Source of the DNA: Bacillota bacterium
Lineage (GTDB): Bacteria; Bacillota; Clostridia; Peptostreptococcales; Anaerovoracaceae
Length of the DNA stretch: 64,000 bases
Direction of reading: 5' to 3'
NCBI GenBank assembly: GCA_017522185.1
Contig: JAFWZZ010000034.1
Coordinates: 1 to 64,000 of the forward strand
Part shown: piece after piece, positions 1 through 64,000 of the stretch
Layout of the letters: each line of letters begins with the position of its first letter
How positions within the stretch are numbered: the stretch's first letter is position 1
Translations under genes and position numbers: made by a program
The notes under the pieces: generated by a model
Told to the model about the DNA's origin: nothing
Databases searched by the model: none
The model's input: the letters and a program-made list of their open reading frames with translations, nothing else

Positions 1-225
1 TAGAGTTCTTTTTCTGGTCATAACTGTGATCCTTTCATAGTTTATTTATACCACAGTTTCCACACAAAGTGTGGCCCATATTAGGTATGACCATTTACCT
101 AAATTAAAAATTGCGTGTCTCACTCATAGGTAGTAGTTTAAAGTGAAAGGTTTACACTTTTCTTTATTTTAGACAAAAGTAGTAAACGCAGCATAATTTG
201 TGTGGGTGCGGGCATATACTTGAGC

Positions 226-1125
226 ATGATGATTGTGGTAAATAAAGAGAAAGTAAAGAAAATGCTGCGGCGGGGACTGGCTTTTGCATTGGTCATCGGT
301 CTTGCCGCAGGATACCGGGTGGTCAATCCCGGTCCTGAAAGTGTGAAGACCATGGGGGCTGACGGGGAAGTAACCAATTGGGGCCTGTCCTTTGATAAGG
401 AAGGAGAACCGCCGGTGGGGAATGCATCGGCCGGAGATTTGGCAAAGTATGATGCCTGGTATGTGGGGGATACCGGGAAGAAGACCATTTATCTGACCTT
501 TGATGCGGGCTATGAGAACGGGTACACGGCAGAGATTCTGGATGTGCTGAAATCTCATCAGGTGCCTGCGGCCTTTTTCCTGGTCGGTACCTATATCCGG
601 GATAACCCGGATCTGGTGAAACGGATGGCCGAAGAAGGACATATCGTGGGGAATCATTCCATGAACCACCGGGACATGTCAGCGGTGACAGATATGGCTG
701 TGTTTGAAAAAGAGCTGGCGGAGGTTGAAATTGCTTATCAATCGGCGATAGACGATGCGGCTGACGCTGACAACGGCGCATCCCCAGACAAGGGAAAATC
801 GGGAGAAAAGAAGGTGAAAATGCCGAGATATTACCGCCCGCCGGAGGGGAAATTCTCGCCCAATAATTTAGAAATGGCGAAGAAGCTGGGGTACAAGACT
901 ATATTCTGGAGTCTGGCTTATGTAGACTGGAACACGGACCGGCAGCCGACCCGTGAAGAGGCGCTGAACACACTGCTTCCTCGGACCCACAACGGGGCGG
1001 TGATTCTGCTCCACTCCACCTCCAAGACCAACGCTAAGGTGCTGGGAGAACTGATCGAGCGGTGGAAAACAGAAGGATACCGCTTCGGTACGCTGGATGA
1101 ATTGACGAAAAGTGCTATAGAATAG
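226..1125 (+). CDS. PdaA-like polysaccharide (muramic acid) deacetylase
   Basis: Predicted NodB-fold de-N-acetylase of the PdaA type, which in spore formers makes muramic delta-lactam in cortex peptidoglycan outside the membrane. With the start at 226, residues about 14-29 form a membrane or signal segment. The catalytic motif is TFDAGYENG (91-99), the PdaA variant of the usual TFDDG; the metal-binding HSMNH is at 144-148, RPPEG at about 204-208 and the LLHS motif near 265. A charged insert (about 174-199) rich in Asp and Lys precedes motif 3 and is unusual. The start is uncertain: ATG 226, ATG 229 and ATG 262 are all in frame and none has a good ribosome site; a GTG at 202 is also open. Family is clear; the spore role is inferred from the PdaA motif and the nearby cotJ genes. 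Confidence 0.85.
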   Translation: MMIVVNKEKVKKMLRRGLAFALVIGLAAGYRVVNPGPESVKTMGADGEVTNWGLSFDKEGEPPVGNASAGDLAKYDAWYVGDTGKKTIYLTFDAGYENGYTAEILDVLKSHQVPAAFFLVGTYIRDNPDLVKRMAEEGHIVGNHSMNHRDMSAVTDMAVFEKELAEVEIAYQSAIDDAADADNGASPDKGKSGEKKVKMPRYYRPPEGKFSPNNLEMAKKLGYKTIFWSLAYVDWNTDRQPTREEALNTLLPRTHNGAVILLHSTSKTNAKVLGELIERWKTEGYRFGTLDELTKSAIE

Positions 1126-1140
1126 GTTTTGTTGATTTTA

Positions 1141-1175
1141 GGTGGTTTTTGTACATTGAACGAGCCACCTTTATT
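1141..1175 (+). terminator. Possible terminator after the deacetylase gene
   Basis: AGGTGG and CCACCT lie about 20 bases apart just after the stop codon and are followed by a T-rich run. The stem is short, so this is a modest prediction. Confidence 0.4.
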
Positions 1176-1278
1176 TATATTTTTGCTATATATAGTGGAT
1201 TTAGACGGACGGGTTGCAAAAATTGTACCACCTTTTTCGGGTGAATTAGCATATATAGTGTCCATATCCTACATACAA

Positions 1279-1311
1279 AAAAGCAGACCGTATTTCAGGT
1301 CTGCTTTTCCC
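1279..1311. terminator. Bidirectional terminator between convergent genes
   Basis: AAAAGCAGACC and GGTCTGCTTTT form an 11-bp stem around an 8-base loop, with A and T runs on the two sides. It can end the deacetylase transcript (plus strand) and the cotJ operon (minus strand). Confidence 0.85.
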
Positions 1312-1321
1312 AAATTCAGAG

Positions 1322-1921
1322 CTATTTCAAATCAAACGCCGGGTTGATGGCATAAAAATTCTTGTAATCCAGCTCGTCTTGCACCATTCTTAAGGCTTCG
1401 CCGAACCGCTGGAAGTGAACGATTTCCCGTTCCCGCAGGAAGCGGATCGGATCCAGCACATCCGGGTCATCTACCATGCGGATGATATTGTCGTAAGTGG
1501 TTCTGGCCTTTTGTTCTGCGGCCAGGTCTTCCGTCAGGTCCGTAATCGGATCGCCTTTGACGGCGAAACAAAGGGCATCGAATGGAAATCCTGCTGCTGC
1601 CTGGGCGTAGACGCCTGCCGTGTGGTCTACGAAATAGGCTTCCATACCGGCGTCTTTAATCTGATCGATGGTCATGTCACGGGTCAGCTGGTGGACGATG
1701 GCCGCCACCATCTCAAAATGGCCAAGCTCTTCATTTCCGACGTCCGTCAGAATGGCTGCAACTTTCCGGTTCGGCATTGCATAGCGCTGGGACAGATAGC
1801 GGAGAGAGGCGCCGATTTCGCCGTCCGGACCACCGTACTGGCTGATGATGAATTTTGCCAGAGCCGGGTTGGTGTTTTTGATCTTTACCGGATACTGTAA
1901 TTTCTTTTCATAGGTCCACAT
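1322..1921 (-). CDS. cotJC: Spore coat protein CotJC (manganese-catalase family)
   Basis: 199-residue protein of the CotJC / dimanganese-catalase ferritin-like family, a component of the inner spore coat. A four-helix metal site is suggested by GASLRYLSQRYAMPN near residues 38-52 and the EELGHFEM helix near 65-72, with a later EREIVHF helix near the C-terminus. It is the last gene of a compact minus-strand operon: its start lies 3 bases after the cotJB stop. Length matches other CotJC proteins. Catalase activity is a family property and is not shown by the sequence alone. Confidence 0.9.
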   Translation of the reverse strand: MWTYEKKLQYPVKIKNTNPALAKFIISQYGGPDGEIGASLRYLSQRYAMPNRKVAAILTDVGNEELGHFEMVAAIVHQLTRDMTIDQIKDAGMEAYFVDHTAGVYAQAAAGFPFDALCFAVKGDPITDLTEDLAAEQKARTTYDNIIRMVDDPDVLDPIRFLREREIVHFQRFGEALRMVQDELDYKNFYAINPAFDLK

Positions 1922-1924
1922 AGG

Positions 1925-2173
1925 CTAATCCTCCATTTCCCAAGGCCATGGGGTACATGCCCAGGCCCAGCCTTTTTCAGTGTCTGTGCCGCCCATGGTC
2001 AGGGGGCCAAAAGACTCTTCATAGAATGCAACGGCTTCTACATATTTTTTCTGGGTTTCTTCGTAGAAGACCAGTGCCGCCTGATTGGTCGGATGGGTAT
2101 CGAGGAAAAGTCCCGTGTCATACAGTGCAAAGCTGTACATCTGCACCTGTTTCATCGCCTGTTCTCTATTCAT
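1925..2173 (-). CDS. cotJB: Spore coat protein CotJB
   Basis: 82-residue CotJB family protein, known from Bacillus as a partner in assembling CotJC into the spore coat. Typical features are the N-terminal MNREQAMKQVQMYSFAL segment, LFLDTHPTNQAAL in the middle and the Trp-rich tail WAWACTPWPWEMED. The start at 2173 is set by an AGGGGAGGT ribosome site and overlaps the end of cotJA by four bases, so translation is probably coupled. The open frame extends upstream, but that extension lies over cotJA and is not used. Confidence 0.9.
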   Translation of the reverse strand: MNREQAMKQVQMYSFALYDTGLFLDTHPTNQAALVFYEETQKKYVEAVAFYEESFGPLTMGGTDTEKGWAWACTPWPWEMED

Positions 2174-2475
2174 TTGCGCATACCTCCCCTTCTTTTCCCT
2201 TCGAATGGGAGATCCAGTTCCGGGAAAATGGTGCCCCGGTGAAAGCCCTCTTCCAAGGGATAGGTTTCCTGCCAGCGCTGCCATGGTACATAGGCCATGG
2301 CCAGTGCCATAGGCTGTCTGGTTTCCGTCTGGGAGCAGGCTGTATTGCAGTCAGACACAACTGCACAGGCGGATGCCGCCGGCTGGACTTTTTGTTCCTG
2401 ATGCTGCCGGGAACGGTCTTCATCCAGACTGGCAAGAAGAATGGGCATGCCAATATAAGGTTCCTGTCTATTCAA
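2170..2475 (-). CDS. cotJA: Spore coat-associated protein CotJA
   Basis: 101-residue protein whose C-terminal half matches the short CotJA family: AMAYVPWQRWQETYPLEEGF followed by GTIFPELDLPFEG. The N-terminal 50 residues are longer than in a minimal CotJA and low in recognisable features. The start codon is TTG (2473-2475) behind an AAAGGGG ribosome site; no ATG is in frame nearby. First gene of cotJABC. Expression in the mother cell during sporulation is expected from Bacillus. Confidence 0.85.
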   Translation of the reverse strand: MNRQEPYIGMPILLASLDEDRSRQHQEQKVQPAASACAVVSDCNTACSQTETRQPMALAMAYVPWQRWQETYPLEEGFHRGTIFPELDLPFEGKRRGGMRK

Positions 2476-2499
2476 AATAAAACCCCTTTCACAGTAAGA

Positions 2500-2532
2500 T
2501 AGTTTATTCTATGAACAAAGGCGGTAAAATGT
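2500..2532 (-). promoter_or_regulatory. Possible sigma-E-type promoter of cotJABC
   Basis: On the minus strand CATAGAAT resembles the sigma-E minus-10 consensus CATANNNT and lies upstream of the TTG start of cotJA; CACATT about 14 bases earlier could be the minus-35. cotJ of Bacillus subtilis is sigma-E dependent. The match is short, so this is a suggestion only. Confidence 0.35.
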
Positions 2533-2575
2533 GCTATACTATACGTATCCAAAGACGAGAAAGGAAAGAGAAAAG

Positions 2576-3022
2576 ATGAAATTTGTGATTCAGAGAGTAA
2601 GCGAAGCATCTGTAACCATAGATGGAGAAGTGAGAGGTCAGATCGACAAAGGTTTTGTTGTGCTGATTGGCGTAGGTCATGAAGACACCAAAGAGATAGC
2701 AGATAAGTTTATTAAGAAACTGCTGAACATGCGCATTTTTGAAGATGCAGATGGTAAGACAAACCTGAGTCTGGCAGACGTAGACGGCGGCCTGCTGCTG
2801 ATTTCCCAGTTCACTTTATATGCCAACTGCAAGAAGGGTAACCGTCCAAGCTTCACAGAAGCCGGAAGCCCTGATATGGCATCCGCATTATACGATTACA
2901 TCGTAGAGGAATGCCGCAAGGTGGTACCAAAGGTGGAAACAGGCGAATTCGCAGCCGACATGAAGGTGGCATTGGTCAACGACGGACCGTTTACTGTGAT
3001 TTTAGACGAAAAGATTTTATAA
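2576..3022 (+). CDS. dtd: D-aminoacyl-tRNA deacylase
   Basis: 148-residue DTD protein, which hydrolyses D-aminoacyl-tRNA (and glycyl-tRNA-Ala) in the cytoplasm and so keeps D-amino acids out of translation. The start [19 protein letters not shown] is canonical, with ribosome site GAAAGGAAAG. The active-site motif SQFTLYA is near residues 78-84, followed by KGNRPSF, and the second signature near the C-terminus reads NDGPFT (usual form GPVT). Length is normal for the family. A vegetative promoter (TGAACA, 17 bases, TATACT) probably overlaps the cotJ control region. D-amino-acid enzymes elsewhere in the window (racemases, D-cysteine desulfhydrase) make a role in D-amino-acid tolerance plausible. 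Confidence 0.95.
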
Positions 3023-3034
3023 TGATTGCGAAAG

Positions 3035-3060
3035 CAGGCCTTGCAGGGCCTGTTTTTCTT
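3035..3060 (+). terminator. Terminator of dtd
   Basis: CAGGCC and GGCCTG form a GC-rich stem with a short loop followed by TTTTTCTTTTT, 12 bases after the dtd stop. Confidence 0.85.
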
Positions 3061-3339
3061 TTTGGATTTTAGTTTCTATAGAAACCAAACATAGCCTTTG
3101 CGAAACAAAAAAATGCTATTTAAAGGTGTTGGTTTCTTAAATTTCTAAAACTGTTTCTATAGAAACACTTTTTTCTCTTTTGACAACAAAACCAGATTTT
3201 TTAGGCTAAACAGTTTCCTAAATTCCTAAAATCGTTTCTATAGAAACAAAATTTGGAGCTATGACAACAAATAGTGCAGATTTGTTTCCGTACTATACAA
3301 AATCGTTTCTATAGAAACAAAAAACCTCTCTAAAGAAAC
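3051..3339. repeat. Intergenic palindrome array A (4 units)
   Basis: The 343-base space between dtd and the EamA gene has no gene. It holds four exact copies of the palindrome GTTTC-TATA-GAAAC at 3072, 3153, 3234 and 3305 (steps of 81, 81 and 71). Each is flanked 21 bases upstream by another GTTTC-like half-site and 21 bases downstream by GAAAC or GACAAC. The DNA between half-sites is not conserved. The same geometry recurs in arrays B and D. Confidence 0.9.
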
Positions 3340-3361
3340 CATAACTGTTCTTAGAGAGGTT
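3323..3361 (-). terminator. Terminator of the EamA transporter gene
   Basis: AACCTCTCTAA and TTAGAGAGGTT form an 11-bp stem. On the minus strand it is followed by TTTTTTG, which suits the end of the transporter transcript. Confidence 0.8.
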
Positions 3362-3365
3362 TATT

Positions 3366-4262
3366 CTATTCTTCTTTCTTTACCAGCAGGAAAATGGTAG
3401 CAAAGATGCAGGCAAATCCTACAAAGTCCATAAATGCAAAGGCTTCGCCCAGCCACAGAACCATGATTACGGTAGCGGATACCGGCTCGATGGTTGCCAG
3501 CATGGAAGCTTTGACCGCACCGATACGGTGAACGCCGACCAGGTAGATGGCAAAGGTAATTGCGGTACCGAATACAACCATAGCCACGAAAGCAATGATG
3601 CATGACGGGTCATGAACCATTGGTGCATTCCAGGAACCAGTGGAAATCCATAATACCATGCCGCCGATGAACATACCGAACCCTGTTACGGCAGTGCTGC
3701 CGTATTTACCAATGATAGGAACAGGAATCAGAGTATAGGTTGCCAGGAAAAAAGCGGCCAACAGACCCCAGGCCAAACCCAGCGGTGTGATAACCATGGT
3801 ATGGATGTCACCGTGAGTTGCCAGGAAGAAAGTTCCCAGCAGGGCCAGCACGATAGCCAGAATTTCTTTGCCGTGTGGTAGTCTGCGACCCATGAAGCAG
3901 GCCCAGATCATAACCAGCAGCGGTCCCAGATACTGCAGGATTGTAGCTGTTCCTGAGTTAGTGTGGGAAATGGCTGTCAGGTAAGACAGGGAATTGAACA
4001 TGATGCCGAATACTGCGAAGATTAGAAGTCTGACCACGTCCTTCTTGTCTTTCCAAATGGCAATCATGTTTTCACGGTCGGTAACAAAACCGTAGATTAC
4101 CAGCAGAGCGCCAGCCATAGCCAGACGATAAGCCGTCAGGTACTGGGGTTCTGCGTTAAAATTGTCGAATATATATTGTCCGCAGCAGCCGGAAAATCCC
4201 CACAGGATCCCTGCAATCAGGGTTATGACTGCGCCGGAAGTTTCTTTTGATATATGTTTCAA
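3366..4262 (-). CDS. EamA-family drug/metabolite transporter
   Basis: 298-residue integral membrane protein of the EamA/DMT family, with two repeated EamA domains and about ten membrane helices (for example ITLIAGILWGFSG at the start, IYLVG and IMVLWLGEAFAF near the end). Substrate cannot be told. The open frame runs far upstream through the opposite-strand protease gene, but the true start is a TTG at 4260-4262 (LKHISKETSG) behind a strong AAGGAGG site; no ATG lies near. It is transcribed divergently from the M16 protease gene. Confidence 0.85.
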   Translation of the reverse strand: MKHISKETSGAVITLIAGILWGFSGCCGQYIFDNFNAEPQYLTAYRLAMAGALLVIYGFVTDRENMIAIWKDKKDVVRLLIFAVFGIMFNSLSYLTAISHTNSGTATILQYLGPLLVMIWACFMGRRLPHGKEILAIVLALLGTFFLATHGDIHTMVITPLGLAWGLLAAFFLATYTLIPVPIIGKYGSTAVTGFGMFIGGMVLWISTGSWNAPMVHDPSCIIAFVAMVVFGTAITFAIYLVGVHRIGAVKASMLATIEPVSATVIMVLWLGEAFAFMDFVGFACIFATIFLLVKKEE

Positions 4263-4309
4263 GTTTCGTCCTCCTTCAAAAACTCCAAAGCTAATTATAT
4301 GGCGAAACC

Positions 4310-4339
4310 GTTGCGTTATCAAGGAGAATTTGATACAAT
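4310..4339 (+). promoter_or_regulatory. Promoter directly abutting the protease start codon
   Basis: TTGCGT, a 17-base spacer and TACAAT (4334-4339) lie so close to ATG 4347 that transcription would begin at or next to the start codon. No ribosome site lies at normal spacing from that ATG. Confidence 0.5.
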
Positions 4340-4346
4340 TTTTTCT

Positions 4347-5612
4347 ATGGAAAAAAGAAGAATTACGAAAAATAACATAGAAATTTATCATTATCCCAAC
4401 GAAAATACCCACAGCTTTTGCCTGTCTCTGTACATCAAAGCAGGGGCCCTCTACGAAGCCGACAAGGATAACGGCATCACACATTTTTGGGAGCATGCCA
4501 TTTTCCGCAACATCAATCATTTGATGGACGGTCACATGTACGAGGAAATCGATAAGCTGGGGCTGTATTTTAACGGGGCTACATACAAGGAATTTGTGCA
4601 GCTTTATGTAATCGGTGCGCCAAAGCATTTTGCAAAGGCGGCAGATATTCTGCTGAAGATTTTCCAGCCAATGACTCTGCCGGTGGACCAGATTAAAACG
4701 GAACAGCAGAGAGTCAAGGCGGAGATTCGCGAAGCGGAAGATTTCAAGAGTCTGGACTATTTTGCGGGGACTCACGCATGGAAGGGCACGTCTCTTCGTA
4801 ACACCATTCTTGGTACAAAGGGCAATGTATCCGGCTTTCACAAAAAGCGTCTGGCTGCTTACCATCAGGAGATGATTGCAGCGGAGAATATGTTCTTTTA
4901 TGTAACCGGTTGTGTGGATGAGGAAATGATTGAAACCTTTGCGGGAAAAATAGGAGAACTGGACGTTCCACAGGCGGCCACCCGCAGAGAAAACATGGCG
5001 ACAAAACCGGAAAACTTCGGTGCGCGCAACCTGGAAATCAATGTGAAAAACAGCAAGTACACCATGGCCCAGTTTTCCTTTGATTTTGTGACTGCCAAGT
5101 ACACTTACGCCGAGCTGGCACTGCTGTATGACATTCTGTTCAGCGGGGAAAACGCACTGCTCCATCAGGAACTGTCAGAAAAGCGAGGCATGATTTACAG
5201 CTTTTCTTCCACACTGGAAAAGTACAGCAACATCGGACGACTGTTCTTTGTGTATGAGGTGGCCATGAAAGACCTGTATGAGTCGGTGGAAATTACCACC
5301 AAAGAGTTGGCAAATCTGGGAGAAACTATCGAGAAAAGACTGGAACTGGTACTGCCGGAATACACCGACAATGCCTACTTTATCTACGATGATAACGAAG
5401 GTTTCAACTGGCAGCGTGCTTATGAAAATCACATCATGAACGGCAAAACCACCAGCCTGGAAGAAACCAGAGCCCAGTTCCTGAAGGTGACGCCGGAACG
5501 ACTGCGAGAGATTGCCGGGGAGATTTTTACCCGGGAAAATCTGTGCCTTTCTCTAAAGGCGGACAAGAAAAAATTAGACTTAGACAAGCTGCGTGGCAGC
5601 GTCTTATTATAG
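4347..5612 (+). CDS. M16-family (insulinase/pitrilysin-like) zinc peptidase
   Basis: 421-residue single-unit M16 protein, the length of mitochondrial-processing-peptidase-like bacterial subunits. The inverted zinc motif HxxEH is present as HFWEH (46-50), and the downstream acidic ligand region VKAEIREAE follows about 75 residues later, so the enzyme should be active. The Tyr/Arg-bearing C-terminal half (LSEKRGMIYSFSST) is typical. Start chosen at ATG 4347 because MEKRRITKNNIEIYHYPN aligns with the usual first strand of the family. ATG 4299 would add 16 residues; neither has a well-placed ribosome site. Substrate unknown; a peptide is likely. Confidence 0.85.
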   Translation: MEKRRITKNNIEIYHYPNENTHSFCLSLYIKAGALYEADKDNGITHFWEHAIFRNINHLMDGHMYEEIDKLGLYFNGATYKEFVQLYVIGAPKHFAKAADILLKIFQPMTLPVDQIKTEQQRVKAEIREAEDFKSLDYFAGTHAWKGTSLRNTILGTKGNVSGFHKKRLAAYHQEMIAAENMFFYVTGCVDEEMIETFAGKIGELDVPQAATRRENMATKPENFGARNLEINVKNSKYTMAQFSFDFVTAKYTYAELALLYDILFSGENALLHQELSEKRGMIYSFSSTLEKYSNIGRLFFVYEVAMKDLYESVEITTKELANLGETIEKRLELVLPEYTDNAYFIYDDNEGFNWQRAYENHIMNGKTTSLEETRAQFLKVTPERLREIAGEIFTRENLCLSLKADKKKLDLDKLRGSVLL

Positions 5613-5652
5613 GATTGAAAGGAATTGACAAGGATTAACAGGAGGATAAACT

Positions 5653-5877
5653 ATGAACTTTAAACAGTGTTTCTTTAGAATCTACGACAAGAAAATTGCA
5701 TCCGGCGAAATTACATTCAGCCGTACAGGTATCAGCAAGGATCAGTTTACTGCACTTTGCACAGAGCCTGACTTTGTTTTTGACAGAGCTTTACTGGACA
5801 AACTGAAGGAAACTATGAACCTGACAGATGAACAGCATGACATGCTGGTAAGAGCAGCAGACGGTCAGGACGTGTAA
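5653..5877 (+). CDS. Small protein of unknown function (74 aa)
   Basis: 74-residue acidic cytoplasmic protein with an AGGAGG ribosome site 7 bases before the start and its own terminator. It has no signal peptide or membrane helix. The C-terminal half (LLDKLKETMNLTDEQHDMLVRAAD) looks like a small helix-loop-helix, loosely similar to the XRE-like fold of proteins that count few residues; this is not enough to assign a function. It lies between the M16 protease gene and the DUF5722 gene. Confidence 0.7.
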   Translation: MNFKQCFFRIYDKKIASGEITFSRTGISKDQFTALCTEPDFVFDRALLDKLKETMNLTDEQHDMLVRAADGQDV

Positions 5878-5886
5878 TGGTAGAAA

Positions 5887-5928
5887 CCTTAAATCCAGGG
5901 AGTATTTTTCTTGTGATTTAAGGATTTT
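5887..5928 (+). terminator. Terminator of the 74-aa gene
   Basis: CCTTAAATC and GATTTAAGG form a 9-bp stem with a 19-base loop followed by ATTTTAT. Confidence 0.6.
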
Positions 5929-5999
5929 ATGATAAAATATAATGAGGTCGTTATTGGGAAGAGAAATCCAGAAGGGAAAAGATTTTTTAGGAGGAAAAT

Positions 6000-8105
6000 A
6001 TGCAAAACGCTAGAGAAAAAAGAGTTCTGCGCTTAAGTGCAATTTTAATTGCATTTGCTATGATGTTTACAGCTTTCGCTTTTACTACGAATGATGTATA
6101 TGCGGCAGCAAAACCGGCGCAGGTAAAGAATCTGAAAATGTCTGCGTCCACAGCAACATCCATTACAACAAAGTGGGCGAAAGCAAAGAACGCAAAACAG
6201 TATCAGGTTGCGTATAAGAAACTGGGTGCTTCTAAGTTCAAGACTAAGACAGTATCCAAGCTGACTTACAAAGTTACAGGTCTGACACAGGATACTACTT
6301 ACTGCATTAAGGTTCGTGGTGTAAATGGAAAGACTTACGGCAAGTGGAGCAGCGTAAAGAAGTTCAACACAAAAGTAAATTATGCCAAGGCTGCAAACGA
6401 AACAAAGGTAACGGTTACTGTAACAAGCAGCAAGGTGCAGATTAAGATTGGCAAGCTGGGTCTGTCCGGCAAGGCAACTGTTTATGGAATGGGACCAAAT
6501 GAATACCTGAAGGCTGATGCAGTAAGCGGTATCGTTACTGCAAACGAAGCCGGTTATAAGGTAGGTACTTTCTCCATGAACAAGGCAAAGACTCTAAGCG
6601 TTGCCAGAACAAAGAATGGCTACGACAGAGCGTATGACAAGTTCTACGTTGTATACGATGGCGCAATCGTAAAGGGCCCTATCTATGCAACTACAATTCC
6701 ATCTGCAGGCCGCAAGGTTACAAAGACAGTAGCTTCCAAGAAGGGTATTGTAGATGAACTGTCCGAACTGAGCTTTGAAGTTGCAGACGATTTAGGTGCA
6801 AACTGGACTGCAATGAATATCGACTTCACACAGTTAGTACTGGATAGCGATGCAGGCGCAAGCAACAGTGCAATCACAGTAAATGGAAAAACTTACTACA
6901 TGAACGACCGTTATGTTGGAAGTCTGGACTACAGATTATCCAGATATGAACAGATGGGTGTGAATGTAATTGGCATTGTTATTTCCTTCGTAGACTCTGA
7001 AGTTTACAGTAACTATCCGGATGCACTGAAATATATTGATGATGCAAGATGGACCAATGGTTTTAACACATCCACAGCTGAAGGTAGAGACTACTTCATC
7101 GCCGGTATGGAATTCCTTGCTGACAGATACTCCAAGGGCGGCAATGGTCTGATTTGCAACTATGTAATCGGTAACGAAATCGACTACGCTTATGACTGGA
7201 ATGAAGTTATCCCTAATAAGGGTAAAAACCTGGGTGCGAGAGGCGATAACAGAAACTTAAGAGCTGGAGAAACAGAAACAAAGGCTGCATTTGATACTTA
7301 CATGGAAGAATATGCAAGAACCCTGCGTATTGCAAACACTGCTGTAAAGAAGTACGCAAAGGATGCAACAGTAAGTGTAAGCTTATCCAAGGAATGGGCT
7401 AAGAGTGTTGGAGAACAGAATGGCTCCAAGGCAAAGTCCAGCAAAAAGTTTGACTCTTACAGACCAAAAGAAATTGTTAGCTGGTTAAACTACTACACAA
7501 AGAAGGGCGGAGACTTTAACTGGGCTCTGACACCACACCACTACCCAATCGGCAATGGCTATACTGGTGATTACGAAACTGGTCTGGGCTCCAAGAAGGT
7601 GCTGATTACAGGCAACCCTGACACAACTACAACAATCACACAGAGCAACATGGAGGTTCTGCAGTTATTCCTGAACAGACCTGTAAATAAGTTCAAGGGT
7701 ACTGCAAGATCCATCTTCTTAACTGAAAATGGTTCCAGCTCCGGCTATGAAAGTGGAACACCAAGCGTAGAGGCACAGAGAGAGCATGCAGCAGCTGTTG
7801 CACAGCATTACTACAGAGCAGCAAGCTTACCATCTGTAAAGGCAATCGTATACTATAAGATTACTGACAGAGAAGCAGAAGGTGCTACTGAATACAAGAT
7901 GGGTCTGATCGATACTACAGGTCAGAAGAAACTGGCTTATGACGTATGGAAGAACATTGATAAGCAGAAGGGCGTTGCAGACGAATACCTGAACACTATC
8001 TCCTTCAAGAAGGGCGGCAAGACATACAAGAATCTGAAGTCCTATAAGGAAGCAATGAAGGTTGTAAAGAGTGACTGGAACTGGGATAAGAATTGGAAGT
8101 TCTAG
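6000..8105 (+). CDS. Secreted FnIII + DUF5722 surface protein
   Basis: 701-residue exported protein. Residues 1-35 are a signal peptide ending near DVYAA. Residues about 40-125 form a fibronectin type III domain (GLTQDTTYCIKVRGVNGK). From about residue 250 comes a DUF5722-type domain, recognisable from NIDFTQL, YRLSRYEQMGVNVIG, NYVIGNEIDYAYDWNE, and LTENGSSSGYESG; its NE and EN motifs resemble those of (beta/alpha)8 glycoside hydrolases, so carbohydrate binding or cleavage is possible but unproven. The C-terminal 45 residues are a short Lys-rich module. No sorting motif is seen. The next gene is a close paralogue, so this is a tandem duplication. Confidence 0.85.
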   Translation: MQNAREKRVLRLSAILIAFAMMFTAFAFTTNDVYAAAKPAQVKNLKMSASTATSITTKWAKAKNAKQYQVAYKKLGASKFKTKTVSKLTYKVTGLTQDTTYCIKVRGVNGKTYGKWSSVKKFNTKVNYAKAANETKVTVTVTSSKVQIKIGKLGLSGKATVYGMGPNEYLKADAVSGIVTANEAGYKVGTFSMNKAKTLSVARTKNGYDRAYDKFYVVYDGAIVKGPIYATTIPSAGRKVTKTVASKKGIVDELSELSFEVADDLGANWTAMNIDFTQLVLDSDAGASNSAITVNGKTYYMNDRYVGSLDYRLSRYEQMGVNVIGIVISFVDSEVYSNYPDALKYIDDARWTNGFNTSTAEGRDYFIAGMEFLADRYSKGGNGLICNYVIGNEIDYAYDWNEVIPNKGKNLGARGDNRNLRAGETETKAAFDTYMEEYARTLRIANTAVKKYAKDATVSVSLSKEWAKSVGEQNGSKAKSSKKFDSYRPKEIVSWLNYYTKKGGDFNWALTPHHYPIGNGYTGDYETGLGSKKVLITGNPDTTTTITQSNMEVLQLFLNRPVNKFKGTARSIFLTENGSSSGYESGTPSVEAQREHAAAVAQHYYRAASLPSVKAIVYYKITDREAEGATEYKMGLIDTTGQKKLAYDVWKNIDKQKGVADEYLNTISFKKGGKTYKNLKSYKEAMKVVKSDWNWDKNWKF

Positions 8106-8133
8106 TTTCCCGCAATGAAACAAATAAAAAACA

Positions 8134-8163
8134 AAAGAGCCTTTGAAAAAAGGCTCTTTTTCT
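8134..8163 (+). terminator. Terminator of the first DUF5722 gene
   Basis: AAAGAGCCTTT and AAAGGCTCTTT around a 4-base loop, followed by T residues. Confidence 0.9.
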
Positions 8164-8256
8164 ATGCAGATTTTCAAAGTTATGGTAAACTATAATTGAG
8201 ATATTCTGCAATTGGGCAGAGTATAGGGGACAGAAGGGATGATAAGGAGGAAGAAG

Positions 8257-10449
8257 ATGGAAAACACAAGAAAAAAGAGTGCATTCCGCTTTGGTGCCAT
8301 TTTACTGGCTGTTTTGATGATATTTACAGCAATATCTTTTGGCGCAGGTGAGGCTTTCGCTGCCAGCAAAGTTTCACAGGTGAAAAATCTAAAACTATCC
8401 AAGGCGACCACATCGTCACTGAAGGTGAAATGGGGAAAAACAAAGAACGCTACCGAGTATCAGGTTGCATATAAGCAGCTGGGCAAAAAATCCTTTAACC
8501 TGGTGAAAACATCAAAAACTTACTACACTATTCCAAAGCTGACACAGGATAAGGTTTACTGCGTCAAGGTGCGTGCCTTTAACGGTTCCAAAGCCGGAAA
8601 ATGGAGTGAAGTGAAAAAATTCCAGACAAAGGTTAACTACGCGAAGGCATCTGATGAGTCCAAGGTGAAGGTAACAGTAACCAGCGACAAAGTGAAAATC
8701 AGTATCGATTCACTGGGGCTAAGTGGAAAGGCAACACTATACAGTGTTAAGCCAAACCAGTATCTGACAGCTGATAAACTTAGCGGCATTGTAAAGACAA
8801 ACTATAAGGGAACTGCCATTGGCACTTTCAGCATGAGCAAGTCTAAGACCTTTACCATTGACAGAATGACAAAGGACGGATATGACAAAGCATATGATAA
8901 ATATTACGTAATCTATGATAAGAGCATCGTTAAAGGGCCGATTTATGCAACAACTGTTGCTTCAGCCAATCGAAAAGTTGTCAAACCGGCAGCCTCTAAA
9001 AAGGGTCTCATCGATGAGTTGACAGAACAGTCCTTTGAAGCTGCTGAGGATCTGGGCGTAAGTTGGACTGGGTTAAACATTGACTTTACACAGCTTCTGA
9101 TTTCCAACGAAGACGCTGCGGGTAATCCGGTCGATAATACCGGAATAAGCCCTTATTCCATAGACTTCAATGGTAAAACATATTACATGAATAAGCCATA
9201 CGTAGATTCATTAGACTATCGTCTGTCCAGATATGAAGAGCTGGGCATCAATGTAATTGCAGTAGTCATTTCCTTTGTGGAGTCAGAAGTTTACAGCAAT
9301 TATCCGGACGCATTGAAATATATCGATGATGCAAGATGGACCAATGGTTTTAACACGTCCACGAACGCTGGTAGAGACTACTTCATCGCCGGTATGGAAT
9401 TCCTTGCTGACAGATATTCTCAGAGCGGAAATGGTCTAATCAGTAACTATGTTATTGGCAATGAAATCGACTATGCTTACGACTGGAACGAAATCATTCC
9501 AAATAAACATAAGAATGGTAAGACCCTGCCACCTAGAAATGGGAATAAAACACTGAGAACCAATGAAATCGAAACAACTGCAGATTTCGATGTGTACATG
9601 GAAGAATACGCAAGAGTGCTTCGTATTGCAAATACAGCAGTTAGAAAGTATTCCAAGGACGCAACTGTTAGTGTCAGCTTCACCAGAGAATGGGCGAAGA
9701 GCATTGGCAAGCAGAATTATGCGAAACCGGAAAAGAATAAGAGATACGACTCTTATGCACCAAAAGATATTCTGGATTGGTTGAACTACTACACTAAGAA
9801 GAGCGGCGATTTCAATTGGGCGTTAACACCGCACAATTATCCTCTGGCGGACGGTGATGCGGCAGCTTATGAAACCGGAAAGACCAACGGCAAAGTCATC
9901 ATTACTGGAGATGTAGATACCACAAAGAAGATTACCCAGAATAACTTTGAAGTGCTGCAGATGTACTTGAACCGCGCTACAAGTAAGTACAAAGGCAAAG
10001 TTCGTTCTGTTTACCTGACAGAAAACGGATGCAGTTCCGGTTCTGAAAGCGGTACCCACAGTGCGTTAATGCAGAAACGACAGGCTGCAGCAGTGGCACA
10101 ACTGTACTACAGATATGCCAGTCTGCCATCTGTAAAAGCAATTGCATATTACAGAATTACTGACAGAGAGAGTGAAGGTGCTACGGACTACAAGATCGGT
10201 TTAATCGACACCAATGGTAAGAAAAAATTGGCGTATGATGTATGGAAGTACATTGATACAGATAAGTCTTTCCAGTACTCCAATAAATATTTAGGCTATA
10301 TTACATTTAAGAAGAACGGAAAGATTTATAGCAAAGCCAATGGCAAAATCAAATCCTACAAAGATGTTATGAAAGTTGTAGATAGTAATTTCAATTGGAA
10401 TAACTACTGGAATGTTGATAAGCTGACGCCAGTGGAAACTGAAAAATAG
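8257..10449 (+). CDS. Secreted FnIII + DUF5722 surface protein (paralogue)
   Basis: 730-residue paralogue of the preceding gene with the same order: signal peptide (to about residue 35, ending FAAS), FnIII domain (GKTKNATEYQVAYKQLG...), then the DUF5722 region with YPDALKYIDDARWTNGFNTS, NYVIGNEIDYAYDWNE and LTENGCSSGSESG. Two stretches are almost identical to the first copy at the DNA level (around 7015-7140 and 9300-9420), which points to recent gene conversion. It has an insert (about SNEDAAGNPVDNTGISP) and a longer tail. The start at 8257 is preferred over ATG 8239 because AAGGAGG lies 7 bases before it. Function unknown beyond an exported, probably cell-surface location. Confidence 0.85.
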   Translation: MENTRKKSAFRFGAILLAVLMIFTAISFGAGEAFAASKVSQVKNLKLSKATTSSLKVKWGKTKNATEYQVAYKQLGKKSFNLVKTSKTYYTIPKLTQDKVYCVKVRAFNGSKAGKWSEVKKFQTKVNYAKASDESKVKVTVTSDKVKISIDSLGLSGKATLYSVKPNQYLTADKLSGIVKTNYKGTAIGTFSMSKSKTFTIDRMTKDGYDKAYDKYYVIYDKSIVKGPIYATTVASANRKVVKPAASKKGLIDELTEQSFEAAEDLGVSWTGLNIDFTQLLISNEDAAGNPVDNTGISPYSIDFNGKTYYMNKPYVDSLDYRLSRYEELGINVIAVVISFVESEVYSNYPDALKYIDDARWTNGFNTSTNAGRDYFIAGMEFLADRYSQSGNGLISNYVIGNEIDYAYDWNEIIPNKHKNGKTLPPRNGNKTLRTNEIETTADFDVYMEEYARVLRIANTAVRKYSKDATVSVSFTREWAKSIGKQNYAKPEKNKRYDSYAPKDILDWLNYYTKKSGDFNWALTPHNYPLADGDAAAYETGKTNGKVIITGDVDTTKKITQNNFEVLQMYLNRATSKYKGKVRSVYLTENGCSSGSESGTHSALMQKRQAAAVAQLYYRYASLPSVKAIAYYRITDRESEGATDYKIGLIDTNGKKKLAYDVWKYIDTDKSFQYSNKYLGYITFKKNGKIYSKANGKIKSYKDVMKVVDSNFNWNNYWNVDKLTPVETEK

Positions 10450-10477
10450 CATCACAAGACAAATCTAAAAAAACAAG

Positions 10478-10526
10478 AACCCCTCGTGCTGTAAATATGA
10501 ATTTACAACACGGGGGTTTTATATTT
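10478..10526 (+). terminator. Strong terminator after the second DUF5722 gene
   Basis: An almost complete stem of about 18 bp, from AACCCCTCGTG with GTAAAT on the left to ATTTAC with CACGGGGGTT on the right, is followed by TTATATTTT. Confidence 0.9.
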
Positions 10527-10633
10527 TCCCCGAATTTATTCCATGACAAAACTTGAAATTCATAGGAGAGATGATGTAATAAAATTGGCGCTTTGTCGAA
10601 AGTGCCAAAAAAGAATTCGAACAGGAGGGAAAT

Positions 10634-11092
10634 ATGGAAAAAGTGCGAGAAAGCAATATGTTGCGAATTTGTGCTATTCTGATTGCAATGGCAGTAGCGA
10701 TTACTTCAGTTGCAGTCACTGTAGACGATATCTACGCAGCGAGTGCACCAGCCAAGGATTACAGATCTGCAGATGGCGGCAAGACTTACAAGTTTATTAT
10801 TAAGACAAAGAAGCTTTCTTACACAACAATCAAGAAACAGGATGCAAAGAAGTATTTCTACAAAGTCAGAGCACTGAAAAAGGTTAATGGCAAGAACCAG
10901 TATGGCTCCTATAGTAACATCGTAACTGCTACAACCAATAAGTAGTCAGATGCGTTAAAAACATTAATTATTAAGGGGCAGGAAAATAAATATTTCTTTA
11001 AGCCGGAAATGATCGATACAGAAAATCCGGATGTAGTTGTGTACGAAGTTGTTGAACGTTACCTGAGCAAGGTAATGAATCTTGACTTCTAG
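10634..11092 (+). pseudogene. Decayed secreted-protein gene (chimeric remnant)
   Basis: An intact 103-residue open frame (10634-10945) has a good AGGAGG site and the same style of signal peptide as the DUF5722 proteins (MLRICAILIAMAVAITS, DIYAAS). It then keeps only scraps: a DYRSADGGKTYKF piece and the last strands of an FnIII domain (YFYKVRALKKVNGKNQYGSYS). After its TAG stop (10943-10945) the same frame continues for 48 codons to 11092, and PEMIDTENPDVVVYEVVERY there looks like the C-terminal end of an SGNH/DHHW acyltransferase-type protein. I read this as debris of at least one larger exported protein after deletions. The 103-residue product could still be made and secreted. Confidence 0.6.
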
Positions 11093-11147
11093 TAAGAATG
11101 TAGATTCGAACTAGTTTCGAGCGAACTAAACCTTAAAACGAAGATGA

Positions 11148-11184
11148 AAACAGGAGATTTGACCTTAGTGTCAGATCTCCTGTT
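11148..11184 (+). terminator. Terminator after the remnant gene
   Basis: AAACAGGAGAT and ATCTCCTGTTT form an 11-bp stem around a 15-base loop, followed by a short T-rich tail. Confidence 0.7.
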
Positions 11185-11213
11185 TGCTTCGGCATTATTT
11201 TCCCAAAACACTC

Positions 11214-11242
11214 TTCACAAAAGCTGAAATATAGGTTATAAT
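11214..11242 (+). promoter_or_regulatory. Promoter of the TasA/SipW surface operon
   Basis: TTCACA (11214-11219), a 17-base spacer and a perfect TATAAT (11237-11242) give a strong sigma-A type promoter. Transcription should start near 11249, about 325 bases before the first gene. Confidence 0.75.
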
Positions 11243-11248
11243 GTAATC

Positions 11249-11574
11249 TCCAAGTGTGCATAGAGGCGTTATCAAGACGCTAAAAATGCGATTTGGAAAA
11301 AAGTATATGGGAAACGTCAAAAAAGTTTAAAAAATTTAATTTCTTTGAATGAAAAGTGATGTTTCAATCGTATACCTATTAGATGCCTCACAAAGTGAGG
11401 TATGGGAAAAACATCATAAGGTTGTTCCATACCGTCATGCAGCGGTATGTGCAATAGAAGGGACAAGTTTCGGCGAGTAATCAAAAATCGCGAAGTGTTT
11501 ATAACGCCAGAGATATTGTCCTGAACCTAATATGTTTTCGGACAATATTTTATTTTTACAAAGGAGAAAAGAAA
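11249..11574 (+). ncRNA. Long structured leader RNA with terminator-like hairpin
   Basis: This stretch of about 325 bases holds no open frame. GGCGTTAT (11265-11272) can pair with ATAACGCC (11501-11508), closing a domain of about 245 nt. Inside are CCTCAC-AAA-GTGAGG (11386-11400) and CATACCG/CGGTATG (11428-11434 with 11443-11449). The latter competes with pairing of GGTATGGGAA (11399-11408) and TTCCATACC (11425-11433). ATTGTCC/GGACAAT (11515-11546), followed by ATTTTATTTTT, forms a terminator-like hairpin just before the AAAGGAG ribosome site. This layout suits a riboswitch or attenuator. I do not recognise it as a known class. Confidence 0.55.
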
Positions 11575-12141
11575 ATGAAAAAGAACAACGCAAAAAGAAC
11601 AGTAGTCGTTATCGCGTTAATCGCTTTAATGGCAATTCCAAGCATGTTTGCTTACTTCACAGACACTGATAGTGCTAAAAACACATTCGTTTTCGGTGAC
11701 GTAGAGATCGAATTAAACGAAACTAACTGGGAAGAAGGAGAAGTAAACTATGAAGACGCTCAGAGTGTAGTTGCAGGTGATGTTATCGCTAAGGATCCTA
11801 CGGTAACTGTTAATAATGCTACTCCTACATATGTATTCATGAAGGTTACTCAGCCAGAAGATGCTAAGTATACAATTGGTGAAATCGGTGATGGATGGAA
11901 AGTATTAAACGAATCCACTGCTGATGGTAAGAAAGTAACTGTTTACTACTACGACACAATTGTTAAAGCAACATGCGCATTACCTGCTTTATTTGAAACT
12001 GTTTCCTTTGCTGAAACATTAACAGAGGATGGCCTTGCAGATACTACTTTCGATATTGATATCAATGCTTATGCTATTCAGGCTGAAACATTTGCTACAG
12101 CAGATGCAGCGTGGACTGCAGCTCCAGCAGAATGGAAATAA
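11575..12141 (+). CDS. TasA/camelysin-like matrix protein with SipW-type signal
   Basis: 188-residue exported protein. The N-terminus (MKKNNAKRTVVVIALIALMA...) is followed by AYFTDTDSAKNTF (26-38), the signature of SipW-cognate signal peptides. The mature part is acidic and beta-rich (VEIELNETNW, PTYVFMKVTQPE, DTTFDIDINAYAIQAE), as in CalY/TasA amyloid-like fibre proteins of Bacillus. It is the first gene after the structured leader and is followed by a hairpin, so it is probably the most strongly expressed product of the operon, as expected for a fibre subunit. The dedicated peptidase SipW is encoded four genes downstream. Fibre formation is inferred from the family. Confidence 0.8.
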   Translation: MKKNNAKRTVVVIALIALMAIPSMFAYFTDTDSAKNTFVFGDVEIELNETNWEEGEVNYEDAQSVVAGDVIAKDPTVTVNNATPTYVFMKVTQPEDAKYTIGEIGDGWKVLNESTADGKKVTVYYYDTIVKATCALPALFETVSFAETLTEDGLADTTFDIDINAYAIQAETFATADAAWTAAPAEWK

Positions 12142-12180
12142 GGTATAAATAAAATATATACTACATAACAACCAAAATTT

Positions 12181-12207
12181 GCGGCTCCGCATGGAGCCGC
12201 AGTTTTA
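12181..12207 (+). terminator. Hairpin between the fibre gene and the rest of the operon
   Basis: GCGGCTCC and GGAGCCGC around a 4-base loop, followed by AGTTTTAGGATTTTT. The weak T-run suggests partial termination, which would lower expression of downstream genes relative to the first. Confidence 0.75.
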
Positions 12208-12264
12208 GGATTTTTGGCTGGGTTCAAAAATCCGTAAAAAACAACATATTTAAGGAGTTTACAC

Positions 12265-13413
12265 ATGACCAAAGCGAAACGTATCATCGTTATCACTGCT
12301 CTGGCTGTAATCTTCCTTTGTGGCATGGTCTATGCTGCAACCTCTAATAACGCAAACAAGAGTTTTGAGACAGGCGTCGTGGATATTACCCTTGAGGAAT
12401 ACCACGTGCAAGGCGGAACGGAGGCTGCATGGTCCGGCTCCGCTCATGTTATGCCTGGAACGAAGGTATCTTTGATCCCGCGTATCAAGAACATGGGGAC
12501 CGACTGCTATGTCAGAGCGAAGATTGCCTTCAGAGATACAAATGGAGAAATCACAGAAAGACACATTACCGGTTTTTCAAAAGACTGGTACAAGGCCGAT
12601 GACGGCTATTACTATTACAAGAGTGTGCTAGGTGTTAAGAAGACAGCAGAACTTTTCAAAGGCCTGGACATTCCGACAGACATTCCGCAGTCCATGGCAA
12701 ATAAGACATTCTACATGGACATTACCGTACACGCAATCCAGAGCAAGAACTTCACGCCGGATTATGATATGGCGGATCCATGGGGCAGCGTGAAAATCGT
12801 AAAACAGGAAAAAGACGGCAACCATGACTTTACTGTTTACGAAGAATCAGGCAAGAGTGCATTTGAAATCATTTGCAAAGGGACAAGCAAGAATATTATC
12901 CCAGAACTGGATAAACTGTTTGCTGACATTCCATACCTGATGCCGGGTGAAAACTACTCGGAAACATTGAAATTCAATAATAAATCTAACAAAGACATCA
13001 ATCTGTATTTCCGCAGTGTATTTTTACATGATTCAGATCTTGCAGATAAAATCAATCTGAAGATTACCATGACACAGAACGGAAAGCAGAAGACTATATA
13101 TGACGGCCCACTCAGCGGTAAAAGATTTGAAAAGAACTCTCTGCTGGCGAAGATTATCGAAGGGGCTAAGGGAGAAATCACATTCACTATCAGTGTACCG
13201 TCTGAACTGACTAACACATACAGCTTATTTGATAGTGATATGAAGTGGATTTTCTCCACAAAACAGATTACTGACGACGATATCGAAGCAGTTGAAACAG
13301 GCGATAAGAACGAAATGATGTTATACCTGGCAACTGCAGCAATCGCAATCGTAGCCATGTTTATTCTGTGGGCAAAACGAAGAAAGGAGACAGAACAGGA
13401 TGAAGAAATCTAA
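12265..13413 (+). CDS. Anchored TasA-like surface protein with degenerate sorting-type tail
   Basis: 382-residue exported protein: signal peptide (residues 1-25), two TasA-like beta domains, and a C-terminal tail with VETGD, a hydrophobic helix (about 352-372, MMLYLATAAIAIVAMFILWA) and KRRKE. The tail has the layout of a cell-wall sorting signal, but the usual LP(Q)T part is replaced by AVETGD, so it may be a variant sortase substrate or simply a membrane anchor. The repeated phrase DGYYYYKSVLGV matches GDYYYYKHVV in the next protein, so the two are related. It overlaps the next gene by 14 bases. Possible role: the cell-attached base or minor subunit of the fibre. Confidence 0.7.
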   Translation: MTKAKRIIVITALAVIFLCGMVYAATSNNANKSFETGVVDITLEEYHVQGGTEAAWSGSAHVMPGTKVSLIPRIKNMGTDCYVRAKIAFRDTNGEITERHITGFSKDWYKADDGYYYYKSVLGVKKTAELFKGLDIPTDIPQSMANKTFYMDITVHAIQSKNFTPDYDMADPWGSVKIVKQEKDGNHDFTVYEESGKSAFEIICKGTSKNIIPELDKLFADIPYLMPGENYSETLKFNNKSNKDINLYFRSVFLHDSDLADKINLKITMTQNGKQKTIYDGPLSGKRFEKNSLLAKIIEGAKGEITFTISVPSELTNTYSLFDSDMKWIFSTKQITDDDIEAVETGDKNEMMLYLATAAIAIVAMFILWAKRRKETEQDEEI

Positions 13414-13906
13414 TCCGAACAACGTGAATAGAAAAAACACCAAGCGTGGCATCCTGATCTGTTTATTACTTCTTATTATGGCTGTGTGCGTTGGAGTGTT
13501 AAGCATTCACGCATACTTTACTGATACTGATTCCGTAAACAATAACTTTACGGTAGGGGAAAACGTAATCGAAATTACAGACGATGAAAATATCGTTGTA
13601 AAGAATGTGAAGACCGACAGAGCTGTTCCTTGTTACATTCGTGTATTCGTAGAATTAGAGAGACCAGAAATGACGATGACCGCAACCTGGAATACAGGAG
13701 ACTCTGGCGACTGGACAATGCGTCAAGGTGACTACTATTATTATAAGCATGTAGTTGCACCTGGTGATTCAACGAAACCATTGTTATCTGGCGTAACAAT
13801 GAGCGAAGATGCAAAGTTGATTGTTTATGCAGAAAGTATTCAGGCAGAAGCAATTGTTAGCGGGAGCGAAGGCGCTTTCGAAGCATTCAATAAGCCAAAT
13901 AATTAA
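13400..13906 (+). CDS. Second SipW-cognate TasA-like small protein
   Basis: 168-residue exported protein with a long basic N-terminus, a hydrophobic core (ILICLLLLIMAVCVGVL) and AYFTDTDSVNNNF, the SipW-type cleavage region. The mature part is a single beta domain (VPCYIRVFVELE, GDYYYYKHVVAPGD, LIVYAESIQAEAI) related to the TasA-like proteins before it. An AAAGGAGACAGAACAGG stretch inside the previous gene supplies the ribosome site. Probably a minor fibre or adaptor component processed by the SipW encoded downstream. Confidence 0.75.
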   Translation: MKKSNPNNVNRKNTKRGILICLLLLIMAVCVGVLSIHAYFTDTDSVNNNFTVGENVIEITDDENIVVKNVKTDRAVPCYIRVFVELERPEMTMTATWNTGDSGDWTMRQGDYYYYKHVVAPGDSTKPLLSGVTMSEDAKLIVYAESIQAEAIVSGSEGAFEAFNKPNN

Positions 13907-13938
13907 GTTATAACTCAATGAGAAGGGAATTCCTAAAA

Positions 13939-16900
13939 ATGACAAACAAAAACAAAGGGAAAAAACTTCATAATATATTTAAAAGAGCTACCTCCATCAT
14001 GCTGATGGTTGCGCTTATTCTGACTACCCCAGGTATAATTCCAAATGTAGATCTTCCGGGTGTAGATAAAGCAGCAGCAGAAAATCCTACCTTGGAACTT
14101 TATCCAGGCGGTAATGTTGACAATGTAACAATTTGCAAAGGGGATTTTATTACCATAAGAGCATACAATAAAGGAAATGACAATGCGTGGGTTGGAATCT
14201 TTCCAGCAAGTACTGCAGAGGCAGGAAACTGGGGGGAATGTGAGGACTGGGCATGGTATTATGTATGGGACTATAAGGATAAAGGAGAGGGTTCCTATAA
14301 CTTTGACGGCGACTGGGCCGACATACGTTGGTATATGCGGAATACTACGTGGACAAGCGACAGAGCAAAGGTCGATGAGCGTTTCTCGTTAAATGGAACA
14401 TACAAGATTGTACTTTTTTCATCAGGATATAATGTTGTTACTTCGAGAACTATTACGATTGCAGATCATACTTATGGATCGTGGACTACTACTAAATCTG
14501 CAACCTGTACTGAAACAGGTTCGCGTTATAAAACTTGTAGTAGATGCGGTGAAGACGCTTCAAAACATAAAGTTACGGAAACAATTCCAAAAAATTCTTC
14601 TAACCACTCAGGACTTACTAAGGGGGGCGAGGCTGGAATACATCAAAAGTGTACTGGTTGTGGTGTAACAACACAAGGCTCTTCATATCACAGCTATTCT
14701 ACATCTACTACAGCGTCACCAGGCTATACCACATATACTTGTTCATGTGGATACAGCTATAAAGTTGGACATACGTACACCGTGAAGTATAACGGTAATG
14801 GAAATACAGGAGGATCTACTGCAAATTCTACCCACACTTATGGTACTGGAAAAGCTCTTACAGCAAACGGCTTTACTAAAACTGGGTACACCTTCACTGG
14901 TTGGAACAAGAAGGCCGATGGAAGCGGAACTGCTTATGCAGATAAGGCCTCTGTGAATAATCTGACTTCTACTGCTGGTGGAACAGTAAACTTGTATGCA
15001 CAGTGGAAAGCGAATACCTATACGATTGCATATAATGCGAACAACGGATCAGGCACAATGTCTAACACATCGGCTACATATGATGCAAATGTGACATTAA
15101 GAAACAATTCCTTTACAAGAACAAACTATGCATTTGTTGGATGGAATACAAAATCTGACGGAAGCGGTACAAGTTATGCGAACGGTGCCACTGTAAAGAA
15201 CCTTGCTACAAGCGGAACTGTTACACTGTATGCACAGTGGGAAAAGACTTATACTGTAAAGTTTAACGGTAATGGAAATACAGGAGGTTCAACAGCAAAC
15301 CAGACCTTCATATATGGAACAGCCCAAAATCTAACAGCGAATGGATTTACTAAAACTGGATACACCTTCACTGGTTGGAACAAGAAGGCCGATGGAAGCG
15401 GAACTGCTTATGCAAATAAGGCCTCTGTGAATAATCTGACTTCTACTGCTGGTGAAACAGTAAACTTGTATGCACAGTGGAAGGCGAACACCTACACTGT
15501 AACGTTTAACGGGAATGGTGCAACATCCGGTACGATGAATGACCAAACTCATACATATGACACTCCTCTGGCTTTAACGGAAAACGCATATAAGAAAACA
15601 GGCTATACGTTTGCAGGTTGGGCGACAAGTGCAGATGGAAGTGTTAAATACAGTAATGAAGAGTCCGTTAAAAACCTGACCGCAACAAAGGACGGTACGG
15701 TAACTCTGTATGCAAAGTGGATTGCAAACACCTACACTGCGACGTTTAATTCAAATGGCGGGGGAACACCAAGTGCTTCTACCATAAAAAAGGATTACAA
15801 CTCTGAACTTGGAACGCTGCCAACAGTAAGTAGAACGGGATATACATTCAATGGTTGGTACACTGAAAAAAGTGGTGGAAATAAGATTTCAACAACCACT
15901 AAATTAACTGCAGATGTGACGTATTATGCACAGTGGACAGCGAATACTGACACTCCATATAAAGTAAATCATTATCTGATGGACCTGAATGGAGATTATC
16001 CGTTAGTCCCAGATAATACTGTTTCCAAGACTGGTACTTCAGATAGTACAGTGACTCTTTCTGATCTAAAGGATATTAGCTTAGAAGGATTCACTTATGC
16101 AGAAGGTAAGGTTGAAGGCAGTGTAGTGACTACAACTACAATTGCACCGGACGGAAGCAGAGTGATTGACTTGTACTATAGCAGAAATGAGTATCAGATA
16201 ACGCTTAGCAATGGAACTGGTATTGCTTCTACAAGCGGAGACGGTACATATTACTATGGTGAAGCGGTATCTGTTGATGCAACACTGAATGCTGAAGGAT
16301 ATACTTGGAGTCATTGGGAAGATGCAGAAGGAAATGTTATCTCCACAGACAAAGTGTATGCTTTCAATATGCCGACAGGAGATGTCAGCCTTACAGCTGT
16401 TGCAACACCAAATACTTATATCGTAGAGTTTGATGGAAACAATGCTTCTAGCGGTTCGATGGCTAATTTAGAAATGACCTATGATACTGCGAAAACATTG
16501 CCTGAAAACACATTCACTAAGACTGGTTATGTCTTTGACGGTTGGAACACAAAGGCTGATGGAAGCGGAACTGCTTATACAGATCAGGTTTCTGTTAATA
16601 ATCTGACTAGCACAAACGGCGGAACTGTTACTCTGTATGCACAGTGGACTCCTATTACTTACACAGTAACATATGATGGAAATGGTGCGACAGGCGGTTC
16701 TACAGCGGATTCGACACACACTTATGGTGTATCAAAGCCGTTAACTGCAAATGGCTTTGAAAAACCTGGCTATGCTTTTGCGGGTTGGGCAACAAGCGAA
16801 GACGGAGAGGTTGAATATGTAGACAAGGCGTCTGTAAGCAACCTGACTTCTACCAATGGTGCTACAATTACCTTGTATGCACAGTGGGAAGAGCCTAGAT

Positions 16901-17274
16901 GTAAGATTATCGCAACAGATACATTCTTAAAAGAAGAAATCGAGTTTGCGCATGGTAATCCAACCTTTATCTTCAAGGCTACTGCCGGAGATGAGGTGTA
17001 TTACAAAGCAGTCGCTTTAGAGTCTATTCCTGAAGATGATAAAGCTACAGTTACTGTAACAGCAGTCTTTGATAATTTACCAAAGGCATGCTATACTGTT
17101 ACTGAAGTTGACACTTACAGATACAATGTTAAGACAGGCTTTGAGCACTTTGTATGCGACTTTACAAATGTTACAAAGGTAGAAGACTATACTAAGTATG
17201 CACCTTTTGAAAGTGAGGTTGAACATTACCGCTGGTTCAGCCACAACGACCTGAAAATCTTCAGTGCAAATTAA
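13939..17274 (+). CDS. InlB B-repeat (Listeria-Bacteroides repeat) surface protein
   Basis: 1111-residue exported protein. After a signal peptide (to about residue 47, KAAAEN) comes a unique beta domain, then a Cys-rich stretch with three CxxC/CxC pairs (TCSRCG, KCTGCG, CSCG), then about seven InlB B-repeats of the pattern YTVxFxGNG...GYTFxGWxxKxDGSGTxY...LYAQW. A MucBP-like module (PYKVNHYLMDLNGDYPL) interrupts the repeats near two thirds. The C-terminus has a different beta domain and no sorting motif or membrane helix. The start at 13939 is preferred over 13918 because AGAAGGGA lies about 10 bases before it. Likely an adhesin or scaffold of the same surface structure; the repeats are near-identical in places. 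Confidence 0.8.
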   Translation: MTNKNKGKKLHNIFKRATSIMLMVALILTTPGIIPNVDLPGVDKAAAENPTLELYPGGNVDNVTICKGDFITIRAYNKGNDNAWVGIFPASTAEAGNWGECEDWAWYYVWDYKDKGEGSYNFDGDWADIRWYMRNTTWTSDRAKVDERFSLNGTYKIVLFSSGYNVVTSRTITIADHTYGSWTTTKSATCTETGSRYKTCSRCGEDASKHKVTETIPKNSSNHSGLTKGGEAGIHQKCTGCGVTTQGSSYHSYSTSTTASPGYTTYTCSCGYSYKVGHTYTVKYNGNGNTGGSTANSTHTYGTGKALTANGFTKTGYTFTGWNKKADGSGTAYADKASVNNLTSTAGGTVNLYAQWKANTYTIAYNANNGSGTMSNTSATYDANVTLRNNSFTRTNYAFVGWNTKSDGSGTSYANGATVKNLATSGTVTLYAQWEKTYTVKFNGNGNTGGSTANQTFIYGTAQNLTANGFTKTGYTFTGWNKKADGSGTAYANKASVNNLTSTAGETVNLYAQWKANTYTVTFNGNGATSGTMNDQTHTYDTPLALTENAYKKTGYTFAGWATSADGSVKYSNEESVKNLTATKDGTVTLYAKWIANTYTATFNSNGGGTPSASTIKKDYNSELGTLPTVSRTGYTFNGWYTEKSGGNKISTTTKLTADVTYYAQWTANTDTPYKVNHYLMDLNGDYPLVPDNTVSKTGTSDSTVTLSDLKDISLEGFTYAEGKVEGSVVTTTTIAPDGSRVIDLYYSRNEYQITLSNGTGIASTSGDGTYYYGEAVSVDATLNAEGYTWSHWEDAEGNVISTDKVYAFNMPTGDVSLTAVATPNTYIVEFDGNNASSGSMANLEMTYDTAKTLPENTFTKTGYVFDGWNTKADGSGTAYTDQVSVNNLTSTNGGTVTLYAQWTPITYTVTYDGNGATGGSTADSTHTYGVSKPLTANGFEKPGYAFAGWATSEDGEVEYVDKASVSNLTSTNGATITLYAQWEEPRCKIIATDTFLKEEIEFAHGNPTFIFKATAGDEVYYKAVALESIPEDDKATVTVTAVFDNLPKACYTVTEVDTYRYNVKTGFEHFVCDFTNVTKVEDYTKYAPFESEVEHYRWFSHNDLKIFSAN
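14872..15480 (+). repeat. Near-identical direct repeats within the InlB-repeat gene
   Basis: The segments 14872-15006 and 15346-15480 are almost identical over about 135 bases (a handful of differences, such as GATAAG versus AATAAG), 474 bases apart. This is far closer than the other repeats of the gene, so recent duplication or gene conversion is likely. Confidence 0.85.
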
Positions 17275-17288
17275 GGAGATTTAAACTA

Positions 17289-17786
17289 ATGAAAAAACTT
17301 ATTACAAATACAGCAATTTTCATACTGCTGGCAGGGATTATTGCTTTCTTTGCAGCTTTTGCAATGGGATATCATCCTTTTGTAACGATTTCTGGATCTA
17401 TGGAACCGGTGATTCACACAGGCAGCCTTTGCTATGTGGACACTAAGGTGCCGTTTGAAGAAATCGAAAAGGGCGACATCATTGCTTTCAAAACTGCGGA
17501 TGGTGCTGCGGTAACGCACAGAGCCATTACAGTAACTGACAACGCTATTGAGACAAAAGGTGATGCCAATGACGTATCTGATGGTTTTACGACTACAAGA
17601 GACAACTATATGGGCGAAACCATTTTCTCCATTCCTTACCTGGGCTATGCAGTAAAATACATGCAGCAGCCGGTAGGAAAAGTTATGGTAGGCGTCGTTA
17701 TTCTGGCAATCATTGCGTTTATGGTAATCGATAATATCGAAGCTAAGCGTAAGAAGGAAGACGAAGAATCTGCAGTAACAGAGTAA
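17289..17786 (+). CDS. sipW: Signal peptidase I, SipW (ER) type
   Basis: 165-residue S26B-type signal peptidase, which cleaves the TasA-like preproteins at the outer face of the membrane. N-terminal (about 5-27) and C-terminal (about 134-152) membrane helices flank the catalytic domain. The nucleophile is Ser37 in ISGSMEP, and the general base is His77 in VTHRA, the ER-type Ser/His arrangement that marks SipW rather than Ser/Lys SipS. GDANDVSD later in the chain is the usual box E. It closes the operon and is followed by a strong terminator. A 44-base piece of this gene recurs downstream at 19329. Confidence 0.93.
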   Translation: MKKLITNTAIFILLAGIIAFFAAFAMGYHPFVTISGSMEPVIHTGSLCYVDTKVPFEEIEKGDIIAFKTADGAAVTHRAITVTDNAIETKGDANDVSDGFTTTRDNYMGETIFSIPYLGYAVKYMQQPVGKVMVGVVILAIIAFMVIDNIEAKRKKEDEESAVTE

Positions 17787-17790
17787 AACT

Positions 17791-17827
17791 TTAGGGCTTT
17801 GCACTTTGGTGCAGAGCCCTTTTTTAG
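17791..17827 (+). terminator. Terminator of the sipW operon
   Basis: GGGCTTTGCAC, a 4-base loop and GTGCAGAGCCC followed by TTTTTT. An identical 37-base copy stands at 19384-19420. Confidence 0.9.
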
Positions 17828-17850
17828 AAAATAACAGGAGAAGGGATTGT

Positions 17851-19320
17851 ATGAAGAAGTATTTTAAGAAGAACAGAAAATCCATGCAGATTTTGGTAGT
17901 GCTGCTGTCTTTGATATTTGCATGTACAGCAGGATTTGCTTATGCCAATACAGAGTCTGCAGCCGTGACCGAAGCAAATTATATCTTAAAGCTGAGCCCG
18001 TATGACAGTGTACTGGGCGTTGGGGATCAGGTGATTGAAGGGGCCTTGGACCTGTACAGACTTTCTGACAACTATAGAAATGTAGTATCCATCAGCAAAA
18101 GCACACCTTACACAGTAGAAAGCTTCCAGCCGGAAGTTTTGACTGCAGAAATCACAAGACCATATCCTGACACCAGTCCAAATTACTATGCCCTTGTGCT
18201 CAATGCAATCAGCCCGGGTGCTGCAACCATTCGTGTAGCAAATCAGTCGGGTACCATTGTAGCAGACGCCCAGGTGACGGTTTTGGGCCCTGAGGGGATG
18301 GTTATTGAAGGATTCCCGGAAGGCACGAAGACTGTGGAAAAATCCAGAGTCATCACCTTGGAAAAAGAATATACGGCAACTTTTGGCGAGTACTACAGCA
18401 ACAAGTTCAAGACAGATGAAGAGATTGTCCTGACTTCCAGCAATCCAAAGGTAGCAGCCATTGAAACCGGAGATAACAGCTTCTCTGCAGCCCAGCGTAT
18501 TAGAGGTGTGTCCAAAGGTACTGCAACCATTACGGCTACTTTTGTGAAAGAAGGTGCATTACAGGGCATCGTTAAAACCTTTGATGTAGCCGTAACAGAA
18601 AGACCAAAGGCAACAGCACCGAAGCTGATTGGTCAGCTGGCAGGCGGTTGGGAAGTAGGCCACAACGGCAATACCCTTGAGTTCGTACTGAAAGCAGAAG
18701 CCGGCATTTATGAAATCTGGAGATCCACCTCTCCAACAAAAAACTTTAAGAGAGTGGGAAAGGTAACCGTTGAGGAAGTATCTTACATGACAGATACTTT
18801 GCATGTACATGGATATCCTGCAGGCCATCAGGCAGGCGACTGGGTTATGTATAATGACTCCAAGAACGTGAAGCAGAATACCAAGTACTACTACAAGGTT
18901 CGTGTGAAGTACACAGGTGCTGAATTTGACCACAGCTGGAGTAAATTCTCCAAGGTGCAGGCTTACTGGACAGCACCAAAGCCGGTTCCTGACAAGAAGG
19001 TAAAACACAACAAGAGCACCAAGAAGGTAACCATTCCAAAACAGCCAAAGAAGGTAAACGGATATATTTACAGCGTAGGTGCATCCAAGCACCTGGGCTA
19101 TAACATCTTTGGTCAGGAAGTCAGATACCGTTCCGGTGCAAGAAGACTGACAACCAAGAGAAGTTTCAAGGTAAGCAACATTGACGGTATGCGTGTAACC
19201 GTTGTGTATGACGTTATTCCATACGTAAAGCACGGAAAGTATTATTATGTATCCGGCTATAAGCCAATGAAGAATATCAAGAAGCTGAAGGAATACTACG
19301 GCGCAGATAAGTACGTATAA
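17851..19320 (+). CDS. Secreted BIG/FnIII-type surface protein
   Basis: 489-residue exported protein: signal peptide (about 1-33, FAYANTES), an N-terminal beta domain with a BIG_2-like strand pattern (NAISPGAATIRVANQSG), a second BIG_2-like domain (SSNPKVAAIETGDNSF...GVSKGTATITA), then FnIII-like domains (QNTKYYYKVRVKY, GKYYYVSGYKPM). It is rich in Lys toward the end, ionic wall attachment being possible; no sorting motif is present. The start at 17851 has an AGGAGAAGGG ribosome site; upstream codons overlap the preceding terminator. It lies between two copies of a sipW-terminator segment, so its place here is probably the result of a rearrangement. Confidence 0.75.
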   Translation: MKKYFKKNRKSMQILVVLLSLIFACTAGFAYANTESAAVTEANYILKLSPYDSVLGVGDQVIEGALDLYRLSDNYRNVVSISKSTPYTVESFQPEVLTAEITRPYPDTSPNYYALVLNAISPGAATIRVANQSGTIVADAQVTVLGPEGMVIEGFPEGTKTVEKSRVITLEKEYTATFGEYYSNKFKTDEEIVLTSSNPKVAAIETGDNSFSAAQRIRGVSKGTATITATFVKEGALQGIVKTFDVAVTERPKATAPKLIGQLAGGWEVGHNGNTLEFVLKAEAGIYEIWRSTSPTKNFKRVGKVTVEEVSYMTDTLHVHGYPAGHQAGDWVMYNDSKNVKQNTKYYYKVRVKYTGAEFDHSWSKFSKVQAYWTAPKPVPDKKVKHNKSTKKVTIPKQPKKVNGYIYSVGASKHLGYNIFGQEVRYRSGARRLTTKRSFKVSNIDGMRVTVVYDVIPYVKHGKYYYVSGYKPMKNIKKLKEYYGADKYV

Positions 19321-19328
19321 TTGTATAA

Positions 19329-19420
19329 GCGGATGGTGCTGCGGTAACGCACAGAGCCATTACAGTAACTGAATAAAAAAAGCTTAGGGCTTTGCACTTT
19401 GGTGCAGAGCCCTTTTTTAG
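19329..19420 (+). repeat. Duplicated sipW fragment plus terminator
   Basis: The 44 bases 19329-19372 are identical to 17496-17539 inside sipW (codons for ADGAAVTHRAITVT). After a few joining bases the 37-base terminator of the sipW operon is repeated exactly at 19384-19420. About 250 bases of sipW that lie between these two pieces in the original are missing here. The copy also acts as terminator for the preceding gene. Confidence 0.9.
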
Positions 19421-19515
19421 GAACCAAAACTTGGCAATTGCCATGTTTTGTGGTATAATGCCATGGTATGCAAACTAGCAAAGAATTTTTAGATGAAACA
19501 AAGGAGGAAACCCCT

Positions 19516-19854
19516 ATGGATATGCCAAAATGCCCAAAATGCGGCGGTGAATACGTATACGAAGACGGTGCATTACTGGTTTGCCCAGAATGTGCTTACG
19601 AATGGTCTGCAGCAGAAGAAGCTGCGAAAGCAGAAGCTGCATTAGTAAAAGATTCCAACGGCAACGTGCTGCAGGACGGCGACACAGTTGTCATCATCAA
19701 AGACCTGAAAGTAAAAGGCGCTTCCAGCGCACTGAAGCAGGGTACAAAGGTAAAGAACATCAGACTGATCGATGACGGTGTACATAACATCGACTGCAAC
19801 ATCCCAGGTTTTGGTGCAATGAGCCTGAAATCCGAATTCGTAAAGAAGGCGTAA
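19516..19854 (+). CDS. Zinc-ribbon protein of the PhnA/YjdM family
   Basis: 112-residue cytoplasmic protein. A zinc ribbon at the N-terminus has the two knuckles CPKCGG and CPECAYEW; the C-terminal part ([31 protein letters not shown], then [20 protein letters not shown]) is the small beta domain of PhnA/YjdM. Despite the name, a phosphonoacetate hydrolase role is not established for this family. The start at 19516 is set by AAAGGAGG. It is followed at once by a strong terminator and appears to be a single-gene unit. Confidence 0.9.
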
Positions 19855-19882
19855 GCCTGATATATGAGCAAAGTGAGAAAAG

Positions 19883-19908
19883 CCAGACCTTGTGGTCTGG
19901 TTTTTTTT
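19883..19908 (+). terminator. Terminator of the PhnA/YjdM gene
   Basis: CCAGACC, a TTGT loop and GGTCTGG, followed by eight T residues. Confidence 0.9.
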
Positions 19909-20081
19909 ATGTTTTTGGGTGGTTTACAGCTTTTACTGATTTTCGTTCCTTATTTTCATCAAAAATCGGAAAAAGGGTATACATGTCCGGCGTCAAAGAA
20001 GTAACCATAGTAGGATGTTGACAAAAATCTCCATTTACCATAATATGGAAATGACGCAATGCGTTATTTCAGGAGGGTGAA

Positions 20082-20201
20082 ATGAGTCGGGCTTCAAAAA
20101 CAAAATACAAACTGAACAGGGTAACATCAATCTCATTGTCTCAAGCAAATGCAAGGGGCAGTGAGATTTTATTTTGGAGAAAAAAAGGAGAAAAGACGTA
20201 A
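20082..20201 (+). CDS. Possible small leader peptide (39 aa)
   Basis: A 39-codon frame (MSRASKTKYKLNRVTS...) starts 6 bases after a strong AGGAGG and ends 14 bases before the GTG start of the next gene, whose own AAAGGAGG overlaps that gap. The peptide is basic and not recognised. Its position suggests translational coupling, or the 5' remains of a larger gene. Confidence 0.4.
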   Translation: MSRASKTKYKLNRVTSISLSQANARGSEILFWRKKGEKT

Positions 20202-20215
20202 AAAAGGAGGAAGCA

Positions 20216-20755
20216 GTGGAGAGAAAAATTAATGTGATAGAAGACCTGGATGGGAAGAAGACAGTGTTTATACACGATATTATCTTTAAGGGAAGACAGG
20301 ATATTGACTGGAAAGCTGTAGAGCAGTATTTAAAACAATATGTTGGTAAATTTTATAGAATTGAAGACAGTAATGAAGTGATTTATCTTGGTGCTGACCT
20401 ACCAGATGAATACGCTCATTCTGAATATACCAGGAAGTTAAAAGGCACGTCTGCAAAAGCAAAGGCAAATGCAGCACAGGGAATTCCTGAATTATTGGAA
20501 ATCGCAACAAATTCTCAATTCGAAGAGAACCGAAAAGAAAAACATGAAAATGATGCAAAATATGGGTGGTATTCTTATGACTCAAGGTTCGCGCTACCAA
20601 TATTTGACGAAGATGGCGAGATCGTGAGATTCAATGTGTTTCATGCCGCGTTGCTGATAAGACATGCTCGGGATGGAAAAAAGTACTTATATGATATTAT
20701 GAAAATAAAAAAAGAAACGAGTACCCTTTTCCAGTCTAAAGACCTTACTCAGTAA
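20216..20755 (+). CDS. Orphan polyvalent-protein-type domain, possible RNase
   Basis: 179-residue protein starting at GTG 20216 (AAAGGAGG, 5-base gap); an upstream TTG frame exists but lacks a ribosome site. The central stretch (VGKFYRIEDSNEVIYLGADL, PDEYAHSEYTRKLKGTSAKA, KYGWYSYDSRFALPIFDEDG, FNVFHAALLIRHARDGKKYL) resembles a domain that I know from the C-termini of large polyvalent proteins of Firmicute phages and conjugative elements; some of these are assigned to Barnase/EndoU/ColicinE5-type nuclease folds. Here it stands alone, so it is probably a remnant or captured domain. Nuclease activity is a hypothesis; no catalytic residue can be fixed by eye. Confidence 0.5.
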   Translation: MERKINVIEDLDGKKTVFIHDIIFKGRQDIDWKAVEQYLKQYVGKFYRIEDSNEVIYLGADLPDEYAHSEYTRKLKGTSAKAKANAAQGIPELLEIATNSQFEENRKEKHENDAKYGWYSYDSRFALPIFDEDGEIVRFNVFHAALLIRHARDGKKYLYDIMKIKKETSTLFQSKDLTQ

Positions 20756-20771
20756 CAAAACTCGTTTCTCA
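20714..20771 (+). terminator. Possible terminator overlapping the gene end
   Basis: GAAACGAGT (20714-20722) and ACTCGTTTC (20760-20768) form a 9-bp inverted repeat with a loop of 37 bases that includes the stop codon. No clear T-run follows. Confidence 0.3.
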
Positions 20772-20911
20772 CGTAGTATATTACCCTAACCAAAGCCCTT
20801 TGTCAATGGTCCCCCAACCAACTACAAATATTTGCACTACACCGCCTCGTAAATCCTGTAAAATACAAACATAAGAAAGAGAAATGAGATTTTACAGACA
20901 AGGAGGCAATT

Positions 20912-21058
20912 ATGTATTACGTATCTTGGTCAGAATATAAGGGTAATGAAACCATCGATTATTTAAACGCTTTTGATAATGAAGAGGACAGAGACAGATT
21001 TGCTCGCAGCCTCCACTACAAGGGCGTCCGCACCTGGGAACAGCCGATGTGGGCGTAG
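20912..21058 (+). CDS. Small protein of unknown function (48 aa)
   Basis: A 48-residue frame with an AAGGAGG ribosome site 7 bases before ATG 20912, ending at TAG 21056-21058 and followed at once by a terminator. The product (MYYVSWSEYKGNETIDYLNA..., EDRDRFARSLHYKGVRTWEQ) is acidic with a compact alpha/beta look and no signal. The ribosome site and matching terminator make it a likely real gene. Function unknown. Confidence 0.6.
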   Translation: MYYVSWSEYKGNETIDYLNAFDNEEDRDRFARSLHYKGVRTWEQPMWA

Positions 21059-21075
21059 GAAGGTGAAAAAGAAAA

Positions 21076-21102
21076 AAGTCCGCCAATGGAAGCGGACTTT
21101 TT
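21076..21102. terminator. Terminator between small gene and lipoprotein gene
   Basis: AAGTCCGC and GCGGACTT around an 8-base loop, followed by TTTTTG on the plus strand and by a T-run on the minus strand, so it can serve both convergent genes. Confidence 0.85.
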
Positions 21103-21123
21103 GTGTGCAATGGATATTTTGTT

Positions 21124-21741
21124 TTATTCATCAAAAGCGTCGTCTAATGCCTTTGCAGCCTCTACCAGGCCGCCGGTTAATGCATTTGTAAATGGAGACT
21201 CATCGTCTAACTCATCGATGACCCATTCACCGTCCACATTGGAGAGCGGAATGGTGATTGTCTTTATGAGCGTCTTTTCCATGGCATCTACTTTTTCCTT
21301 GAAGATGCGGGTGCCCATCTGTTCGATGGCTTCATCGCTTGCATCGCTAAATGCCAATGCGAACGCCTGTGTCAGATATTCACCGATAAAAGTCGTAAAG
21401 GCATTGCCTAAATCATATGTAGTGATCTTTACATCTACAGTTGCTTTATCGCCGTCGATCTTTTCTTCGAGAATTTCATAATCGAAGTCTAACAGCTTTG
21501 GTAATACTGTTTCCTGGAAATACTGATTCATTTCGTCCAGATCCTCAAGGTCGGCTTCTTCACCGGCTTCCTCAGAAAGAGACCAGCTGCCTTCTTTGTA
21601 AATTTCGGCCATGGCTTCTGTGTTCTGGGCTTTGACAGCGTCCAGGAAGGCTGTCGTCACTTCTGTTGGAGAAGGTGCACCGCAAGCGCTCAGGGAGAAC
21701 ACCAAAATCGAAATCAGTAACATGCTAAGTAGTTTTTTCAT
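21124..21741 (-). CDS. Putative lipoprotein, DUF4878/DUF5105-like
   Basis: 205-residue lipoprotein with signal peptide MKKLLSMLLISILVFS and lipobox LSAC (Cys at about 20). The mature part begins with the common SPTEVTTAFLDAVKAQN pattern of NTF2-like DUF4878/DUF5105 lipoproteins, then a very acidic segment and a cystatin-like sheet (KATVDVKITTYDL, NVDGEWVIDEL). It would sit on the outer face of the membrane; role unknown. Start at 21741 with a GGAGGGTT ribosome site. Divergent from the ADP-ribosylglycohydrolase gene. Confidence 0.8.
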   Translation of the reverse strand: MKKLLSMLLISILVFSLSACGAPSPTEVTTAFLDAVKAQNTEAMAEIYKEGSWSLSEEAGEEADLEDLDEMNQYFQETVLPKLLDFDYEILEEKIDGDKATVDVKITTYDLGNAFTTFIGEYLTQAFALAFSDASDEAIEQMGTRIFKEKVDAMEKTLIKTITIPLSNVDGEWVIDELDDESPFTNALTGGLVEAAKALDDAFDE

Positions 21742-21876
21742 TACGTAACCCTCCAATCATACATCGTTTACTTATCCCTATTGTATCAAAAGATATGGCT
21801 GGTGTCACGGGTACTTTTGCCGTTTCTAAGAACTTATGCTATACTTGATACAAACAAAGAACCCAAAGGAGGCCAC

Positions 21877-22689
21877 ATGAACAAAGCAACCTACGGCGCA
21901 ATCATCGGCGACATGGTCGGCTCCATCTACGAGCGTAACCCCATCCGCACCAAAGACTTTCCATTTTTCTCCCTGGACAGCCACTTCACCGACGACACGG
22001 TGATGACGGTGGCGGTTTCCCGCGCCCTCAAAGCCTACGACCGGGACTGCGACCAGACCCAGGCCCTGCAAAACTTCCAGGCGGCTTTGATCGACGAGAT
22101 GCGTACTCTGGGACGAGCCTACCCCCGCGCCGGATACGGCAAGAAGTTCATCTGGTGGCTCTTTGGCGATAATCCGGCCCCTTACGGCAGCTACGGCAAC
22201 GGCAGTGCCATGCGCGTGTCCCCCGTTGGCGATTTTGCCCGGTCCCTCGACGAGGCCCTGACTCTATCAAAGGCGTCAGCCGCCGTCACCCACGACCATC
22301 CGGAAGGCATCAAAGGCGCCCAGGCCGTGGCCGCAGCCATCTATCTGGCTCGAAATGGGGTGGGGAAAGATGAGATTCGTGAGTATGTTCATGAGAACTT
22401 TTATGATATGGATTTCTGCCTGGCTGAAATCTGGGCCGACTACAAATTCGACGCCAGCTGCCAGGGCAGCGTGCCCCAGTCGATTATGTGTTTCTTGGAA
22501 GGAAACAGCTTCGAAGATGTGATCCGAAACTGCATCTGGCTAGGCGGAGACTGCGACACTACAGCAGCTATCGCCGGCGGGATAGCAGGAGCGTATTATG
22601 GGGTAGATGAGTGGATGGTGGAAGAGATGAAGGATAGGTTGGGGGAGCTGGGAGAATTTGAGAAGGAACTGAGAATAGAAAAACACTGA
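21877..22689 (+). CDS. ADP-ribosylglycohydrolase family protein
   Basis: 270-residue protein of the DraG/ADP-ribosylhydrolase family, which removes ADP-ribose from proteins, nucleic acids or small molecules in the cytoplasm. It starts with GAIIGDMVGSIYE, has the metal-binding FTDDTVMT (about residue 38-45) and the C-terminal GGDCDTTAAIAGGIAGAYYG motif with the paired Asp/Thr ligands, so both manganese sites look complete. Ribosome site AAAGGAGG. Base composition is much richer in G+C than the island that follows. Confidence 0.9.
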   Translation: MNKATYGAIIGDMVGSIYERNPIRTKDFPFFSLDSHFTDDTVMTVAVSRALKAYDRDCDQTQALQNFQAALIDEMRTLGRAYPRAGYGKKFIWWLFGDNPAPYGSYGNGSAMRVSPVGDFARSLDEALTLSKASAAVTHDHPEGIKGAQAVAAAIYLARNGVGKDEIREYVHENFYDMDFCLAEIWADYKFDASCQGSVPQSIMCFLEGNSFEDVIRNCIWLGGDCDTTAAIAGGIAGAYYGVDEWMVEEMKDRLGELGEFEKELRIEKH

Positions 22690-22766
22690 GTTTGCTGCTT
22701 TTGATAGTTTTGACTATGGGTATGTTAGGCTGTAGCACTGAAGAGAACTCCTTAGGGTATGTGTAG
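22674..22766 (+). pseudogene. Lipoprotein signal-peptide remnant
   Basis: A short frame without a start codon overlaps the end of the previous gene and reads [20 protein letters not shown] then STEENSLGYV and a stop. It looks like the signal peptide and lipobox of a lost lipoprotein. The rest of the 350-base gap to 23040 is AT-rich with no gene that I can see. Confidence 0.3.
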
Positions 22767-22971
22767 ATTAATGATCACGAGATAAAGAGTCTGATTTTTT
22801 GATGCTGAGGACAAATTGGATTGCGCAACCAAATTTTTAAATAGAAATAGTATATAATAAATCGGCTTACAGAAGTGGCATACAATTTTTAGATTATAGA
22901 ATTAAATCGTAGAAAAACATATTAGAAAATATCATAAAACATTATACAAATAATAAAAAAACTAACAGATA

Positions 22972-23000
22972 TTGATAAGAATTTAGCTCAATGGTATACT
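22972..23000 (+). promoter_or_regulatory. Promoter of the restriction-modification operon
   Basis: TTGATA (22972-22977), a 17-base spacer and TATACT (22995-23000), about 40 bases before the HTH gene. Confidence 0.7.
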
Positions 23001-23039
23001 TACAGTAGAATTGCTGTTTATAGAGGAGATAAAAATACT

Positions 23040-23231
23040 ATGGCTGAAATAATAAATGAAAAGTGGATCGGGATTGACGATGCAGCAGAACATTTGGGAA
23101 TTAAACCAGTAACTGTGCGCGATTGGATAAAAAAGGGGAAAGGTATTCCTGCTCATAAGGTTGGGAAAAAATGGAAGTTTCTTCGTTCTGAACTTGACGA
23201 ATGGGTCAAGAGTGGTGGAAGTGCAATATAA
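23040..23231 (+). CDS. Small excisionase-type HTH protein of the R-M operon
   Basis: 63-residue MerR/excisionase-like DNA-binding protein (HTH_17 pattern: WIGIDDAAEHLGIKPVTVRD, WIKKGKGIPAHKVGKKWKF, then SELDEWVKSG). It is the first gene of the operon, 41 bases before the methylase. Such small HTH proteins often precede methylases and may set expression of the R-M genes, taking the place of a classical C protein; that role is inferred from position. AT-rich like the rest of the island. Confidence 0.75.
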   Translation: MAEIINEKWIGIDDAAEHLGIKPVTVRDWIKKGKGIPAHKVGKKWKFLRSELDEWVKSGGSAI

Positions 23232-23272
23232 AGTTAGAGAATTAGTTTATAGAAAGGGATTAAATATAGAAA

Positions 23273-25471
23273 ATGAAACAGAAACGCTATTACATTTCGC
23301 TTTTTACAGGTGCAGGAGGACTGGATATTGGATTCAAAGAAGCGGGATTTAAAGGATTATTTGCATCTGATATTATGCCGCAAGCAAAGGAATCATACCA
23401 GTATAATTATCCTGAGGATGTATATTTACTGGAGGACATTAGAACATTATCGCTGAACACAATTAAGTCTTATGTGGGTGATAAAAAAGTTTCGATAATT
23501 ATAGGTGGACCCCCTTGTCAAGGGTTTTCAAATATGGGTAATAAAAATTCAGCAGATCCTAGAAACTTGCTGTTTGAGAGCTATGTGAATATTGTAGAAG
23601 CTATTCAGCCAGATTGCTTTCTGTTTGAGAATGTAAAAGGCCTAAAAACAATGTTTGAAGGAAGATACTTCCAAAAGGTTGTCGAAGCTTTTTTGAATAT
23701 TGGTTATAATTTGCATTATTCTTTAATCGACACGTCAAACTATGGCGTGCCGCAAAAAAGGGAACGAATTTTTATTTTTGGGACTAAACTAAAACGACAA
23801 TTTCTGTTTCCAGCACATAGTGATACTTCTTATGGAACGATAAAAGCTTATAAAAATGTTGGAGAAGCAATCAATGATTTGATAGATAAAGACCAAAAAT
23901 TTCCAAATCAGATTCCGTTAAGACACTCTGATAAAGTCATTAGAAGATATCAGTTGATTCCGGAAGGCGGGAAATTACCAAAACCAGAAGAATTACCAGA
24001 GGATATAAGAAGACGTAATTTTGGAAATACATATACAAGACTTGATAGAGCATCTGTATCTTCTACAATTGTCCCTGGAAACAATGCACTGCCGGTTCAT
24101 CCTACATTAGATCGAAGTCTCACACCAAGAGAAGGTGCAAGAATTCAGACCTTTCCAGATGGCTATATATTTAAAGGCGATAGACGTTCTCAGTGTATCC
24201 AAGTTGGAAATGCTGTTCCGCCGCTTATGTCGGCTAAGCTTGCAGAAGCCGTGAGAAATTACCTTGATGGGATTGACTATGAGGGCATAATTCCGGAAAA
24301 ATCCTTTTTCTATGAAGAAGCTGATAGTACCATATCCCTTCAAAACACAAATACTTCTCGTGCTACCTTAAAATTCGGTGATTTATTTTCTGGGGCAGGA
24401 GGGTTTACGAAAGGCCTGGAACAAGCTGGCTTAGAATGTGTACTAGGAGCAGAGTACAATGAGTATGCCGCAGAGGCATATAGGAAAAATTTCTCTCATG
24501 AATGTCTTCAAATTGACTTATCAACAATTGAAAATCAAAATCTAGTAGCACAACGATTAAAAGAGGCGAAAGTAGATCTAGTAGTAGGGGGGCCGCCATG
24601 TCAAGGATTCTCTATATTTGGAAATCGAAGATTTGTAAATACTAAGAATTGGGATGTAACACAAGACGAGAGAAATGACCTTGTTTTTGCGTTTTCTAAT
24701 ATTGTTGTAAAATCAGAAGCCCCTTGGTTTATTATGGAGAATGTTCCAGCTATTTTATCTGCAAGAAATGGAGAGTATGTTAAAGCTGTTGAAACCTATT
24801 TTAATGAACATGGCTATAGAACTGAATACAGAGTCATCAATGCTGCTGACTATGGGGCACCACAGTTAAGACGTAGATTTATTATGATTGGTACAAAAAC
24901 TGATCTAGTTTTTCCGTGGCCAAAGCCAAAATACTATGAGAATCCCGAAGCTTGGCAGCTTCCGTATCGAACTGTTGAAGAGGTTCTTACAGACCTAATT
25001 CCTGTGGAAAGTCAAAAAAAGCATTACAACCACAAACCTTCAAACCATAATAAAATTGTCACAGAGCGGTTCTCCTACATCAAAGAGGGGAAAAAGATGG
25101 ATGTTGATGCTTTGCCTGAACATTTAAAAATAGGTTCAAAAACTGGTAAGCCAGTGTCAAACTTTAGCCATGTTTTTTATAGATTAGATAGAAAAAAGCC
25201 GTCTCCAACCATCGTTCCTGGGCATAATGCGTTACCTGTTCACCCCACACTGAATAGAACTCTTACGGTGAGGGAGGCAGCAAGAATTCAAACGTTTCCG
25301 GATGATGTTGAATTTGTAGGACCGATTATCAATCAATGTTTACAGGTAGGGAATGCTTTTCCTTGTATTGTTGGACAAACATTTGGAGAAAGACTTCGAA
25401 CGGTAATCAACAAAGAGTGGAGTATTCATTCAACAACGATGTTAGCAAAGAAATCAATGCTGGAGGAATAG
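23273..25471 (+). CDS. Fused double DNA (cytosine-5) methyltransferase
   Basis: 732-residue protein with two complete C5-cytosine methyltransferase domains. Domain 1 (about 1-335) has motif I FTGAGGLDIG, catalytic Cys82 in PPCQGFS, ENV (119-121) and the terminal QVGNAVPP. Domain 2 (about 366-720) repeats them: FSGAGGFTKG, Cys443 in PPCQGFS, ENV (489-491), and LQVGNAFP. Each carries its own variable target-recognition region, and the VPGxNALPVHPTL phrase occurs in both, so the halves arose by duplication. Such fusions usually methylate the two strands of an asymmetric type II site separately. The next gene, 2 bases on, encodes the nuclease. No ribosome site stands out before ATG 23273; GAAAGGGA lies about 15 bases upstream. 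Confidence 0.92.
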   Translation: MKQKRYYISLFTGAGGLDIGFKEAGFKGLFASDIMPQAKESYQYNYPEDVYLLEDIRTLSLNTIKSYVGDKKVSIIIGGPPCQGFSNMGNKNSADPRNLLFESYVNIVEAIQPDCFLFENVKGLKTMFEGRYFQKVVEAFLNIGYNLHYSLIDTSNYGVPQKRERIFIFGTKLKRQFLFPAHSDTSYGTIKAYKNVGEAINDLIDKDQKFPNQIPLRHSDKVIRRYQLIPEGGKLPKPEELPEDIRRRNFGNTYTRLDRASVSSTIVPGNNALPVHPTLDRSLTPREGARIQTFPDGYIFKGDRRSQCIQVGNAVPPLMSAKLAEAVRNYLDGIDYEGIIPEKSFFYEEADSTISLQNTNTSRATLKFGDLFSGAGGFTKGLEQAGLECVLGAEYNEYAAEAYRKNFSHECLQIDLSTIENQNLVAQRLKEAKVDLVVGGPPCQGFSIFGNRRFVNTKNWDVTQDERNDLVFAFSNIVVKSEAPWFIMENVPAILSARNGEYVKAVETYFNEHGYRTEYRVINAADYGAPQLRRRFIMIGTKTDLVFPWPKPKYYENPEAWQLPYRTVEEVLTDLIPVESQKKHYNHKPSNHNKIVTERFSYIKEGKKMDVDALPEHLKIGSKTGKPVSNFSHVFYRLDRKKPSPTIVPGHNALPVHPTLNRTLTVREAARIQTFPDDVEFVGPIINQCLQVGNAFPCIVGQTFGERLRTVINKEWSIHSTTMLAKKSMLEE

Positions 25472-25473
25472 TT

Positions 25474-26709
25474 ATGTCTTTAAATCATCATATCTTGACA
25501 AAAACTACTACAGATGCAATCTTAAGTAAATTTAAAACTTTAGAATGGAGTTATGGTGAAGGAAAAGGAAAAGATTTTTACCGGGTAGGTACGAGTGCAG
25601 AATTTCCATCACCAGATGCGACTTTTTATGATCCTTCTCAAAAGGTTATGGCCTCTTTTGAGTTTAAACCACCGACAGAGACTAAAAGAGGAATCTTAAC
25701 AGGCGTAGGACAAAGTATTGCATATTTACAAAGCAGCAATATATCATTTTTGATTGCACCGAAAAAATTGCAGGACTATGATTTAGAAGGCTTTTTAAGA
25801 GAGCTTTATTTGGAACAAATTTCAGGCAAAATACCTGCAGGCTTGGTTTTATATGATAATGAGCGGCCGAGTGAAGTAGAGTTAGCGTGCAGTATTGACT
25901 TTGTTGGTAATGCGGCAAAGAAAAAAAGTGTACCAGACAGTGATCGATTCTGGGCGAAACATCAAGACTTGCCAATACCCCTATTTCATTTAATCTTGCA
26001 TTATTACTACTTAAAACGTATTCGAGCAATTTCTGGAGACCCTTTTGCGGAGTGCTTCAAAAATGAATTTATTACATCGACAATACAAGAGGATTTAACT
26101 TGCAAAGGTTTTATTCTTGACCTTTCAGGACAGCCAATAAAAACTGTTGCAGGGACAAAAAATATAGTGTTTTTTGAAAAGATTATAGAGACTGCAAGGT
26201 CTATGGACAGGGAGGCCGCCTATAATAAAATTATGAAGGCAATTGATACAACTTTTGTTGGAGATAATTACTATAATTCTATTAGAAAGAATTATCTTTC
26301 TTTTATGAAACATATTCAAGTTATTGACTCAGAGAACACATTAACTGAAAAAGGCTTTGCACTATATCATTTAGGACTAGTAAATGGTCCGAATAGCAAA
26401 GTGTTTGTGGACTACTTTATTAAGGAATTGTTGACTACGGGACATCATCTAGATCTGATTCTGGATTTAGACACAATGAAACAGGCTCATTCAGACTGGT
26501 CGATGGAAACCATTTTAACTCAGATGGAAATAGATTATGAACATAGAGGTTTGATAAAGAGAAACCCTAACAGACAACAAGCGGTTCAAAGTAAAGTTAA
26601 GTTTTTAAAATATGAACGTATTCTGTGGAATGCGTTAGGATTAGTAGATAATAATAATACTATCCAATGGAAGAAAATTACTGAAATCTGTTCGTTAGGG
26701 GACTTATAG
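25474..26709 (+). CDS. Type II restriction endonuclease, PD-(D/E)XK fold
   Basis: 411-residue protein directly after the methylase. It has a plausible nuclease core: PD at 47-48 in FPSPDATFYDP, then ExK as EFK (63-65) on the next strand, followed by the GVGQSIAYL helix (77-85) that often completes this fold. The rest is helical and Lys-rich, with a probable winged-helix C-terminus (TLTEKGFALYHLGLVNG). I do not recognise a named isoschizomer. Start at ATG 25474 with GGAGGAA inside the methylase end; a longer frame upstream is overlap. Expected to cut the asymmetric site protected by the double methylase. Confidence 0.75.
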   Translation: MSLNHHILTKTTTDAILSKFKTLEWSYGEGKGKDFYRVGTSAEFPSPDATFYDPSQKVMASFEFKPPTETKRGILTGVGQSIAYLQSSNISFLIAPKKLQDYDLEGFLRELYLEQISGKIPAGLVLYDNERPSEVELACSIDFVGNAAKKKSVPDSDRFWAKHQDLPIPLFHLILHYYYLKRIRAISGDPFAECFKNEFITSTIQEDLTCKGFILDLSGQPIKTVAGTKNIVFFEKIIETARSMDREAAYNKIMKAIDTTFVGDNYYNSIRKNYLSFMKHIQVIDSENTLTEKGFALYHLGLVNGPNSKVFVDYFIKELLTTGHHLDLILDLDTMKQAHSDWSMETILTQMEIDYEHRGLIKRNPNRQQAVQSKVKFLKYERILWNALGLVDNNNTIQWKKITEICSLGDL

Positions 26710-26844
26710 TGTTTTTTCTGAATCATGGACTATTTACAAAAGTTGGAAGATAGGAAAATATCATATAATCAGAAGATAGTGAGTATACTGTTACTTTAAG
26801 AACGATTTTCAAGAGGTGACGGTATGTATTTTGGAGGAAATCAA

Positions 26845-27891
26845 ATGAAGAATTTCGATTCACGAACTTATAGTATAAATGATTTTATTGAATGGGATGA
26901 TCGAGGCCAGCTCGAAATATCCCCCAAATTTCAGCGTCGATCTGTGTGGTCTCCCCAGGCGAAATCATATCTGATTGATACTATTCTTAAAGATAAACCT
27001 TTGCCTAAAATTTTCATTCGAGCTACTACAGATCCTAAGACAAAGAAAACGACCAGAGAAATTGTAGATGGTCAACAGCGTATTAGAACTATTCTTTCTT
27101 TTGTAAAGGATGGCTTTAAAATTAGTAAAGTTCATAATGAAGAATTTGGTGGGATGTTATACTCCGAGCTCCCTGAGGAGGTGCAAGGGGAATTTTTGAA
27201 ATATGAAGTAGCTGTTGACTTGTTACTTGATGTTCAGGATAGGGATATTTTGGATGTATTTGCCAGATTGAACACGTATTCTGTATCTCTGAACAAGCAA
27301 GAACTTTTCAATGCAAAGTATTTCGGCTATTTTAAGCAGCTTGTTTACAAGCTTAGTGGTGATTTTTACACTTTCTGGACGGAGAATCGTATTTTCACAG
27401 ACACTAAAATTATGCGAATGTCTGAGGCAGAATTGATGACAGATCTCATCATTGCTGCGTTAGAAGGAATTCAGTCAAAAAAATCCGCAGATAAATTTTA
27501 TTCCAAATACGACGAAGTTTTCGAGAACAGAAAAGAGATTGAAGCCAATATAAAGGCTACCATGGACTTAATAGGGAATCTTTTCGGAGCAACACTGAAA
27601 ACATCTAATTTCAGAACTGTCCCCAATTTCTATGGTCTTTTCGTTGCACTCTATCACATGAATTTTGGTATTCCTAATATGGAACTGCCAAGAAAAGCTA
27701 TTACAGAAAAGGACATTCCCAAAATCATCAATACTCTTGAGGATATAAACAGTATCTTTGAGTTGGACGAAATTCCGAAGGAATATTTTGAGTTCATCAA
27801 ATCTACTAAGGATGCTACTACTGATGTCCCGGCCAGAAAAACCAGATGTAGTTTTATTATAGCTAAACTGTATGAATGTATGAAGGATTGA
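26845..27891 (+). CDS. DUF262 (GmrS-N/ParB-fold) protein, partner of HEPN
   Basis: 348-residue DUF262 protein. The domain shows FQRRSVWSPQAK (29-40) and the diagnostic DGQQR (75-79), residues that bind and hydrolyse nucleotide in DUF262 defence proteins such as GmrSD and SspE. The C-terminal half is helical (DUF262-associated). There is no DUF1524 HNH nuclease domain, so it is not a full GmrSD. The HEPN gene begins one base after its stop, so the two form a unit. Start at 26845 preferred (GGAGG, 7-base gap) over 26824. Confidence 0.85.
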   Translation: MKNFDSRTYSINDFIEWDDRGQLEISPKFQRRSVWSPQAKSYLIDTILKDKPLPKIFIRATTDPKTKKTTREIVDGQQRIRTILSFVKDGFKISKVHNEEFGGMLYSELPEEVQGEFLKYEVAVDLLLDVQDRDILDVFARLNTYSVSLNKQELFNAKYFGYFKQLVYKLSGDFYTFWTENRIFTDTKIMRMSEAELMTDLIIAALEGIQSKKSADKFYSKYDEVFENRKEIEANIKATMDLIGNLFGATLKTSNFRTVPNFYGLFVALYHMNFGIPNMELPRKAITEKDIPKIINTLEDINSIFELDEIPKEYFEFIKSTKDATTDVPARKTRCSFIIAKLYECMKD

Positions 27892-27892
27892 T

Positions 27893-28543
27893 ATGCCTAA
27901 TATTTTAGATGATCATTTGATAAATTTCAAAACGAAGTGTGACTGGGCGTTACAGGTCTATTTTGACTCAGTTTCATTATTTAACGAAAATCAGGTTAAT
28001 GGATTTACTGCGGACATGAAGTATATGATTATCGAAAACATCATCTTGAAGGTCTGCAGTTGTTGGGAAAAGTTCCTTGAAGATATTTTTATTGCGTATA
28101 TGCGAGGTAATCAGAGCGATAACGGCTGTAGTGTTACCGTGTATGTTTTTCCTACCAGTGATGAACACGCATATAATCTTATAAAAAATGTAACGACATA
28201 TCCCGACTGGACGGATATCAACAAAATAATGACCAATGCTGAAAATTTTTTTGAAAATGGTGGTCCTTTCAAGTTGCTACATACGTTACGGGGAGATATA
28301 AATGCCATAAAAAAGATTAGAAATGCTATTGCTCACACATCGAAAAAAGCCCGTGAAGATTTTGAGAATTTAGTAAGAGGAAAGGTTGGTCATTTGCCCA
28401 ACGACATTACCCCAGCTAAATTTGTTTGTGAGTATAAAGCTGGTACAAGAGGAGCAGACCCTACTTTTTTCGAATACTATGTCAATTTTCTTAAGGATTC
28501 AGCTTCGATGTTGGTAGAATATCAAGTTGAAGCAGGGGTATAA
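27893..28543 (+). CDS. HEPN-domain putative RNase
   Basis: 216-residue protein with a HEPN nuclease motif R143-x4-H148 in KKIRNAIAHTS, preceded by a helix with ENIILKVCSCWEKFLEDIFI, as in the RiboL-PSP-HEPN group. HEPN proteins of this sort are ribonucleases used in toxin-antitoxin or abortive-infection systems. It follows the DUF262 gene by one base. The likely arrangement is a DUF262 regulator or sensor holding or activating the RNase on phage infection. Mechanism is inference; the motif is visible. Confidence 0.75.
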   Translation: MPNILDDHLINFKTKCDWALQVYFDSVSLFNENQVNGFTADMKYMIIENIILKVCSCWEKFLEDIFIAYMRGNQSDNGCSVTVYVFPTSDEHAYNLIKNVTTYPDWTDINKIMTNAENFFENGGPFKLLHTLRGDINAIKKIRNAIAHTSKKAREDFENLVRGKVGHLPNDITPAKFVCEYKAGTRGADPTFFEYYVNFLKDSASMLVEYQVEAGV

Positions 28544-28909
28544 ATGTATTTAGTTTACCGTTTTTTATTTGGTTTATTACAGTCTTTGTGGTACTAGCTG
28601 TTTGTGGAAACACTATTATTTATAAGGTAAAGGATTGGTACTTGTAAAATGCTATAAATTTAGACTGAAGTATAATGCCGATTTGACACTGGTCTTGCGT
28701 AGTATGTTAAAGGATTGGTGTATAAGTCTGAGGGGATTCATTCTATTTGCTTTAGCTCTCGTTTTTGAGGCAACTATGGTTTTCTAAATACCCCACATAA
28801 AGCGGATATGTGCACAAGTTGGTGGGAATCGTTCACGAGATGGTAGGCCGACTTGGTGGGATTACCACTGCAAGCATGAACCAAATAATGACTTACTCCG
28901 TTTCCCCAT
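28544..28909. other. Gene-free AT-rich end of the defence island
   Basis: About 365 bases with no supported gene. TAAAGGATTGGT occurs twice (near 28630 and 28709). A stretch near 28560-28640 can be read as a hydrophobic peptide (FIWFITVFVVLAVCG) but has no start codon. This is probably degraded island DNA. Confidence 0.5.
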
Positions 28910-28944
28910 CCCCCTTTCTGGGTATCATACCCCTAGAAAGGGGG
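28910..28944 (+). promoter_or_regulatory. Strong hairpin covering the msrAB ribosome site
   Basis: CCCCCTTTCT (28910-28919) pairs with AGAAAGGGGG (28935-28944), and GGGTA pairs with TACCC inside, giving a nearly complete stem of about 15 bp. Its right arm is the only purine-rich ribosome site of msrAB, whose ATG is at 28953. It may also end upstream transcription (ATTTTCT follows). Confidence 0.6.
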
Positions 28945-28952
28945 ATTTTCTC

Positions 28953-29984
28953 ATGAAGAAAAACAATACCACTAACCAAGCGTTACAATCAAGCAAAACT
29001 ATCACAACTAATCAAACACCTAACCATACACAACCATCCACCATCTACCTCGCTGGCGGCTGTTTCTGGGGCATCCAGCAGCTGATGAAGGGCATTCCGG
29101 GGGTCACGGACACCCTTTGTGGTTATGCCAACGGCACGGGGGAGGCCGACGCTACCTACGCCCGGGTTTGCCGCGGCGACACCGGTTTTCGTGAGGCGGT
29201 CCGCGTGGACTACGACCCGGCCCGTGTCTCTTTGGATAAGCTGCTTTACATGTTCCTCCGCGTCATCGACCCCGAGGCGGTGAACCGTCAGGGAAACGAC
29301 GTGGGTACCCAGTACCAGAGCGGCATCTACTTTGTGCCCGGCGATACTGCATCAAAGGCCGTAATTGCCCGCATCGTCGAAATCGAAAAGCGCCGCTATG
29401 GGAACTTTGCGGTGGAAACCGGCCCACTGGAGAATTTCTTTGCTGCAGAGGACGAGCACCAAAATTATCTGGATAAGCACCCCCGCGGCTACTGCCACAT
29501 CCACCCGGGCGCCATCAAAGCGGCCAGCACATCAAAGGTGGATCCGGCCCGCTATCCCCGCCCGGACGATGCATCCATCCGATCAAAAATCACAGCGGAC
29601 AGCTACCATATTACCCAGGAAAACGGCACCGAACCGGCCTTCCGGAACGCCTACTGGGATCACGACGCCAAAGGTATTTACGTGGACGTGGTGACGGGAG
29701 AGCCTTTGTTCTCTTCCGAAGACAAATTCGAGAGCAGCTGCGGCTGGCCAGCATTTTCCGCGCCCCTGGAGCCTATGGTGGTGACCACCCATCGCGACAA
29801 CACCCACGGCATGCAGCGCATCGAAGTCCGCAGCCGCACCGGAAACGGCCACCTGGGCCACGTCTTTGTCGGCCCTCATGAAGGCCCAAAAGGCGTCCGC
29901 TACTGCATCAACAGCGCCGCCCTCCGCTTTGTGCCAGAAGAAGACATGGAGAAAGAAGGGTACGGGTATTTGATGGAAGAATAA
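28953..29984 (+). CDS. msrAB: Bifunctional peptide methionine sulfoxide reductase MsrA/MsrB
   Basis: 343-residue fusion that repairs both S- and R-methionine sulfoxide. After a Thr/Asn-rich leader of 30 residues, the MsrA domain has GCFWG (catalytic Cys37) and ends near HIHPG. The MsrB domain (about 205-335) has SYHITQENGTEPAFRNAYWD, CGWPAF and the catalytic RYCINSAALRF. The CxxC pairs of the zinc form of MsrB are absent. The odd N-terminus (NNTTNQALQSSKTITTNQTP) is AT-rich while the rest is G+C-rich, so it may be a recent addition or a start placed upstream by the hairpin region. Confidence 0.93.
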   Translation: MKKNNTTNQALQSSKTITTNQTPNHTQPSTIYLAGGCFWGIQQLMKGIPGVTDTLCGYANGTGEADATYARVCRGDTGFREAVRVDYDPARVSLDKLLYMFLRVIDPEAVNRQGNDVGTQYQSGIYFVPGDTASKAVIARIVEIEKRRYGNFAVETGPLENFFAAEDEHQNYLDKHPRGYCHIHPGAIKAASTSKVDPARYPRPDDASIRSKITADSYHITQENGTEPAFRNAYWDHDAKGIYVDVVTGEPLFSSEDKFESSCGWPAFSAPLEPMVVTTHRDNTHGMQRIEVRSRTGNGHLGHVFVGPHEGPKGVRYCINSAALRFVPEEDMEKEGYGYLMEE

Positions 29985-29990
29985 CTGAAA

Positions 29991-30018
29991 AGCCCACTGA
30001 CATTTTAGTGGGTTTTCC
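29991..30018 (+). terminator. Terminator of msrAB
   Basis: CCCACT and AGTGGG around an 8-base loop, flanked by AAAG and TTTTCCT. Confidence 0.75.
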
Positions 30019-30082
30019 TACTTGACAAAGGTATCAAAAATGATACAATGAATGAAACAAACTCTTTGATTGGGAGGTCGTT

Positions 30083-30343
30083 ATGGACTTTATCGTAAAG
30101 AGCGACAATTATACATTGGTCGTAGAGCATCTGCAGAATGACATGAAACAGCAGGTGGCTGCAGCATATCGGCAGTGCCGCCTGGCGAAGAATCTGACCC
30201 AGTCAGAGCTTGCGGAGAAATCCGGGGTTGCAAGGCCTAATATCAGCAGATTTGAAAGCGGCAATTACAATCCATCACTGGATATGCTGGTGCGCCTGGC
30301 TGTTGCCATGGATATGAATCTGGAAGTGAAACTGAAGAAATGA
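30083..30343 (+). CDS. XRE-family HTH regulator (HigA-like, orphan)
   Basis: 86-residue protein with an XRE helix-turn-helix at about 34-80 (LAKNLTQSELAEKSGVARPN, ISRFESGNYNPSLDMLVRLA). The N-terminus FIVKSDNYTLVVEHLQNDMK is typical of antitoxins in HigBA/RelBE-like pairs, where a toxin gene would lie just upstream. Here the upstream gene is msrAB, so it is an orphan antitoxin or a solitary repressor. A TTGACA...TACAAT promoter precedes it within 60 bases. Confidence 0.85.
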   Translation: MDFIVKSDNYTLVVEHLQNDMKQQVAAAYRQCRLAKNLTQSELAEKSGVARPNISRFESGNYNPSLDMLVRLAVAMDMNLEVKLKK

Positions 30344-30398
30344 ATAGAGCAGGCCTGCGGCATGCGCGGGCCCTTTTGTAAATAAGGATGTATCATAT

Positions 30399-31838
30399 AT
30401 GAAACTATATAGTGCAGTTGGAGAAACAACGGAATATGAAAAGAAGGCATATTTAGAGTGGAGACGACCAAAGAGCTGGTGCAAGACGGTTAGTGCCTTT
30501 GCCAATGGAAAAGGGGGCAGCCTCGTATTTGGTGTGGATGATAAGAACCATGTACTCGGTCTAGAGAATGCACAAAAGGACGCGGAAAAAATCAGCGAAC
30601 TTATCCAGAATAAGTTGGATCCGCTGCCGACGTTTTCCATTCGCATCATCGAGGAAGAAGGTAAGCTTCTTATAGTATTGGACATTGAAGAAGGAAAAGA
30701 AACCCCTTATTACGTTATCAGTGATGGAAATCGAATTGCTTATCACCGGATTGGTAATCAGTCTGTTCCGGCAGATTCCTTAAAGCTTCGTGAACTGACT
30801 CTGCGTGGGGCCAGAATAACGTATGACACGCTATCTACGCGTTTTCATGCGATGGACTTTGCTTTTACAAAACTAAAGGCCACATATTATCAGCGCACAG
30901 GAAACAGTTTTGCCGAAAGTGATTTTGAATCATTTGGATTAATCGACACAGAAGGATTCTTAACCAACGCAGGTGCTTTACTTTGTGATGAACCACCACT
31001 ACGACATTCGCGATTGTTTTGTACACGATGGAACGGATTGACGAAAGCATCTGGCGTAATGGATGCTTTAGACGATAGCGAGTTTACTGGCAGCTTGATT
31101 TCATTATTGCAAGAGGGGCTATCATTTATCCGGAAAAATGCAAAGAAAATGTGGAGAAAGAATGGGGAGTGCAGAGAAGAACTTCCAGATTATCCTGAGG
31201 ACAGTATCAGAGAGGCATTAGTCAATGCTTTGATTCATCGTGATTACCTGGAACTGGGCAGTGAGGTGCATATCGATATGTATGATGACCGTTTGGAAAT
31301 TTACTCGCCAGGAGGAATGTGCGATGGATCCTATATTCAGGATTTAGATTTGGATGGGATTTCTTCCAAACGAAGAAATCCTGTCATCGCAGATGTGTTC
31401 AGTCGCCTGAACTACATGGAGAGACGGGGGAGTGGTTTCAAGAAAATATGTGATCATTATGAAAGGCAAGCCAGATATGATGATACAAAGAAACCAAAGT
31501 TTTATTCTACGCAGCATTCTTTTCTGCTGACATTATGGAATTTAAACTACGCTCTACCAGAAAAAGCGACGATAAAAAGTGACGATAAAAAAGTGACGAT
31601 AAAAAGTGACGATGAAAAACGAACTGCTAAATCCGGTGTGCAATATGATATGATTTTGCAGTCTATGGAAAGGGAAAAACTGTATAAACTCAGTGACATT
31701 ACCTCGGTGCTGCAAGTGAAAGACACAAGAGCCAAAAATTTATTGAAGGATCTAATTCAGGAAGGAAAGATTGAACCAGTGGGCGCAAACCGCAACCGAC
31801 GTTATCGAAAAAGATATGAAGCGTCTGATGAAAAGTGA
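30399..31838 (+). CDS. AlbA_2/Schlafen-like ATP-binding regulator
   Basis: 479-residue protein of the AlbA_2 (divergent AAA-4, Schlafen-core) type. The N-terminus ETTEYEKKAYLEWRRPKSW...FANGKGGSLVFGVDD is the Schlafen-like nucleic-acid-binding core, here with a slightly altered E-x-K-x-S-x-WS pattern. A GHKL-like ATP-binding part follows (DSIREALVNALIHRDY, YSPGGMCDGSYIQDL, MERRGSGFKKICDHY). The tail has a Lys/Asp repeat (ATIKSDDKKVTIKSDDEK, from 31565) and a C-terminal winged helix. Proteins like this occur in mobile and defence contexts and act as regulators or stress effectors; this one's target is unknown. Confidence 0.8.
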   Translation: MKLYSAVGETTEYEKKAYLEWRRPKSWCKTVSAFANGKGGSLVFGVDDKNHVLGLENAQKDAEKISELIQNKLDPLPTFSIRIIEEEGKLLIVLDIEEGKETPYYVISDGNRIAYHRIGNQSVPADSLKLRELTLRGARITYDTLSTRFHAMDFAFTKLKATYYQRTGNSFAESDFESFGLIDTEGFLTNAGALLCDEPPLRHSRLFCTRWNGLTKASGVMDALDDSEFTGSLISLLQEGLSFIRKNAKKMWRKNGECREELPDYPEDSIREALVNALIHRDYLELGSEVHIDMYDDRLEIYSPGGMCDGSYIQDLDLDGISSKRRNPVIADVFSRLNYMERRGSGFKKICDHYERQARYDDTKKPKFYSTQHSFLLTLWNLNYALPEKATIKSDDKKVTIKSDDEKRTAKSGVQYDMILQSMEREKLYKLSDITSVLQVKDTRAKNLLKDLIQEGKIEPVGANRNRRYRKRYEASDEK

Positions 31839-31912
31839 TTTGTTTTTTTCCATTGCGTGCTGTCCCTGCTGGTACTATAATAAAGAAAACCAGTCACAGA
31901 AAGGACAACCCC

Positions 31913-32812
31913 ATGACAAAAGGTGATGTGAGCTTTACCTTCCTCGACCGTATCGGGGAGATTGAACAGAATATCAGAGACGAGCGCTGGCAGTCGGCTT
32001 TGGCCCTGGCCCTGACCCTGCCGGACATTTGCGGCGGGATCGCGTTTCCGGAAATGGTGAAAAAGTACCGGGACGGCAGAACCATGATGGACCGCTACGG
32101 CAATCCGACCCGGGACATCGGCGCCCAATACACCGCCTGGGTGGATCAGTATGCTGCCGAGTTTCTCAAGAAGGACGCTGCCGACGAGAATCCATATCTC
32201 AGCGGCGACCGTTGCTGGCAGCTTCGGTGCGAATACCTTCACCAGAACAAAGGCTTTGTCAATACGGAAGAAGACCGGGAATACCACTTCCATCTGGGGC
32301 TTAACTGCGGCACTTCTGTCTGCCAGTTCGACCAGCCGGCTATGAGCAGCAAAAGCGAAGCCGAGGAAATCCGTCTCGACATCCAGCAGCTTTGTCACCG
32401 TCTTTGTCTGGCGGCCCGCAAATTCTACGACGACCATCACGAGACCAAAGACTTCAGCCTCTACAACACGCCGGTCATCGATTTCATCCAGTGGACCCAG
32501 GAATCAAAGACGGCAAAGTCCAGTCCTCTCATCGTGGTAATGATGGAAGACAAGGTCACCGCTATGGGTGTCAAGATGGCTCTGGAACAGGACGATGTGG
32601 AAGCTGTGTATTTTGATGATTTTGACGCTGTAAAGAAGAAGGTTAAGAAGAAGAACGTTTTCTGCTGGGTAGTGGGAGATACTTTTGCAGACCGCATTGA
32701 CCCGTCGTGGGAAATCGAGAAAGCAGCACCCGTGGTAACGGTTTCTCTGCCAATCGACATCAAAACCTTGAGACGCCAGGTCTATGGCCAGATGAAAGGA
32801 GCAAAGCGATGA
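31913..32812 (+). CDS. Unknown protein, possible HEPN-like plus receiver-like fold
   Basis: 299-residue cytoplasmic protein that I do not recognise as a named family. The first 170 residues are helical with LRCEYLHQ (R-x4-H spacing) after a WQ dipeptide, similar to helical HEPN-like proteins. Residues about 205-299 alternate strands and helices (SSPLIVVMMEDKVTAMGVKM, VEAVYFDDFDAVKKKV, FCWVVGDTFAD, APVVTVSLPID), like a receiver or Rossmann-type domain but lacking an obvious phosphorylated Asp. G+C-rich. It overlaps the next gene by four bases, so the two work together. Confidence 0.5.
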   Translation: MTKGDVSFTFLDRIGEIEQNIRDERWQSALALALTLPDICGGIAFPEMVKKYRDGRTMMDRYGNPTRDIGAQYTAWVDQYAAEFLKKDAADENPYLSGDRCWQLRCEYLHQNKGFVNTEEDREYHFHLGLNCGTSVCQFDQPAMSSKSEAEEIRLDIQQLCHRLCLAARKFYDDHHETKDFSLYNTPVIDFIQWTQESKTAKSSPLIVVMMEDKVTAMGVKMALEQDDVEAVYFDDFDAVKKKVKKKNVFCWVVGDTFADRIDPSWEIEKAAPVVTVSLPIDIKTLRRQVYGQMKGAKR

Positions 32813-33159
32813 TGAAATACATACTTTTCGGCGCCATTTGTCTCGTCTTTGCACTGCTGTGGCTGTACAGCGAAAGCCGGCGCAAAAACGCAGAGACACA
32901 GCTGGACGATGTGCGTCAGCAGCTTGCGCAGATTCAAAAGCAAAGCGGCAGTCAGGCGGATCAGCTTGCCGGCATGGAAGCCCGCTGTGACGACCAGAAA
33001 ACAAAGCAGCAGGCCTGCTTCGAGGCAGCCTGCAACATCCACCTCTATGCCCAGCTGGCAGCAGAAGAGGCAGCCGACGCAGCCCAGAGACAAAAACAGC
33101 AGATCATCCTCAGCGAAACGGAGAAGCTGCTGGATATCCTGAAAAGCGACGATAAATAG
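32809..33159 (+). CDS. Small membrane-anchored coiled-coil protein
   Basis: 116-residue protein with one N-terminal membrane helix (YILFGAICLVFALLWLY) and a long Gln/Ala-rich coiled coil (LDDVRQQLAQIQKQ, AAEEAADAAQRQKQQ) with two Cys in between. Start at the ATG of an ATGATG overlap with the previous stop; AAAGGAG is 7 bases upstream. Possibly the membrane partner of the preceding protein. No family recognised. Confidence 0.6.
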   Translation: MMKYILFGAICLVFALLWLYSESRRKNAETQLDDVRQQLAQIQKQSGSQADQLAGMEARCDDQKTKQQACFEAACNIHLYAQLAAEEAADAAQRQKQQIILSETEKLLDILKSDDK

Positions 33160-33167
33160 TGACGATA

Positions 33168-33214
33168 AAAAAGCACTGCTCGGGGCATCACAGGCCCGCT
33201 CAAGCAGTGCTTTT
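33168..33214. terminator. Bidirectional terminator
   Basis: AAAAGCACTGCT and AGCAGTGCTTTT form a 12-bp stem around a loop of about 22 bases. It can end the two-gene cassette (plus) and the short phage-type gene (minus). Confidence 0.85.
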
Positions 33215-33220
33215 GTTATT

Positions 33221-33424
33221 CTATTCTTTTACCTCATCGTAGGTCTTCTGGAAAATCTCCTCTTTGCATGGGTACTGCTCACCATTCACGCCGGTAATGA
33301 TGTAGTCGCCGGGACGGGCAATCATGTCACCCTCCAACGTATGAATGACCATTTCTTTATCAGTTTGCCAGGCCTCGATGACCACCGGCTTTTTTACGTA
33401 TTTTTTCACCTGTTTTTCCGTCAT
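33221..33424 (-). CDS. Small phage-type protein (67 aa)
   Basis: 67-residue protein beginning [20 protein letters not shown], then [20 protein letters not shown] and [15 protein letters not shown]. The KKPVVIEA plus PGDYIIxGVNGExYPCKxxIFxxTY pattern is common in small proteins of Firmicute phages; function unknown. It lies just after the WYL gene on the same strand. The start is uncertain (no strong ribosome site), and an in-frame extension reaches into the WYL gene. Confidence 0.65.
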
Positions 33425-33485
33425 GTTTCTCGCTCGTTTCTCGTTCAGCTCTCGCGTTCTTCCCCGAACTTTCTCTAGGTTTTCC

Positions 33486-34493
33486 TTAGTATTTCCCGCA
33501 GATTTCCCGTACCATACCCACATACTCATCCTTCACCGCGGCAGGTCCCAGCACGGTCAGCTTGCTGCCCAGACGCAGCAGGTTGTGGTAGAGTCCCTGG
33601 TTCTTCTGGGCTTTGATGACGAAGACACGGCCGGCATTGCTGTCGCGCACAAACTCTACATTGGACAGCCCGAACACGTCGTATAGCACGCTGGGCTCGT
33701 CTTCCCACAGAACCTCAACAGAGGTAGACTGGCCGGTAAAGCTGTCTGTGTTGTTCTTCCGGTAAGCCTTCAGCTCTGCCGTCATATCACCGATTGGAAG
33801 TCTTTCCGGCGGAATGCGCTTTTCCTTCAGCACCTCCACGTTGCGGATACGGTCGATACGGAACGGTCTGATGAACTGATCCCCGTCTTTGTACGTCACC
33901 AGATAATAGAAGAACCCACGCTTGGTAATCACGTAAGGGTTTACCATATGGATACCTTCCCCGGTCTGGGCAGGGCGCTTCTTCTCATCCAGCTTAAAAT
34001 ACTGAAACCGCACCTGCTTCCTCTGCTTGATGGCCCCCATCAAAGCATCCAGATTCAAACTCAGATAAAAATCGCTGTCGTCGATTTCTGTTTCCAACAC
34101 CGGACGGTTTTCCGTCAACAGCTGTCTGCTGGACGGCCCGCTGAGATCCGCCACCTGGTCAATGATGCGGTTCAGCGTCTCGGCTTTGAAATACCCGGTC
34201 TGGGCAATCCCGTCAATCATCATCTTCAGTTCCCAGTCGTCAAAAGCCTGTCCGCAGTAAAAGCAGCCCCGGTCATCTCTCTTCGCGCAGTTGGGTGCGT
34301 CCTCCACCAGTTCAAACTCAATCAAAGCCTTCACGTCCGTCCGGATAGACCGGCGATCTGCCTCCATATCATAATCCTCTATCAGCTTCTTACGGATGTC
34401 TTCACTAGTCATGTGAATCTCCGCATCACTATGTTTCTTCAATATGTCCAAAATCGCCAGCAGTCTCTTGCGGCCGCCTTCTTTGTTCGCCAT
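33486..34493 (-). CDS. WYL-domain transcriptional regulator
   Basis: 335-residue regulator: N-terminal winged HTH of the DeoR/HTH_11 type ([20 protein letters not shown]...[12 protein letters not shown]), a central linker and a WYL domain ([13 protein letters not shown]..., [34 protein letters not shown]), ending in a WCX-type segment. In this protein the WYL tripeptide is replaced by FYYL. WYL proteins sense nucleic-acid or nucleotide ligands and often control defence genes. Divergent from the HIRAN gene. Confidence 0.88.
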
Positions 34494-34634
34494 AAATCAG
34501 CCTTCTTTCTGCATATTCTTGCCCATATTCTACACCTTGTACAAATATTTGTCAAAACCTGTGGCGGATTTCCGCTAAAATATAATTACAGAAGGGCAAA
34601 GGGAAAGTCAAATGGGAAACAAAGGAGAAAACAA

Positions 34635-34952
34635 ATGAAGCAGAATGAATTATATGTAACCGTGGTTGGTTTTAACCATTATTATGGCAAGAAGCCATTT
34701 ATCATCGGTAACCAGTTTCAATGTGTGAAAGAACCCGACAACGAATTCGATACAGACGCGATCAAAGTGGAAATGCCGGGATTCGGAACAGTCGGATACA
34801 TTGCCAACTCCCCAAATACCAAGGCAGACGGAACTTTAACCGCAGGCAGGATTTATGACCGCGTCAGTGAAAAGTTCATGATTCAGGTCATGTTCTCCTC
34901 CTTCACAAAAATCATCTGCCGCGTTGTAGCTGCAGAAGAATCTCAATTATAA
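34635..34952 (+). CDS. Stand-alone HIRAN-domain protein
   Basis: 105-residue protein that is almost entirely a HIRAN domain (LYVTVVGFNHYYGKKPFIIG, KEPDNEFDTDAIKVEMPGFG, TVGYIANSPNT). HIRAN domains bind single-stranded or damaged DNA ends; alone in bacteria they are often near DNA-repair or defence genes. Strong ribosome site AAAGGAG. It is transcribed divergently from the WYL regulator, which may control it. Confidence 0.85.
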   Translation: MKQNELYVTVVGFNHYYGKKPFIIGNQFQCVKEPDNEFDTDAIKVEMPGFGTVGYIANSPNTKADGTLTAGRIYDRVSEKFMIQVMFSSFTKIICRVVAAEESQL

Positions 34953-35014
34953 ATAACTTATTCATTTTTTAACCTCTAATTTCTTTGTTTTGTTGTGTTG
35001 TGTTATGACAGGAT

Positions 35015-35041
35015 GCAGGCCGCAGGGCCTGCATTTTGTCG
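35015..35041 (+). terminator. Terminator of the HIRAN gene
   Basis: GCAGGCC and GGCCTGC around a 4-base loop, followed by ATTTTGTCGTTTTTG. Confidence 0.75.
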
Positions 35042-35077
35042 TTTTTGTTTGTTCTTTTTAGACACACAGTGTTGTGC

Positions 35078-35296
35078 GTTTTCTTTTTGTACCAAATTGT
35101 TTTCCAGGGAAAACCAATGTAGAAAAAAGAAAACTAATGATCAAAATACAGCATATGATTTTCTTAAAAGACCAAAAGGTTTTCTAATGAAAACGAAAAT
35201 CCTAAAAAAGAAAATTATTGTGCCCTATGTAAGAAATAGTTTTCAAATACTAGATAAATGTTTTCCATAGAAAACACAGCGTAGCAAAAAGAAAAC
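35078..35296. repeat. Intergenic palindrome array B (3 units)
   Basis: In the 440-base space before the Rieske oxidoreductase gene, three units are centred on GTTTTC-N4-GAAAAC at 35099, 35179 and 35260 (steps of 80 and 81). Each has an outer (G)TTTTC 21 bases before and GAAAAC or GAAAAT about 21 bases after. The first outer half-site is at 35078 and the last at 35291. No gene is visible in this space. Confidence 0.9.
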
Positions 35297-35392
35297 CTTC
35301 TTCAATGAAAAGGTGAAAACGGCCTGCATATACTGTCACATCCCCGCCCATACTAACTCCAAATCAACCGGAAAAATCCAAGGAGTCAACAC

Positions 35393-36733
35393 ATGCACAA
35401 CCAATCCATCTGGGCGGAAACCGTTACCATGCCAAACTTCCTGCCCCTAACTCAAGATATAAAAACCGACACCCTCATCATCGGGGGCGGCATGACGGGT
35501 CTCCTCTGCGGCCATTTCATGAAAGAGCAGGGCAGGGACTACATCCTCATCGAGCAGAACCAAATCGCAGGACACACCACCGCCGGTACCACAGCCAAGA
35601 TCACGACCCAGCACGGCCTCATCTACAGCAACCTGCTCCGCTACCAGGGCGAGGACATCGCTCAGGGCTACTATCTGGCTAACAAAGAAGCCCTGCAACG
35701 TCTCACAGATATGGCCCAAAATACAGACTGCGACTTCGAATATCAGACCAACCTTGTCTACGACATGGAAAGCGAAGTGTCCATCGAAGACGAAATCAAA
35801 GCCCTGGAGGAAATCGGCGGCGCTGGCATTTTTGTTAAAAAACCGGAAGGCCTGCCTGTCACCCCAAAGGCGGCCATCGCGACGCTGAACCAGGCACAGT
35901 TCCACCCGCTCAAGTTCGCCAAGGCCATTGCCGCACCCCAGCAGGAACACATATATGAGAAAACCCGGGCACTGGGCATCGAGAAAGAAGGCACCGGCTA
36001 CATCATCTCCACCGCTGACGGCCATGCCATCCGTGCCAAAGAGGTCATCATCGCAACCCACTTCCCCTTCAAAAACATACGCGGCCTGTATTTCATCAAA
36101 ATGCACCAGTCCCGGTCTTACGAAATCCTGCTTGAAGGCATCGGCAAAGATAAGCTGCCGCCCTTTATGGCCATGGGTAGCCAGCCTGAGAACTTGTCTC
36201 TGCGCACCTACAAAGACAAACTGATTCTCGGTGGTCACGGGGGAAAAACTGGAGAAAACCACGGGAACTTCAATCAGCTTTTAGAAGATGCCCGTCATTA
36301 TTATCCCGAAGCTAAAGTCACCCGCACCTGGGCAGCCCAGGACTGCATGACCCTGGACCAGATGCCCTACATCGGAAACCACAATCCAAGCTATGAGAAC
36401 ATCAAAGTCGCCACCGGCTACAACAAATGGGGCATGACCAACTCCATGGTGGCGGCCCTGGCCCTTACAGACCAGATGGAACGGGAGATTGCCGACATCT
36501 TTTACCCACATCGTTCCATGGCCCACCCGCAGGTTCTGGTCAACCTGGCCACGTCCACTGCTAACCTGCTAAAGCTGAAGAGGCCCCGTTGTTCCCACCT
36601 GGGCTGCGCCCTCGTATGGAACAAAGAAGAGCAGAGCTGGGACTGCCCCTGCCACGGATCCCGCTTTCACAAAGAAGGCAGCATCCTCAACGAGCCTGCC
36701 CAAAAGCCCATCACGAAACCTTCAGGTGTTTAA
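35393..36733 (+). CDS. FAD-dependent oxidoreductase with C-terminal Rieske [2Fe-2S] domain
   Basis: 446-residue fusion. The DAO-type FAD domain begins with TDTLIIGGGMTGLLCGHFM (dinucleotide-binding GxGxxG), EQNQIAGHTTAGTTAKIT and ends near ATGYNKWGMTNSM. The last 60 residues form a Rieske cluster site: CSHLGC then CPCHGSRF, with both Cys-x-His and Cys-x-x-His pairs complete. Similar proteins of Firmicutes are soluble oxidoreductases of unknown substrate (YhfW type). No good ribosome site: AAGGAGTCAACAC precedes the ATG. G+C-rich. Confidence 0.9.
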   Translation: MHNQSIWAETVTMPNFLPLTQDIKTDTLIIGGGMTGLLCGHFMKEQGRDYILIEQNQIAGHTTAGTTAKITTQHGLIYSNLLRYQGEDIAQGYYLANKEALQRLTDMAQNTDCDFEYQTNLVYDMESEVSIEDEIKALEEIGGAGIFVKKPEGLPVTPKAAIATLNQAQFHPLKFAKAIAAPQQEHIYEKTRALGIEKEGTGYIISTADGHAIRAKEVIIATHFPFKNIRGLYFIKMHQSRSYEILLEGIGKDKLPPFMAMGSQPENLSLRTYKDKLILGGHGGKTGENHGNFNQLLEDARHYYPEAKVTRTWAAQDCMTLDQMPYIGNHNPSYENIKVATGYNKWGMTNSMVAALALTDQMEREIADIFYPHRSMAHPQVLVNLATSTANLLKLKRPRCSHLGCALVWNKEEQSWDCPCHGSRFHKEGSILNEPAQKPITKPSGV

Positions 36734-36806
36734 CATACTAAAGTACTTCCATTCATTGGGGAAAAGTGGTATAGTACCTTTAGGATTTTGTGTAGGAGGA
36801 CTACTC

Positions 36807-37109
36807 GTGAAAGAAATTAAACTGAAACCTGATAAACCGTTCTATAACAGCGTAGATGTGGCGGTAATGGACTTTCCGAAGGGACGCGACGAAGAACCAC
36901 GGAAACGCTGCAAGGTCTGCGTGGACTTCTCGGAATTTGACGTCAAGCAGCTGCAGAAGCGGGGCATGGATTTTGATGGGGCCATGGAATATTACAAGGA
37001 CTGGCTCTACAAAATCGTCAAGCTGAACATCGCGTCAGACTGGACCTGCGTCGAAGGCTACGAAGAGGTCATGACCATCATCGAAGAAAACGTAAAACGA
37101 TTCTATTAA
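36807..37109 (+). CDS. Small protein of unknown function (100 aa)
   Basis: 100-residue cytoplasmic protein starting at GTG 36807 with a strong TAGGAGGA site; the longer frame upstream is not needed. It has a beta-rich first half (FYNSVDVAVMDFPKGRDEEP, KRCKVCVDFSEFDVKQLQ) and an alpha-helical end. No family recognised. Single-gene unit with its own terminator. Confidence 0.65.
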   Translation: MKEIKLKPDKPFYNSVDVAVMDFPKGRDEEPRKRCKVCVDFSEFDVKQLQKRGMDFDGAMEYYKDWLYKIVKLNIASDWTCVEGYEEVMTIIEENVKRFY

Positions 37110-37117
37110 CAAAGATG

Positions 37118-37145
37118 CTGCCGGAGGACCCGGCAGTTTTTTCTT
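37118..37145 (+). terminator. Terminator of the 100-aa gene
   Basis: CTGCCGG and CCGGCAG around a short loop, followed by TTTTTTCTTG. Confidence 0.9.
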
Positions 37146-37157
37146 GTTTTGTGGAAG

Positions 37158-37402
37158 TTCTAGAAATTCAAGTAAAACCCGGATGTTTCTAGAAGTTTAG
37201 CCAGAGAAGTTCTAGAAAACGGGGCATAAATTGAATTTTTATAGAATTTTATTCCAAAAGGTTCTATAAAAGTGGGCTGAAACATGGAATTTCTAGAATT
37301 ACGCCACGCAAATTTCTAGAATTTAGAAGAATAATATCATTTTTCTAGAATAATGCAAGAAAAGTTCTAGAAAACAGCAGCTCCATGCATTGATTTCTAG
37401 AA
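37158..37402. repeat. Intergenic TTCTAGAA array C (52-bp period)
   Basis: The 382-base space before the CobW gene has no gene. TTCTAGAA occurs exactly at 37158, 37188, 37210, 37291, 37314, 37343, 37365 and 37395, with two one-step variants (TTATAGAA near 37237, TTCTATAA at 37262). Spacing alternates about 30 and 22 (30, 22, 27, 25, 29, 23, 29, 22, 30), so pairs repeat every 51-52 bp. Confidence 0.9.
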
Positions 37403-37491
37403 CTCAGGTTATACAAAATTCCTCTGTGACTTCCAGAAAATTTGTGGTAAAATAACCTTTAGAGATTTTTACAGAAAGAAGGCATGAAGCT

Positions 37492-38676
37492 ATGACAAAA
37501 GTAGATATTTTCTCCGGCTTTTTAGGTGCGGGAAAGACAACTTTAATCAAGAAACTCATTGAAGAAGCATATAAAGATGAACAGATTGTTTTGATCGAGA
37601 ACGAATTTGGTGAAATTGGCATCGACGGCGGATTCCTGAAGGACGCTGGCGTGCAAATCAACGAAATGAACTCCGGCTGCATCTGCTGCTCCCTGGTTGG
37701 GGACTTCGGAAAGGCGCTGGAACAGGTGATTAATGACTACCATCCGGACAGAATCCTCATCGAGCCATCCGGCGTCGGCAAGCTGAGTGATGTCATCCAG
37801 GCAGTTAGAAATCTGCACAACGATGAAATCCAGCTCAACGGTTTTACCACTGTAGTTGACGCAAAGAAGGCAAAGATGTACATGAAGAACTTTGGCGAAT
37901 TCTTCAATAACCAGATTGAACACGCAAGTTCCATCATCCTGAGCCACACATCCGGTCTGGCACAGGCGAAGCTGGATGCCTGCGTTGAACTGCTGCGTCA
38001 GCATAACGAAGGTGCTTCCATCGTAACAACACCTTGGGAAGACATCACCGGCGCACAGATTCTGGAAACAATGGAACAAAAAAATACGCTGGCAGAACAG
38101 CTGGAAAAGTTAGAGGCAGAAGCACATCACCATCACCACCATCACGACAATGAACATGATCACGACCATCATCATGACCACGATGAACACTGCGACTGCG
38201 GCTGCCATGACCATGATTATCACGACCACGACCATGATCACCATCATGACCATGACCACCACCATGACCATCATGAACACCACCACGATCATGACCACCA
38301 CCATGACCATCATGAACACCACCACGATCACCACCACCATGACCACGATGAGCACTGCGACTGCGGCTGCCACGACCATGACCACCACCATCACCACGCA
38401 GATGAAGTATTCCAGAGTTTCGGCATGGAAACTGCACATAAATTCACAAAAGAACACATCGAGGAAGCCTTATCCGCACTTACCAACTTTGCGGAATACG
38501 GACAGGTGCTCCGTGCCAAGGGCATCGTAGAAGGCGAAGACGGTCAGTGGATCCACTTCGACTACGTACCTGGCGAACCAGACGTGAGATACGGCGGTGC
38601 GGCGGTTACCGGTATGCTTTGCGTTATCGGTGCCGGTTTAGAAGAAGACGCTATCAAAGAATTATTCGGCCTGTAA
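37492..38676 (+). CDS. CobW/P47K GTPase with extreme His-rich metal-binding insert
   Basis: 394-residue G3E GTPase, a candidate metallochaperone (ZNG1/YeiR-like). Walker A is GFLGAGKTT (9-17); the metal-binding CxCC motif is CICCSL (about 63-68); a Walker B/GxxxxP region is EPSGVGKL. Between the GTPase part and the C-terminal CobW_C domain lies a region of about 95 residues (residues about 210-305) made almost wholly of His, Asp and Glu, with CDCGCHDHD twice. It must bind many zinc or nickel ions. The next gene, 23 bases on, encodes a second CobW-like GTPase. Related zinc-responsive genes (Zur) are not in the window. Confidence 0.9.
   Translation: MTKVDIFSGFLGAGKTTLIKKLIEEAYKDEQIVLIENEFGEIGIDGGFLKDAGVQINEMNSGCICCSLVGDFGKALEQVINDYHPDRILIEPSGVGKLSDVIQAVRNLHNDEIQLNGFTTVVDAKKAKMYMKNFGEFFNNQIEHASSIILSHTSGLAQAKLDACVELLRQHNEGASIVTTPWEDITGAQILETMEQKNTLAEQLEKLEAEAHHHHHHHDNEHDHDHHHDHDEHCDCGCHDHDYHDHDHDHHHDHDHHHDHHEHHHDHDHHHDHHEHHHDHHHHDHDEHCDCGCHDHDHHHHHADEVFQSFGMETAHKFTKEHIEEALSALTNFAEYGQVLRAKGIVEGEDGQWIHFDYVPGEPDVRYGGAAVTGMLCVIGAGLEEDAIKELFGL
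38124..38401 (+). repeat. Low-complexity CAC/CAT/GAC coding repeat
   Basis: Irregular trinucleotide-like repeat (CAC, CAT, GAC, GAA) that encodes the His-rich insert. One longer block (GCGACTGCGGCTGCCA, encoding CDCGCH) occurs twice, near 38190 and 38357. It is prone to slippage, but stays in frame. Confidence 0.85.
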
Positions 38677-38699
38677 GGCATTACAAAGGAGAACGGAAC

Positions 38700-39641
38700 A
38701 TGGAAATACCTGTATATTTGTTTACCGGATTTTTAGAAAGCGGCAAGACGACCTTTATTCAGGATGCCCTGGAAGGCGATGACTTTAATGCCGGCGAAAG
38801 AACCCTGCTGTTACTTTGTGAAGAGGGGGAAGTGGAGCTGGAGCCGGAAAAGTTCTTCGGTAAGAACGTCTTCATCGAGGTTATTGACGATGAAGAGGAA
38901 CTGACACCGGAATATTTAGATGACCTGCGTAAGATGCACAAAGCAGAGCGTGTCATCGTAGAATATAACGGTATGTGGAACCTGGACAACTTCTACATGA
39001 ACATCCCAGGCGAATGGGTTTCCTATCAGGAAATGTTTTTCGCAGACGCAAATACCTTCTTAAGCTACAACCAGAACATGCGACAGCTGGTTTACGACAA
39101 GCTGAAGAGCGCGGAGCTGGTGGTGTTCAACCGCTGTGAAAAGGGCTTTGACAAGATGGAATTCCACAAGATCGTCCGTGCGGCAAACCGCAACAGCCAG
39201 ATTCTTTATGAATATGGCCCGGATGATGTGGAACTGGATCAGATTATCGACCCGCTGCCATATGACCTGGATGCAGACCTCATCGTGATCAATGACCGCG
39301 ACTACGCGGAATGGTACCGTGACATAAACGAAGAGGCAGAAAAGTACGACAAGAAAGTCCTGCAGATCAAAGGCCGCAGCGTCCTGGGCGGAGGCCTGGC
39401 CGCTGACGATTTTGTGTTCGGCCGTCACGTGATGACCTGCTGCGAAGACGACATTCAGTTCGCCGGCCTGGTGTGCCACTGGGAAGGCGCCGAAAGCAAG
39501 CTGGAACACGGCGGCTGGGTGACCATCACCTGTGAAGTCCGTTTCGAATTCCACGACATGTACGGCGAAGAAGGACCTGTGCTCCACTGCACAAAGGTAG
39601 AACCTGCCGAAGAAGCACAGCCGGAAGTGGCGACATTCTAA
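38700..39641 (+). CDS. Second CobW-like GTPase lacking the CxCC motif
   Basis: 313-residue protein with a CobW-type P-loop (YLFTGFLESGKTTFIQDAL, GxxxSGKT) and guanine-specificity-like VFNRCEKG (NRCE in place of NKxD). It lacks the CxCC metal site of its neighbour, and residues after 225 form a CobW_C-like domain with RSVLGGGLAADDFVFGRHVM and a Cys pair (TCCEDD). It starts 23 bases after the first CobW gene with AAAGGAG, so the two are an operon and may form a hetero-complex. A regulatory or partner GTPase role is inferred. Confidence 0.8.
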   Translation: MEIPVYLFTGFLESGKTTFIQDALEGDDFNAGERTLLLLCEEGEVELEPEKFFGKNVFIEVIDDEEELTPEYLDDLRKMHKAERVIVEYNGMWNLDNFYMNIPGEWVSYQEMFFADANTFLSYNQNMRQLVYDKLKSAELVVFNRCEKGFDKMEFHKIVRAANRNSQILYEYGPDDVELDQIIDPLPYDLDADLIVINDRDYAEWYRDINEEAEKYDKKVLQIKGRSVLGGGLAADDFVFGRHVMTCCEDDIQFAGLVCHWEGAESKLEHGGWVTITCEVRFEFHDMYGEEGPVLHCTKVEPAEEAQPEVATF

Positions 39642-39656
39642 TTTATAACAAAAATG

Positions 39657-39692
39657 CCAAGGAATCTTGCTTTTGCAAGGTTCCTTTTAAGT
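39657..39692 (+). terminator. Terminator of the CobW operon
   Basis: AAGGAATCTTGC and GCAAGGTTCCTT form a 12-bp stem with one mismatch and a short loop, followed by TTAAGTT. Confidence 0.7.
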
Positions 39693-39705
39693 TATTACGG
39701 TATGA

Positions 39706-40004
39706 GTTTTCAAAATCCTGAAAAAAGTTTTCTATAGAAAAGGAATTCCCTTGAAAGGAAAACAAATATCGATTTGAATACAAATCGTTTTCAAAACCCC
39801 TAAAAAGTTTTCTCAGGAAAACGAAAGTATGAAAAAAGAAAAAAACACAAGAAAAAATGGGATTTGTTTTCTAAAATGACTAAAAAGTTTTCTATAGAAA
39901 ACGAATTTCCCTAAACAGAAAACGGATATTAATCTGAATGCAAATTGTTTTCTCAAAGAACTAAAAGGTTTTCCATAGAAAACAAATTCTCATGAACAGA
40001 AAAC
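39706..40004. repeat. Intergenic palindrome array D (4 units)
   Basis: In the 551-base gap before carD, four units are centred on GTTTTC-N4-GAAAAC at 39727, 39807, 39887 and 39968 (steps of 80, 80, 81). Each has an outer GTTTTC 20 or 21 bases before and an outer GAAAAC (GAAAAA in unit 2) 21 bases after. The spacing is exact even where the intervening bases differ. No gene is seen between 39642 and 40192. Confidence 0.92.
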
Positions 40005-40139
40005 ACGTAGGCAGTATGACATAAAAATGAATTTCGAATTCTGCCCCGCACCACAGCAAACTTATAAATATAGTCGAAATATTCAAAAAAGTCAATAAAA
40101 AAGCAAAAAAGACTTACATTATTTTGTCAAAAGGTGGTA

Positions 40140-40145
40140 TAATAA
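40140..40145 (+). promoter_or_regulatory. Minus-10 box of the carD-type gene
   Basis: GGTATAAT lies about 50 bases before the start; TTACAT 18 bases upstream may be the minus-35. Confidence 0.45.
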
Positions 40146-40192
40146 GGTTGTACAAGTGTATACAATATGTAGAAAGGAGATGTGAGCTGCAG

Positions 40193-40696
40193 ATGTATCA
40201 GGTAGACGACTTAATTATGTATGGGAGTACGGGAGTGTGCAAGGTTAGAGAAATTACGAAACAGGATTTTGGTGGAGACCATGCGGACAAGCTGTATTAT
40301 GTGCTGGAACCTCTTTGCCAGAGCGGTGTGATCTATGCGCCGGTGGACAACGAGAAGGTTTTCATGCGCCCTGTGATTTCTGAAGATGAGGCAAAGGACC
40401 TGATTGACAGCATTCCACAGATCCATACAGAAATCTACAAGAACAACAGTATGCAGCAGCTGACCAAACATTATCAGGCCATTCTGGATACTCACGGCTG
40501 CAGAGAACTACTGGAGCTGATCAAGTCCATTTCCATGAAGAAAGTGGAGGCCATGAAGAACAACAGAAATCTGGGTCAGATTGATAAGAAGTTCATGAAG
40601 AGAGCGGAAGATCTGCTCTTTGGTGAATTTGCGGCGGCCCTGCACGTGTCGAGAGATGAAGTGGAGATTTACGTGCATAACCGTCTCGAAGAATAG
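40193..40696 (+). CDS. CarD-family transcription regulator
   Basis: 167-residue CarD/CdnL/TRCF-RID protein, which binds RNA polymerase beta and stabilises open promoter complexes. The N-terminal RID domain is clear (YQVDDLIMYGSTGVCKVREI, YYVLEPLCQSGVIYAPVDNE) and the C-terminal DNA-binding helices end with MKRAEDLLFGEFAAALHVSR. Start at ATG 40193; AAAGGAG stands 13 bases upstream, wider than usual. In Clostridia several CarD paralogues exist; which genes this one affects is unknown. Confidence 0.9.
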   Translation: MYQVDDLIMYGSTGVCKVREITKQDFGGDHADKLYYVLEPLCQSGVIYAPVDNEKVFMRPVISEDEAKDLIDSIPQIHTEIYKNNSMQQLTKHYQAILDTHGCRELLELIKSISMKKVEAMKNNRNLGQIDKKFMKRAEDLLFGEFAAALHVSRDEVEIYVHNRLEE

Positions 40697-40711
40697 ATTG
40701 GTTACAGGCAG

Positions 40712-40746
40712 GCATTGGAAGTCATTCCGGTGTCTGTTTTTTATTG
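40712..40746 (+). terminator. Terminator of the carD-type gene
   Basis: CAGGCATTGGAA and TTCCGGTGTCTG pair with some G-T pairs around GTCA, followed by TTTTTTATT. Confidence 0.7.
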
Positions 40747-40764
40747 GAAAAACCGCCAACCTAC

Positions 40765-40792
40765 TTGACACACAGGGAAAACAATGTATAAT
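40765..40792 (+). promoter_or_regulatory. Promoter of the polyamine-transport operon
   Basis: Perfect TTGACA (40765-40770), 16-base spacer, perfect TATAAT (40787-40792). Confidence 0.85.
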
Positions 40793-40807
40793 AATTTATG
40801 CAATGTG

Positions 40808-40826
40808 AGTTTAGAAATACTAAACT
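40808..40826 (+). promoter_or_regulatory. Possible operator of the XRE-cupin regulator
   Basis: AGTTTAG (40808-40814) and CTAAACT (40820-40826) form a perfect inverted repeat around 5 bases, just downstream of the expected transcription start; a further half-like AGTTTAC follows at 40831. It is well placed for repression by the first gene product. Confidence 0.55.
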
Positions 40827-40890
40827 GCGAGTTTACAATCTTTGTGATTAGAGATGAGCGCATACAGGCGCAAAGAAAGAAGGCATTTTC

Positions 40891-41424
40891 ATGAACATCG
40901 GAGCAAAAATTAAAGAATTACGAGTCGCAAAGGGTCTGACCCAGGAAGAACTGGCAGACCGTGCAGAGCTGTCCAAGGGCTTCATTTCCCAGCTGGAACG
41001 AGACCTGACATCTCCATCTATCGTGACTTTGGTGGACATTCTCCAGTGCCTGGGTGTGTCCGTTTCTGAGTTTTTTGCGGAAGACAAGGCCGAGCAGGTG
41101 GTCTTCAGCGACGAGGACTATTTCGAGAAAATCGACAGCGACCTGAAGAATAAAATCGAATGGATTGTGCCGACGGCCCAGAAGAACATGATGGAGCCGA
41201 TCCGTCTGACCCTGCAGCCCGGCGGGGAGACTTATCCGGACAACCCTCACGAAGGAGAGGAATTCGGCTACGTGCTGAAGGGCAGCATCGCCATCCACGT
41301 GGGCAGCCATACCTACAAGGCAAAGGCCGGCGAATCCTTCTATTACAAACCGGAAAAGAAACACTATATCACATCGAAGAAGGGTGCGGAGCTCATCTGG
41401 GTCAGCACACCGCCAAGCTTCTAA
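40891..41424 (+). CDS. XRE-cupin regulator of the pot operon (PuuR-like)
   Basis: 177-residue regulator: XRE HTH at about 6-60 (IKELRVAKGLTQEELADRAE, SKGFISQLERDLTSPSIVTL) and a C-terminal cupin domain (about 105-175, PHEGEEFGYVLKGSIAIHVG, YYKPEKKHYITS). Proteins with this architecture bind polyamines or related ligands and repress transport and degradation genes, as PuuR does in E. coli. It begins 39 bases before potA and shares its promoter, so it is very likely the local regulator. Confidence 0.88.
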   Translation: MNIGAKIKELRVAKGLTQEELADRAELSKGFISQLERDLTSPSIVTLVDILQCLGVSVSEFFAEDKAEQVVFSDEDYFEKIDSDLKNKIEWIVPTAQKNMMEPIRLTLQPGGETYPDNPHEGEEFGYVLKGSIAIHVGSHTYKAKAGESFYYKPEKKHYITSKKGAELIWVSTPPSF

Positions 41425-41463
41425 CAAAATCACAAAGAGACTACATAGAGGAAAGGAAATAAA

Positions 41464-42531
41464 ATGGCATTAATCGAATTAAGAAATATTTCTAAGTCAT
41501 TTGAAGATACGCAGGTTTTGGATAATTTCAACCTGACCGTCAACGAGAACGAGTTCATCACCCTGCTGGGTCCTTCCGGCTGTGGTAAGACCACCACGCT
41601 GAGAATCATCGGCGGTTTCGAGACGCCGGACGAAGGCCAGGTGTTCTTTGAGGGCGTGGACATCACCAACGTGCCGCCAAACAAGAGACACCTGAACACC
41701 GTATTCCAGAAGTACGCGTTGTTCCCGCATATGAACGTAGAGGAAAATATCGCTTTCGGCCTGAAAATCAGTGGCAAAAGCGACGCATACATCAAAGACA
41801 AGATCAAGTATGCACTGAAGCTGGTGAACCTGGACGGTTTTGAGAAAAGAAAAATCGACAGACTGTCCGGTGGACAGCAGCAGAGAATCGCCATGGCGAG
41901 AGCCATCGTAAACGAACCGAGAGTGTTGCTGTTAGACGAACCGCTGGGTGCACTGGACCTGAAGCTGAGACAGGACATGCAGTATGAACTGATCCGTCTG
42001 AAGAACGAGCTGGGCATCACTTTCATCTACGTCACCCACGACCAGGAAGAAGCCCTGACCATGAGTGACAAGGTAGTCGTTATGAACAAAGGCTACATCC
42101 AGCAGATGGGTACGCCAGAGCAGATTTACAACGAACCGGAAAACGCTTTCGTTGCTGACTTCATCGGTGACAGTAACATTGTCGACGGCATTATGGTCAG
42201 AGACAAAGTCGTAAAAATCTGCGATACGATTTTCCCTTGTATCGACGACGGCTTTGGACAGAACAAGCCGGTTGACGTGGTAATCAGACCGGAAGACCTG
42301 ATCATCGGAAAGCCGGGTCAGGGTCATCTGGACGGCGAAGTGGTTCACAATGTATTCCAGGGCGTGCACTACGAAATGGAAATCGAAGCCGGCGGCTTCC
42401 TGTGGCTGGCCCAGAACACCACCAGCTATCCGGTGGGAACAAAAGTCAGCCTGGAAGTAGAACCGGAAAACATCCAGATCATGCATAAACCACAGTCTGA
42501 AGGAGAGGAGGCTATCGAAATAGATGTCTAG
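41464..42531 (+). CDS. potA: Spermidine/putrescine ABC transporter ATPase PotA
   Basis: 355-residue ATPase of the polyamine importer. Walker A is GPSGCGKTT (about 37-45), signature LSGGQQQR (about 136-143), Walker [12 protein letters not shown], and H-loop VTHDQEEA. The C-terminal 120 residues are the TOBE_2 regulatory domain ([17 protein letters not shown]). Second gene of the operon; its end overlaps potB by 8 bases. Substrate specificity rests on the family and on the binding domain encoded downstream. Confidence 0.95.
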
Positions 42532-43336
42532 AAAATCTCTCGCCAGTCCATTTCTGTTATGGATTGCATGCGGCACCGTCATTCCACTGGCGGTCATCGC
42601 ATTCTACGGTTTCACAGATCGTAGTGGGACATTCACATGGGACAACATCCTGGCGATTTTCAGCCCGGAACACGCGCAGGCTTTAGGTCTGTCGCTGCTG
42701 CTGGCTGCAATCAGCACGGTCATCTGTTTCTTACTGGCCTTCCCGCTGGCGCTGATCCTCAAAGACAGCAAGCTGGGACAAAAAGGATTTATGATTTTTA
42801 TCTTCATCCTTCCAATGTGGATGAACTTCCTGCTTCGTACCATGGCGTGGCAGGTGTTATTAGAAAAGAGCGGTCCGATCAACGCCATCCTGACGGGCAT
42901 CGGTCTGCCGGCAATGGAAATCATCAATACCCCTGCGGCCATCGTACTGGGTATGGTCTATGACTTCTTGCCGTTTATGGTGCTGCCGATTTACAACACC
43001 CTGGTCAAAATTGACCCTCACGTAATCGAAGCGGCATACGACCTCGGCGCGACAAAGAAGAGAGTACTCTTCGACATTCTGCTGCCGTTATCCGTCCCTG
43101 GCATCGCCAGCGGCGTAACCATGGTATTCGTACCTGCACTGACAACCTTCGTTATTTCCAACATGCTGGGTGGCGGCAAGATCCACCTCATCGGGAACAT
43201 CATCGAACAGGAATTTACCACAAGTGCCAACTGGAACCTGGGTTCCGGCCTGTCACTGGTAATGATGATCTTCATCGTCCTGAGCATGGCGGCCTTATCG
43301 AAGTTAGATAAAGACGGGGAGGGCAGCTTATTATGA
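42524..43336 (+). CDS. potB: Polyamine ABC transporter permease PotB
   Basis: 270-residue inner-membrane permease with about six helices and the binding-protein-dependent transport (EAA) loop [20 protein letters not shown], which contacts PotA. The start overlaps potA by 8 bases (GGAGAGGAGG ribosome site within potA) and its end overlaps the next gene by 4 bases, so the whole set is translationally coupled. Confidence 0.93.
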
Positions 43337-45165
43337 AGAACTTAAAGACCCTCTACCTGATTCTGATCCTGGCCTTCTTGTATGTGCCGATTCTTGCTTT
43401 GATGATTTTGTCATTTAACGAAAGCAAGTCCATGGCAGTCTGGAGCGGATTCTCCACCAAGTGGTACGAAGAAATGTTCTCAAACACCCTGATCATGGAG
43501 GCCGTTTGGAACACCTTTACCATTGCTTTGATCTCCGCTGCAGTTGCGACCATCATCGGTACGGCAGCCTGCATCGGCATCCAGGCCATGAGAAAGAAAA
43601 CAGAAAACGCCATCATGGCGCTGAACAATATCCCGCTGCTTAACGCAGACATCGTGACGGGTATTTCCCTGATGATGACCTTCCTGGTATTCGGCATTTC
43701 CTTAAGCTACGGCACGGTGCTGTTATCCCACATCACCTTCTGTCTGCCTTACGTGATTTTGTCTGTAATGCCGAAGTTCAAGCAGTTGACCGGAAACACC
43801 TACGAGGCGGCACTGGACCTGGGGGCAACTCCATGGCAGGCCTTCTACAAGGTCATCATTCCGGAAATCAAACCGGGCATCATGTCCGGGTTCCTGCTGT
43901 CCTTTACCATGTCTGTTGACGACTTTGTCATCACACATTTCACCAGAGGGGCAGGCATCAACACCATCTCCACTATGATTTACAGTCAGGTGAAGGTGGG
44001 TATCAGACCGACATTATTCGCGCTTTCCACCATCATTTTCGTGGTAGTGCTCATCGTTCTGGTTGCATCCAACATGGCAGGCAACAGCACCAACCCGAAG
44101 GTGCAGAAGGGCGTGACCGCCTTTACTACAGGCTTTGTGGTAGTCCTGCTGGCCGGCACCCTGGTCTTCAGCGGTATCGCAGGCGGCAGTGGCGGCAAGG
44201 AAGTCCACGTTTACAGCTACGGTGACTACATCGATCCGGCCCTCATTGAGGAATTCGAGGAAGAGACCGGCATCACCGTGGTCATGGATACCTTCGATAC
44301 GGCAGAGGAAATGTACCCTGTGGTCAAAAACGAATCCGTTACTTACGACGTCATCTGTACGTCCGACTATATGCTGGAAAAACTGATGGAAGAAGACCTG
44401 CTGGCCGAACTGGATTACAGCGGTATTCCGAACATCGACAACATGGATAAGCGGTACCTGGAGCTGGCCGAAGGCTTCGACCCTGGCAACAAGTACGCTG
44501 TGCCGCATACCTGGGGCAGCCTGGGCATCCTGTATAACACAAAGGTCATCCCGGAAGGCGAAATCACATCCTGGAACGATCTGTGGAAGGATAAGTACAA
44601 AGGCCGTATCGTTATGCCGGACAGCATGCGTGACACCATGGCCATCGCCCTCAAGGCAAAGGGTTACTCCCTCAACACCACAAAGGAGGCAGAAATCGCT
44701 GAGGCCATCGACTATCTGATCCAGCAGAAACCACTGGTTTACAAGTACGCCAACGACTCCGCAAGAGACCTGATCTTAGGCGGTGCCTGCGACATCGCAG
44801 TGGTCTGGAACGGGGAAGTCCTCTACACCCAGGAAGAAAACCCTGATCTGGCTTACGTGATTCCGAAGGAAGGCAGCGAACACTTCACCGACGCATGGGC
44901 GATGCCGGCAGCGGCAAAGCACAAAGATGCCGGCCTGGCATGGATCAACTTCATGCTGGAAAAGCAGACGGCCGAAGTCAACTTCGACTACCTGACTTAC
45001 TCCATTCCAAACGTTGCAGTCATCGAGATGAACAAAGACAACCCTGCCAACATGGGCGTCCTGTTCCCTCCGGATGCGGTCCTGACAAAGTGCGAGGCAC
45101 TGAAGAACCTGGGCAGCGAAGTGGATGATATGTATACGGAGTATTGGAAGAAGTTTAAATCTTAG
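43333..45165 (+). CDS. potCD: PotC-PotD fusion: permease joined to polyamine-binding protein
   Basis: 610-residue fusion. Residues about 1-265 are a PotC permease with the EAA loop EAALDLGATPWQAFYKVIIP. A further membrane helix (TAFTTGFVVVLLAGTLVFSG, about 267-288) leads to a PotD solute-binding domain from about 295 (KEVHVYSYGDYIDPALIEEF, YDVICTSDYMLEKLMEEDLL, HTWGSLGILYNTK, WAMPAAAKHKDAGLAWINFM). The binding protein is thus tethered to the outside of the membrane and needs no lipid anchor. Such fusions are known in some Gram-positive bacteria. Together with potA and potB the transporter is complete. Confidence 0.95.
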   Translation: MKNLKTLYLILILAFLYVPILALMILSFNESKSMAVWSGFSTKWYEEMFSNTLIMEAVWNTFTIALISAAVATIIGTAACIGIQAMRKKTENAIMALNNIPLLNADIVTGISLMMTFLVFGISLSYGTVLLSHITFCLPYVILSVMPKFKQLTGNTYEAALDLGATPWQAFYKVIIPEIKPGIMSGFLLSFTMSVDDFVITHFTRGAGINTISTMIYSQVKVGIRPTLFALSTIIFVVVLIVLVASNMAGNSTNPKVQKGVTAFTTGFVVVLLAGTLVFSGIAGGSGGKEVHVYSYGDYIDPALIEEFEEETGITVVMDTFDTAEEMYPVVKNESVTYDVICTSDYMLEKLMEEDLLAELDYSGIPNIDNMDKRYLELAEGFDPGNKYAVPHTWGSLGILYNTKVIPEGEITSWNDLWKDKYKGRIVMPDSMRDTMAIALKAKGYSLNTTKEAEIAEAIDYLIQQKPLVYKYANDSARDLILGGACDIAVVWNGEVLYTQEENPDLAYVIPKEGSEHFTDAWAMPAAAKHKDAGLAWINFMLEKQTAEVNFDYLTYSIPNVAVIEMNKDNPANMGVLFPPDAVLTKCEALKNLGSEVDDMYTEYWKKFKS

Positions 45166-45166
45166 A

Positions 45167-45355
45167 CACTTCTTCGGGCATATTTGCATTCCACAGTTGC
45201 AGCCTGATTTGACAATCATATACGTCACACTCAAGGACTTTGGGTCGTTTGATAAAGCTGTATCAAACGATAGCCAAAGTCCTTTTTTCTTGCAACGTAT
45301 GATTGTACCAAATCAGCCCACCAAACTGTCTCACACAAACATGCCCGCAAAAGTG
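45167..45355. repeat. Long imperfect palindrome P1
   Basis: Starting two bases after the potCD stop. CACTTCTTCGGGCAT (45167) mirrors ATGCCCGCAAAAGTG (to 45355); TGATTTG..AATCATA mirrors TGATTG..CAAATCA; AAGGACTTTGG mirrors CCAAAGTCCTT; the tip is TCGTTTGATA / TATCAAACGA. Total about 189 bp. The CCAAAGTCCTTTTTT part can terminate potCD transcription. Confidence 0.85.
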
Positions 45356-45389
45356 CCTGGGATTTCCAATGTAAGAGTGGGTGCATTTC

Positions 45390-45621
45390 AAATAGACATT
45401 CAAATGAAACAACAGCCCAATATGTATGCTGTGAGCAGTTTTGGCTGCAGATTTGATGCAATCATACAGCAAACAAAGAAGAGCTTTGGATGAAGTTGCG
45501 ACACTGTTTTGTCGAACTTCCCAAAGCTCCTGCGTTTGATGTTTATGATTGCCAAATCCGCGGGCAACTGCCAACGGTATGACATATTGGGCTGTTATTT
45601 AGAATTTATGAATGTCTATTT
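45390..45621. repeat. Long imperfect palindrome P2
   Basis: A 232-bp inverted repeat centred near 45505. Outer arms AAATAGACATTC / GAATGTCTATTT (12 of 12), then ACAGCCCAATATG / CATATTGGGCTGT (13 of 13), GATTTG..CAATCATA / TATGATTG..CAAATC, AGCTTTGG / CCAAAGCT and GAAGTTGCGACA / TGTCGAACTTC. Its inner arms resemble P1. The right end runs over the stop codon of the GH25 gene. Confidence 0.88.
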
Positions 45622-48024
45622 CGCAATCCTCGTCACCACATTAGACCACTGTGTAAATCTCTTCTTTCCGTCCACAACTCTTACGCCGCGCACCTTGTAG
45701 TAATAGCGCTTGCCTTTCTGCAGCTTTTTGGTGTCTTTGTAGTGCAGTCGTTTTCCGGTCGGTGTTTTGAAGTAGGATTTTGCAGTGCTAAAATCTTTGG
45801 AGGCACAGCGTACAACCTGGTAGTAATCCACCTTGTAGCCACCGGTCTTCTTCCAGCTGGTCTTGATAAATCCTTTGCCGCGAACGGAAGTGGCTTTCAC
45901 CGTGGTTGCCTTGACACCGTTGATGATTTTGATGTCGCCGGTTCCGGTGTAGGTGTATTTTCTGTTTGCAACGTTGGACCACTGTGTGTAGTACTTCTGG
46001 CCTGCGATGACTTTGACACCGCGCACCTTATAGTAATAACGCTGATTCTTTACCAGCTGTTTATCGTTGACATAGGTCAGCGTAAGTGCGTCTGCGGTTT
46101 TCGCATAACGTTTGCTGCCGAATGCATTTTTCGTCTTGGTTCTGAAGATTTCGTAATAATCGACTTCTTCTTCCCCGGTTTTGGTCCAGTTCAGCGTAAC
46201 CTTTCCGTATGCTGTCTTGGAGGAGACTTTGATGGTGCTGTTCTGGATGCACTGTGCAATCTCTGCATCTGTGCGGTTGACAGTAAGAATGACTGTTTTA
46301 GATGCTGCCAGATAGCCTGCATCTTCTGCCGCAGAGATTGTGATTTCTGTCTGGCCCGGACCGGTTACAATAATCTGTCCCGCCGCATCAACAGTTGCAA
46401 CTGCAGGGTTGCCGGAGACGTAAGTCAACGGGCTGGTGCTCTTGTGCCATGCTGACAGGGTGAATGGCTGTACATCGGTCAGAACCGTATAAGCGGGTTC
46501 CACGCCGGATATTTCGTTAACCAGTTTCGTTACGTTCAGTGTTACGTTGGTAGTGGAGCCATAGTATTCTGCATTGGCAGCGGTCTCCATGGTCAGAACG
46601 ACGGAACCGATGGTACCTGTCAGTGTAACGGTACCGCTGGCGTCGATGGTTGCAATGGCCGGATTGCTGGACATATAGGTCACAGCACCGGTGCTGTTAG
46701 AAGTCAGACCAAGCGGGAACGGACCGCTGATGTATTCTTTGTTTATCACGGTTTCACCGGTCACGGAAGGCTTTGCCTGCATCTTGAAAATCTCAAAGGT
46801 TGTCGAGAAGGAACCGTAATAATTGCGTTTCCCGGTTACTGTTACCGTTGCCGTACCAGGGGCCGTGTTGTTTTCATAAGAAAGCGTGTAATCGATGCCT
46901 TTTTTCAGAGTTGTTCCTTTGTAGGAAACCTTTGGATCCACGGTGACAGGCGTACCGCCGAATCTCTGTGGGGCAATGTCTCCGATTTCACAGCCAGGTC
47001 CGATATCGGTCTGTGTGATTTCAAAAGGTACCAGTTTTGTATTGGAGTAAGCACCGATGCCTTTGATCATGGCATAGGCAGTGCCGGCATTGACGTTTTT
47101 CAAATAGGACAGCTTGTAGTCCACATCTTTTGTCAAAGGGGTGCCCATATAGGAGACTTTGACAACCGGTTTCTTCTGATAACGGGTGTATTCGTAGGAA
47201 GTGTTTCCCAATGTGACGTCGGCGTCTTTGATATTGATCGTGCCTTCTGTTGTCACTTCCGCATCGTTGTTGTAGAACCAGAAGTTGCAGTCTACGTTGC
47301 CAGAGATGCCTTTCACTTCGCCGGAGCTGGTGTACTGCCAGAAGGTCATAGGACGGCTGTAGCCGATGTCAGTGGAATACTGTGCGAGCCAGACTTTGTA
47401 TTTTGCGTCGATCATTTCTACGTTAAACTTCGGACTCCAGGTCGGGTCTGTGATGTTTCTGTAAGAGTAGAACATTGGCTCGTAGTCGGAATTTTCATCT
47501 ATGTAGTTTAAGAAGGCCAGAATGTTAGAAGTCGTCGCAGCTTTCGTCTTGTACTTGTCCTTGATTCTGCCTGCGTACTCAAAGTCGAAGACAACCGGCA
47601 AATCAAGATCTCTTTCTGCGAGAGTCTCTAAAACGAATGCAGCTTCCTGCTGCGCTTCTTTCATGGTTGTGGCACAGGAATAGTAGTAGACGCCTACCAG
47701 CAGGCCGGCATCTTTTGCTGCCTGGTAGTTGATTTCGAAGCAGGAGTCCACATTCCGCTTAAAGGTATCCAGACTGGTATAACCGATACGGATGAAAGCG
47801 TAATCCATGCCCTGTCTTTTTACCTTGGTCCAGTCCACGTCTTCGCCCTGCCATGCGGAAACGTCGACACCGTCCAGCAGCAGACAGTCAGAATACTGAT
47901 CCGGGTATGTGTAACCGCCGAAATCACTATCTACAGCAGCCTGGCTGGCAAAAACCATAGAACAGCTGAGAATCAGCGCGGCCATCGTCAGAAGCAATGT
48001 GCAAATGAGTCTGTTTTTCTTCAT
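45616..48024 (-). CDS. Secreted GH25 lysozyme-like protein with Ig/FnIII repeats
   Basis: 802-residue exported protein. Signal peptide about 1-27 (CSMVFASQA). A GH25 muramidase domain (about 48-240) has DGVDVSAWQG at its start, PVVFDFEY (catalytic Asp/Glu), and FWQYTSSGEV...DCNFWFYN at its end. Two Ig-like modules (YMGTPLTKDVDYKLSYLKNV; YKGTTLKKGIDYTLSYENNT) follow, then two BIG_2-like modules (SNPAIATIDASGTVTLTG; GNPAVATVDAAGQIIVTG) and two FnIII-like repeats (YYYKVRGVKVIAGQKYYTQWSNV and its copy cut here). It would cleave peptidoglycan on the cell surface. Start at 48024 with an AAAGGAGACAG site. Confidence 0.9.
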   Translation of the reverse strand: MKKNRLICTLLLTMAALILSCSMVFASQAAVDSDFGGYTYPDQYSDCLLLDGVDVSAWQGEDVDWTKVKRQGMDYAFIRIGYTSLDTFKRNVDSCFEINYQAAKDAGLLVGVYYYSCATTMKEAQQEAAFVLETLAERDLDLPVVFDFEYAGRIKDKYKTKAATTSNILAFLNYIDENSDYEPMFYSYRNITDPTWSPKFNVEMIDAKYKVWLAQYSTDIGYSRPMTFWQYTSSGEVKGISGNVDCNFWFYNNDAEVTTEGTINIKDADVTLGNTSYEYTRYQKKPVVKVSYMGTPLTKDVDYKLSYLKNVNAGTAYAMIKGIGAYSNTKLVPFEITQTDIGPGCEIGDIAPQRFGGTPVTVDPKVSYKGTTLKKGIDYTLSYENNTAPGTATVTVTGKRNYYGSFSTTFEIFKMQAKPSVTGETVINKEYISGPFPLGLTSNSTGAVTYMSSNPAIATIDASGTVTLTGTIGSVVLTMETAANAEYYGSTTNVTLNVTKLVNEISGVEPAYTVLTDVQPFTLSAWHKSTSPLTYVSGNPAVATVDAAGQIIVTGPGQTEITISAAEDAGYLAASKTVILTVNRTDAEIAQCIQNSTIKVSSKTAYGKVTLNWTKTGEEEVDYYEIFRTKTKNAFGSKRYAKTADALTLTYVNDKQLVKNQRYYYKVRGVKVIAGQKYYTQWSNVANRKYTYTGTGDIKIINGVKATTVKATSVRGKGFIKTSWKKTGGYKVDYYQVVRCASKDFSTAKSYFKTPTGKRLHYKDTKKLQKGKRYYYKVRGVRVVDGKKRFTQWSNVVTRIAK

Positions 48025-48110
48025 AATTTCTGTCTCCTTTACTTCTATAACATACCTTTCTATTATATCACTTTCACTGTCAGCTTTCCACGATTTTTCG
48101 GGGGAACTTC

Positions 48111-48139
48111 TTGCAAACTTCACAAAAGTGGTATATTAT
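48111..48139 (+). promoter_or_regulatory. Promoter with start codon at the transcription start
   Basis: TTGCAA (48111-48116), 17-base spacer, TATTAT (48134-48139). ATG 48149 follows after 9 bases, with no ribosome site in between. Confidence 0.55.
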
Positions 48140-48148
48140 CATCATATT

Positions 48149-49000
48149 ATGTTAGGATATGTAACCATCGCGAAAAGCGAGCTGAAAATCAAAGAATACG
48201 ACGTTTATCAGGGCTATTACTGCGGCATCTGCAAAGCCATCGGAAAACGCTGCGGACAGCTGCCAAGGCTGACATTAAGCTATGACAGTGTGTTTCTGGC
48301 CATGGTGCTGGCGGGTCTGGACGATGTCCCGGACGAAATCGAGGCACAGCACTGCATCGTGCATCCCATCAAAAAGAAACCGGTGGTGCTGAATCAGAAG
48401 GCCATCGATTACGCGGCCGACGTCATGGTGATCCTGGCCTACCACAAGTTCCTGGACGACTGGAAGGATGAAAGGTCCCCACTGGGACTGACTGGCAAAA
48501 CGGCACTGGGCGGGGCATACAGGAAACTGTCTGCCCGGTATCCGGAAGTCTGCAGGCAGGTGGAAACGGCACTGGCATCTTTGTCGGCGCTGGAAGCGCA
48601 AAAATGCGGCAGCCTGGACCTGACGGCAAACGCCTTTGCCGATGTGATGGAGCCTTTGTTCACAGGATATCTGCAGGAGGCAGGAGATACGCCGAAACAG
48701 CGGATCCTGGCTCAGACGGGACGGGCCCTCGGTAGATGGATTTACGTCATCGACGCCCTGGACGACTACGCCAAAGACCTGGAGAAAGGAAGCTACAATC
48801 CGCTGGTTTACCGCAAAAATCAGCTTGAGGGCACAGGCGATTTACTATATAATTATCTTGCGGAAATCATGAACGCATACGATTTACTTGAGATCAAAAA
48901 GAACAAAGCAATCATAGAAAACATCATATTCATGGGGCTGCGTCTGCGGACGGACACGGTCCTGAAAGAAAGGGAAACAGACAATGAACAATCCATATGA
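48149..49000 (+). CDS. DUF5685-family protein
   Basis: 283-residue cytoplasmic helical protein of the DUF5685 type ([56 protein letters not shown]; later [20 protein letters not shown]). The CGICK..RCG cysteines and the two Asp-rich helices ([19 protein letters not shown]) suggest a metal- or diphosphate-handling helical fold like isoprenoid synthases, but function is unknown. It overlaps the J-domain gene by 17 bases; the two commonly occur as a pair in Clostridia, as far as I recall. Confidence 0.8.
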
Positions 49001-49583
49001 AGTATTGGGAGTAAAACCGGGGGCATCTGAAGAGGAAATCAGAGCGGCTTACAGAGAGCTGGTGAAGAAATATCATCCGGATAAATATGTAGACAATCCG
49101 CTGTCTGACCTGGCGGAAGAGAAGATGCAGGAAATCAACGAGGCCTACGACATGCTGATGAAGCAGAGCAGAGGCGGCTACGGCGGGCAACAGTCCTATG
49201 GCTACGGCCAGCAGTCCCAGCAGTCCTATGGCAACACCGATTCCTACTATTATGCCATCAGACAGGAAATCGACAGAAACAACCTGGCAAAGGCGGAACA
49301 GATGCTGATCAACGCACCGAACCGTGATGCAGAATGGTACTTCTTAAGTGGCGTCCTGTCTTTCAGAAAAGGCTACCGCGAAGACGGACTTGCCAATATC
49401 GAACAGGCCATGGCTATGGACCCTGACAACTACGAATACCGCAGATTCTACCAGAACCTGAGATCCGGTGCCCACATGTATGCCAACAGATCCAACGGAC
49501 AGGGCTACAACAACAGCACCTTCTGTAGCGACTGCTGTACGGCGTATCTGTGCTTCGAATGCTGCATGACACCTTGCTGCTAA
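48984..49583 (+). CDS. J-domain protein with cysteine-rich tail
   Basis: 199-residue protein. An N-terminal J domain (1-65) carries HPD in [12 protein letters not shown], so it can stimulate a DnaK-type chaperone. A Gly/Gln/Tyr-rich linker (about 67-90) is followed by a TPR-like helical part ([40 protein letters not shown]). The last 22 residues hold eight Cys ([19 protein letters not shown]), probably a metal site. No DnaJ zinc finger or CTD. Coupled to the DUF5685 gene by a 17-base overlap. Confidence 0.88.
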
Positions 49584-49603
49584 TTTCAACTTCAAAAAAC
49601 ACC

Positions 49604-49632
49604 AAAGAGAGGGACGAACCCTCTCTTTTTGA
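49604..49632. terminator. Bidirectional terminator
   Basis: AAAGAGAGGG and CCCTCTCTTT around 5 bases, with T-runs on both strands between the convergent J-domain and desulfhydrase genes. Confidence 0.88.
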
Positions 49633-49649
49633 TTGCCTGTGATGTTGTT

Positions 49650-50687
49650 CTAGATGATGTGAATGAAATCTGCCAGTTCCTTTTCCATTTCTACTCTGTG
49701 GTGCTTGGTGTAGATGCCAGGGATGCCGCCGGTGTGGAGCATGATCACGTTTTCGCCCTGCTTGATGATGCCTTTCTTTACCATTTCCAGGATGCCGGCA
49801 AAGGTCTTGCCTGTGTAGCAAGGGTCCACGATGATGGCTTCCTTCTGGCCCATGTAGTACATGGCTTCTCTGACTTCCTTTACCGGATTGTTGTACGCAC
49901 CGTGGTCGTAGTCGGATGTCAGATTAAAGTCAGCCTCGGTCATTTCCAGATCCTTCAGCTCGTCACCGAAGTATTCTTTGATTCTGCCGTAATACTTCAT
50001 GCCGTAGTTCAGCAGTCCGTGTGGCTTTGGAGAGATGCCGACGCCGGTCAGACGCAGCGGCAGGTTTTCGTTTTTGATACCTACAGCCAGCCCCATGTAA
50101 GTACCGAAGCTTCCGACGGTGCTAACCAGTCTCACGTCTTCCAGTCCCATTTCTTCTACCTGTTCAGCGATTTCTACCGCGCAGTCGTAGTAGCCAAGGA
50201 TGCCCAGCTCGTTGGAGCCGCCCACAGGAATGAAGTAAACCTTTTCGCCTTTTTCTTCCCATTCTTTTGTTACCTTGGCAACGGCTGCCTTTTCCAGTTC
50301 ACTGTCTGTATGGACGCCGTCCTGCTGCACCAGATATACCGGACAGCCCATGATGCCGTCTAATAACAGGTTTGCAGACATTTCGCCTGGATAAGGGTCA
50401 ACCGCAACGATGGCAGCCTTCAGACCGTATTTTGCTGCAACGGCACCGGTCAGTCTGCCGTGGTTGGTCTGTGCGCCGCCCACAGTCAGCAGCATGGTGC
50501 AGCCCTGGTCGATAGCGTCTTTTACCAGGTATTCCAGTTTTCTCAGTTTGTTACCGCCTGTACCGAAGTTGGTCAGGTCGTCACGTTTTAAGTATAAGTT
50601 AATCCCTAATTCTTCGGAGATGTTGTCCAGTCTCTGAATCGGAGTCGGTGTGTTTAAGAAATGCAGTTTGTCTCTTCCAAGTGTCAT
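49650..50687 (-). CDS. D-cysteine desulfhydrase / ACC-deaminase family enzyme
   Basis: 345-residue PLP enzyme of the D-cysteine desulfhydrase / 1-aminocyclopropane-1-carboxylate deaminase family. It shows TPTPIQRLDNISEELGINLY, LKRDDLTNFGTGGNKLRKLE (PLP lysine in GGNKxRKLE), GGAQTNHGR and the phosphate-binding TVGSFGTYMGLAVGI. D-cysteine desulfhydrase is the more likely activity in an anaerobe: it releases pyruvate, sulfide and ammonia. Start at 50687 with GAGGAGG. Confidence 0.85.
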   Translation of the reverse strand: MTLGRDKLHFLNTPTPIQRLDNISEELGINLYLKRDDLTNFGTGGNKLRKLEYLVKDAIDQGCTMLLTVGGAQTNHGRLTGAVAAKYGLKAAIVAVDPYPGEMSANLLLDGIMGCPVYLVQQDGVHTDSELEKAAVAKVTKEWEEKGEKVYFIPVGGSNELGILGYYDCAVEIAEQVEEMGLEDVRLVSTVGSFGTYMGLAVGIKNENLPLRLTGVGISPKPHGLLNYGMKYYGRIKEYFGDELKDLEMTEADFNLTSDYDHGAYNNPVKEVREAMYYMGQKEAIIVDPCYTGKTFAGILEMVKKGIIKQGENVIMLHTGGIPGIYTKHHRVEMEKELADFIHII

Positions 50688-50782
50688 GGTATATGCCTCC
50701 TCTTGTTTTCTTTGCTTTTTTTAGTATATCACAAATATTCTAAGAAAAAAATGGGAAAGATATACGGATGGAGGTGGCCGAT

Positions 50783-51574
50783 ATGAAAAGACGGAAAAAG
50801 AAGCCATATTTCGAGAGCTGGTATTTCAGAGAGCAGGCCGGGGACTTTACCTGCGCCTTTACTGTGCTGATAGATTACGATGAAGAGGGTCGAATGACGG
50901 GACATCTGGACGTGGCGATTCCGGATGGACAGCGGCACCTTGACTATGCCCATCCCGTCAACATGAACCTGCGGGGCAGCCTGTTTCTGGTATTGGACAA
51001 AAACGTCTTCACCGAAGCCTGCATCCATCTGGACATCGACGAGCCGGATCTGACCATCAAAGGCGATATCTACTTCGACCGGGACTTTGGGGGCTGCCGC
51101 GTGGGACTGCGCCGGAACATCTGGGCCATGGAACAGGTCCTGTCGGGGGAACTTACGGTGAACGGCAGGGAAATCTCCTTCGACGGCGGGAAGGGATATT
51201 TAGAGGAAACCCGGGGATTGGCATCTGCAGCCCCGGCAGACACCTTCCGGACCCAGTGCAACTGGTTCGGGGACCGGAGCTTCCGCATCCTCTGCGGCGC
51301 AGACGGGGACAGGTGCTTCGCTGTCATCGACCAGGACGGTTACCCTATCCGTCTGGCCTGGTGGAAAGGCGCGAAGCTGGAGTATCTGACCCGGGCAGGA
51401 TTCCGAATGCGGCAGAGAAGCTATGTTTTAGAGTGCTGGCGATCAGAGGAGACCTGCGAAAGCTGCCTGGATCAGACCGTCCGCTACCGGCTTACCTGCA
51501 AGGGTGATGTGCTCTTTGATGAAATCAGCACGCGGGCAGGGTACACGTGTGATATTAATTCTTTTGAGAGTTAA
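50783..51574 (+). CDS. Tocopherol-cyclase-like protein
   Basis: 263-residue protein with the pattern of bacterial tocopherol-cyclase-like proteins: KKPYFESWYFREQAGDFTCA near the start and GGKGYLEETRG in the middle (usual form GxGYxExDWG). The real substrate in bacteria is unknown, and no tocopherol pathway is expected here; a lipocalin-like lipid-binding fold is likely. G+C-rich. The start at 50783 follows GGAGGTGG; ATG 50768 is less well placed. Confidence 0.65.
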   Translation: MKRRKKKPYFESWYFREQAGDFTCAFTVLIDYDEEGRMTGHLDVAIPDGQRHLDYAHPVNMNLRGSLFLVLDKNVFTEACIHLDIDEPDLTIKGDIYFDRDFGGCRVGLRRNIWAMEQVLSGELTVNGREISFDGGKGYLEETRGLASAAPADTFRTQCNWFGDRSFRILCGADGDRCFAVIDQDGYPIRLAWWKGAKLEYLTRAGFRMRQRSYVLECWRSEETCESCLDQTVRYRLTCKGDVLFDEISTRAGYTCDINSFES

Positions 51575-51592
51575 GAATGTCAGGTAAAATTG

Positions 51593-52795
51593 CTATTTCG
51601 ATGATTTGCGGTATAGTCCGGCAATCACCAGGCCTGTAACAAGGCAGATGACTGCGATGCAAAGCCATACCTGACCGTATGTCAGTCTGCTCAAAAGCAG
51701 GCCTGAGGTCAAAGGCCCCAGAAGTTTTCCCATGCCGTTTGCAAACTCATAAAGTGCCATGCTGCGGCCTTTGTGGGTTTCGGGAGTCTGATCTGCGATA
51801 TAAATGGCAGCACAGGTGGAAATCAGAATCTCGCCGCTGGTCCATACAAGAATCATAACCAGGAAAAACGGGATGCTGTCAGCAAAGGCATAAGCTCCCA
51901 GCCCTACAACGTAGAAGATGCATGCGATGGCGATGTTGAACAAAGGGTGGTTCTCTTTTGTCTTAGCAATTAACGAAGGGGTCAGTGTGATGACCACCAG
52001 GCCGTTGATGGTCCAGACCAGTGAACTGGTCTTTGAGCCTGCATTCAGTCCAAAACTGTCGGACAGCTGTAGAGGCAGAAGAAAATCCAAATTGATGTAA
52101 CTCAGGGTCAATAGTGCGATGCAACCTGTGAAAATCAGCAGAACCGGGTGATGCCGCAGAATCGAGAGAATGCTTTCTTCTTTCTTTTGCGTCTCGGCAG
52201 GAGATAAAATCTTTGCCTGGTGATGGAGATCTTTTACGCCAAGGCCAACCCAGATTAAAGGAAGAAAAAAGGCGATTGCCATGGAAAAGAAAATCCATTT
52301 CGTATGGCTGTAGAACAATGCGCCTGCCAGAACCGGTCCAATGGAACCACCCACATTGCTGGACAGATATTGCAGGGAGAAACATTCCGTCTTTTTATCT
52401 ACAGGGGAGTAGTCTAAAATCATAGCGGAGATGGTAGGAAGAACAGCATTTACTGCCAGGTAGCTGGCCATGATAAAAAGTACACAAATCATGGAATCGG
52501 CCCAGAAACCTGCCAGGGTCATAACTGCACTAACAAAAGCTGCAGAAATGAGAAAGACGTATTTCCGGCTCCATGCATCGGCCAGCTTGCCCCCGATAAT
52601 ACTGCCGATGATACTGATGGCCGATGCAATGACCACAATCAGACCGGCCTCCGTATCAGAAAAGCCGAAACGGCTGGTCAGCAGGAGGGAGAGAAACGGA
52701 TAGACGATAATCATACCCATATTGACTGCACCCTTGGTTGCGCTAAGGATATAAACCTGACGGGGCAGGCCTTTGTACTGGGAAAACATGTTCAT
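51593..52795 (-). CDS. MFS transporter
   Basis: 400-residue major facilitator with about twelve helices. Motif A between helices 2 and 3 reads GGKLADAWSRKYVFLIS. The central loop (VKDLHHQAKILSPAETQKKEE) is normal for MFS drug-type exporters. Substrate unknown. Start 52795 with AGAAGG 7 bases upstream. It is divergent from the sigma-54-controlled cluster. Confidence 0.85.
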   Translation of the reverse strand: MNMFSQYKGLPRQVYILSATKGAVNMGMIIVYPFLSLLLTSRFGFSDTEAGLIVVIASAISIIGSIIGGKLADAWSRKYVFLISAAFVSAVMTLAGFWADSMICVLFIMASYLAVNAVLPTISAMILDYSPVDKKTECFSLQYLSSNVGGSIGPVLAGALFYSHTKWIFFSMAIAFFLPLIWVGLGVKDLHHQAKILSPAETQKKEESILSILRHHPVLLIFTGCIALLTLSYINLDFLLPLQLSDSFGLNAGSKTSSLVWTINGLVVITLTPSLIAKTKENHPLFNIAIACIFYVVGLGAYAFADSIPFFLVMILVWTSGEILISTCAAIYIADQTPETHKGRSMALYEFANGMGKLLGPLTSGLLLSRLTYGQVWLCIAVICLVTGLVIAGLYRKSSK

Positions 52796-52921
52796 AGATT
52801 TACCTTCTAATTTATTCTATGACTGCATCTTATCGCGGAATAAGAAAAAAGTCAAATTACATCAAACATGTAATAAATAGGCAAAAACTTTACCTAAAAA
52901 ACCAAAAGGATTAAATCGTTC

Positions 52922-52950
52922 ACAATTTTACTTTCAACGTGTAAAATTGT
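52922..52950 (+). promoter_or_regulatory. Possible enhancer site for the sigma-54 activator
   Basis: ACAATTTTAC (52922-52931) and GTAAAATTGT (52941-52950) form a perfect 10-base inverted repeat around 9 bases. It stands about 45-70 bases upstream of the minus-24 element, where bacterial enhancer-binding proteins often bind. Confidence 0.5.
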
Positions 52951-52993
52951 AAGAAACGTTGATCTTTCAATGTTTTTGAACGAATATAATGCT

Positions 52994-53010
52994 TTGGCAC
53001 ATTTGTTGCG
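52994..53010 (+). promoter_or_regulatory. Sigma-54 (-24/-12) promoter of the AGCS symporter gene
   Basis: TTTGGCACATTTGTTGCG carries GG and GC separated by exactly 10 bases (52996-97 and 53008-09) with the TGGCAC and TTGC cores. It is 60 bases before the ATG. Confidence 0.85.
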
Positions 53011-53069
53011 TTATTCATAATCAAAAGCAACTCTTATAATCAAAAACATTTTATGATGGAGGAAAAATT

Positions 53070-54626
53070 ATGAACGATATTTTTGAAATGGTTAACGCGC
53101 TATTTGCAGGCGTTGTTCCAATTGCTGACTTCCTTTGGGATTTCCCTACAAATTTTGAATGGTATTCCAATATTCCTATTTTAGGACAGTTTTCTTTAGC
53201 GATTTTATTACTGTTAGGTGGAAGCTTTTACTTTACATTTAAATTCGGTTTTGTTCAGATCAAAGAATTTAAGACTGGTATTAAACTGCTGACACAAAAA
53301 ACTAAAGCTGAAGTTGGAGAAACACAGCTGGCGTCATTCCTGATGAGTATGGCTGGTCGTGTTGGTGCAGGTAACATCGTAGGTGTTACAGGTGCGGTAA
53401 CTATCGGTGGTCCTGGAGCAATCTTTTGGATGTGGTTATCTGCATTCGTAGGAATGGCTACATCATTTGGTGAAGCAACTTTAGCGCAGATCTTTAAAGA
53501 AAAGAAAGGTGACGAATATGTCGGAGGCTTTACTTTCTATATTCAAAAGATCTGGAAGAACAAAGCTTGGGTTGGTGCAGGCATGTGTATCTTATATCTT
53601 ATGTACAATATGTTAAGTATCCCTACACATACATTCCACGTATTCTCTGCAGCTACAGCAATCGTAAATCGTGTTGTAGGCAGGGTAACAGATGTATCTG
53701 AACCTGTATATTATGTTATCGCAATCGTAATTATCCTGGTTATTGCAGTTTTGACTTTCGGTGGAATCAAGAAGGTGGTACAGTTCTCCGATAAGGCAGT
53801 TCCAGTGATGGCGGTATTATATATTGTTGTTGTCGGCTTACTGATTATCGTAAATATTGGCAAAGTGCCTGCATTTATTTCAGCTGTTTTCGTAGGAGCA
53901 TTTAAACCATCAGCAATTTTCGGTGGAGCATTCGGTGTTGCTCTGGCGCAAGGTTTAAAAAGAGGCCTATTATCCAATGAAGCTGGTATGGGTACTGCGA
54001 CACAGGCATCTTCTATTGCGGATGCAAACCATCCTTGTGAACAGGGTTTCGTACAGGCAATCGGTGTATTCGTAGATACAATCATTATCTGTTCTTTAAC
54101 AGGTTTCATCATTACTGCTGGTACGATTTGGGAAAATCCTGCAATCGATTGGGATACATTAAAAGCAGACAAGATTGGTACATTCCTGACTTCTGTTGAA
54201 GTTTTGGTTCCAGGTACAGCTATGGACTTCCTGATAGTAATCTTCATCGCTCTAGCTTTCGGCCTGTTTGCATTCACAACCTTATTGTGTGATATGACAT
54301 ATTCTGAAATTGCTGCAAATAAGATTTCTGAAAACAAAAAGTTCATCACATTTGTTCGTATCATGGGCGCATTATTCTTCGTTCCATTAGGTACCCTGAC
54401 GGTTTTAGCAGGCTTACAGTTAGACAACCTGTGGTATGTATCTGACTTAGTAAATGTTGTACTGATCTTTATCAATATTCCAACATTGTTTGCTGGAAGA
54501 AAGATTATTATGAAGGCATATAAGAACTACAAAGAATCCAATGGTAAGCGTTTCGTTGCTTCTGAAATTGGAATCGAATCTGACGTATGGTCTGAAGAAG
54601 CGAGCTCTGCAGTTGAACGTGCATAA
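53070..54626 (+). CDS. Sodium:alanine/glycine symporter (AGCS family)
   Basis: 518-residue membrane protein of the AGCS family with about ten helices. Diagnostic parts are GRVGAGNIVGVTGAVTIGGP, AIFWMWLSAFVGMATSFGEA, and LLSNEAGMGTATQASSIADA. The family imports small amino acids (alanine, glycine, D-alanine) with sodium. It is first in a sigma-54-dependent cluster, 11 bases before the racemase gene, so its substrate is probably the same compound. AT-rich codons. Confidence 0.9.
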   Translation: MNDIFEMVNALFAGVVPIADFLWDFPTNFEWYSNIPILGQFSLAILLLLGGSFYFTFKFGFVQIKEFKTGIKLLTQKTKAEVGETQLASFLMSMAGRVGAGNIVGVTGAVTIGGPGAIFWMWLSAFVGMATSFGEATLAQIFKEKKGDEYVGGFTFYIQKIWKNKAWVGAGMCILYLMYNMLSIPTHTFHVFSAATAIVNRVVGRVTDVSEPVYYVIAIVIILVIAVLTFGGIKKVVQFSDKAVPVMAVLYIVVVGLLIIVNIGKVPAFISAVFVGAFKPSAIFGGAFGVALAQGLKRGLLSNEAGMGTATQASSIADANHPCEQGFVQAIGVFVDTIIICSLTGFIITAGTIWENPAIDWDTLKADKIGTFLTSVEVLVPGTAMDFLIVIFIALAFGLFAFTTLLCDMTYSEIAANKISENKKFITFVRIMGALFFVPLGTLTVLAGLQLDNLWYVSDLVNVVLIFINIPTLFAGRKIIMKAYKNYKESNGKRFVASEIGIESDVWSEEASSAVERA

Positions 54627-54637
54627 GAGGTGAGATA

Positions 54638-55357
54638 ATGAAGATCAAAGTGATTATGACCGATAAGGCTATGGACCGTGCAACGATGGATTTAAGAGAG
54701 GACATGTTGTCTACAGCACTTTCTATGGGAGTAGAGATATCTGTAGACTGCATCAAAAAAGGTCCGGATGAGTTGGATTGTAATACAGATGAAGCCTTTG
54801 CTGCAGCAGAATTAGTAAAAGAAGCGATCAAAGCAGAAAAAGAAGGGTTTGATGCAATTGTCATTTACTGTTTTAGTGATGTCGGAATTGATGCAGTAAG
54901 AGAAAACGTGAGGATTCCAGTTATTGGTCCAGGAGAAACGACATTGGCTGTAGCGAATATGCTTTGTAATCGTTTCGTTGTTATCACGACAGAAAGTGTA
55001 AACATTCCTAGAACTTATCGAAGACTGATAAGAAATGGAATTGCAAGAGAAAAAATGACATCTGTCAGAGCGCTGGATATTCCGATTGGCGAAATTCGCG
55101 TCAATCCGCAGGCGACGGCTGAATATCTGAAAGCAGTATGCAAGAAGGCTGTCGAAGAAGAACAGGCAGATGGTGTGATTCTGGGATGTTTAGGCATGGC
55201 GAGTTATGGTGAAATGCTGGAAAAGGAACTACCTGTGAAAGTGTTAGACCCGGCATTCATTGCAGTGGCATATGCGGAAATGTGTGCACGTCTTGGACTA
55301 GCTCACATTCCAGCAGTATATCCGCCTTTTCAAAATTTGAGTCACGTTGAGCTTTAG
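54638..55357 (+). CDS. Asp/Glu/hydantoin racemase family protein
   Basis: 239-residue two-Cys racemase. Catalytic Cys are seen in VIYCFSDVGID (about residue 79) and LGCLGMASYG (about 184), as in the cofactor-free Asp/Glu/hydantoin racemases. VIGPGETTLAVANML is the characteristic phosphate-loop-like turn. It would epimerise an amino acid or hydantoin-like compound imported by the symporter. Same operon (11-base gap; AAGAGGTG ribosome site). Confidence 0.85.
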   Translation: MKIKVIMTDKAMDRATMDLREDMLSTALSMGVEISVDCIKKGPDELDCNTDEAFAAAELVKEAIKAEKEGFDAIVIYCFSDVGIDAVRENVRIPVIGPGETTLAVANMLCNRFVVITTESVNIPRTYRRLIRNGIAREKMTSVRALDIPIGEIRVNPQATAEYLKAVCKKAVEEEQADGVILGCLGMASYGEMLEKELPVKVLDPAFIAVAYAEMCARLGLAHIPAVYPPFQNLSHVEL

Positions 55358-55378
55358 TAAACCTTAAACATACAAGAA

Positions 55379-55418
55379 ATCCAGGCGGATGAGATGAACT
55401 TGTCCGCCTGGATTTTTA
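55379..55418 (+). terminator. Terminator after the racemase gene
   Basis: ATCCAGGCGGA and TCCGCCTGGAT form an 11-bp stem around 13 bases, followed by TTTTAG. Confidence 0.9.
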
Positions 55419-55457
55419 GTTGTATAATGTGGTTATATAAACCTGGAGGTAGTAAAG

Positions 55458-57527
55458 ATGAAAAGAATTGCAGTCATAGCAACGGAAAAAGAATTTGCTG
55501 AATATCTAAAAAGCAATGTAGAACGTTATATGAAAAGATATGCTGAGTTTACTGCATACTCTATGGCGGAAATTGATGCAAAAGATATCATAGAAGAAGA
55601 CTTTGTTTTGCTATCTGCATTTACAATCTACCAAAAGGTCTGTGAAAAGAAATCTGAGTCAACAGAGATTTTAATTGTCTCTTTATCTTTAAATAAAAAA
55701 CAGATTGAAGTTTTAAAGCAAATTCCTGTAGGAACGAAAGCCTTATTAGTAAACTTTGATAATCGTTCTTGTATTCATACCATGACTTGCATGTACGATG
55801 CGGGAATTAGAGGATTGGAGTTATATCCGTATTTTGGTGTTGGGGATTATGACCATGCGATCACTACAGCAATCACACCAGATGAAGCTTATTTGGTGCC
55901 GAAAGAGATTTCAAATGTATACAACATTGGCCAAAGTTCGGTGGACATGGCTAGTTTGTATCAGATTGCAGACAAACTAGGTGTATATGAGGAATTCTCA
56001 GCCAGCGAAGCAAATGAAGCAAAAAAAGAATATTATGCGTTGAATTCTAGTATGGATCGTTTGCTGAATGACAAAGCAAGCATGACGGATAGATTGAATA
56101 CTTTGATTCGTTTAATGAATGAAGGTATTATTATTGCGGACTCATTGGGAAAAATCTATATGACCAATGAAAAGGCAAAATTGTTGTTGCAAGAGCGATC
56201 TCAGGTGTTGATTGGATTCAATGTAGACGAGGTGTTGCCAGAAATTGACTTGCAGTCAACAAAGGAAAAACTGATCAAACTTCCATCTGCGAATTTGGTT
56301 TCATCATCTGTTGAAATCGAATCTGGAGACGAGACGGCGGGATATATTATTACGATTACAGATTTTGAAGAAACGGAAAAGAAACAGCATGACATCCGTG
56401 CGAAATTAAGTGAGACTAGTCATTTGGCACGATATCATTTTGAAGATATTCTCGGTGAAAGTGAGGATATAATTAAAGCAAAGACGAATGCCCGAAAAGT
56501 TGCCTCATCAGATGCCTCGGTCATGATTACTGGAGAAAGTGGAACGGGAAAAGAGTTATTCGCGCAAAGCATTCATAATGCTTCTCGTAGAAAAAAATAT
56601 AATTTTGTTGCGGTAAACTGTGCGGCGATTCCAGATAATCTATTGGAAAGCGAAATGTTCGGTTATGATGAAGGCTCTTTCACGGGAGCCAAAAAAGGTG
56701 GTAAAATCGGTTTCTTTGAATTGGCGCATCGAGGAACGATTTTCCTGGATGAAATTGGTGAAATGCCTTTGACTCTGCAATCAAAGCTGCTTCGCGTCTT
56801 GGAAGAAAAGAAGGTTATGCGCGTGGGTTCAAATAAGAATATTTCCATCGATGTGCGAATTATCGCGGCAACGAACAAAGACCTTTATGCCATGGTAGAA
56901 GAAGGAACTTTCCGTGAGGATTTATATTACCGATTGAATGTCCTGCCGGTCAGAATTCCATCACTTCGGGAAAGAAAGACGGACATATTACCGATTTTTT
57001 ATTCTATGATTCGAAACTTGCAGTCGAATCTGAAGCTAAGCCCAGATGCGGAACAATTGATGACACGATATTCGTGGAGAGGCAATGTGAGAGAACTGAG
57101 AAATGTTGCTGAATACTTGACGAGTAAAGGGAAAGGCTATATTGAAGTTGAAGATCTCCCTCCGATAAGAGAAAAAGCGGAAAAGGAGAATGAACCAGAG
57201 CATCACTATACTGTTGAAAATTCAACGTTAATTGATAAATTTATTCTTCACGAAGGAAAAGATATCGATTTGTATTATGCCGTTTTAGTACAGCTGAAAG
57301 CTTCTTTCGAACAGGGTGAACGATATGGAAGACAGACGTTGATGGATAAGATCAATGAACAAGGAGGATTCTATACAGAGGGTGAAATCCGAAAAGCGTT
57401 AAACAAGCTTTCTTCTTATGGATTTATCCGTTCGCCAAAGGGAAGAGGTGGCAGTGTCATTCATGGAGAAGGCCTGAATTTATTGTCCGTTATCGAGAGA
57501 TTTAGAGAAAGAGGCATATTAGGATAA
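55458..57527 (+). CDS. Sigma-54-dependent enhancer-binding transcriptional activator
   Basis: 689-residue activator. An N-terminal PrpR-like sensor (about 1-160) is followed by a PAS domain (about 212-305), a AAA+ domain (about 328-560) and a winged-helix C-terminus. AAA+ motifs: GESGTGKE (359-366), GSFTGA (406-411, the sigma-54 contact loop, usually GAFTGA), Walker B TIFLDEIGE, and RYSWRGNVRELRNV near 555-570. The C-terminus (LMDKINEQGGFYTEGEIRKA, LNKLSSYGFIRSPKGRGGS) is a winged helix rather than the usual Fis-type HTH. Two -24/-12 promoters flank this gene, so it very likely drives both. It has its own vegetative promoter. Confidence 0.92.
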   Translation: MKRIAVIATEKEFAEYLKSNVERYMKRYAEFTAYSMAEIDAKDIIEEDFVLLSAFTIYQKVCEKKSESTEILIVSLSLNKKQIEVLKQIPVGTKALLVNFDNRSCIHTMTCMYDAGIRGLELYPYFGVGDYDHAITTAITPDEAYLVPKEISNVYNIGQSSVDMASLYQIADKLGVYEEFSASEANEAKKEYYALNSSMDRLLNDKASMTDRLNTLIRLMNEGIIIADSLGKIYMTNEKAKLLLQERSQVLIGFNVDEVLPEIDLQSTKEKLIKLPSANLVSSSVEIESGDETAGYIITITDFEETEKKQHDIRAKLSETSHLARYHFEDILGESEDIIKAKTNARKVASSDASVMITGESGTGKELFAQSIHNASRRKKYNFVAVNCAAIPDNLLESEMFGYDEGSFTGAKKGGKIGFFELAHRGTIFLDEIGEMPLTLQSKLLRVLEEKKVMRVGSNKNISIDVRIIAATNKDLYAMVEEGTFREDLYYRLNVLPVRIPSLRERKTDILPIFYSMIRNLQSNLKLSPDAEQLMTRYSWRGNVRELRNVAEYLTSKGKGYIEVEDLPPIREKAEKENEPEHHYTVENSTLIDKFILHEGKDIDLYYAVLVQLKASFEQGERYGRQTLMDKINEQGGFYTEGEIRKALNKLSSYGFIRSPKGRGGSVIHGEGLNLLSVIERFRERGILG

Positions 57528-57536
57528 ACTAGTGTT

Positions 57537-57575
57537 AAGAACTGCATCGTAAAGAGGCAGTTCTTTCTATTTTGC
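57537..57575 (+). terminator. Terminator of the activator gene
   Basis: AAGAACTGC and GCAGTTCTT around 11 bases, followed by TCTATTTT. Confidence 0.85.
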
Positions 57576-57576
57576 G

Positions 57577-57601
57577 TTTTGGGTTAAAAATTAACCCAAA
57601 A
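57577..57601 (+). promoter_or_regulatory. Perfect palindrome upstream of the second sigma-54 promoter
   Basis: TTTTGGGTTAA (57577-57587) and TTAACCCAAAA (57591-57601) form a perfect 11-base inverted repeat around AAA, about 76 bases before the minus-24 element. A likely enhancer site for the activator encoded just upstream. Confidence 0.65.
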
Positions 57602-57676
57602 TGCATTAATTAAATTTACCAATGAAAAGATAATGTCTTGAACTTTGATTTTTTGCGTTTTTTTCCTGAAATGAAG

Positions 57677-57693
57677 TTGGCACGCGAATTGCA
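57677..57693 (+). promoter_or_regulatory. Sigma-54 (-24/-12) promoter of the deacetylase genes
   Basis: TTGGCACGCGAATTGCA has the consensus TGGCAC-N5-TTGCA with GG and GC 10 bases apart (57679-80 and 57691-92), 49 bases before the ATG. Confidence 0.92.
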
Positions 57694-57741
57694 TTTTAAT
57701 AAAGTAACAAAAGATTGAGTCGTTGAAACAGGAGGAAGAAA

Positions 57742-58596
57742 ATGAACGGAATCAAATGGCCTGAAGGAAAAAAATCAGCTGTTATGTTTTCTTTTGATGT
57801 GGACGGTGACACCACGTGGGAAAACGGTAACAAAGGCCTTCCAAATGGAGAAAAATACATTAAATCATTATCTGTAGGACAGTACGGTCCGAAACGCTGC
57901 GTAGACAGAATCATGGATATGCTGGAACGCTATAACGTGAGAGCAACATTCTTTGTTCCAGGCCTAACGGCGGAACGTTATCCTGAATTGATTAAACGTA
58001 TTGCAGAAGCTGGACATGAATTAGGACACCATGGATATGCCCATGAGCGTTTTGCAGGACGAACCGTGGAAGAACAGATTGAAATCATTGAAAAATCAAA
58101 GAAAATCCTAGAAGACCTAACTGGACAGGATATCACAGGATTCAGAACGCCATCTGGAGACTGGTCCATTGAAACACCAGGGCTGCTGTATGAGAGAGGT
58201 TTCAGATACTCCAGCTCGATGAGAGGCGATGACAGACCTTATCGTACGGTCATTGATGGAGAGGAAACAGACCTTATCGAAATCCCGACAAAGTGGGAAG
58301 TAGATGACTATGTGGCTATGGCATATAATATGTATCCGGCAGAACCTGCAGGACAGGACAGAATTTCCTGTTATCGTTGTGTAGAAGACAACTTTATGAG
58401 AGAATTCGAAGGACATCATCGATATGGATTGTGCATTTCTTTCATGAGTCATCCACAGGTTATCGGGTCTCCTGGAAGAATCCGAATCCTGGATCATTTG
58501 TTAAAGGAAATCACATCTAGAGAAGATGTCTGGGTAGCGACTGGAAGTGAAATTGCAGACTGGTACCGCGATAATTATCCAAAGGGAGGTAAATAA
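57742..58596 (+). CDS. PuuE/PgdA-like polysaccharide-deacetylase-family amidohydrolase (1)
   Basis: 284-residue cytoplasmic protein (no signal peptide) of the PuuE/HpPgdA branch of the NodB fold, which includes cyclic imide hydrolase and cofactor-free allantoinase as well as peptidoglycan deacetylase. Motifs: VMFSFDVDGDT (Asp15/17 region), metal-binding HGYAHE, FRTPSGDW and FMSHPQVIGSPGR. Lack of a signal and the metabolic neighbours favour a small-molecule imide or amide substrate. First gene of a sigma-54-driven operon; GGAGG site. The next gene is its paralogue, 2 bases on. Confidence 0.85.
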   Translation: MNGIKWPEGKKSAVMFSFDVDGDTTWENGNKGLPNGEKYIKSLSVGQYGPKRCVDRIMDMLERYNVRATFFVPGLTAERYPELIKRIAEAGHELGHHGYAHERFAGRTVEEQIEIIEKSKKILEDLTGQDITGFRTPSGDWSIETPGLLYERGFRYSSSMRGDDRPYRTVIDGEETDLIEIPTKWEVDDYVAMAYNMYPAEPAGQDRISCYRCVEDNFMREFEGHHRYGLCISFMSHPQVIGSPGRIRILDHLLKEITSREDVWVATGSEIADWYRDNYPKGGK

Positions 58597-58598
58597 AG

Positions 58599-59438
58599 AT
58601 GAGATTAGAAAGACCTGTTTGGCCCAATGACAATCAGTGTGCGGCAATGGTAACCATCAATTTAAATGCAGAGTTATTCTGGCTTGGTCTAGACCCGACT
58701 TGTATTGATAAACCAAAGACCCTTTCTCTGGGACAGTATGGGATGACACGCGGCGTAGATAGAATCCTGGATATCCTTGATGAAAAAAATCTGAATGCTA
58801 CCTTCTTTGTTCCAGGGTGGGTTGCAGAAAATTATACTGAACAGATTCGTGACATCTGTGAACGCGGACATGAGATTGCTTCTCTAGGATATAAGCAGGA
58901 AAATATGGCTATATTGACAGAAGAGGAACAGGAAGAAGCAATTCGTAAGAGCATTTGTGCAATTGAGCAGGCTTGTGGTCAAACTCCAATTGGATTCAGA
59001 TGTCCGGATGGTGAGTTAACGTTAGATACCTTGCGTATTGCGAAAAATTTAGGAATGAAATATTCAAGCAATCTTTGTGATGATGACAGACCATATTGGA
59101 AAGAGCTGAATGATGGAAATGTCCTCCTAGAAATACCAGTCCATTGGGTGAACTATGATTTGCCTTATTTCGCATTCAACTATCATCCAGCTTTTCCAGC
59201 AGGTCAGGGTAGAATTGCAAACTATACCGGTGTGCTGAACAATTGGCAGGATGAATTCGATGGCTGTAAAGAATATGGTCTGTGCTATGTCCTGCAGCTG
59301 GATCCGGCGACTATCGGATCACCAGGTCGTATTGGCTTATTTGAAGATATCTTGGACTATATGCTTGCTAGTCAGAACGTCTGGTTTCCAACCGCTGCGG
59401 AAATGTATGAATATAAGGAAAAGTGTTTAAAATTATAA
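58599..59438 (+). CDS. PuuE/PgdA-like polysaccharide-deacetylase-family amidohydrolase (2)
   Basis: 279-residue paralogue of the preceding protein. It keeps the general fold (SLGQYGMTRGVDRILDILDE, ATFFVPGWVAENY, DDRPYWKELNDGN, LDPATIGSPGRIG), but key residues differ: FSFDVDG becomes VTINLNAE, so the first Asp pair is missing, and HGYAHE becomes LGYKQE, so the His pair is gone. It is therefore probably not catalytic on its own and may form a heteromer with the first protein. Coupled start (GGGAGG in the end of the previous gene). Confidence 0.85.
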   Translation: MRLERPVWPNDNQCAAMVTINLNAELFWLGLDPTCIDKPKTLSLGQYGMTRGVDRILDILDEKNLNATFFVPGWVAENYTEQIRDICERGHEIASLGYKQENMAILTEEEQEEAIRKSICAIEQACGQTPIGFRCPDGELTLDTLRIAKNLGMKYSSNLCDDDRPYWKELNDGNVLLEIPVHWVNYDLPYFAFNYHPAFPAGQGRIANYTGVLNNWQDEFDGCKEYGLCYVLQLDPATIGSPGRIGLFEDILDYMLASQNVWFPTAAEMYEYKEKCLKL

Positions 59439-59445
59439 AAACTAC

Positions 59446-59474
59446 TGGATTTCAACTGTATATTCATGTATAAT
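59446..59474 (+). promoter_or_regulatory. Vegetative promoter of argH
   Basis: TGGATT, a 17-base spacer and TATAAT (59469-59474), 49 bases before the argH start. Confidence 0.55.
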
Positions 59475-59523
59475 AAGCATTTAGTGAACGAAATAATTAC
59501 CCAAGAAAGAGGAGGAAATAAAT

Positions 59524-60912
59524 ATGGCACTTTGGGGTGGAAGATTTGAAAAAGAAATGGATGAAATCGTTAAGTATTTTAACGCATCAATTTTCTTTGA
59601 TCAGAGAATGTATAAGGAAGATATTCAGGGTAGTATTGCCCATGTAACAATGCTGGGAGAACAGGGCATCGTGACAAAGGAAGAGGCTGACCAGATTATC
59701 ACAGGTTTAAAAGTCATTGAACAGCAGATTGCGTCTGGAAAAATCGTGTTCAATGTAGATGATGAAGATATCCACATGGGTATTGAAAGCAGACTGATTA
59801 AAGAAATTGGTGATGTAGCGAAGAAGTTGCACACTGCAAGAAGCAGAAATGACCAGTGTCAGGTTGACCTACGCTTATACCTGAAGAAGGAAATTAAGGA
59901 AATTGTTTCCAGACTTTGCTATCTGGAATCAGTGATCCTGGAAAAGGCAGAAAAATATGCTGATGAAATCACTGTTGGTTTTACTCACATTCAGCACGCA
60001 CAGCCAATCACTATCGGTTTTATCTTCATGGCATATTTCCAAATGTTCAGAAGAGACATCGATAGACTGATGGATACTTATGACAGAATGAATCTTTGTC
60101 CGTTGGGTGCATGTGCGCTGGCTGGTACAACACTGCCAACTAACCGTTACAGAACTGCAGAATTATTAGGTTTCACCGCACCAACAGAAAATGCAATGGA
60201 TTCTGTCAGCGATCGTGACTACAGTTTGGAATTCCTGAACGATGCAGCAATCTCCATGATGCACATTTCCAGATGGGCGGAAGAGTTCGTATGGTGGAAT
60301 TCCCAGGAATTCGGATTCATCGACATCGACGACAGCTACTGCACAGGCAGCAGCATCATGCCGCAGAAGAAGAATCCGGACATGGCGGAATTATTAAGAG
60401 GCAAAGTCGGACGTGCCTACGGCAACCTGATGCAGCTTCTCACTGTTATGAAAGGCACGCCGCTGGCATACAACAAGGACTTCCAGGAGGACAAGGAAAG
60501 CGTATTCGATACCTGTGATACCTGGAAGGACAGCATCACCATCTTTGCCAACATGCTGGAAAAGACCGAGTTCAGACTGGACCGCATTCAGCAGCACTTC
60601 GACAAAGGCTTCCTCAACGCCACCGATATCGCGGAACACTTCGCGAAACAGGGTATCCCGTTCAGAGAAGCACACGAAATCGTAGGAAAAATGGTAAAGG
60701 CCTGCGAAAACAACAACTGTGATTTTGAAGACCTGACGGAAGCACAGCTGCAGGCCATCGACGGCCGCGTAACCAAGGAATCCTTAGGCGACATCAGCAT
60801 CAAAGCCTGTGTCGACGCGCGTATGTCCTTTGGCGGCACGGCTCCGGCAGAAGTAAGAAGACAGATCAAAACCGGCAAGGCATGGCTGGAAACCCTGCCT
60901 GAACTGGCATAG
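59524..60912 (+). CDS. argH: Argininosuccinate lyase
   Basis: 462-residue enzyme that splits argininosuccinate into arginine and fumarate. All signatures are present: LWGGRF at the start, HTARSRNDQ (about 103-111), HIQHAQP, and GSSIMPQKKNPD (about 278-289). Length is standard. No other arginine-synthesis gene is near. Instead it is followed 12 bases on by malic enzyme, so fumarate release may feed malate and pyruvate. Codon use changes within the gene, near 60270: AT-rich before, clearly G+C-rich after. Confidence 0.93.
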   Translation: MALWGGRFEKEMDEIVKYFNASIFFDQRMYKEDIQGSIAHVTMLGEQGIVTKEEADQIITGLKVIEQQIASGKIVFNVDDEDIHMGIESRLIKEIGDVAKKLHTARSRNDQCQVDLRLYLKKEIKEIVSRLCYLESVILEKAEKYADEITVGFTHIQHAQPITIGFIFMAYFQMFRRDIDRLMDTYDRMNLCPLGACALAGTTLPTNRYRTAELLGFTAPTENAMDSVSDRDYSLEFLNDAAISMMHISRWAEEFVWWNSQEFGFIDIDDSYCTGSSIMPQKKNPDMAELLRGKVGRAYGNLMQLLTVMKGTPLAYNKDFQEDKESVFDTCDTWKDSITIFANMLEKTEFRLDRIQQHFDKGFLNATDIAEHFAKQGIPFREAHEIVGKMVKACENNNCDFEDLTEAQLQAIDGRVTKESLGDISIKACVDARMSFGGTAPAEVRRQIKTGKAWLETLPELA

Positions 60913-60924
60913 GAGGTAGGATTC

Positions 60925-62079
60925 ATGAACATGAAAGAACTGGCGCTGGCAAAACACGCGGAATGGAAGGGCAAACTCTCCATCCAGACAAAGGCGCCAA
61001 TTACCAACAGAGAGGAGTTGTCCATCGCCTACACACCTGGCGTGGCAGAGCCCTGTTTAGAAATCGAAAAGGACGAAAGTCTGGCATATACATATACCGG
61101 CAAGGGGAATACGGTTGCGGTCATCACCGACGGTACAGCGGTCCTGGGCCTGGGCGACATCGGTCCATCGGCAGGAATGCCTGTCATGGAAGGAAAATGT
61201 GCCCTGTTCAAGGCATTTGCTGACATCGACGCGGTGCCGATCTGCATCGACTCCAAGGATCCTCAGACGATCATTGATACGGTTTACAATATTTCCAAAA
61301 GCTTCGGGGGGATTAATTTAGAAGACATCAGTGCACCGAGATGCTTTGAAATCGAACGTGCCCTGATCGAGAAGTGTGACATCCCGGTGTTCCACGACGA
61401 CCAGCACGGTACTGCAATCATCACCAGCGCAGGGCTCATCAACGCCTGCAAGGTGACAGGCAGACAGCCGGGCAATCTGAAGATCGTCATCAGCGGTGCA
61501 GGTTCTGCCGGCATCGCCATCGCAAAGATGATTCTCCGTTTGGGCTTCGGCGACGTCATCCTCTGCGGTAGCAAAGGCACCATCTACAAAGGCGCGCCAT
61601 ACAACAATCCGGAACAGGAGAAGATGGCGGAAGTGACCAACAAAGAAGGCCTCAAAGGCAGTCTGGCAGACGCCCTCGCAGGCGCCGATATTCTCATCGG
61701 CGTATCCAGACCGGGCGTCGTCAGTCAGGACATGATCCGCTCCATGGCCAAGGACCCAATTGTCTTCGTCATGAGTAATCCGGTGCCGGAAATCATGCCG
61801 GATCTGGCGAAAGAAGCCGGTGCGGCGGTGGTAGGAACGGGACGCTCCGACTTCCCGAACCAGGTGAATAACGTCATCGCGTTCCCGGGTATCTTCAGAG
61901 GCGCCCTGGACGCACGTGCGAAGAAGATTACCGAGGAAATGAAGGAAGCGGCGGCACGGGCAATCGCATCTGTTATCCCTGATGAGGAACTGTCCGCGGA
62001 CTATGTGCTCCCGGATCCGTTTAACCCACTCATTGTAGAGCGCATCAGAGCGGCGGTTATGGCTGAAGCCGGGAAATAA
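60925..62079 (+). CDS. NAD(P)-dependent malic enzyme
   Basis: 384-residue short-form malic enzyme (oxidative decarboxylation of malate to pyruvate). It shows [20 protein letters not shown], the catalytic region [20 protein letters not shown], metal-binding FHDDQHGTA, the Rossmann motif [15 protein letters not shown] and [13 protein letters not shown]. No PTA domain, as in anaerobic Firmicutes. It starts 12 bases after argH with AGGAGG. NAD versus NADP use cannot be told safely. Confidence 0.93.
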
Positions 62080-62093
62080 TGTGTGAAAAGTTT

Positions 62094-62257
62094 TGTCTAT
62101 TTTGCTATTGAAATAGACGGAGACAGGGTGTATACTTATACTGAGGAAAGAATTTTCCAGATATTACATCGCAATTCAGAGCTGCCATTATGGCATGCCT
62201 GTGACTTATAAACATCCCTTCTGAAGAGAGCCTTTTTCGGAATCCGAAAGAGGCTTT
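62094..62257. other. Gene-free stretch with hairpins after malic enzyme
   Basis: GTCTATTTT and AAATAGAC form a hairpin near 62096-62119. AGCCTTTTTCGG (62229) and CCGAAAGAGGCT (to 62255), followed by TTTTTTC, form a terminator. No gene is seen between 62080 and 62299. Confidence 0.6.
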
Positions 62258-62299
62258 TTTCTTTTTTTGTCCAGGCTCTCTAAAAACCGCGCGGCCGGA

Positions 62300-63082
62300 T
62301 CAGAACCATTTCTTCCGGTGGAAGAGCAGCACCAGTCCCAAAACCACCGCCAGGCTAAGGCCGGCCACGTAGGCGTATCCGCGGGACCAGTCGTATTCCG
62401 GCATGACGAAGTTCATGCCGTACCAGCCGGTAATCAGAGTCAGAGGTGTGAAGATGGTGGTGACCACAGTGAAGAACTTCATAATCTGATTCTGCTCGAT
62501 GTCAATCTGGGACTGATAGGCATCCCGCACCGATTCGATATAGTTTTGCAGGTGGAGGACGAATTCCATGAGCCGGTCGAACTTCTTATCGATGAAGGAG
62601 AAAGCCGGGTCTACTGCCGACATCTCATCGGAAAGGAACTGCATCTGCTCGTAGTAGCGCTTGGCTTTGAGGAGGTCCTTGCGGACTTTGATGATGTCTT
62701 TGATGCCCCGTTCCGAAGGGGAAGAATCCAGGAAGAGGCGGTCCTCCAGGGAGATAATCATGTTCTCCAGGGTTTCCAGTCGGTAGATGTCGTTTGCCGT
62801 CAGCTCCAGAAGAAACTGATGAAACTGGAGGAGCCCGTCTGCGTGGTCAGAGACCGCCTGTCCATAGCCGCGGACCGCCTCACTGTCGGTAATCAGCGCA
62901 AAAAATGAAGTGGCTGCATAAGCAACCACTTTCTTTTCGTCAAGCCAGTGGAAGGAAAGGAGATAGGTCTTGTCGTCCAGCACCGTGAAAAAATTACGGT
63001 TCTGGTCCAGGAGCAGACCGAATCGCTTTCCTGCCAGGTCTTTGATGGTATTCAGTTCTGATACGGGTAAAATCTTTTTCAT
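62300..63082 (-). CDS. CorA-like magnesium/divalent cation transporter
   Basis: 260-residue protein with a cytoplasmic, helical N-terminal domain and two C-terminal helices. The signature YGMNF stands at the end of the first helix (TPLTLITGWYGMNFVMPE). It is shorter than typical CorA (about 315), mainly at the N-terminus, a form frequent in Firmicutes. It lies 35 bases after the racemase-like gene on the same strand, and GGCAC/GTGCC can form a hairpin directly before its ATG; no ribosome site is visible. Confidence 0.88.
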   Translation of the reverse strand: MKKILPVSELNTIKDLAGKRFGLLLDQNRNFFTVLDDKTYLLSFHWLDEKKVVAYAATSFFALITDSEAVRGYGQAVSDHADGLLQFHQFLLELTANDIYRLETLENMIISLEDRLFLDSSPSERGIKDIIKVRKDLLKAKRYYEQMQFLSDEMSAVDPAFSFIDKKFDRLMEFVLHLQNYIESVRDAYQSQIDIEQNQIMKFFTVVTTIFTPLTLITGWYGMNFVMPEYDWSRGYAYVAGLSLAVVLGLVLLFHRKKWF

Positions 63083-63117
63083 GGCACTAGTCTGTGCCGG
63101 GAACAGAAATTTATCCC

Positions 63118-64000
63118 TTAAATAAACTCTTTGTTTACGTTTCTGGATGCGGACAGATAAACCAGGGATGCGTAGTTGACATCGAATTCGACAATATCGC
63201 CAACTTCCAGTCTTCTTTCTGCATCTTCCACGTCCATGATGGTATGGTCGCTGGCTGCGCCAACCAGGGATACGCCCTTTTCCACAGGGAAGATTTCCTC
63301 GATGGAACCGTAGTCTACACGGCCCATGGCAAGTAAGGCCCTTCTGCGGATTCCTCTGTCTTCGTATACAGGCTTATGACCAAAGCAGTCGATTGCGATT
63401 TTACCAACCGGATGGGTTGGCTTGTCGCGGACTTCGATGACTTCCGCATAAAGCTTGTAAACATCCTGATGCATGTAGCTCATGTCGTAGCCATAGAAAA
63501 CATCCAGGTCTCTCGCCAGGAAAATACCTTCGCCGCAGCGAAGCAAATTGATTCTTTCCGGAACGTTGCCGTCGATAACTCTCATCAGGGTAGATGTTGC
63601 GCCACCGGAGATGTATTCTAACTCTCTGCCGATGCGTGCTTCGATTCTTTCGGCGATGCTGACCAGTTCATTGAGATTATCTGGTGTCGGTTCGATGGAA
63701 CCCCAGCAGCCAACGTTAAAGCCAACGCCTGCTAAGTCCAGATTCTTCAGCTCGTTTTCAACAAAAACAGCAGCTTCTACCATTTCGTCCTTATCCCAGA
63801 AACCTTCTCTCAGGTCACCTACGTCTGCCATGATGATAACCTTATGTACTTTGTTCTGTTTTGCGGCAGCTTCGTTGAGAGCCTTCAGCACGGCTACTTC
63901 GCTGTTTAAGCTGATATCACAAAGACGAACCACTTCATCTACTTCTGTCAACATCGGGATACGGAGTAACATCGTAGGCAGGCCTACGCCGTATTCGATG
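63118..64000 (-). CDS. Ornithine/alanine racemase family protein (5' end beyond window)
   Basis: PLP-dependent alanine/ornithine racemase-like protein (Orr type), cut by the window end; about 293 residues are seen, and the in-frame ATG at 63972 is internal because the frame stays open to 64000 (IEYGVGLPTMLLRIPMLTE). Features: MADVGDLREGFW, GVGFNVGCWGSIEPT, EYISGGATSTLMR, LRCGEGIFLARDL, and the C-terminal beta domain with IAIDCFGHKP and VGAASDHTIMDVED. In anaerobic ornithine fermentation this enzyme makes D-ornithine. The N-terminal PLP lysine lies outside the window. Confidence 0.85.
   Translation of the reverse strand, partial: IEYGVGLPTMLLRIPMLTEVDEVVRLCDISLNSEVAVLKALNEAAAKQNKVHKVIIMADVGDLREGFWDKDEMVEAAVFVENELKNLDLAGVGFNVGCWGSIEPTPDNLNELVSIAERIEARIGRELEYISGGATSTLMRVIDGNVPERINLLRCGEGIFLARDLDVFYGYDMSYMHQDVYKLYAEVIEVRDKPTHPVGKIAIDCFGHKPVYEDRGIRRRALLAMGRVDYGSIEEIFPVEKGVSLVGAASDHTIMDVEDAERRLEVGDIVEFDVNYASLVYLSASRNVNKEFI

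Follow-up and report, generated by a model that had tools for sequence, protein, structure and literature searches.

Array D, at 39706-40004 of the window (the whole stretch of 64,000 nucleotides that was analysed), is made up of four mirror-symmetric units, and 14 of its 16 half-sites are exact. The array is confirmed as an observed feature, and chance is excluded as its origin. It is probably, at a rough probability of 0.65, one of a family of intergenic cassettes that offer double-stranded sites to a putative sequence-specific protein. Across four species, the units of these arrays keep a nearly constant helical phase and not a fixed distance.

Array D and its units

The earlier note had described a four-unit mirror element with one spacer of 14 letters, repeated every 80 to 81 bp, and both parts of that description stand. 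The two changed half-sites differ by one letter each (GAAAAG at 39737 and GAAAAA at 39838), and the centres of neighbouring units are 80, 80, and 81 bp apart. When up to three mismatches are allowed, the full 24-letter pattern gives 6 matches in the window and 0 in 60 local Markov shuffles, a count outside which unit 2 falls because its N14 spacer leaves it with 4 mismatches when the register is fixed. The same pattern, which we call class 1, likewise gives 0 matches in 2 Mb of random sequence generated from the dinucleotide composition of array D. The comparison set beforehand as the test was the genome count against its control, and this came out clearly: the whole source genome (G000, 2.12 Mb in 35 contigs, with the window as contig C33) holds 21 class 1 matches and 0 matches to the reversed pattern.

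Table 1. Units of array D and the other arrays of the window.
Feature	Position in window	Strand	Description	Basis
Array D unit 1	39706..39763		GTTTTC-N15-GTTTTC-N4-GAAAAG-N15-GAAAAC, one letter changed	Sequence and pattern search
Array D unit 2	39787..39843		N14 as the left spacer; GAAAAA as the outer right half-site	Sequence
Array D unit 3	39866..39923		Exact	Sequence and pattern search
Array D unit 4	39947..40004		Exact	Sequence and pattern search
Second class 1 array	35078..35296		Three units, spaced by 80 and 81 bp	Pattern search
Class 2 array	3051..3339		Four units, GTTTC half-sites, 81, 81, 71 bp apart	
Class 3 array	37158..37402		Ten TTCTAGAA palindromes, two with one change	

The absence of matches in shuffles and matched random sequence, and for the reversed pattern in the genome, counts against chance, which we group with simple tandem duplication in A/T-rich DNA and a degenerate CRISPR as origins with next to no credibility. 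Tandem duplication has nevertheless played a part, as class 1 spacers of one array have an identity of 0.48, compared with 0.39 for those of different arrays (0.31 when shuffled), and one block in the relative G009 consists of near-identical units, but the geometry is kept in other species and the units contain no long invariant repeat. The geometry likewise agrees with the previous statement that the element is not a CRISPR, the conserved letters being six-letter half-sites in mirror order. That no cas genes lie nearby holds for ten proteins whose genes are close to arrays A to D, among which no Cas family was found. Hairpin and TATAAT-like sequences can be made out by eye on both flanks of array D, but a consensus scan did not recover them and no conclusion is built on them.

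The window also contains repeats of other kinds. Short tandem repeats at 38125-38397, rich in CAC, CAT, and GAC codons, lie in a CobW-family gene (37492-38676), AAAAAGTGACGAT-like repeat units occur at two places 1.6 kb apart (31561-31620 and 33142-33173), and diverged repeats of about 240 bp are found at 14773-16908 inside a large open frame (13918-17274).

Three classes of array in the source genome

Class 1 arrays, with GTTTTC half-sites, comprise 22 units once unit 2 of array D is included, and these form six arrays of three or four units on contigs C28, C33 (two), C34, and C35 (two). Class 2 has GTTTC half-sites at 0, 21, 30, and 51, and its 19 units make up five arrays on C21, C28, C32, C33, and C34. 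Because the short class 2 core alone shows no enrichment at two mismatches (37 matches against 31 reversed), class 2 units are defined by the full pattern together with array register. The outer half-sites of the class 2 array in the window are partly degenerate, with 3, 2, 2, and 0 mismatches in its four units.

Class 3 is formed of TTCTAGAA repeats, and a pair of these at 23 bp has 21 matches in the source genome compared with 1 for the control. Allowing one change gives eight class 3 arrays with 6 to 11 palindromes apiece; besides the window, they are found on C21 (four), C31 (two), and C34 (one). In the window array, gaps of 29-30 and 22-23 bp follow one another in turn. The general rhythm is 29-30 bp within a pair and 12, 22-23, 33, or 43 bp between pairs, so that the link distances step by about 10 bp. 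Two sites, the last of the window array and one in locus L134, are off this rhythm and may be due to chance.

Relatives and helical phase

Among 84,980 species, the exact class 1 pattern was matched in 7 stretches, namely three from Eubacterium sp. S30_Bin6 (G007), two from Bacillota RGIG4734, and two from Schlesneria. The Schlesneria stretches were dropped, as each sits within a single long and nearly perfect palindrome that follows a gene, and looks like chance. With at most one mismatch, class 1 is matched in 3 of 149 genomes (the source genome, G007, and G081), and the strict class 2 pattern is matched in 2 of 349 family genomes, again the source genome and G007, which have both half-site classes in common. 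Class 3 was found in the source genome only, out of 13 genus members. A class-neutral pattern with at most one mismatch gave 37 matches against 0 for the control in the source genome, 28 against 1 in G007, and 4 against 0 in G009, while the other ten genus members gave 0 to 3 against 0 to 2. Two of the 28 in G007 (C38:58675 and C78:46411) look like chance and were left out; in G011, one of three matches to the generic pattern lies within a long open frame and one is possibly a decayed single unit. IMG/VR phage contigs contain no exact match to class 1 or class 2.

The units found in these relatives are arranged differently in each. In G007, 13 pairs of units lie at 175, 176, 185 (three), 195, 196 (three), 206 (three), and 237 bp, and a single unit on C64 has no partner; only some of these pairs come near the consensus of a middle motif for which all 13 were searched. 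G009 has a variant unit with half-sites at 0, 20, 30, and 50 (36 matches against 0), and five of its units at C1:25426-25842 are exactly 91 bp apart and have spacers that resemble one another, so that this block looks recently expanded in tandem. Unit distances in RGIG4734 are 151, 153, 163, and 175 bp. A de novo repeat search of 20 stretches of G005 (400 kb) returned a CRISPR-like group and two others, none with this geometry; one stretch there (L149, C8:1362001-1382000) carries palindromic GCATCC-N4-GGATGC every 64-68 bp at 13539-14131 and 18567-19157, in CRISPR-like fashion.

What is common to these arrangements is the phase. The 30 centre-to-centre distances of class 1 and class 2 in the source genome are 81 bp (22 of them), 80 bp (seven), and 71 bp (one), and across species the distances are 71, 80-82, 91, 101-102, 151-163, 175, 185, 195, 206, and 237 bp, stepping by near one helical turn. 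The 13 distances of G007 fit a period of 10.3 bp with an R of 0.97; three null models were tried, and in each of them 0 of 20,000 random sets attained this value. The 23 distances of G009 fit 10.15 bp with an R of 0.92 (0 of 5,000 random sets), although six of them are at least 150 bp and may span missed units with another centre, as happens in one array; when the tandem block on C1 is removed, R is 0.91. Pooling four species gives 20 distinct distances with a period of 10.4 bp and an R of 0.87 (0 of 5,000). The distances are partly non-independent throughout, as some arrays are duplicates of others. The best-fit period thus differs by set, and the 151-bp distance of RGIG4734 fits it poorly. 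Half-sites within a unit are two helical turns apart, and palindrome centres are at least 7 turns apart (7 to 23). The expectation that spacing would be kept in sister strains is therefore borne out for the inner unit geometry and the helical phase, and it fails for the repeat distance of 80-81 bp. Unit numbers and distances vary across G007, G009, and RGIG4734, while half-site sequence and helical phase persist, which points to selection on DNA geometry as position, unit number, and distance change.

Conservation of sites and spacers

The half-sites are more constant than the spacers, and in class 1 they agree with the consensus at 95.6% of their letters. In a homologous pair of class 3 arrays, 1 of 64 site letters has changed as against 42 of 152 spacer letters (p 1e-6), although the first part of the alignment may be non-homologous and would then inflate the spacer count. 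The contrast is weak in the three full class 2 copies, where 4 of 80 site columns and 32 of 218 spacer columns vary (p 0.026).

The sequence between half-sites had been thought to drift, which is not borne out in the sense of free drift since the A/T content of the spacers is patterned. Taking 41 units from the source genome and 26 from G007, A/T makes up 0.85-1.0 of the letters that lie 10-12 and 19-22 bp away from the unit centre, and in both genomes it drops to 0.29-0.52 at 15-17 bp. The signal at 9.5-11 bp was matched by 0 of 1,000 spacer shuffles in each species, the patterned stretch being just 16 bp long so that its period is poorly resolved. At the unit centre, A/T is 0.72-0.83 at positions 1 and 2. 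The spacers are thus constrained in composition more than in letters. An alternation of A/T content like this one is a feature of bent DNA, as in nucleosomes and CAP sites.

Alternatively, the units could be transcribed and fold into nested hairpins as a structured RNA. Compared with 200 shuffled versions, both strands of array D do give better folds (z -3.6 and -4.3), but this is expected of inverted repeats anyway. Changes in class 1 half-sites go uncompensated, with 19 single and 2 double changes and only one of the two doubles complementary. Rfam families have no match in the window, which also holds no tRNA or tmRNA, and the sole Rfam match in five array loci is a cobalamin riboswitch (L106:677-877) that lies outside the array. 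The arrays also face their neighbour genes in every orientation, and a constant helical phase between units would have no reason in RNA, so a role as DNA is far likelier and a structured RNA is very unlikely. The earlier note had offered either a protein-binding array or a conserved RNA fold; protein binding is the one favoured here because of the constant phase, the conserved sites, the uncompensated changes, and the occurrence in all gene orientations.

A putative binding protein

In the protein-binding reading, a dimer or a pair of dimers would read the central GTTTTC-N4-GAAAAC palindrome in each 58-bp unit, and the same putative dimer or dimers would also read the outer half-sites, which lie two helical turns further out on either side. 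The A/T-rich stretches of the spacers may help the DNA to bend towards the protein. The near-constant helical phase would then place neighbouring complexes on one face of the DNA, where they might stack, wrap, or loop it. In this view the cassettes would be copied about, perhaps by duplication or transposition, after which binding would preserve their shape. We infer that a protein binds the arrays at all and that it would wrap or loop the DNA, that different paralogues probably serve the different half-site classes, and that the role is presumably one in local chromosome structure or insulation and not in the control of one gene.

A rival account is that the units are sites of a clamp protein of the ParB/Noc type. 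The GTTTC half-site, taken together with a centre of 4 bp, is similar to parS and to the Noc site, the TTTC-N4-GAAA core being that of parS, and both the source genome and G007 have a third ParB-like gene beside a neighbouring pair. However, G009 carries arrays with two ParB-like genes, the same number as G010 and G003, where these patterns do not exceed their controls, and G008 and G012 have four such genes and no array of these patterns. Contig C19 of the source genome, which bears the tandem ParB-like pair, has no array. Sliding clamps would also need no helical phasing. Sites for a ParB/Noc clamp are a most improbable account; in G009 the arrays occur without an extra cognate ParB-type gene, although an altered specificity of the standard pair is conceivable.

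Genomic context and possible mobility

The arrays sit between tandem, divergent, and convergent genes, and 40 neighbour proteins that were scanned (10 from the window, 14 more from the source genome, and 16 from G007) have no common theme. Gene calls were mechanical, and units are overlapped by several open frames in G007 that are short or have extended starts, and by one in the source genome. Array D itself is missing from six relatives in which the genes on either side of it are retained (G002, G005, G006, G007, G009, and G011). In these, the gap between the flanking-gene matches is 155 to 296 bp as compared with 552 bp in the source genome, and the locus has no unit of the three patterns tried. 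In G008, the gene upstream of array D was not found in the stretch. Because array D is absent in six relatives, it was either gained in this lineage or repeatedly lost. The hosts also do not need it at that place, given that six of them live without it, which counts against the protein-binding reading.

It is possible that the cassettes are selfish, MITE-like elements whose units bind a transposase or recombinase coded elsewhere and are conserved because only mobile copies multiply, without any function for the host. The loss or gain of array D between two retained genes would agree with this, as would the fact that the arrays adjoin unrelated genes. Close similarity over about 350 bp links the class 2 copies on C21, C28, and C32 and, in part, the one on C34; their ends carry a common inverted repeat (AAATTGGGATTTG / CAAATCCCAATTT), which is partial in C34. 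Yet this end repeat is not clear in any class 1 array, being a weak trace at L106 and absent at W35, W39, L109, L111, and L112, and no terminal inverted repeats were found for array D. No clear target duplications were seen by eye in the class 2 alignment. Class 1 spacers are nearly unrelated between arrays, which means that these copies are old, but they have kept their sites intact. Taken with the evidence on both sides, a purely selfish origin is unlikely.

Distribution over the chromosome

A wider proposal, built on the protein-binding reading, is that of a lineage-specific system of chromosome architecture. Here, fast-turnover wrapping cassettes would form nucleosome- or filament-like complexes at defined intergenic points, with each paralogue having its own half-site class (GTTTTC, GTTTC, and perhaps TTCTAGAA). 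We regard this as possible but tentative, with the odds against it. It might serve to delimit one portion of the chromosome, as the 19 arrays of the source genome are confined to 7 of its 35 contigs (C21, C28, and C31 to C35), or 641 of 2,120 kb. Random placement put them on seven or fewer contigs in 6e-5 of trials, in which the sizes of five contigs were estimated from the sum, and for class 1 and class 2 arrays alone the clustering has a P of 0.016.

This clustering does not convert into chromosome position because, when genes of the source genome were mapped to G005 (20 stretches covering 400 kb of a 2.08-Mb contig), only C33 could be placed, through 8 of 146 frames. With regard to marking of the terminus, a scan with a dif-like consensus gave no match. 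In G007, one pair of units shares its contig with the tandem ParB-like genes, which disfavours a rule restricted to the terminus.

Should the protein be found, the arrays would provide a bacterial case of dispersed, sequence-specific sites at which DNA is wrapped or looped and which differ from promoter operators, and would allow a direct test of chromosome-shaping against selfish noncoding cassettes. The arrays themselves are a ready-made bait for finding the putative protein.

Comparison with known systems

A search of the full-text literature, in which most subscription journals are not covered, returned no description of these arrays. Nearest in style are the REP/BIMEs and the BrickBuilt MITEs, both of which differ in defining points (PMC4596501, PMC2817692, PMC12306157). 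CRISPRs have long near-identical direct repeats with unique spacers, which array D lacks.

BrickBuilt, from Porphyromonas gingivalis, is a MITE described as intergenic, with about 19 copies, tandem repeats, and terminal inverted repeats (PMC4596501). Array D is likewise intergenic and absent at the same locus in relatives. However, the tandem units of BrickBuilt are, in that account, identical, 23 nt long, and without spacers, whereas array D has phased mirror half-sites and no terminal repeats. REP/BIMEs are extragenic palindromes, often regularly clustered, that bind several proteins; REPs are said to start with GTAG or similar, to number usually more than 100 per genome, and to go with RAYT transposases (PMC2817692). 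In contrast, there are 41 units of class 1 and class 2, with GTTTTC or GTTTC half-sites and no GTAG-like start.

In manner of working, the closest parallel is with the site clusters of Lrp-type regulators such as Ss-LrpB and Ah-BarR, where an A/T-rich centre, two half-sites, helical alignment, and wrapped DNA are described (PMC2995911, PMC10201364). As in those clusters, the palindromic sites of array D lie on one helical face, with an A/T-rich centre flanked by half-sites. The Lrp-type clusters as presented there serve in promoter control, often of the regulator's own promoter, with sites two or three turns apart. The present arrays differ in having dozens of units at many loci, also between convergent genes, and four half-sites per unit; their units are 7 to 23 turns apart, with a two-turn distance seen between half-sites inside a unit. 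By analogy, then, array D may work like an Lrp-type cluster, although we do not file it as one.
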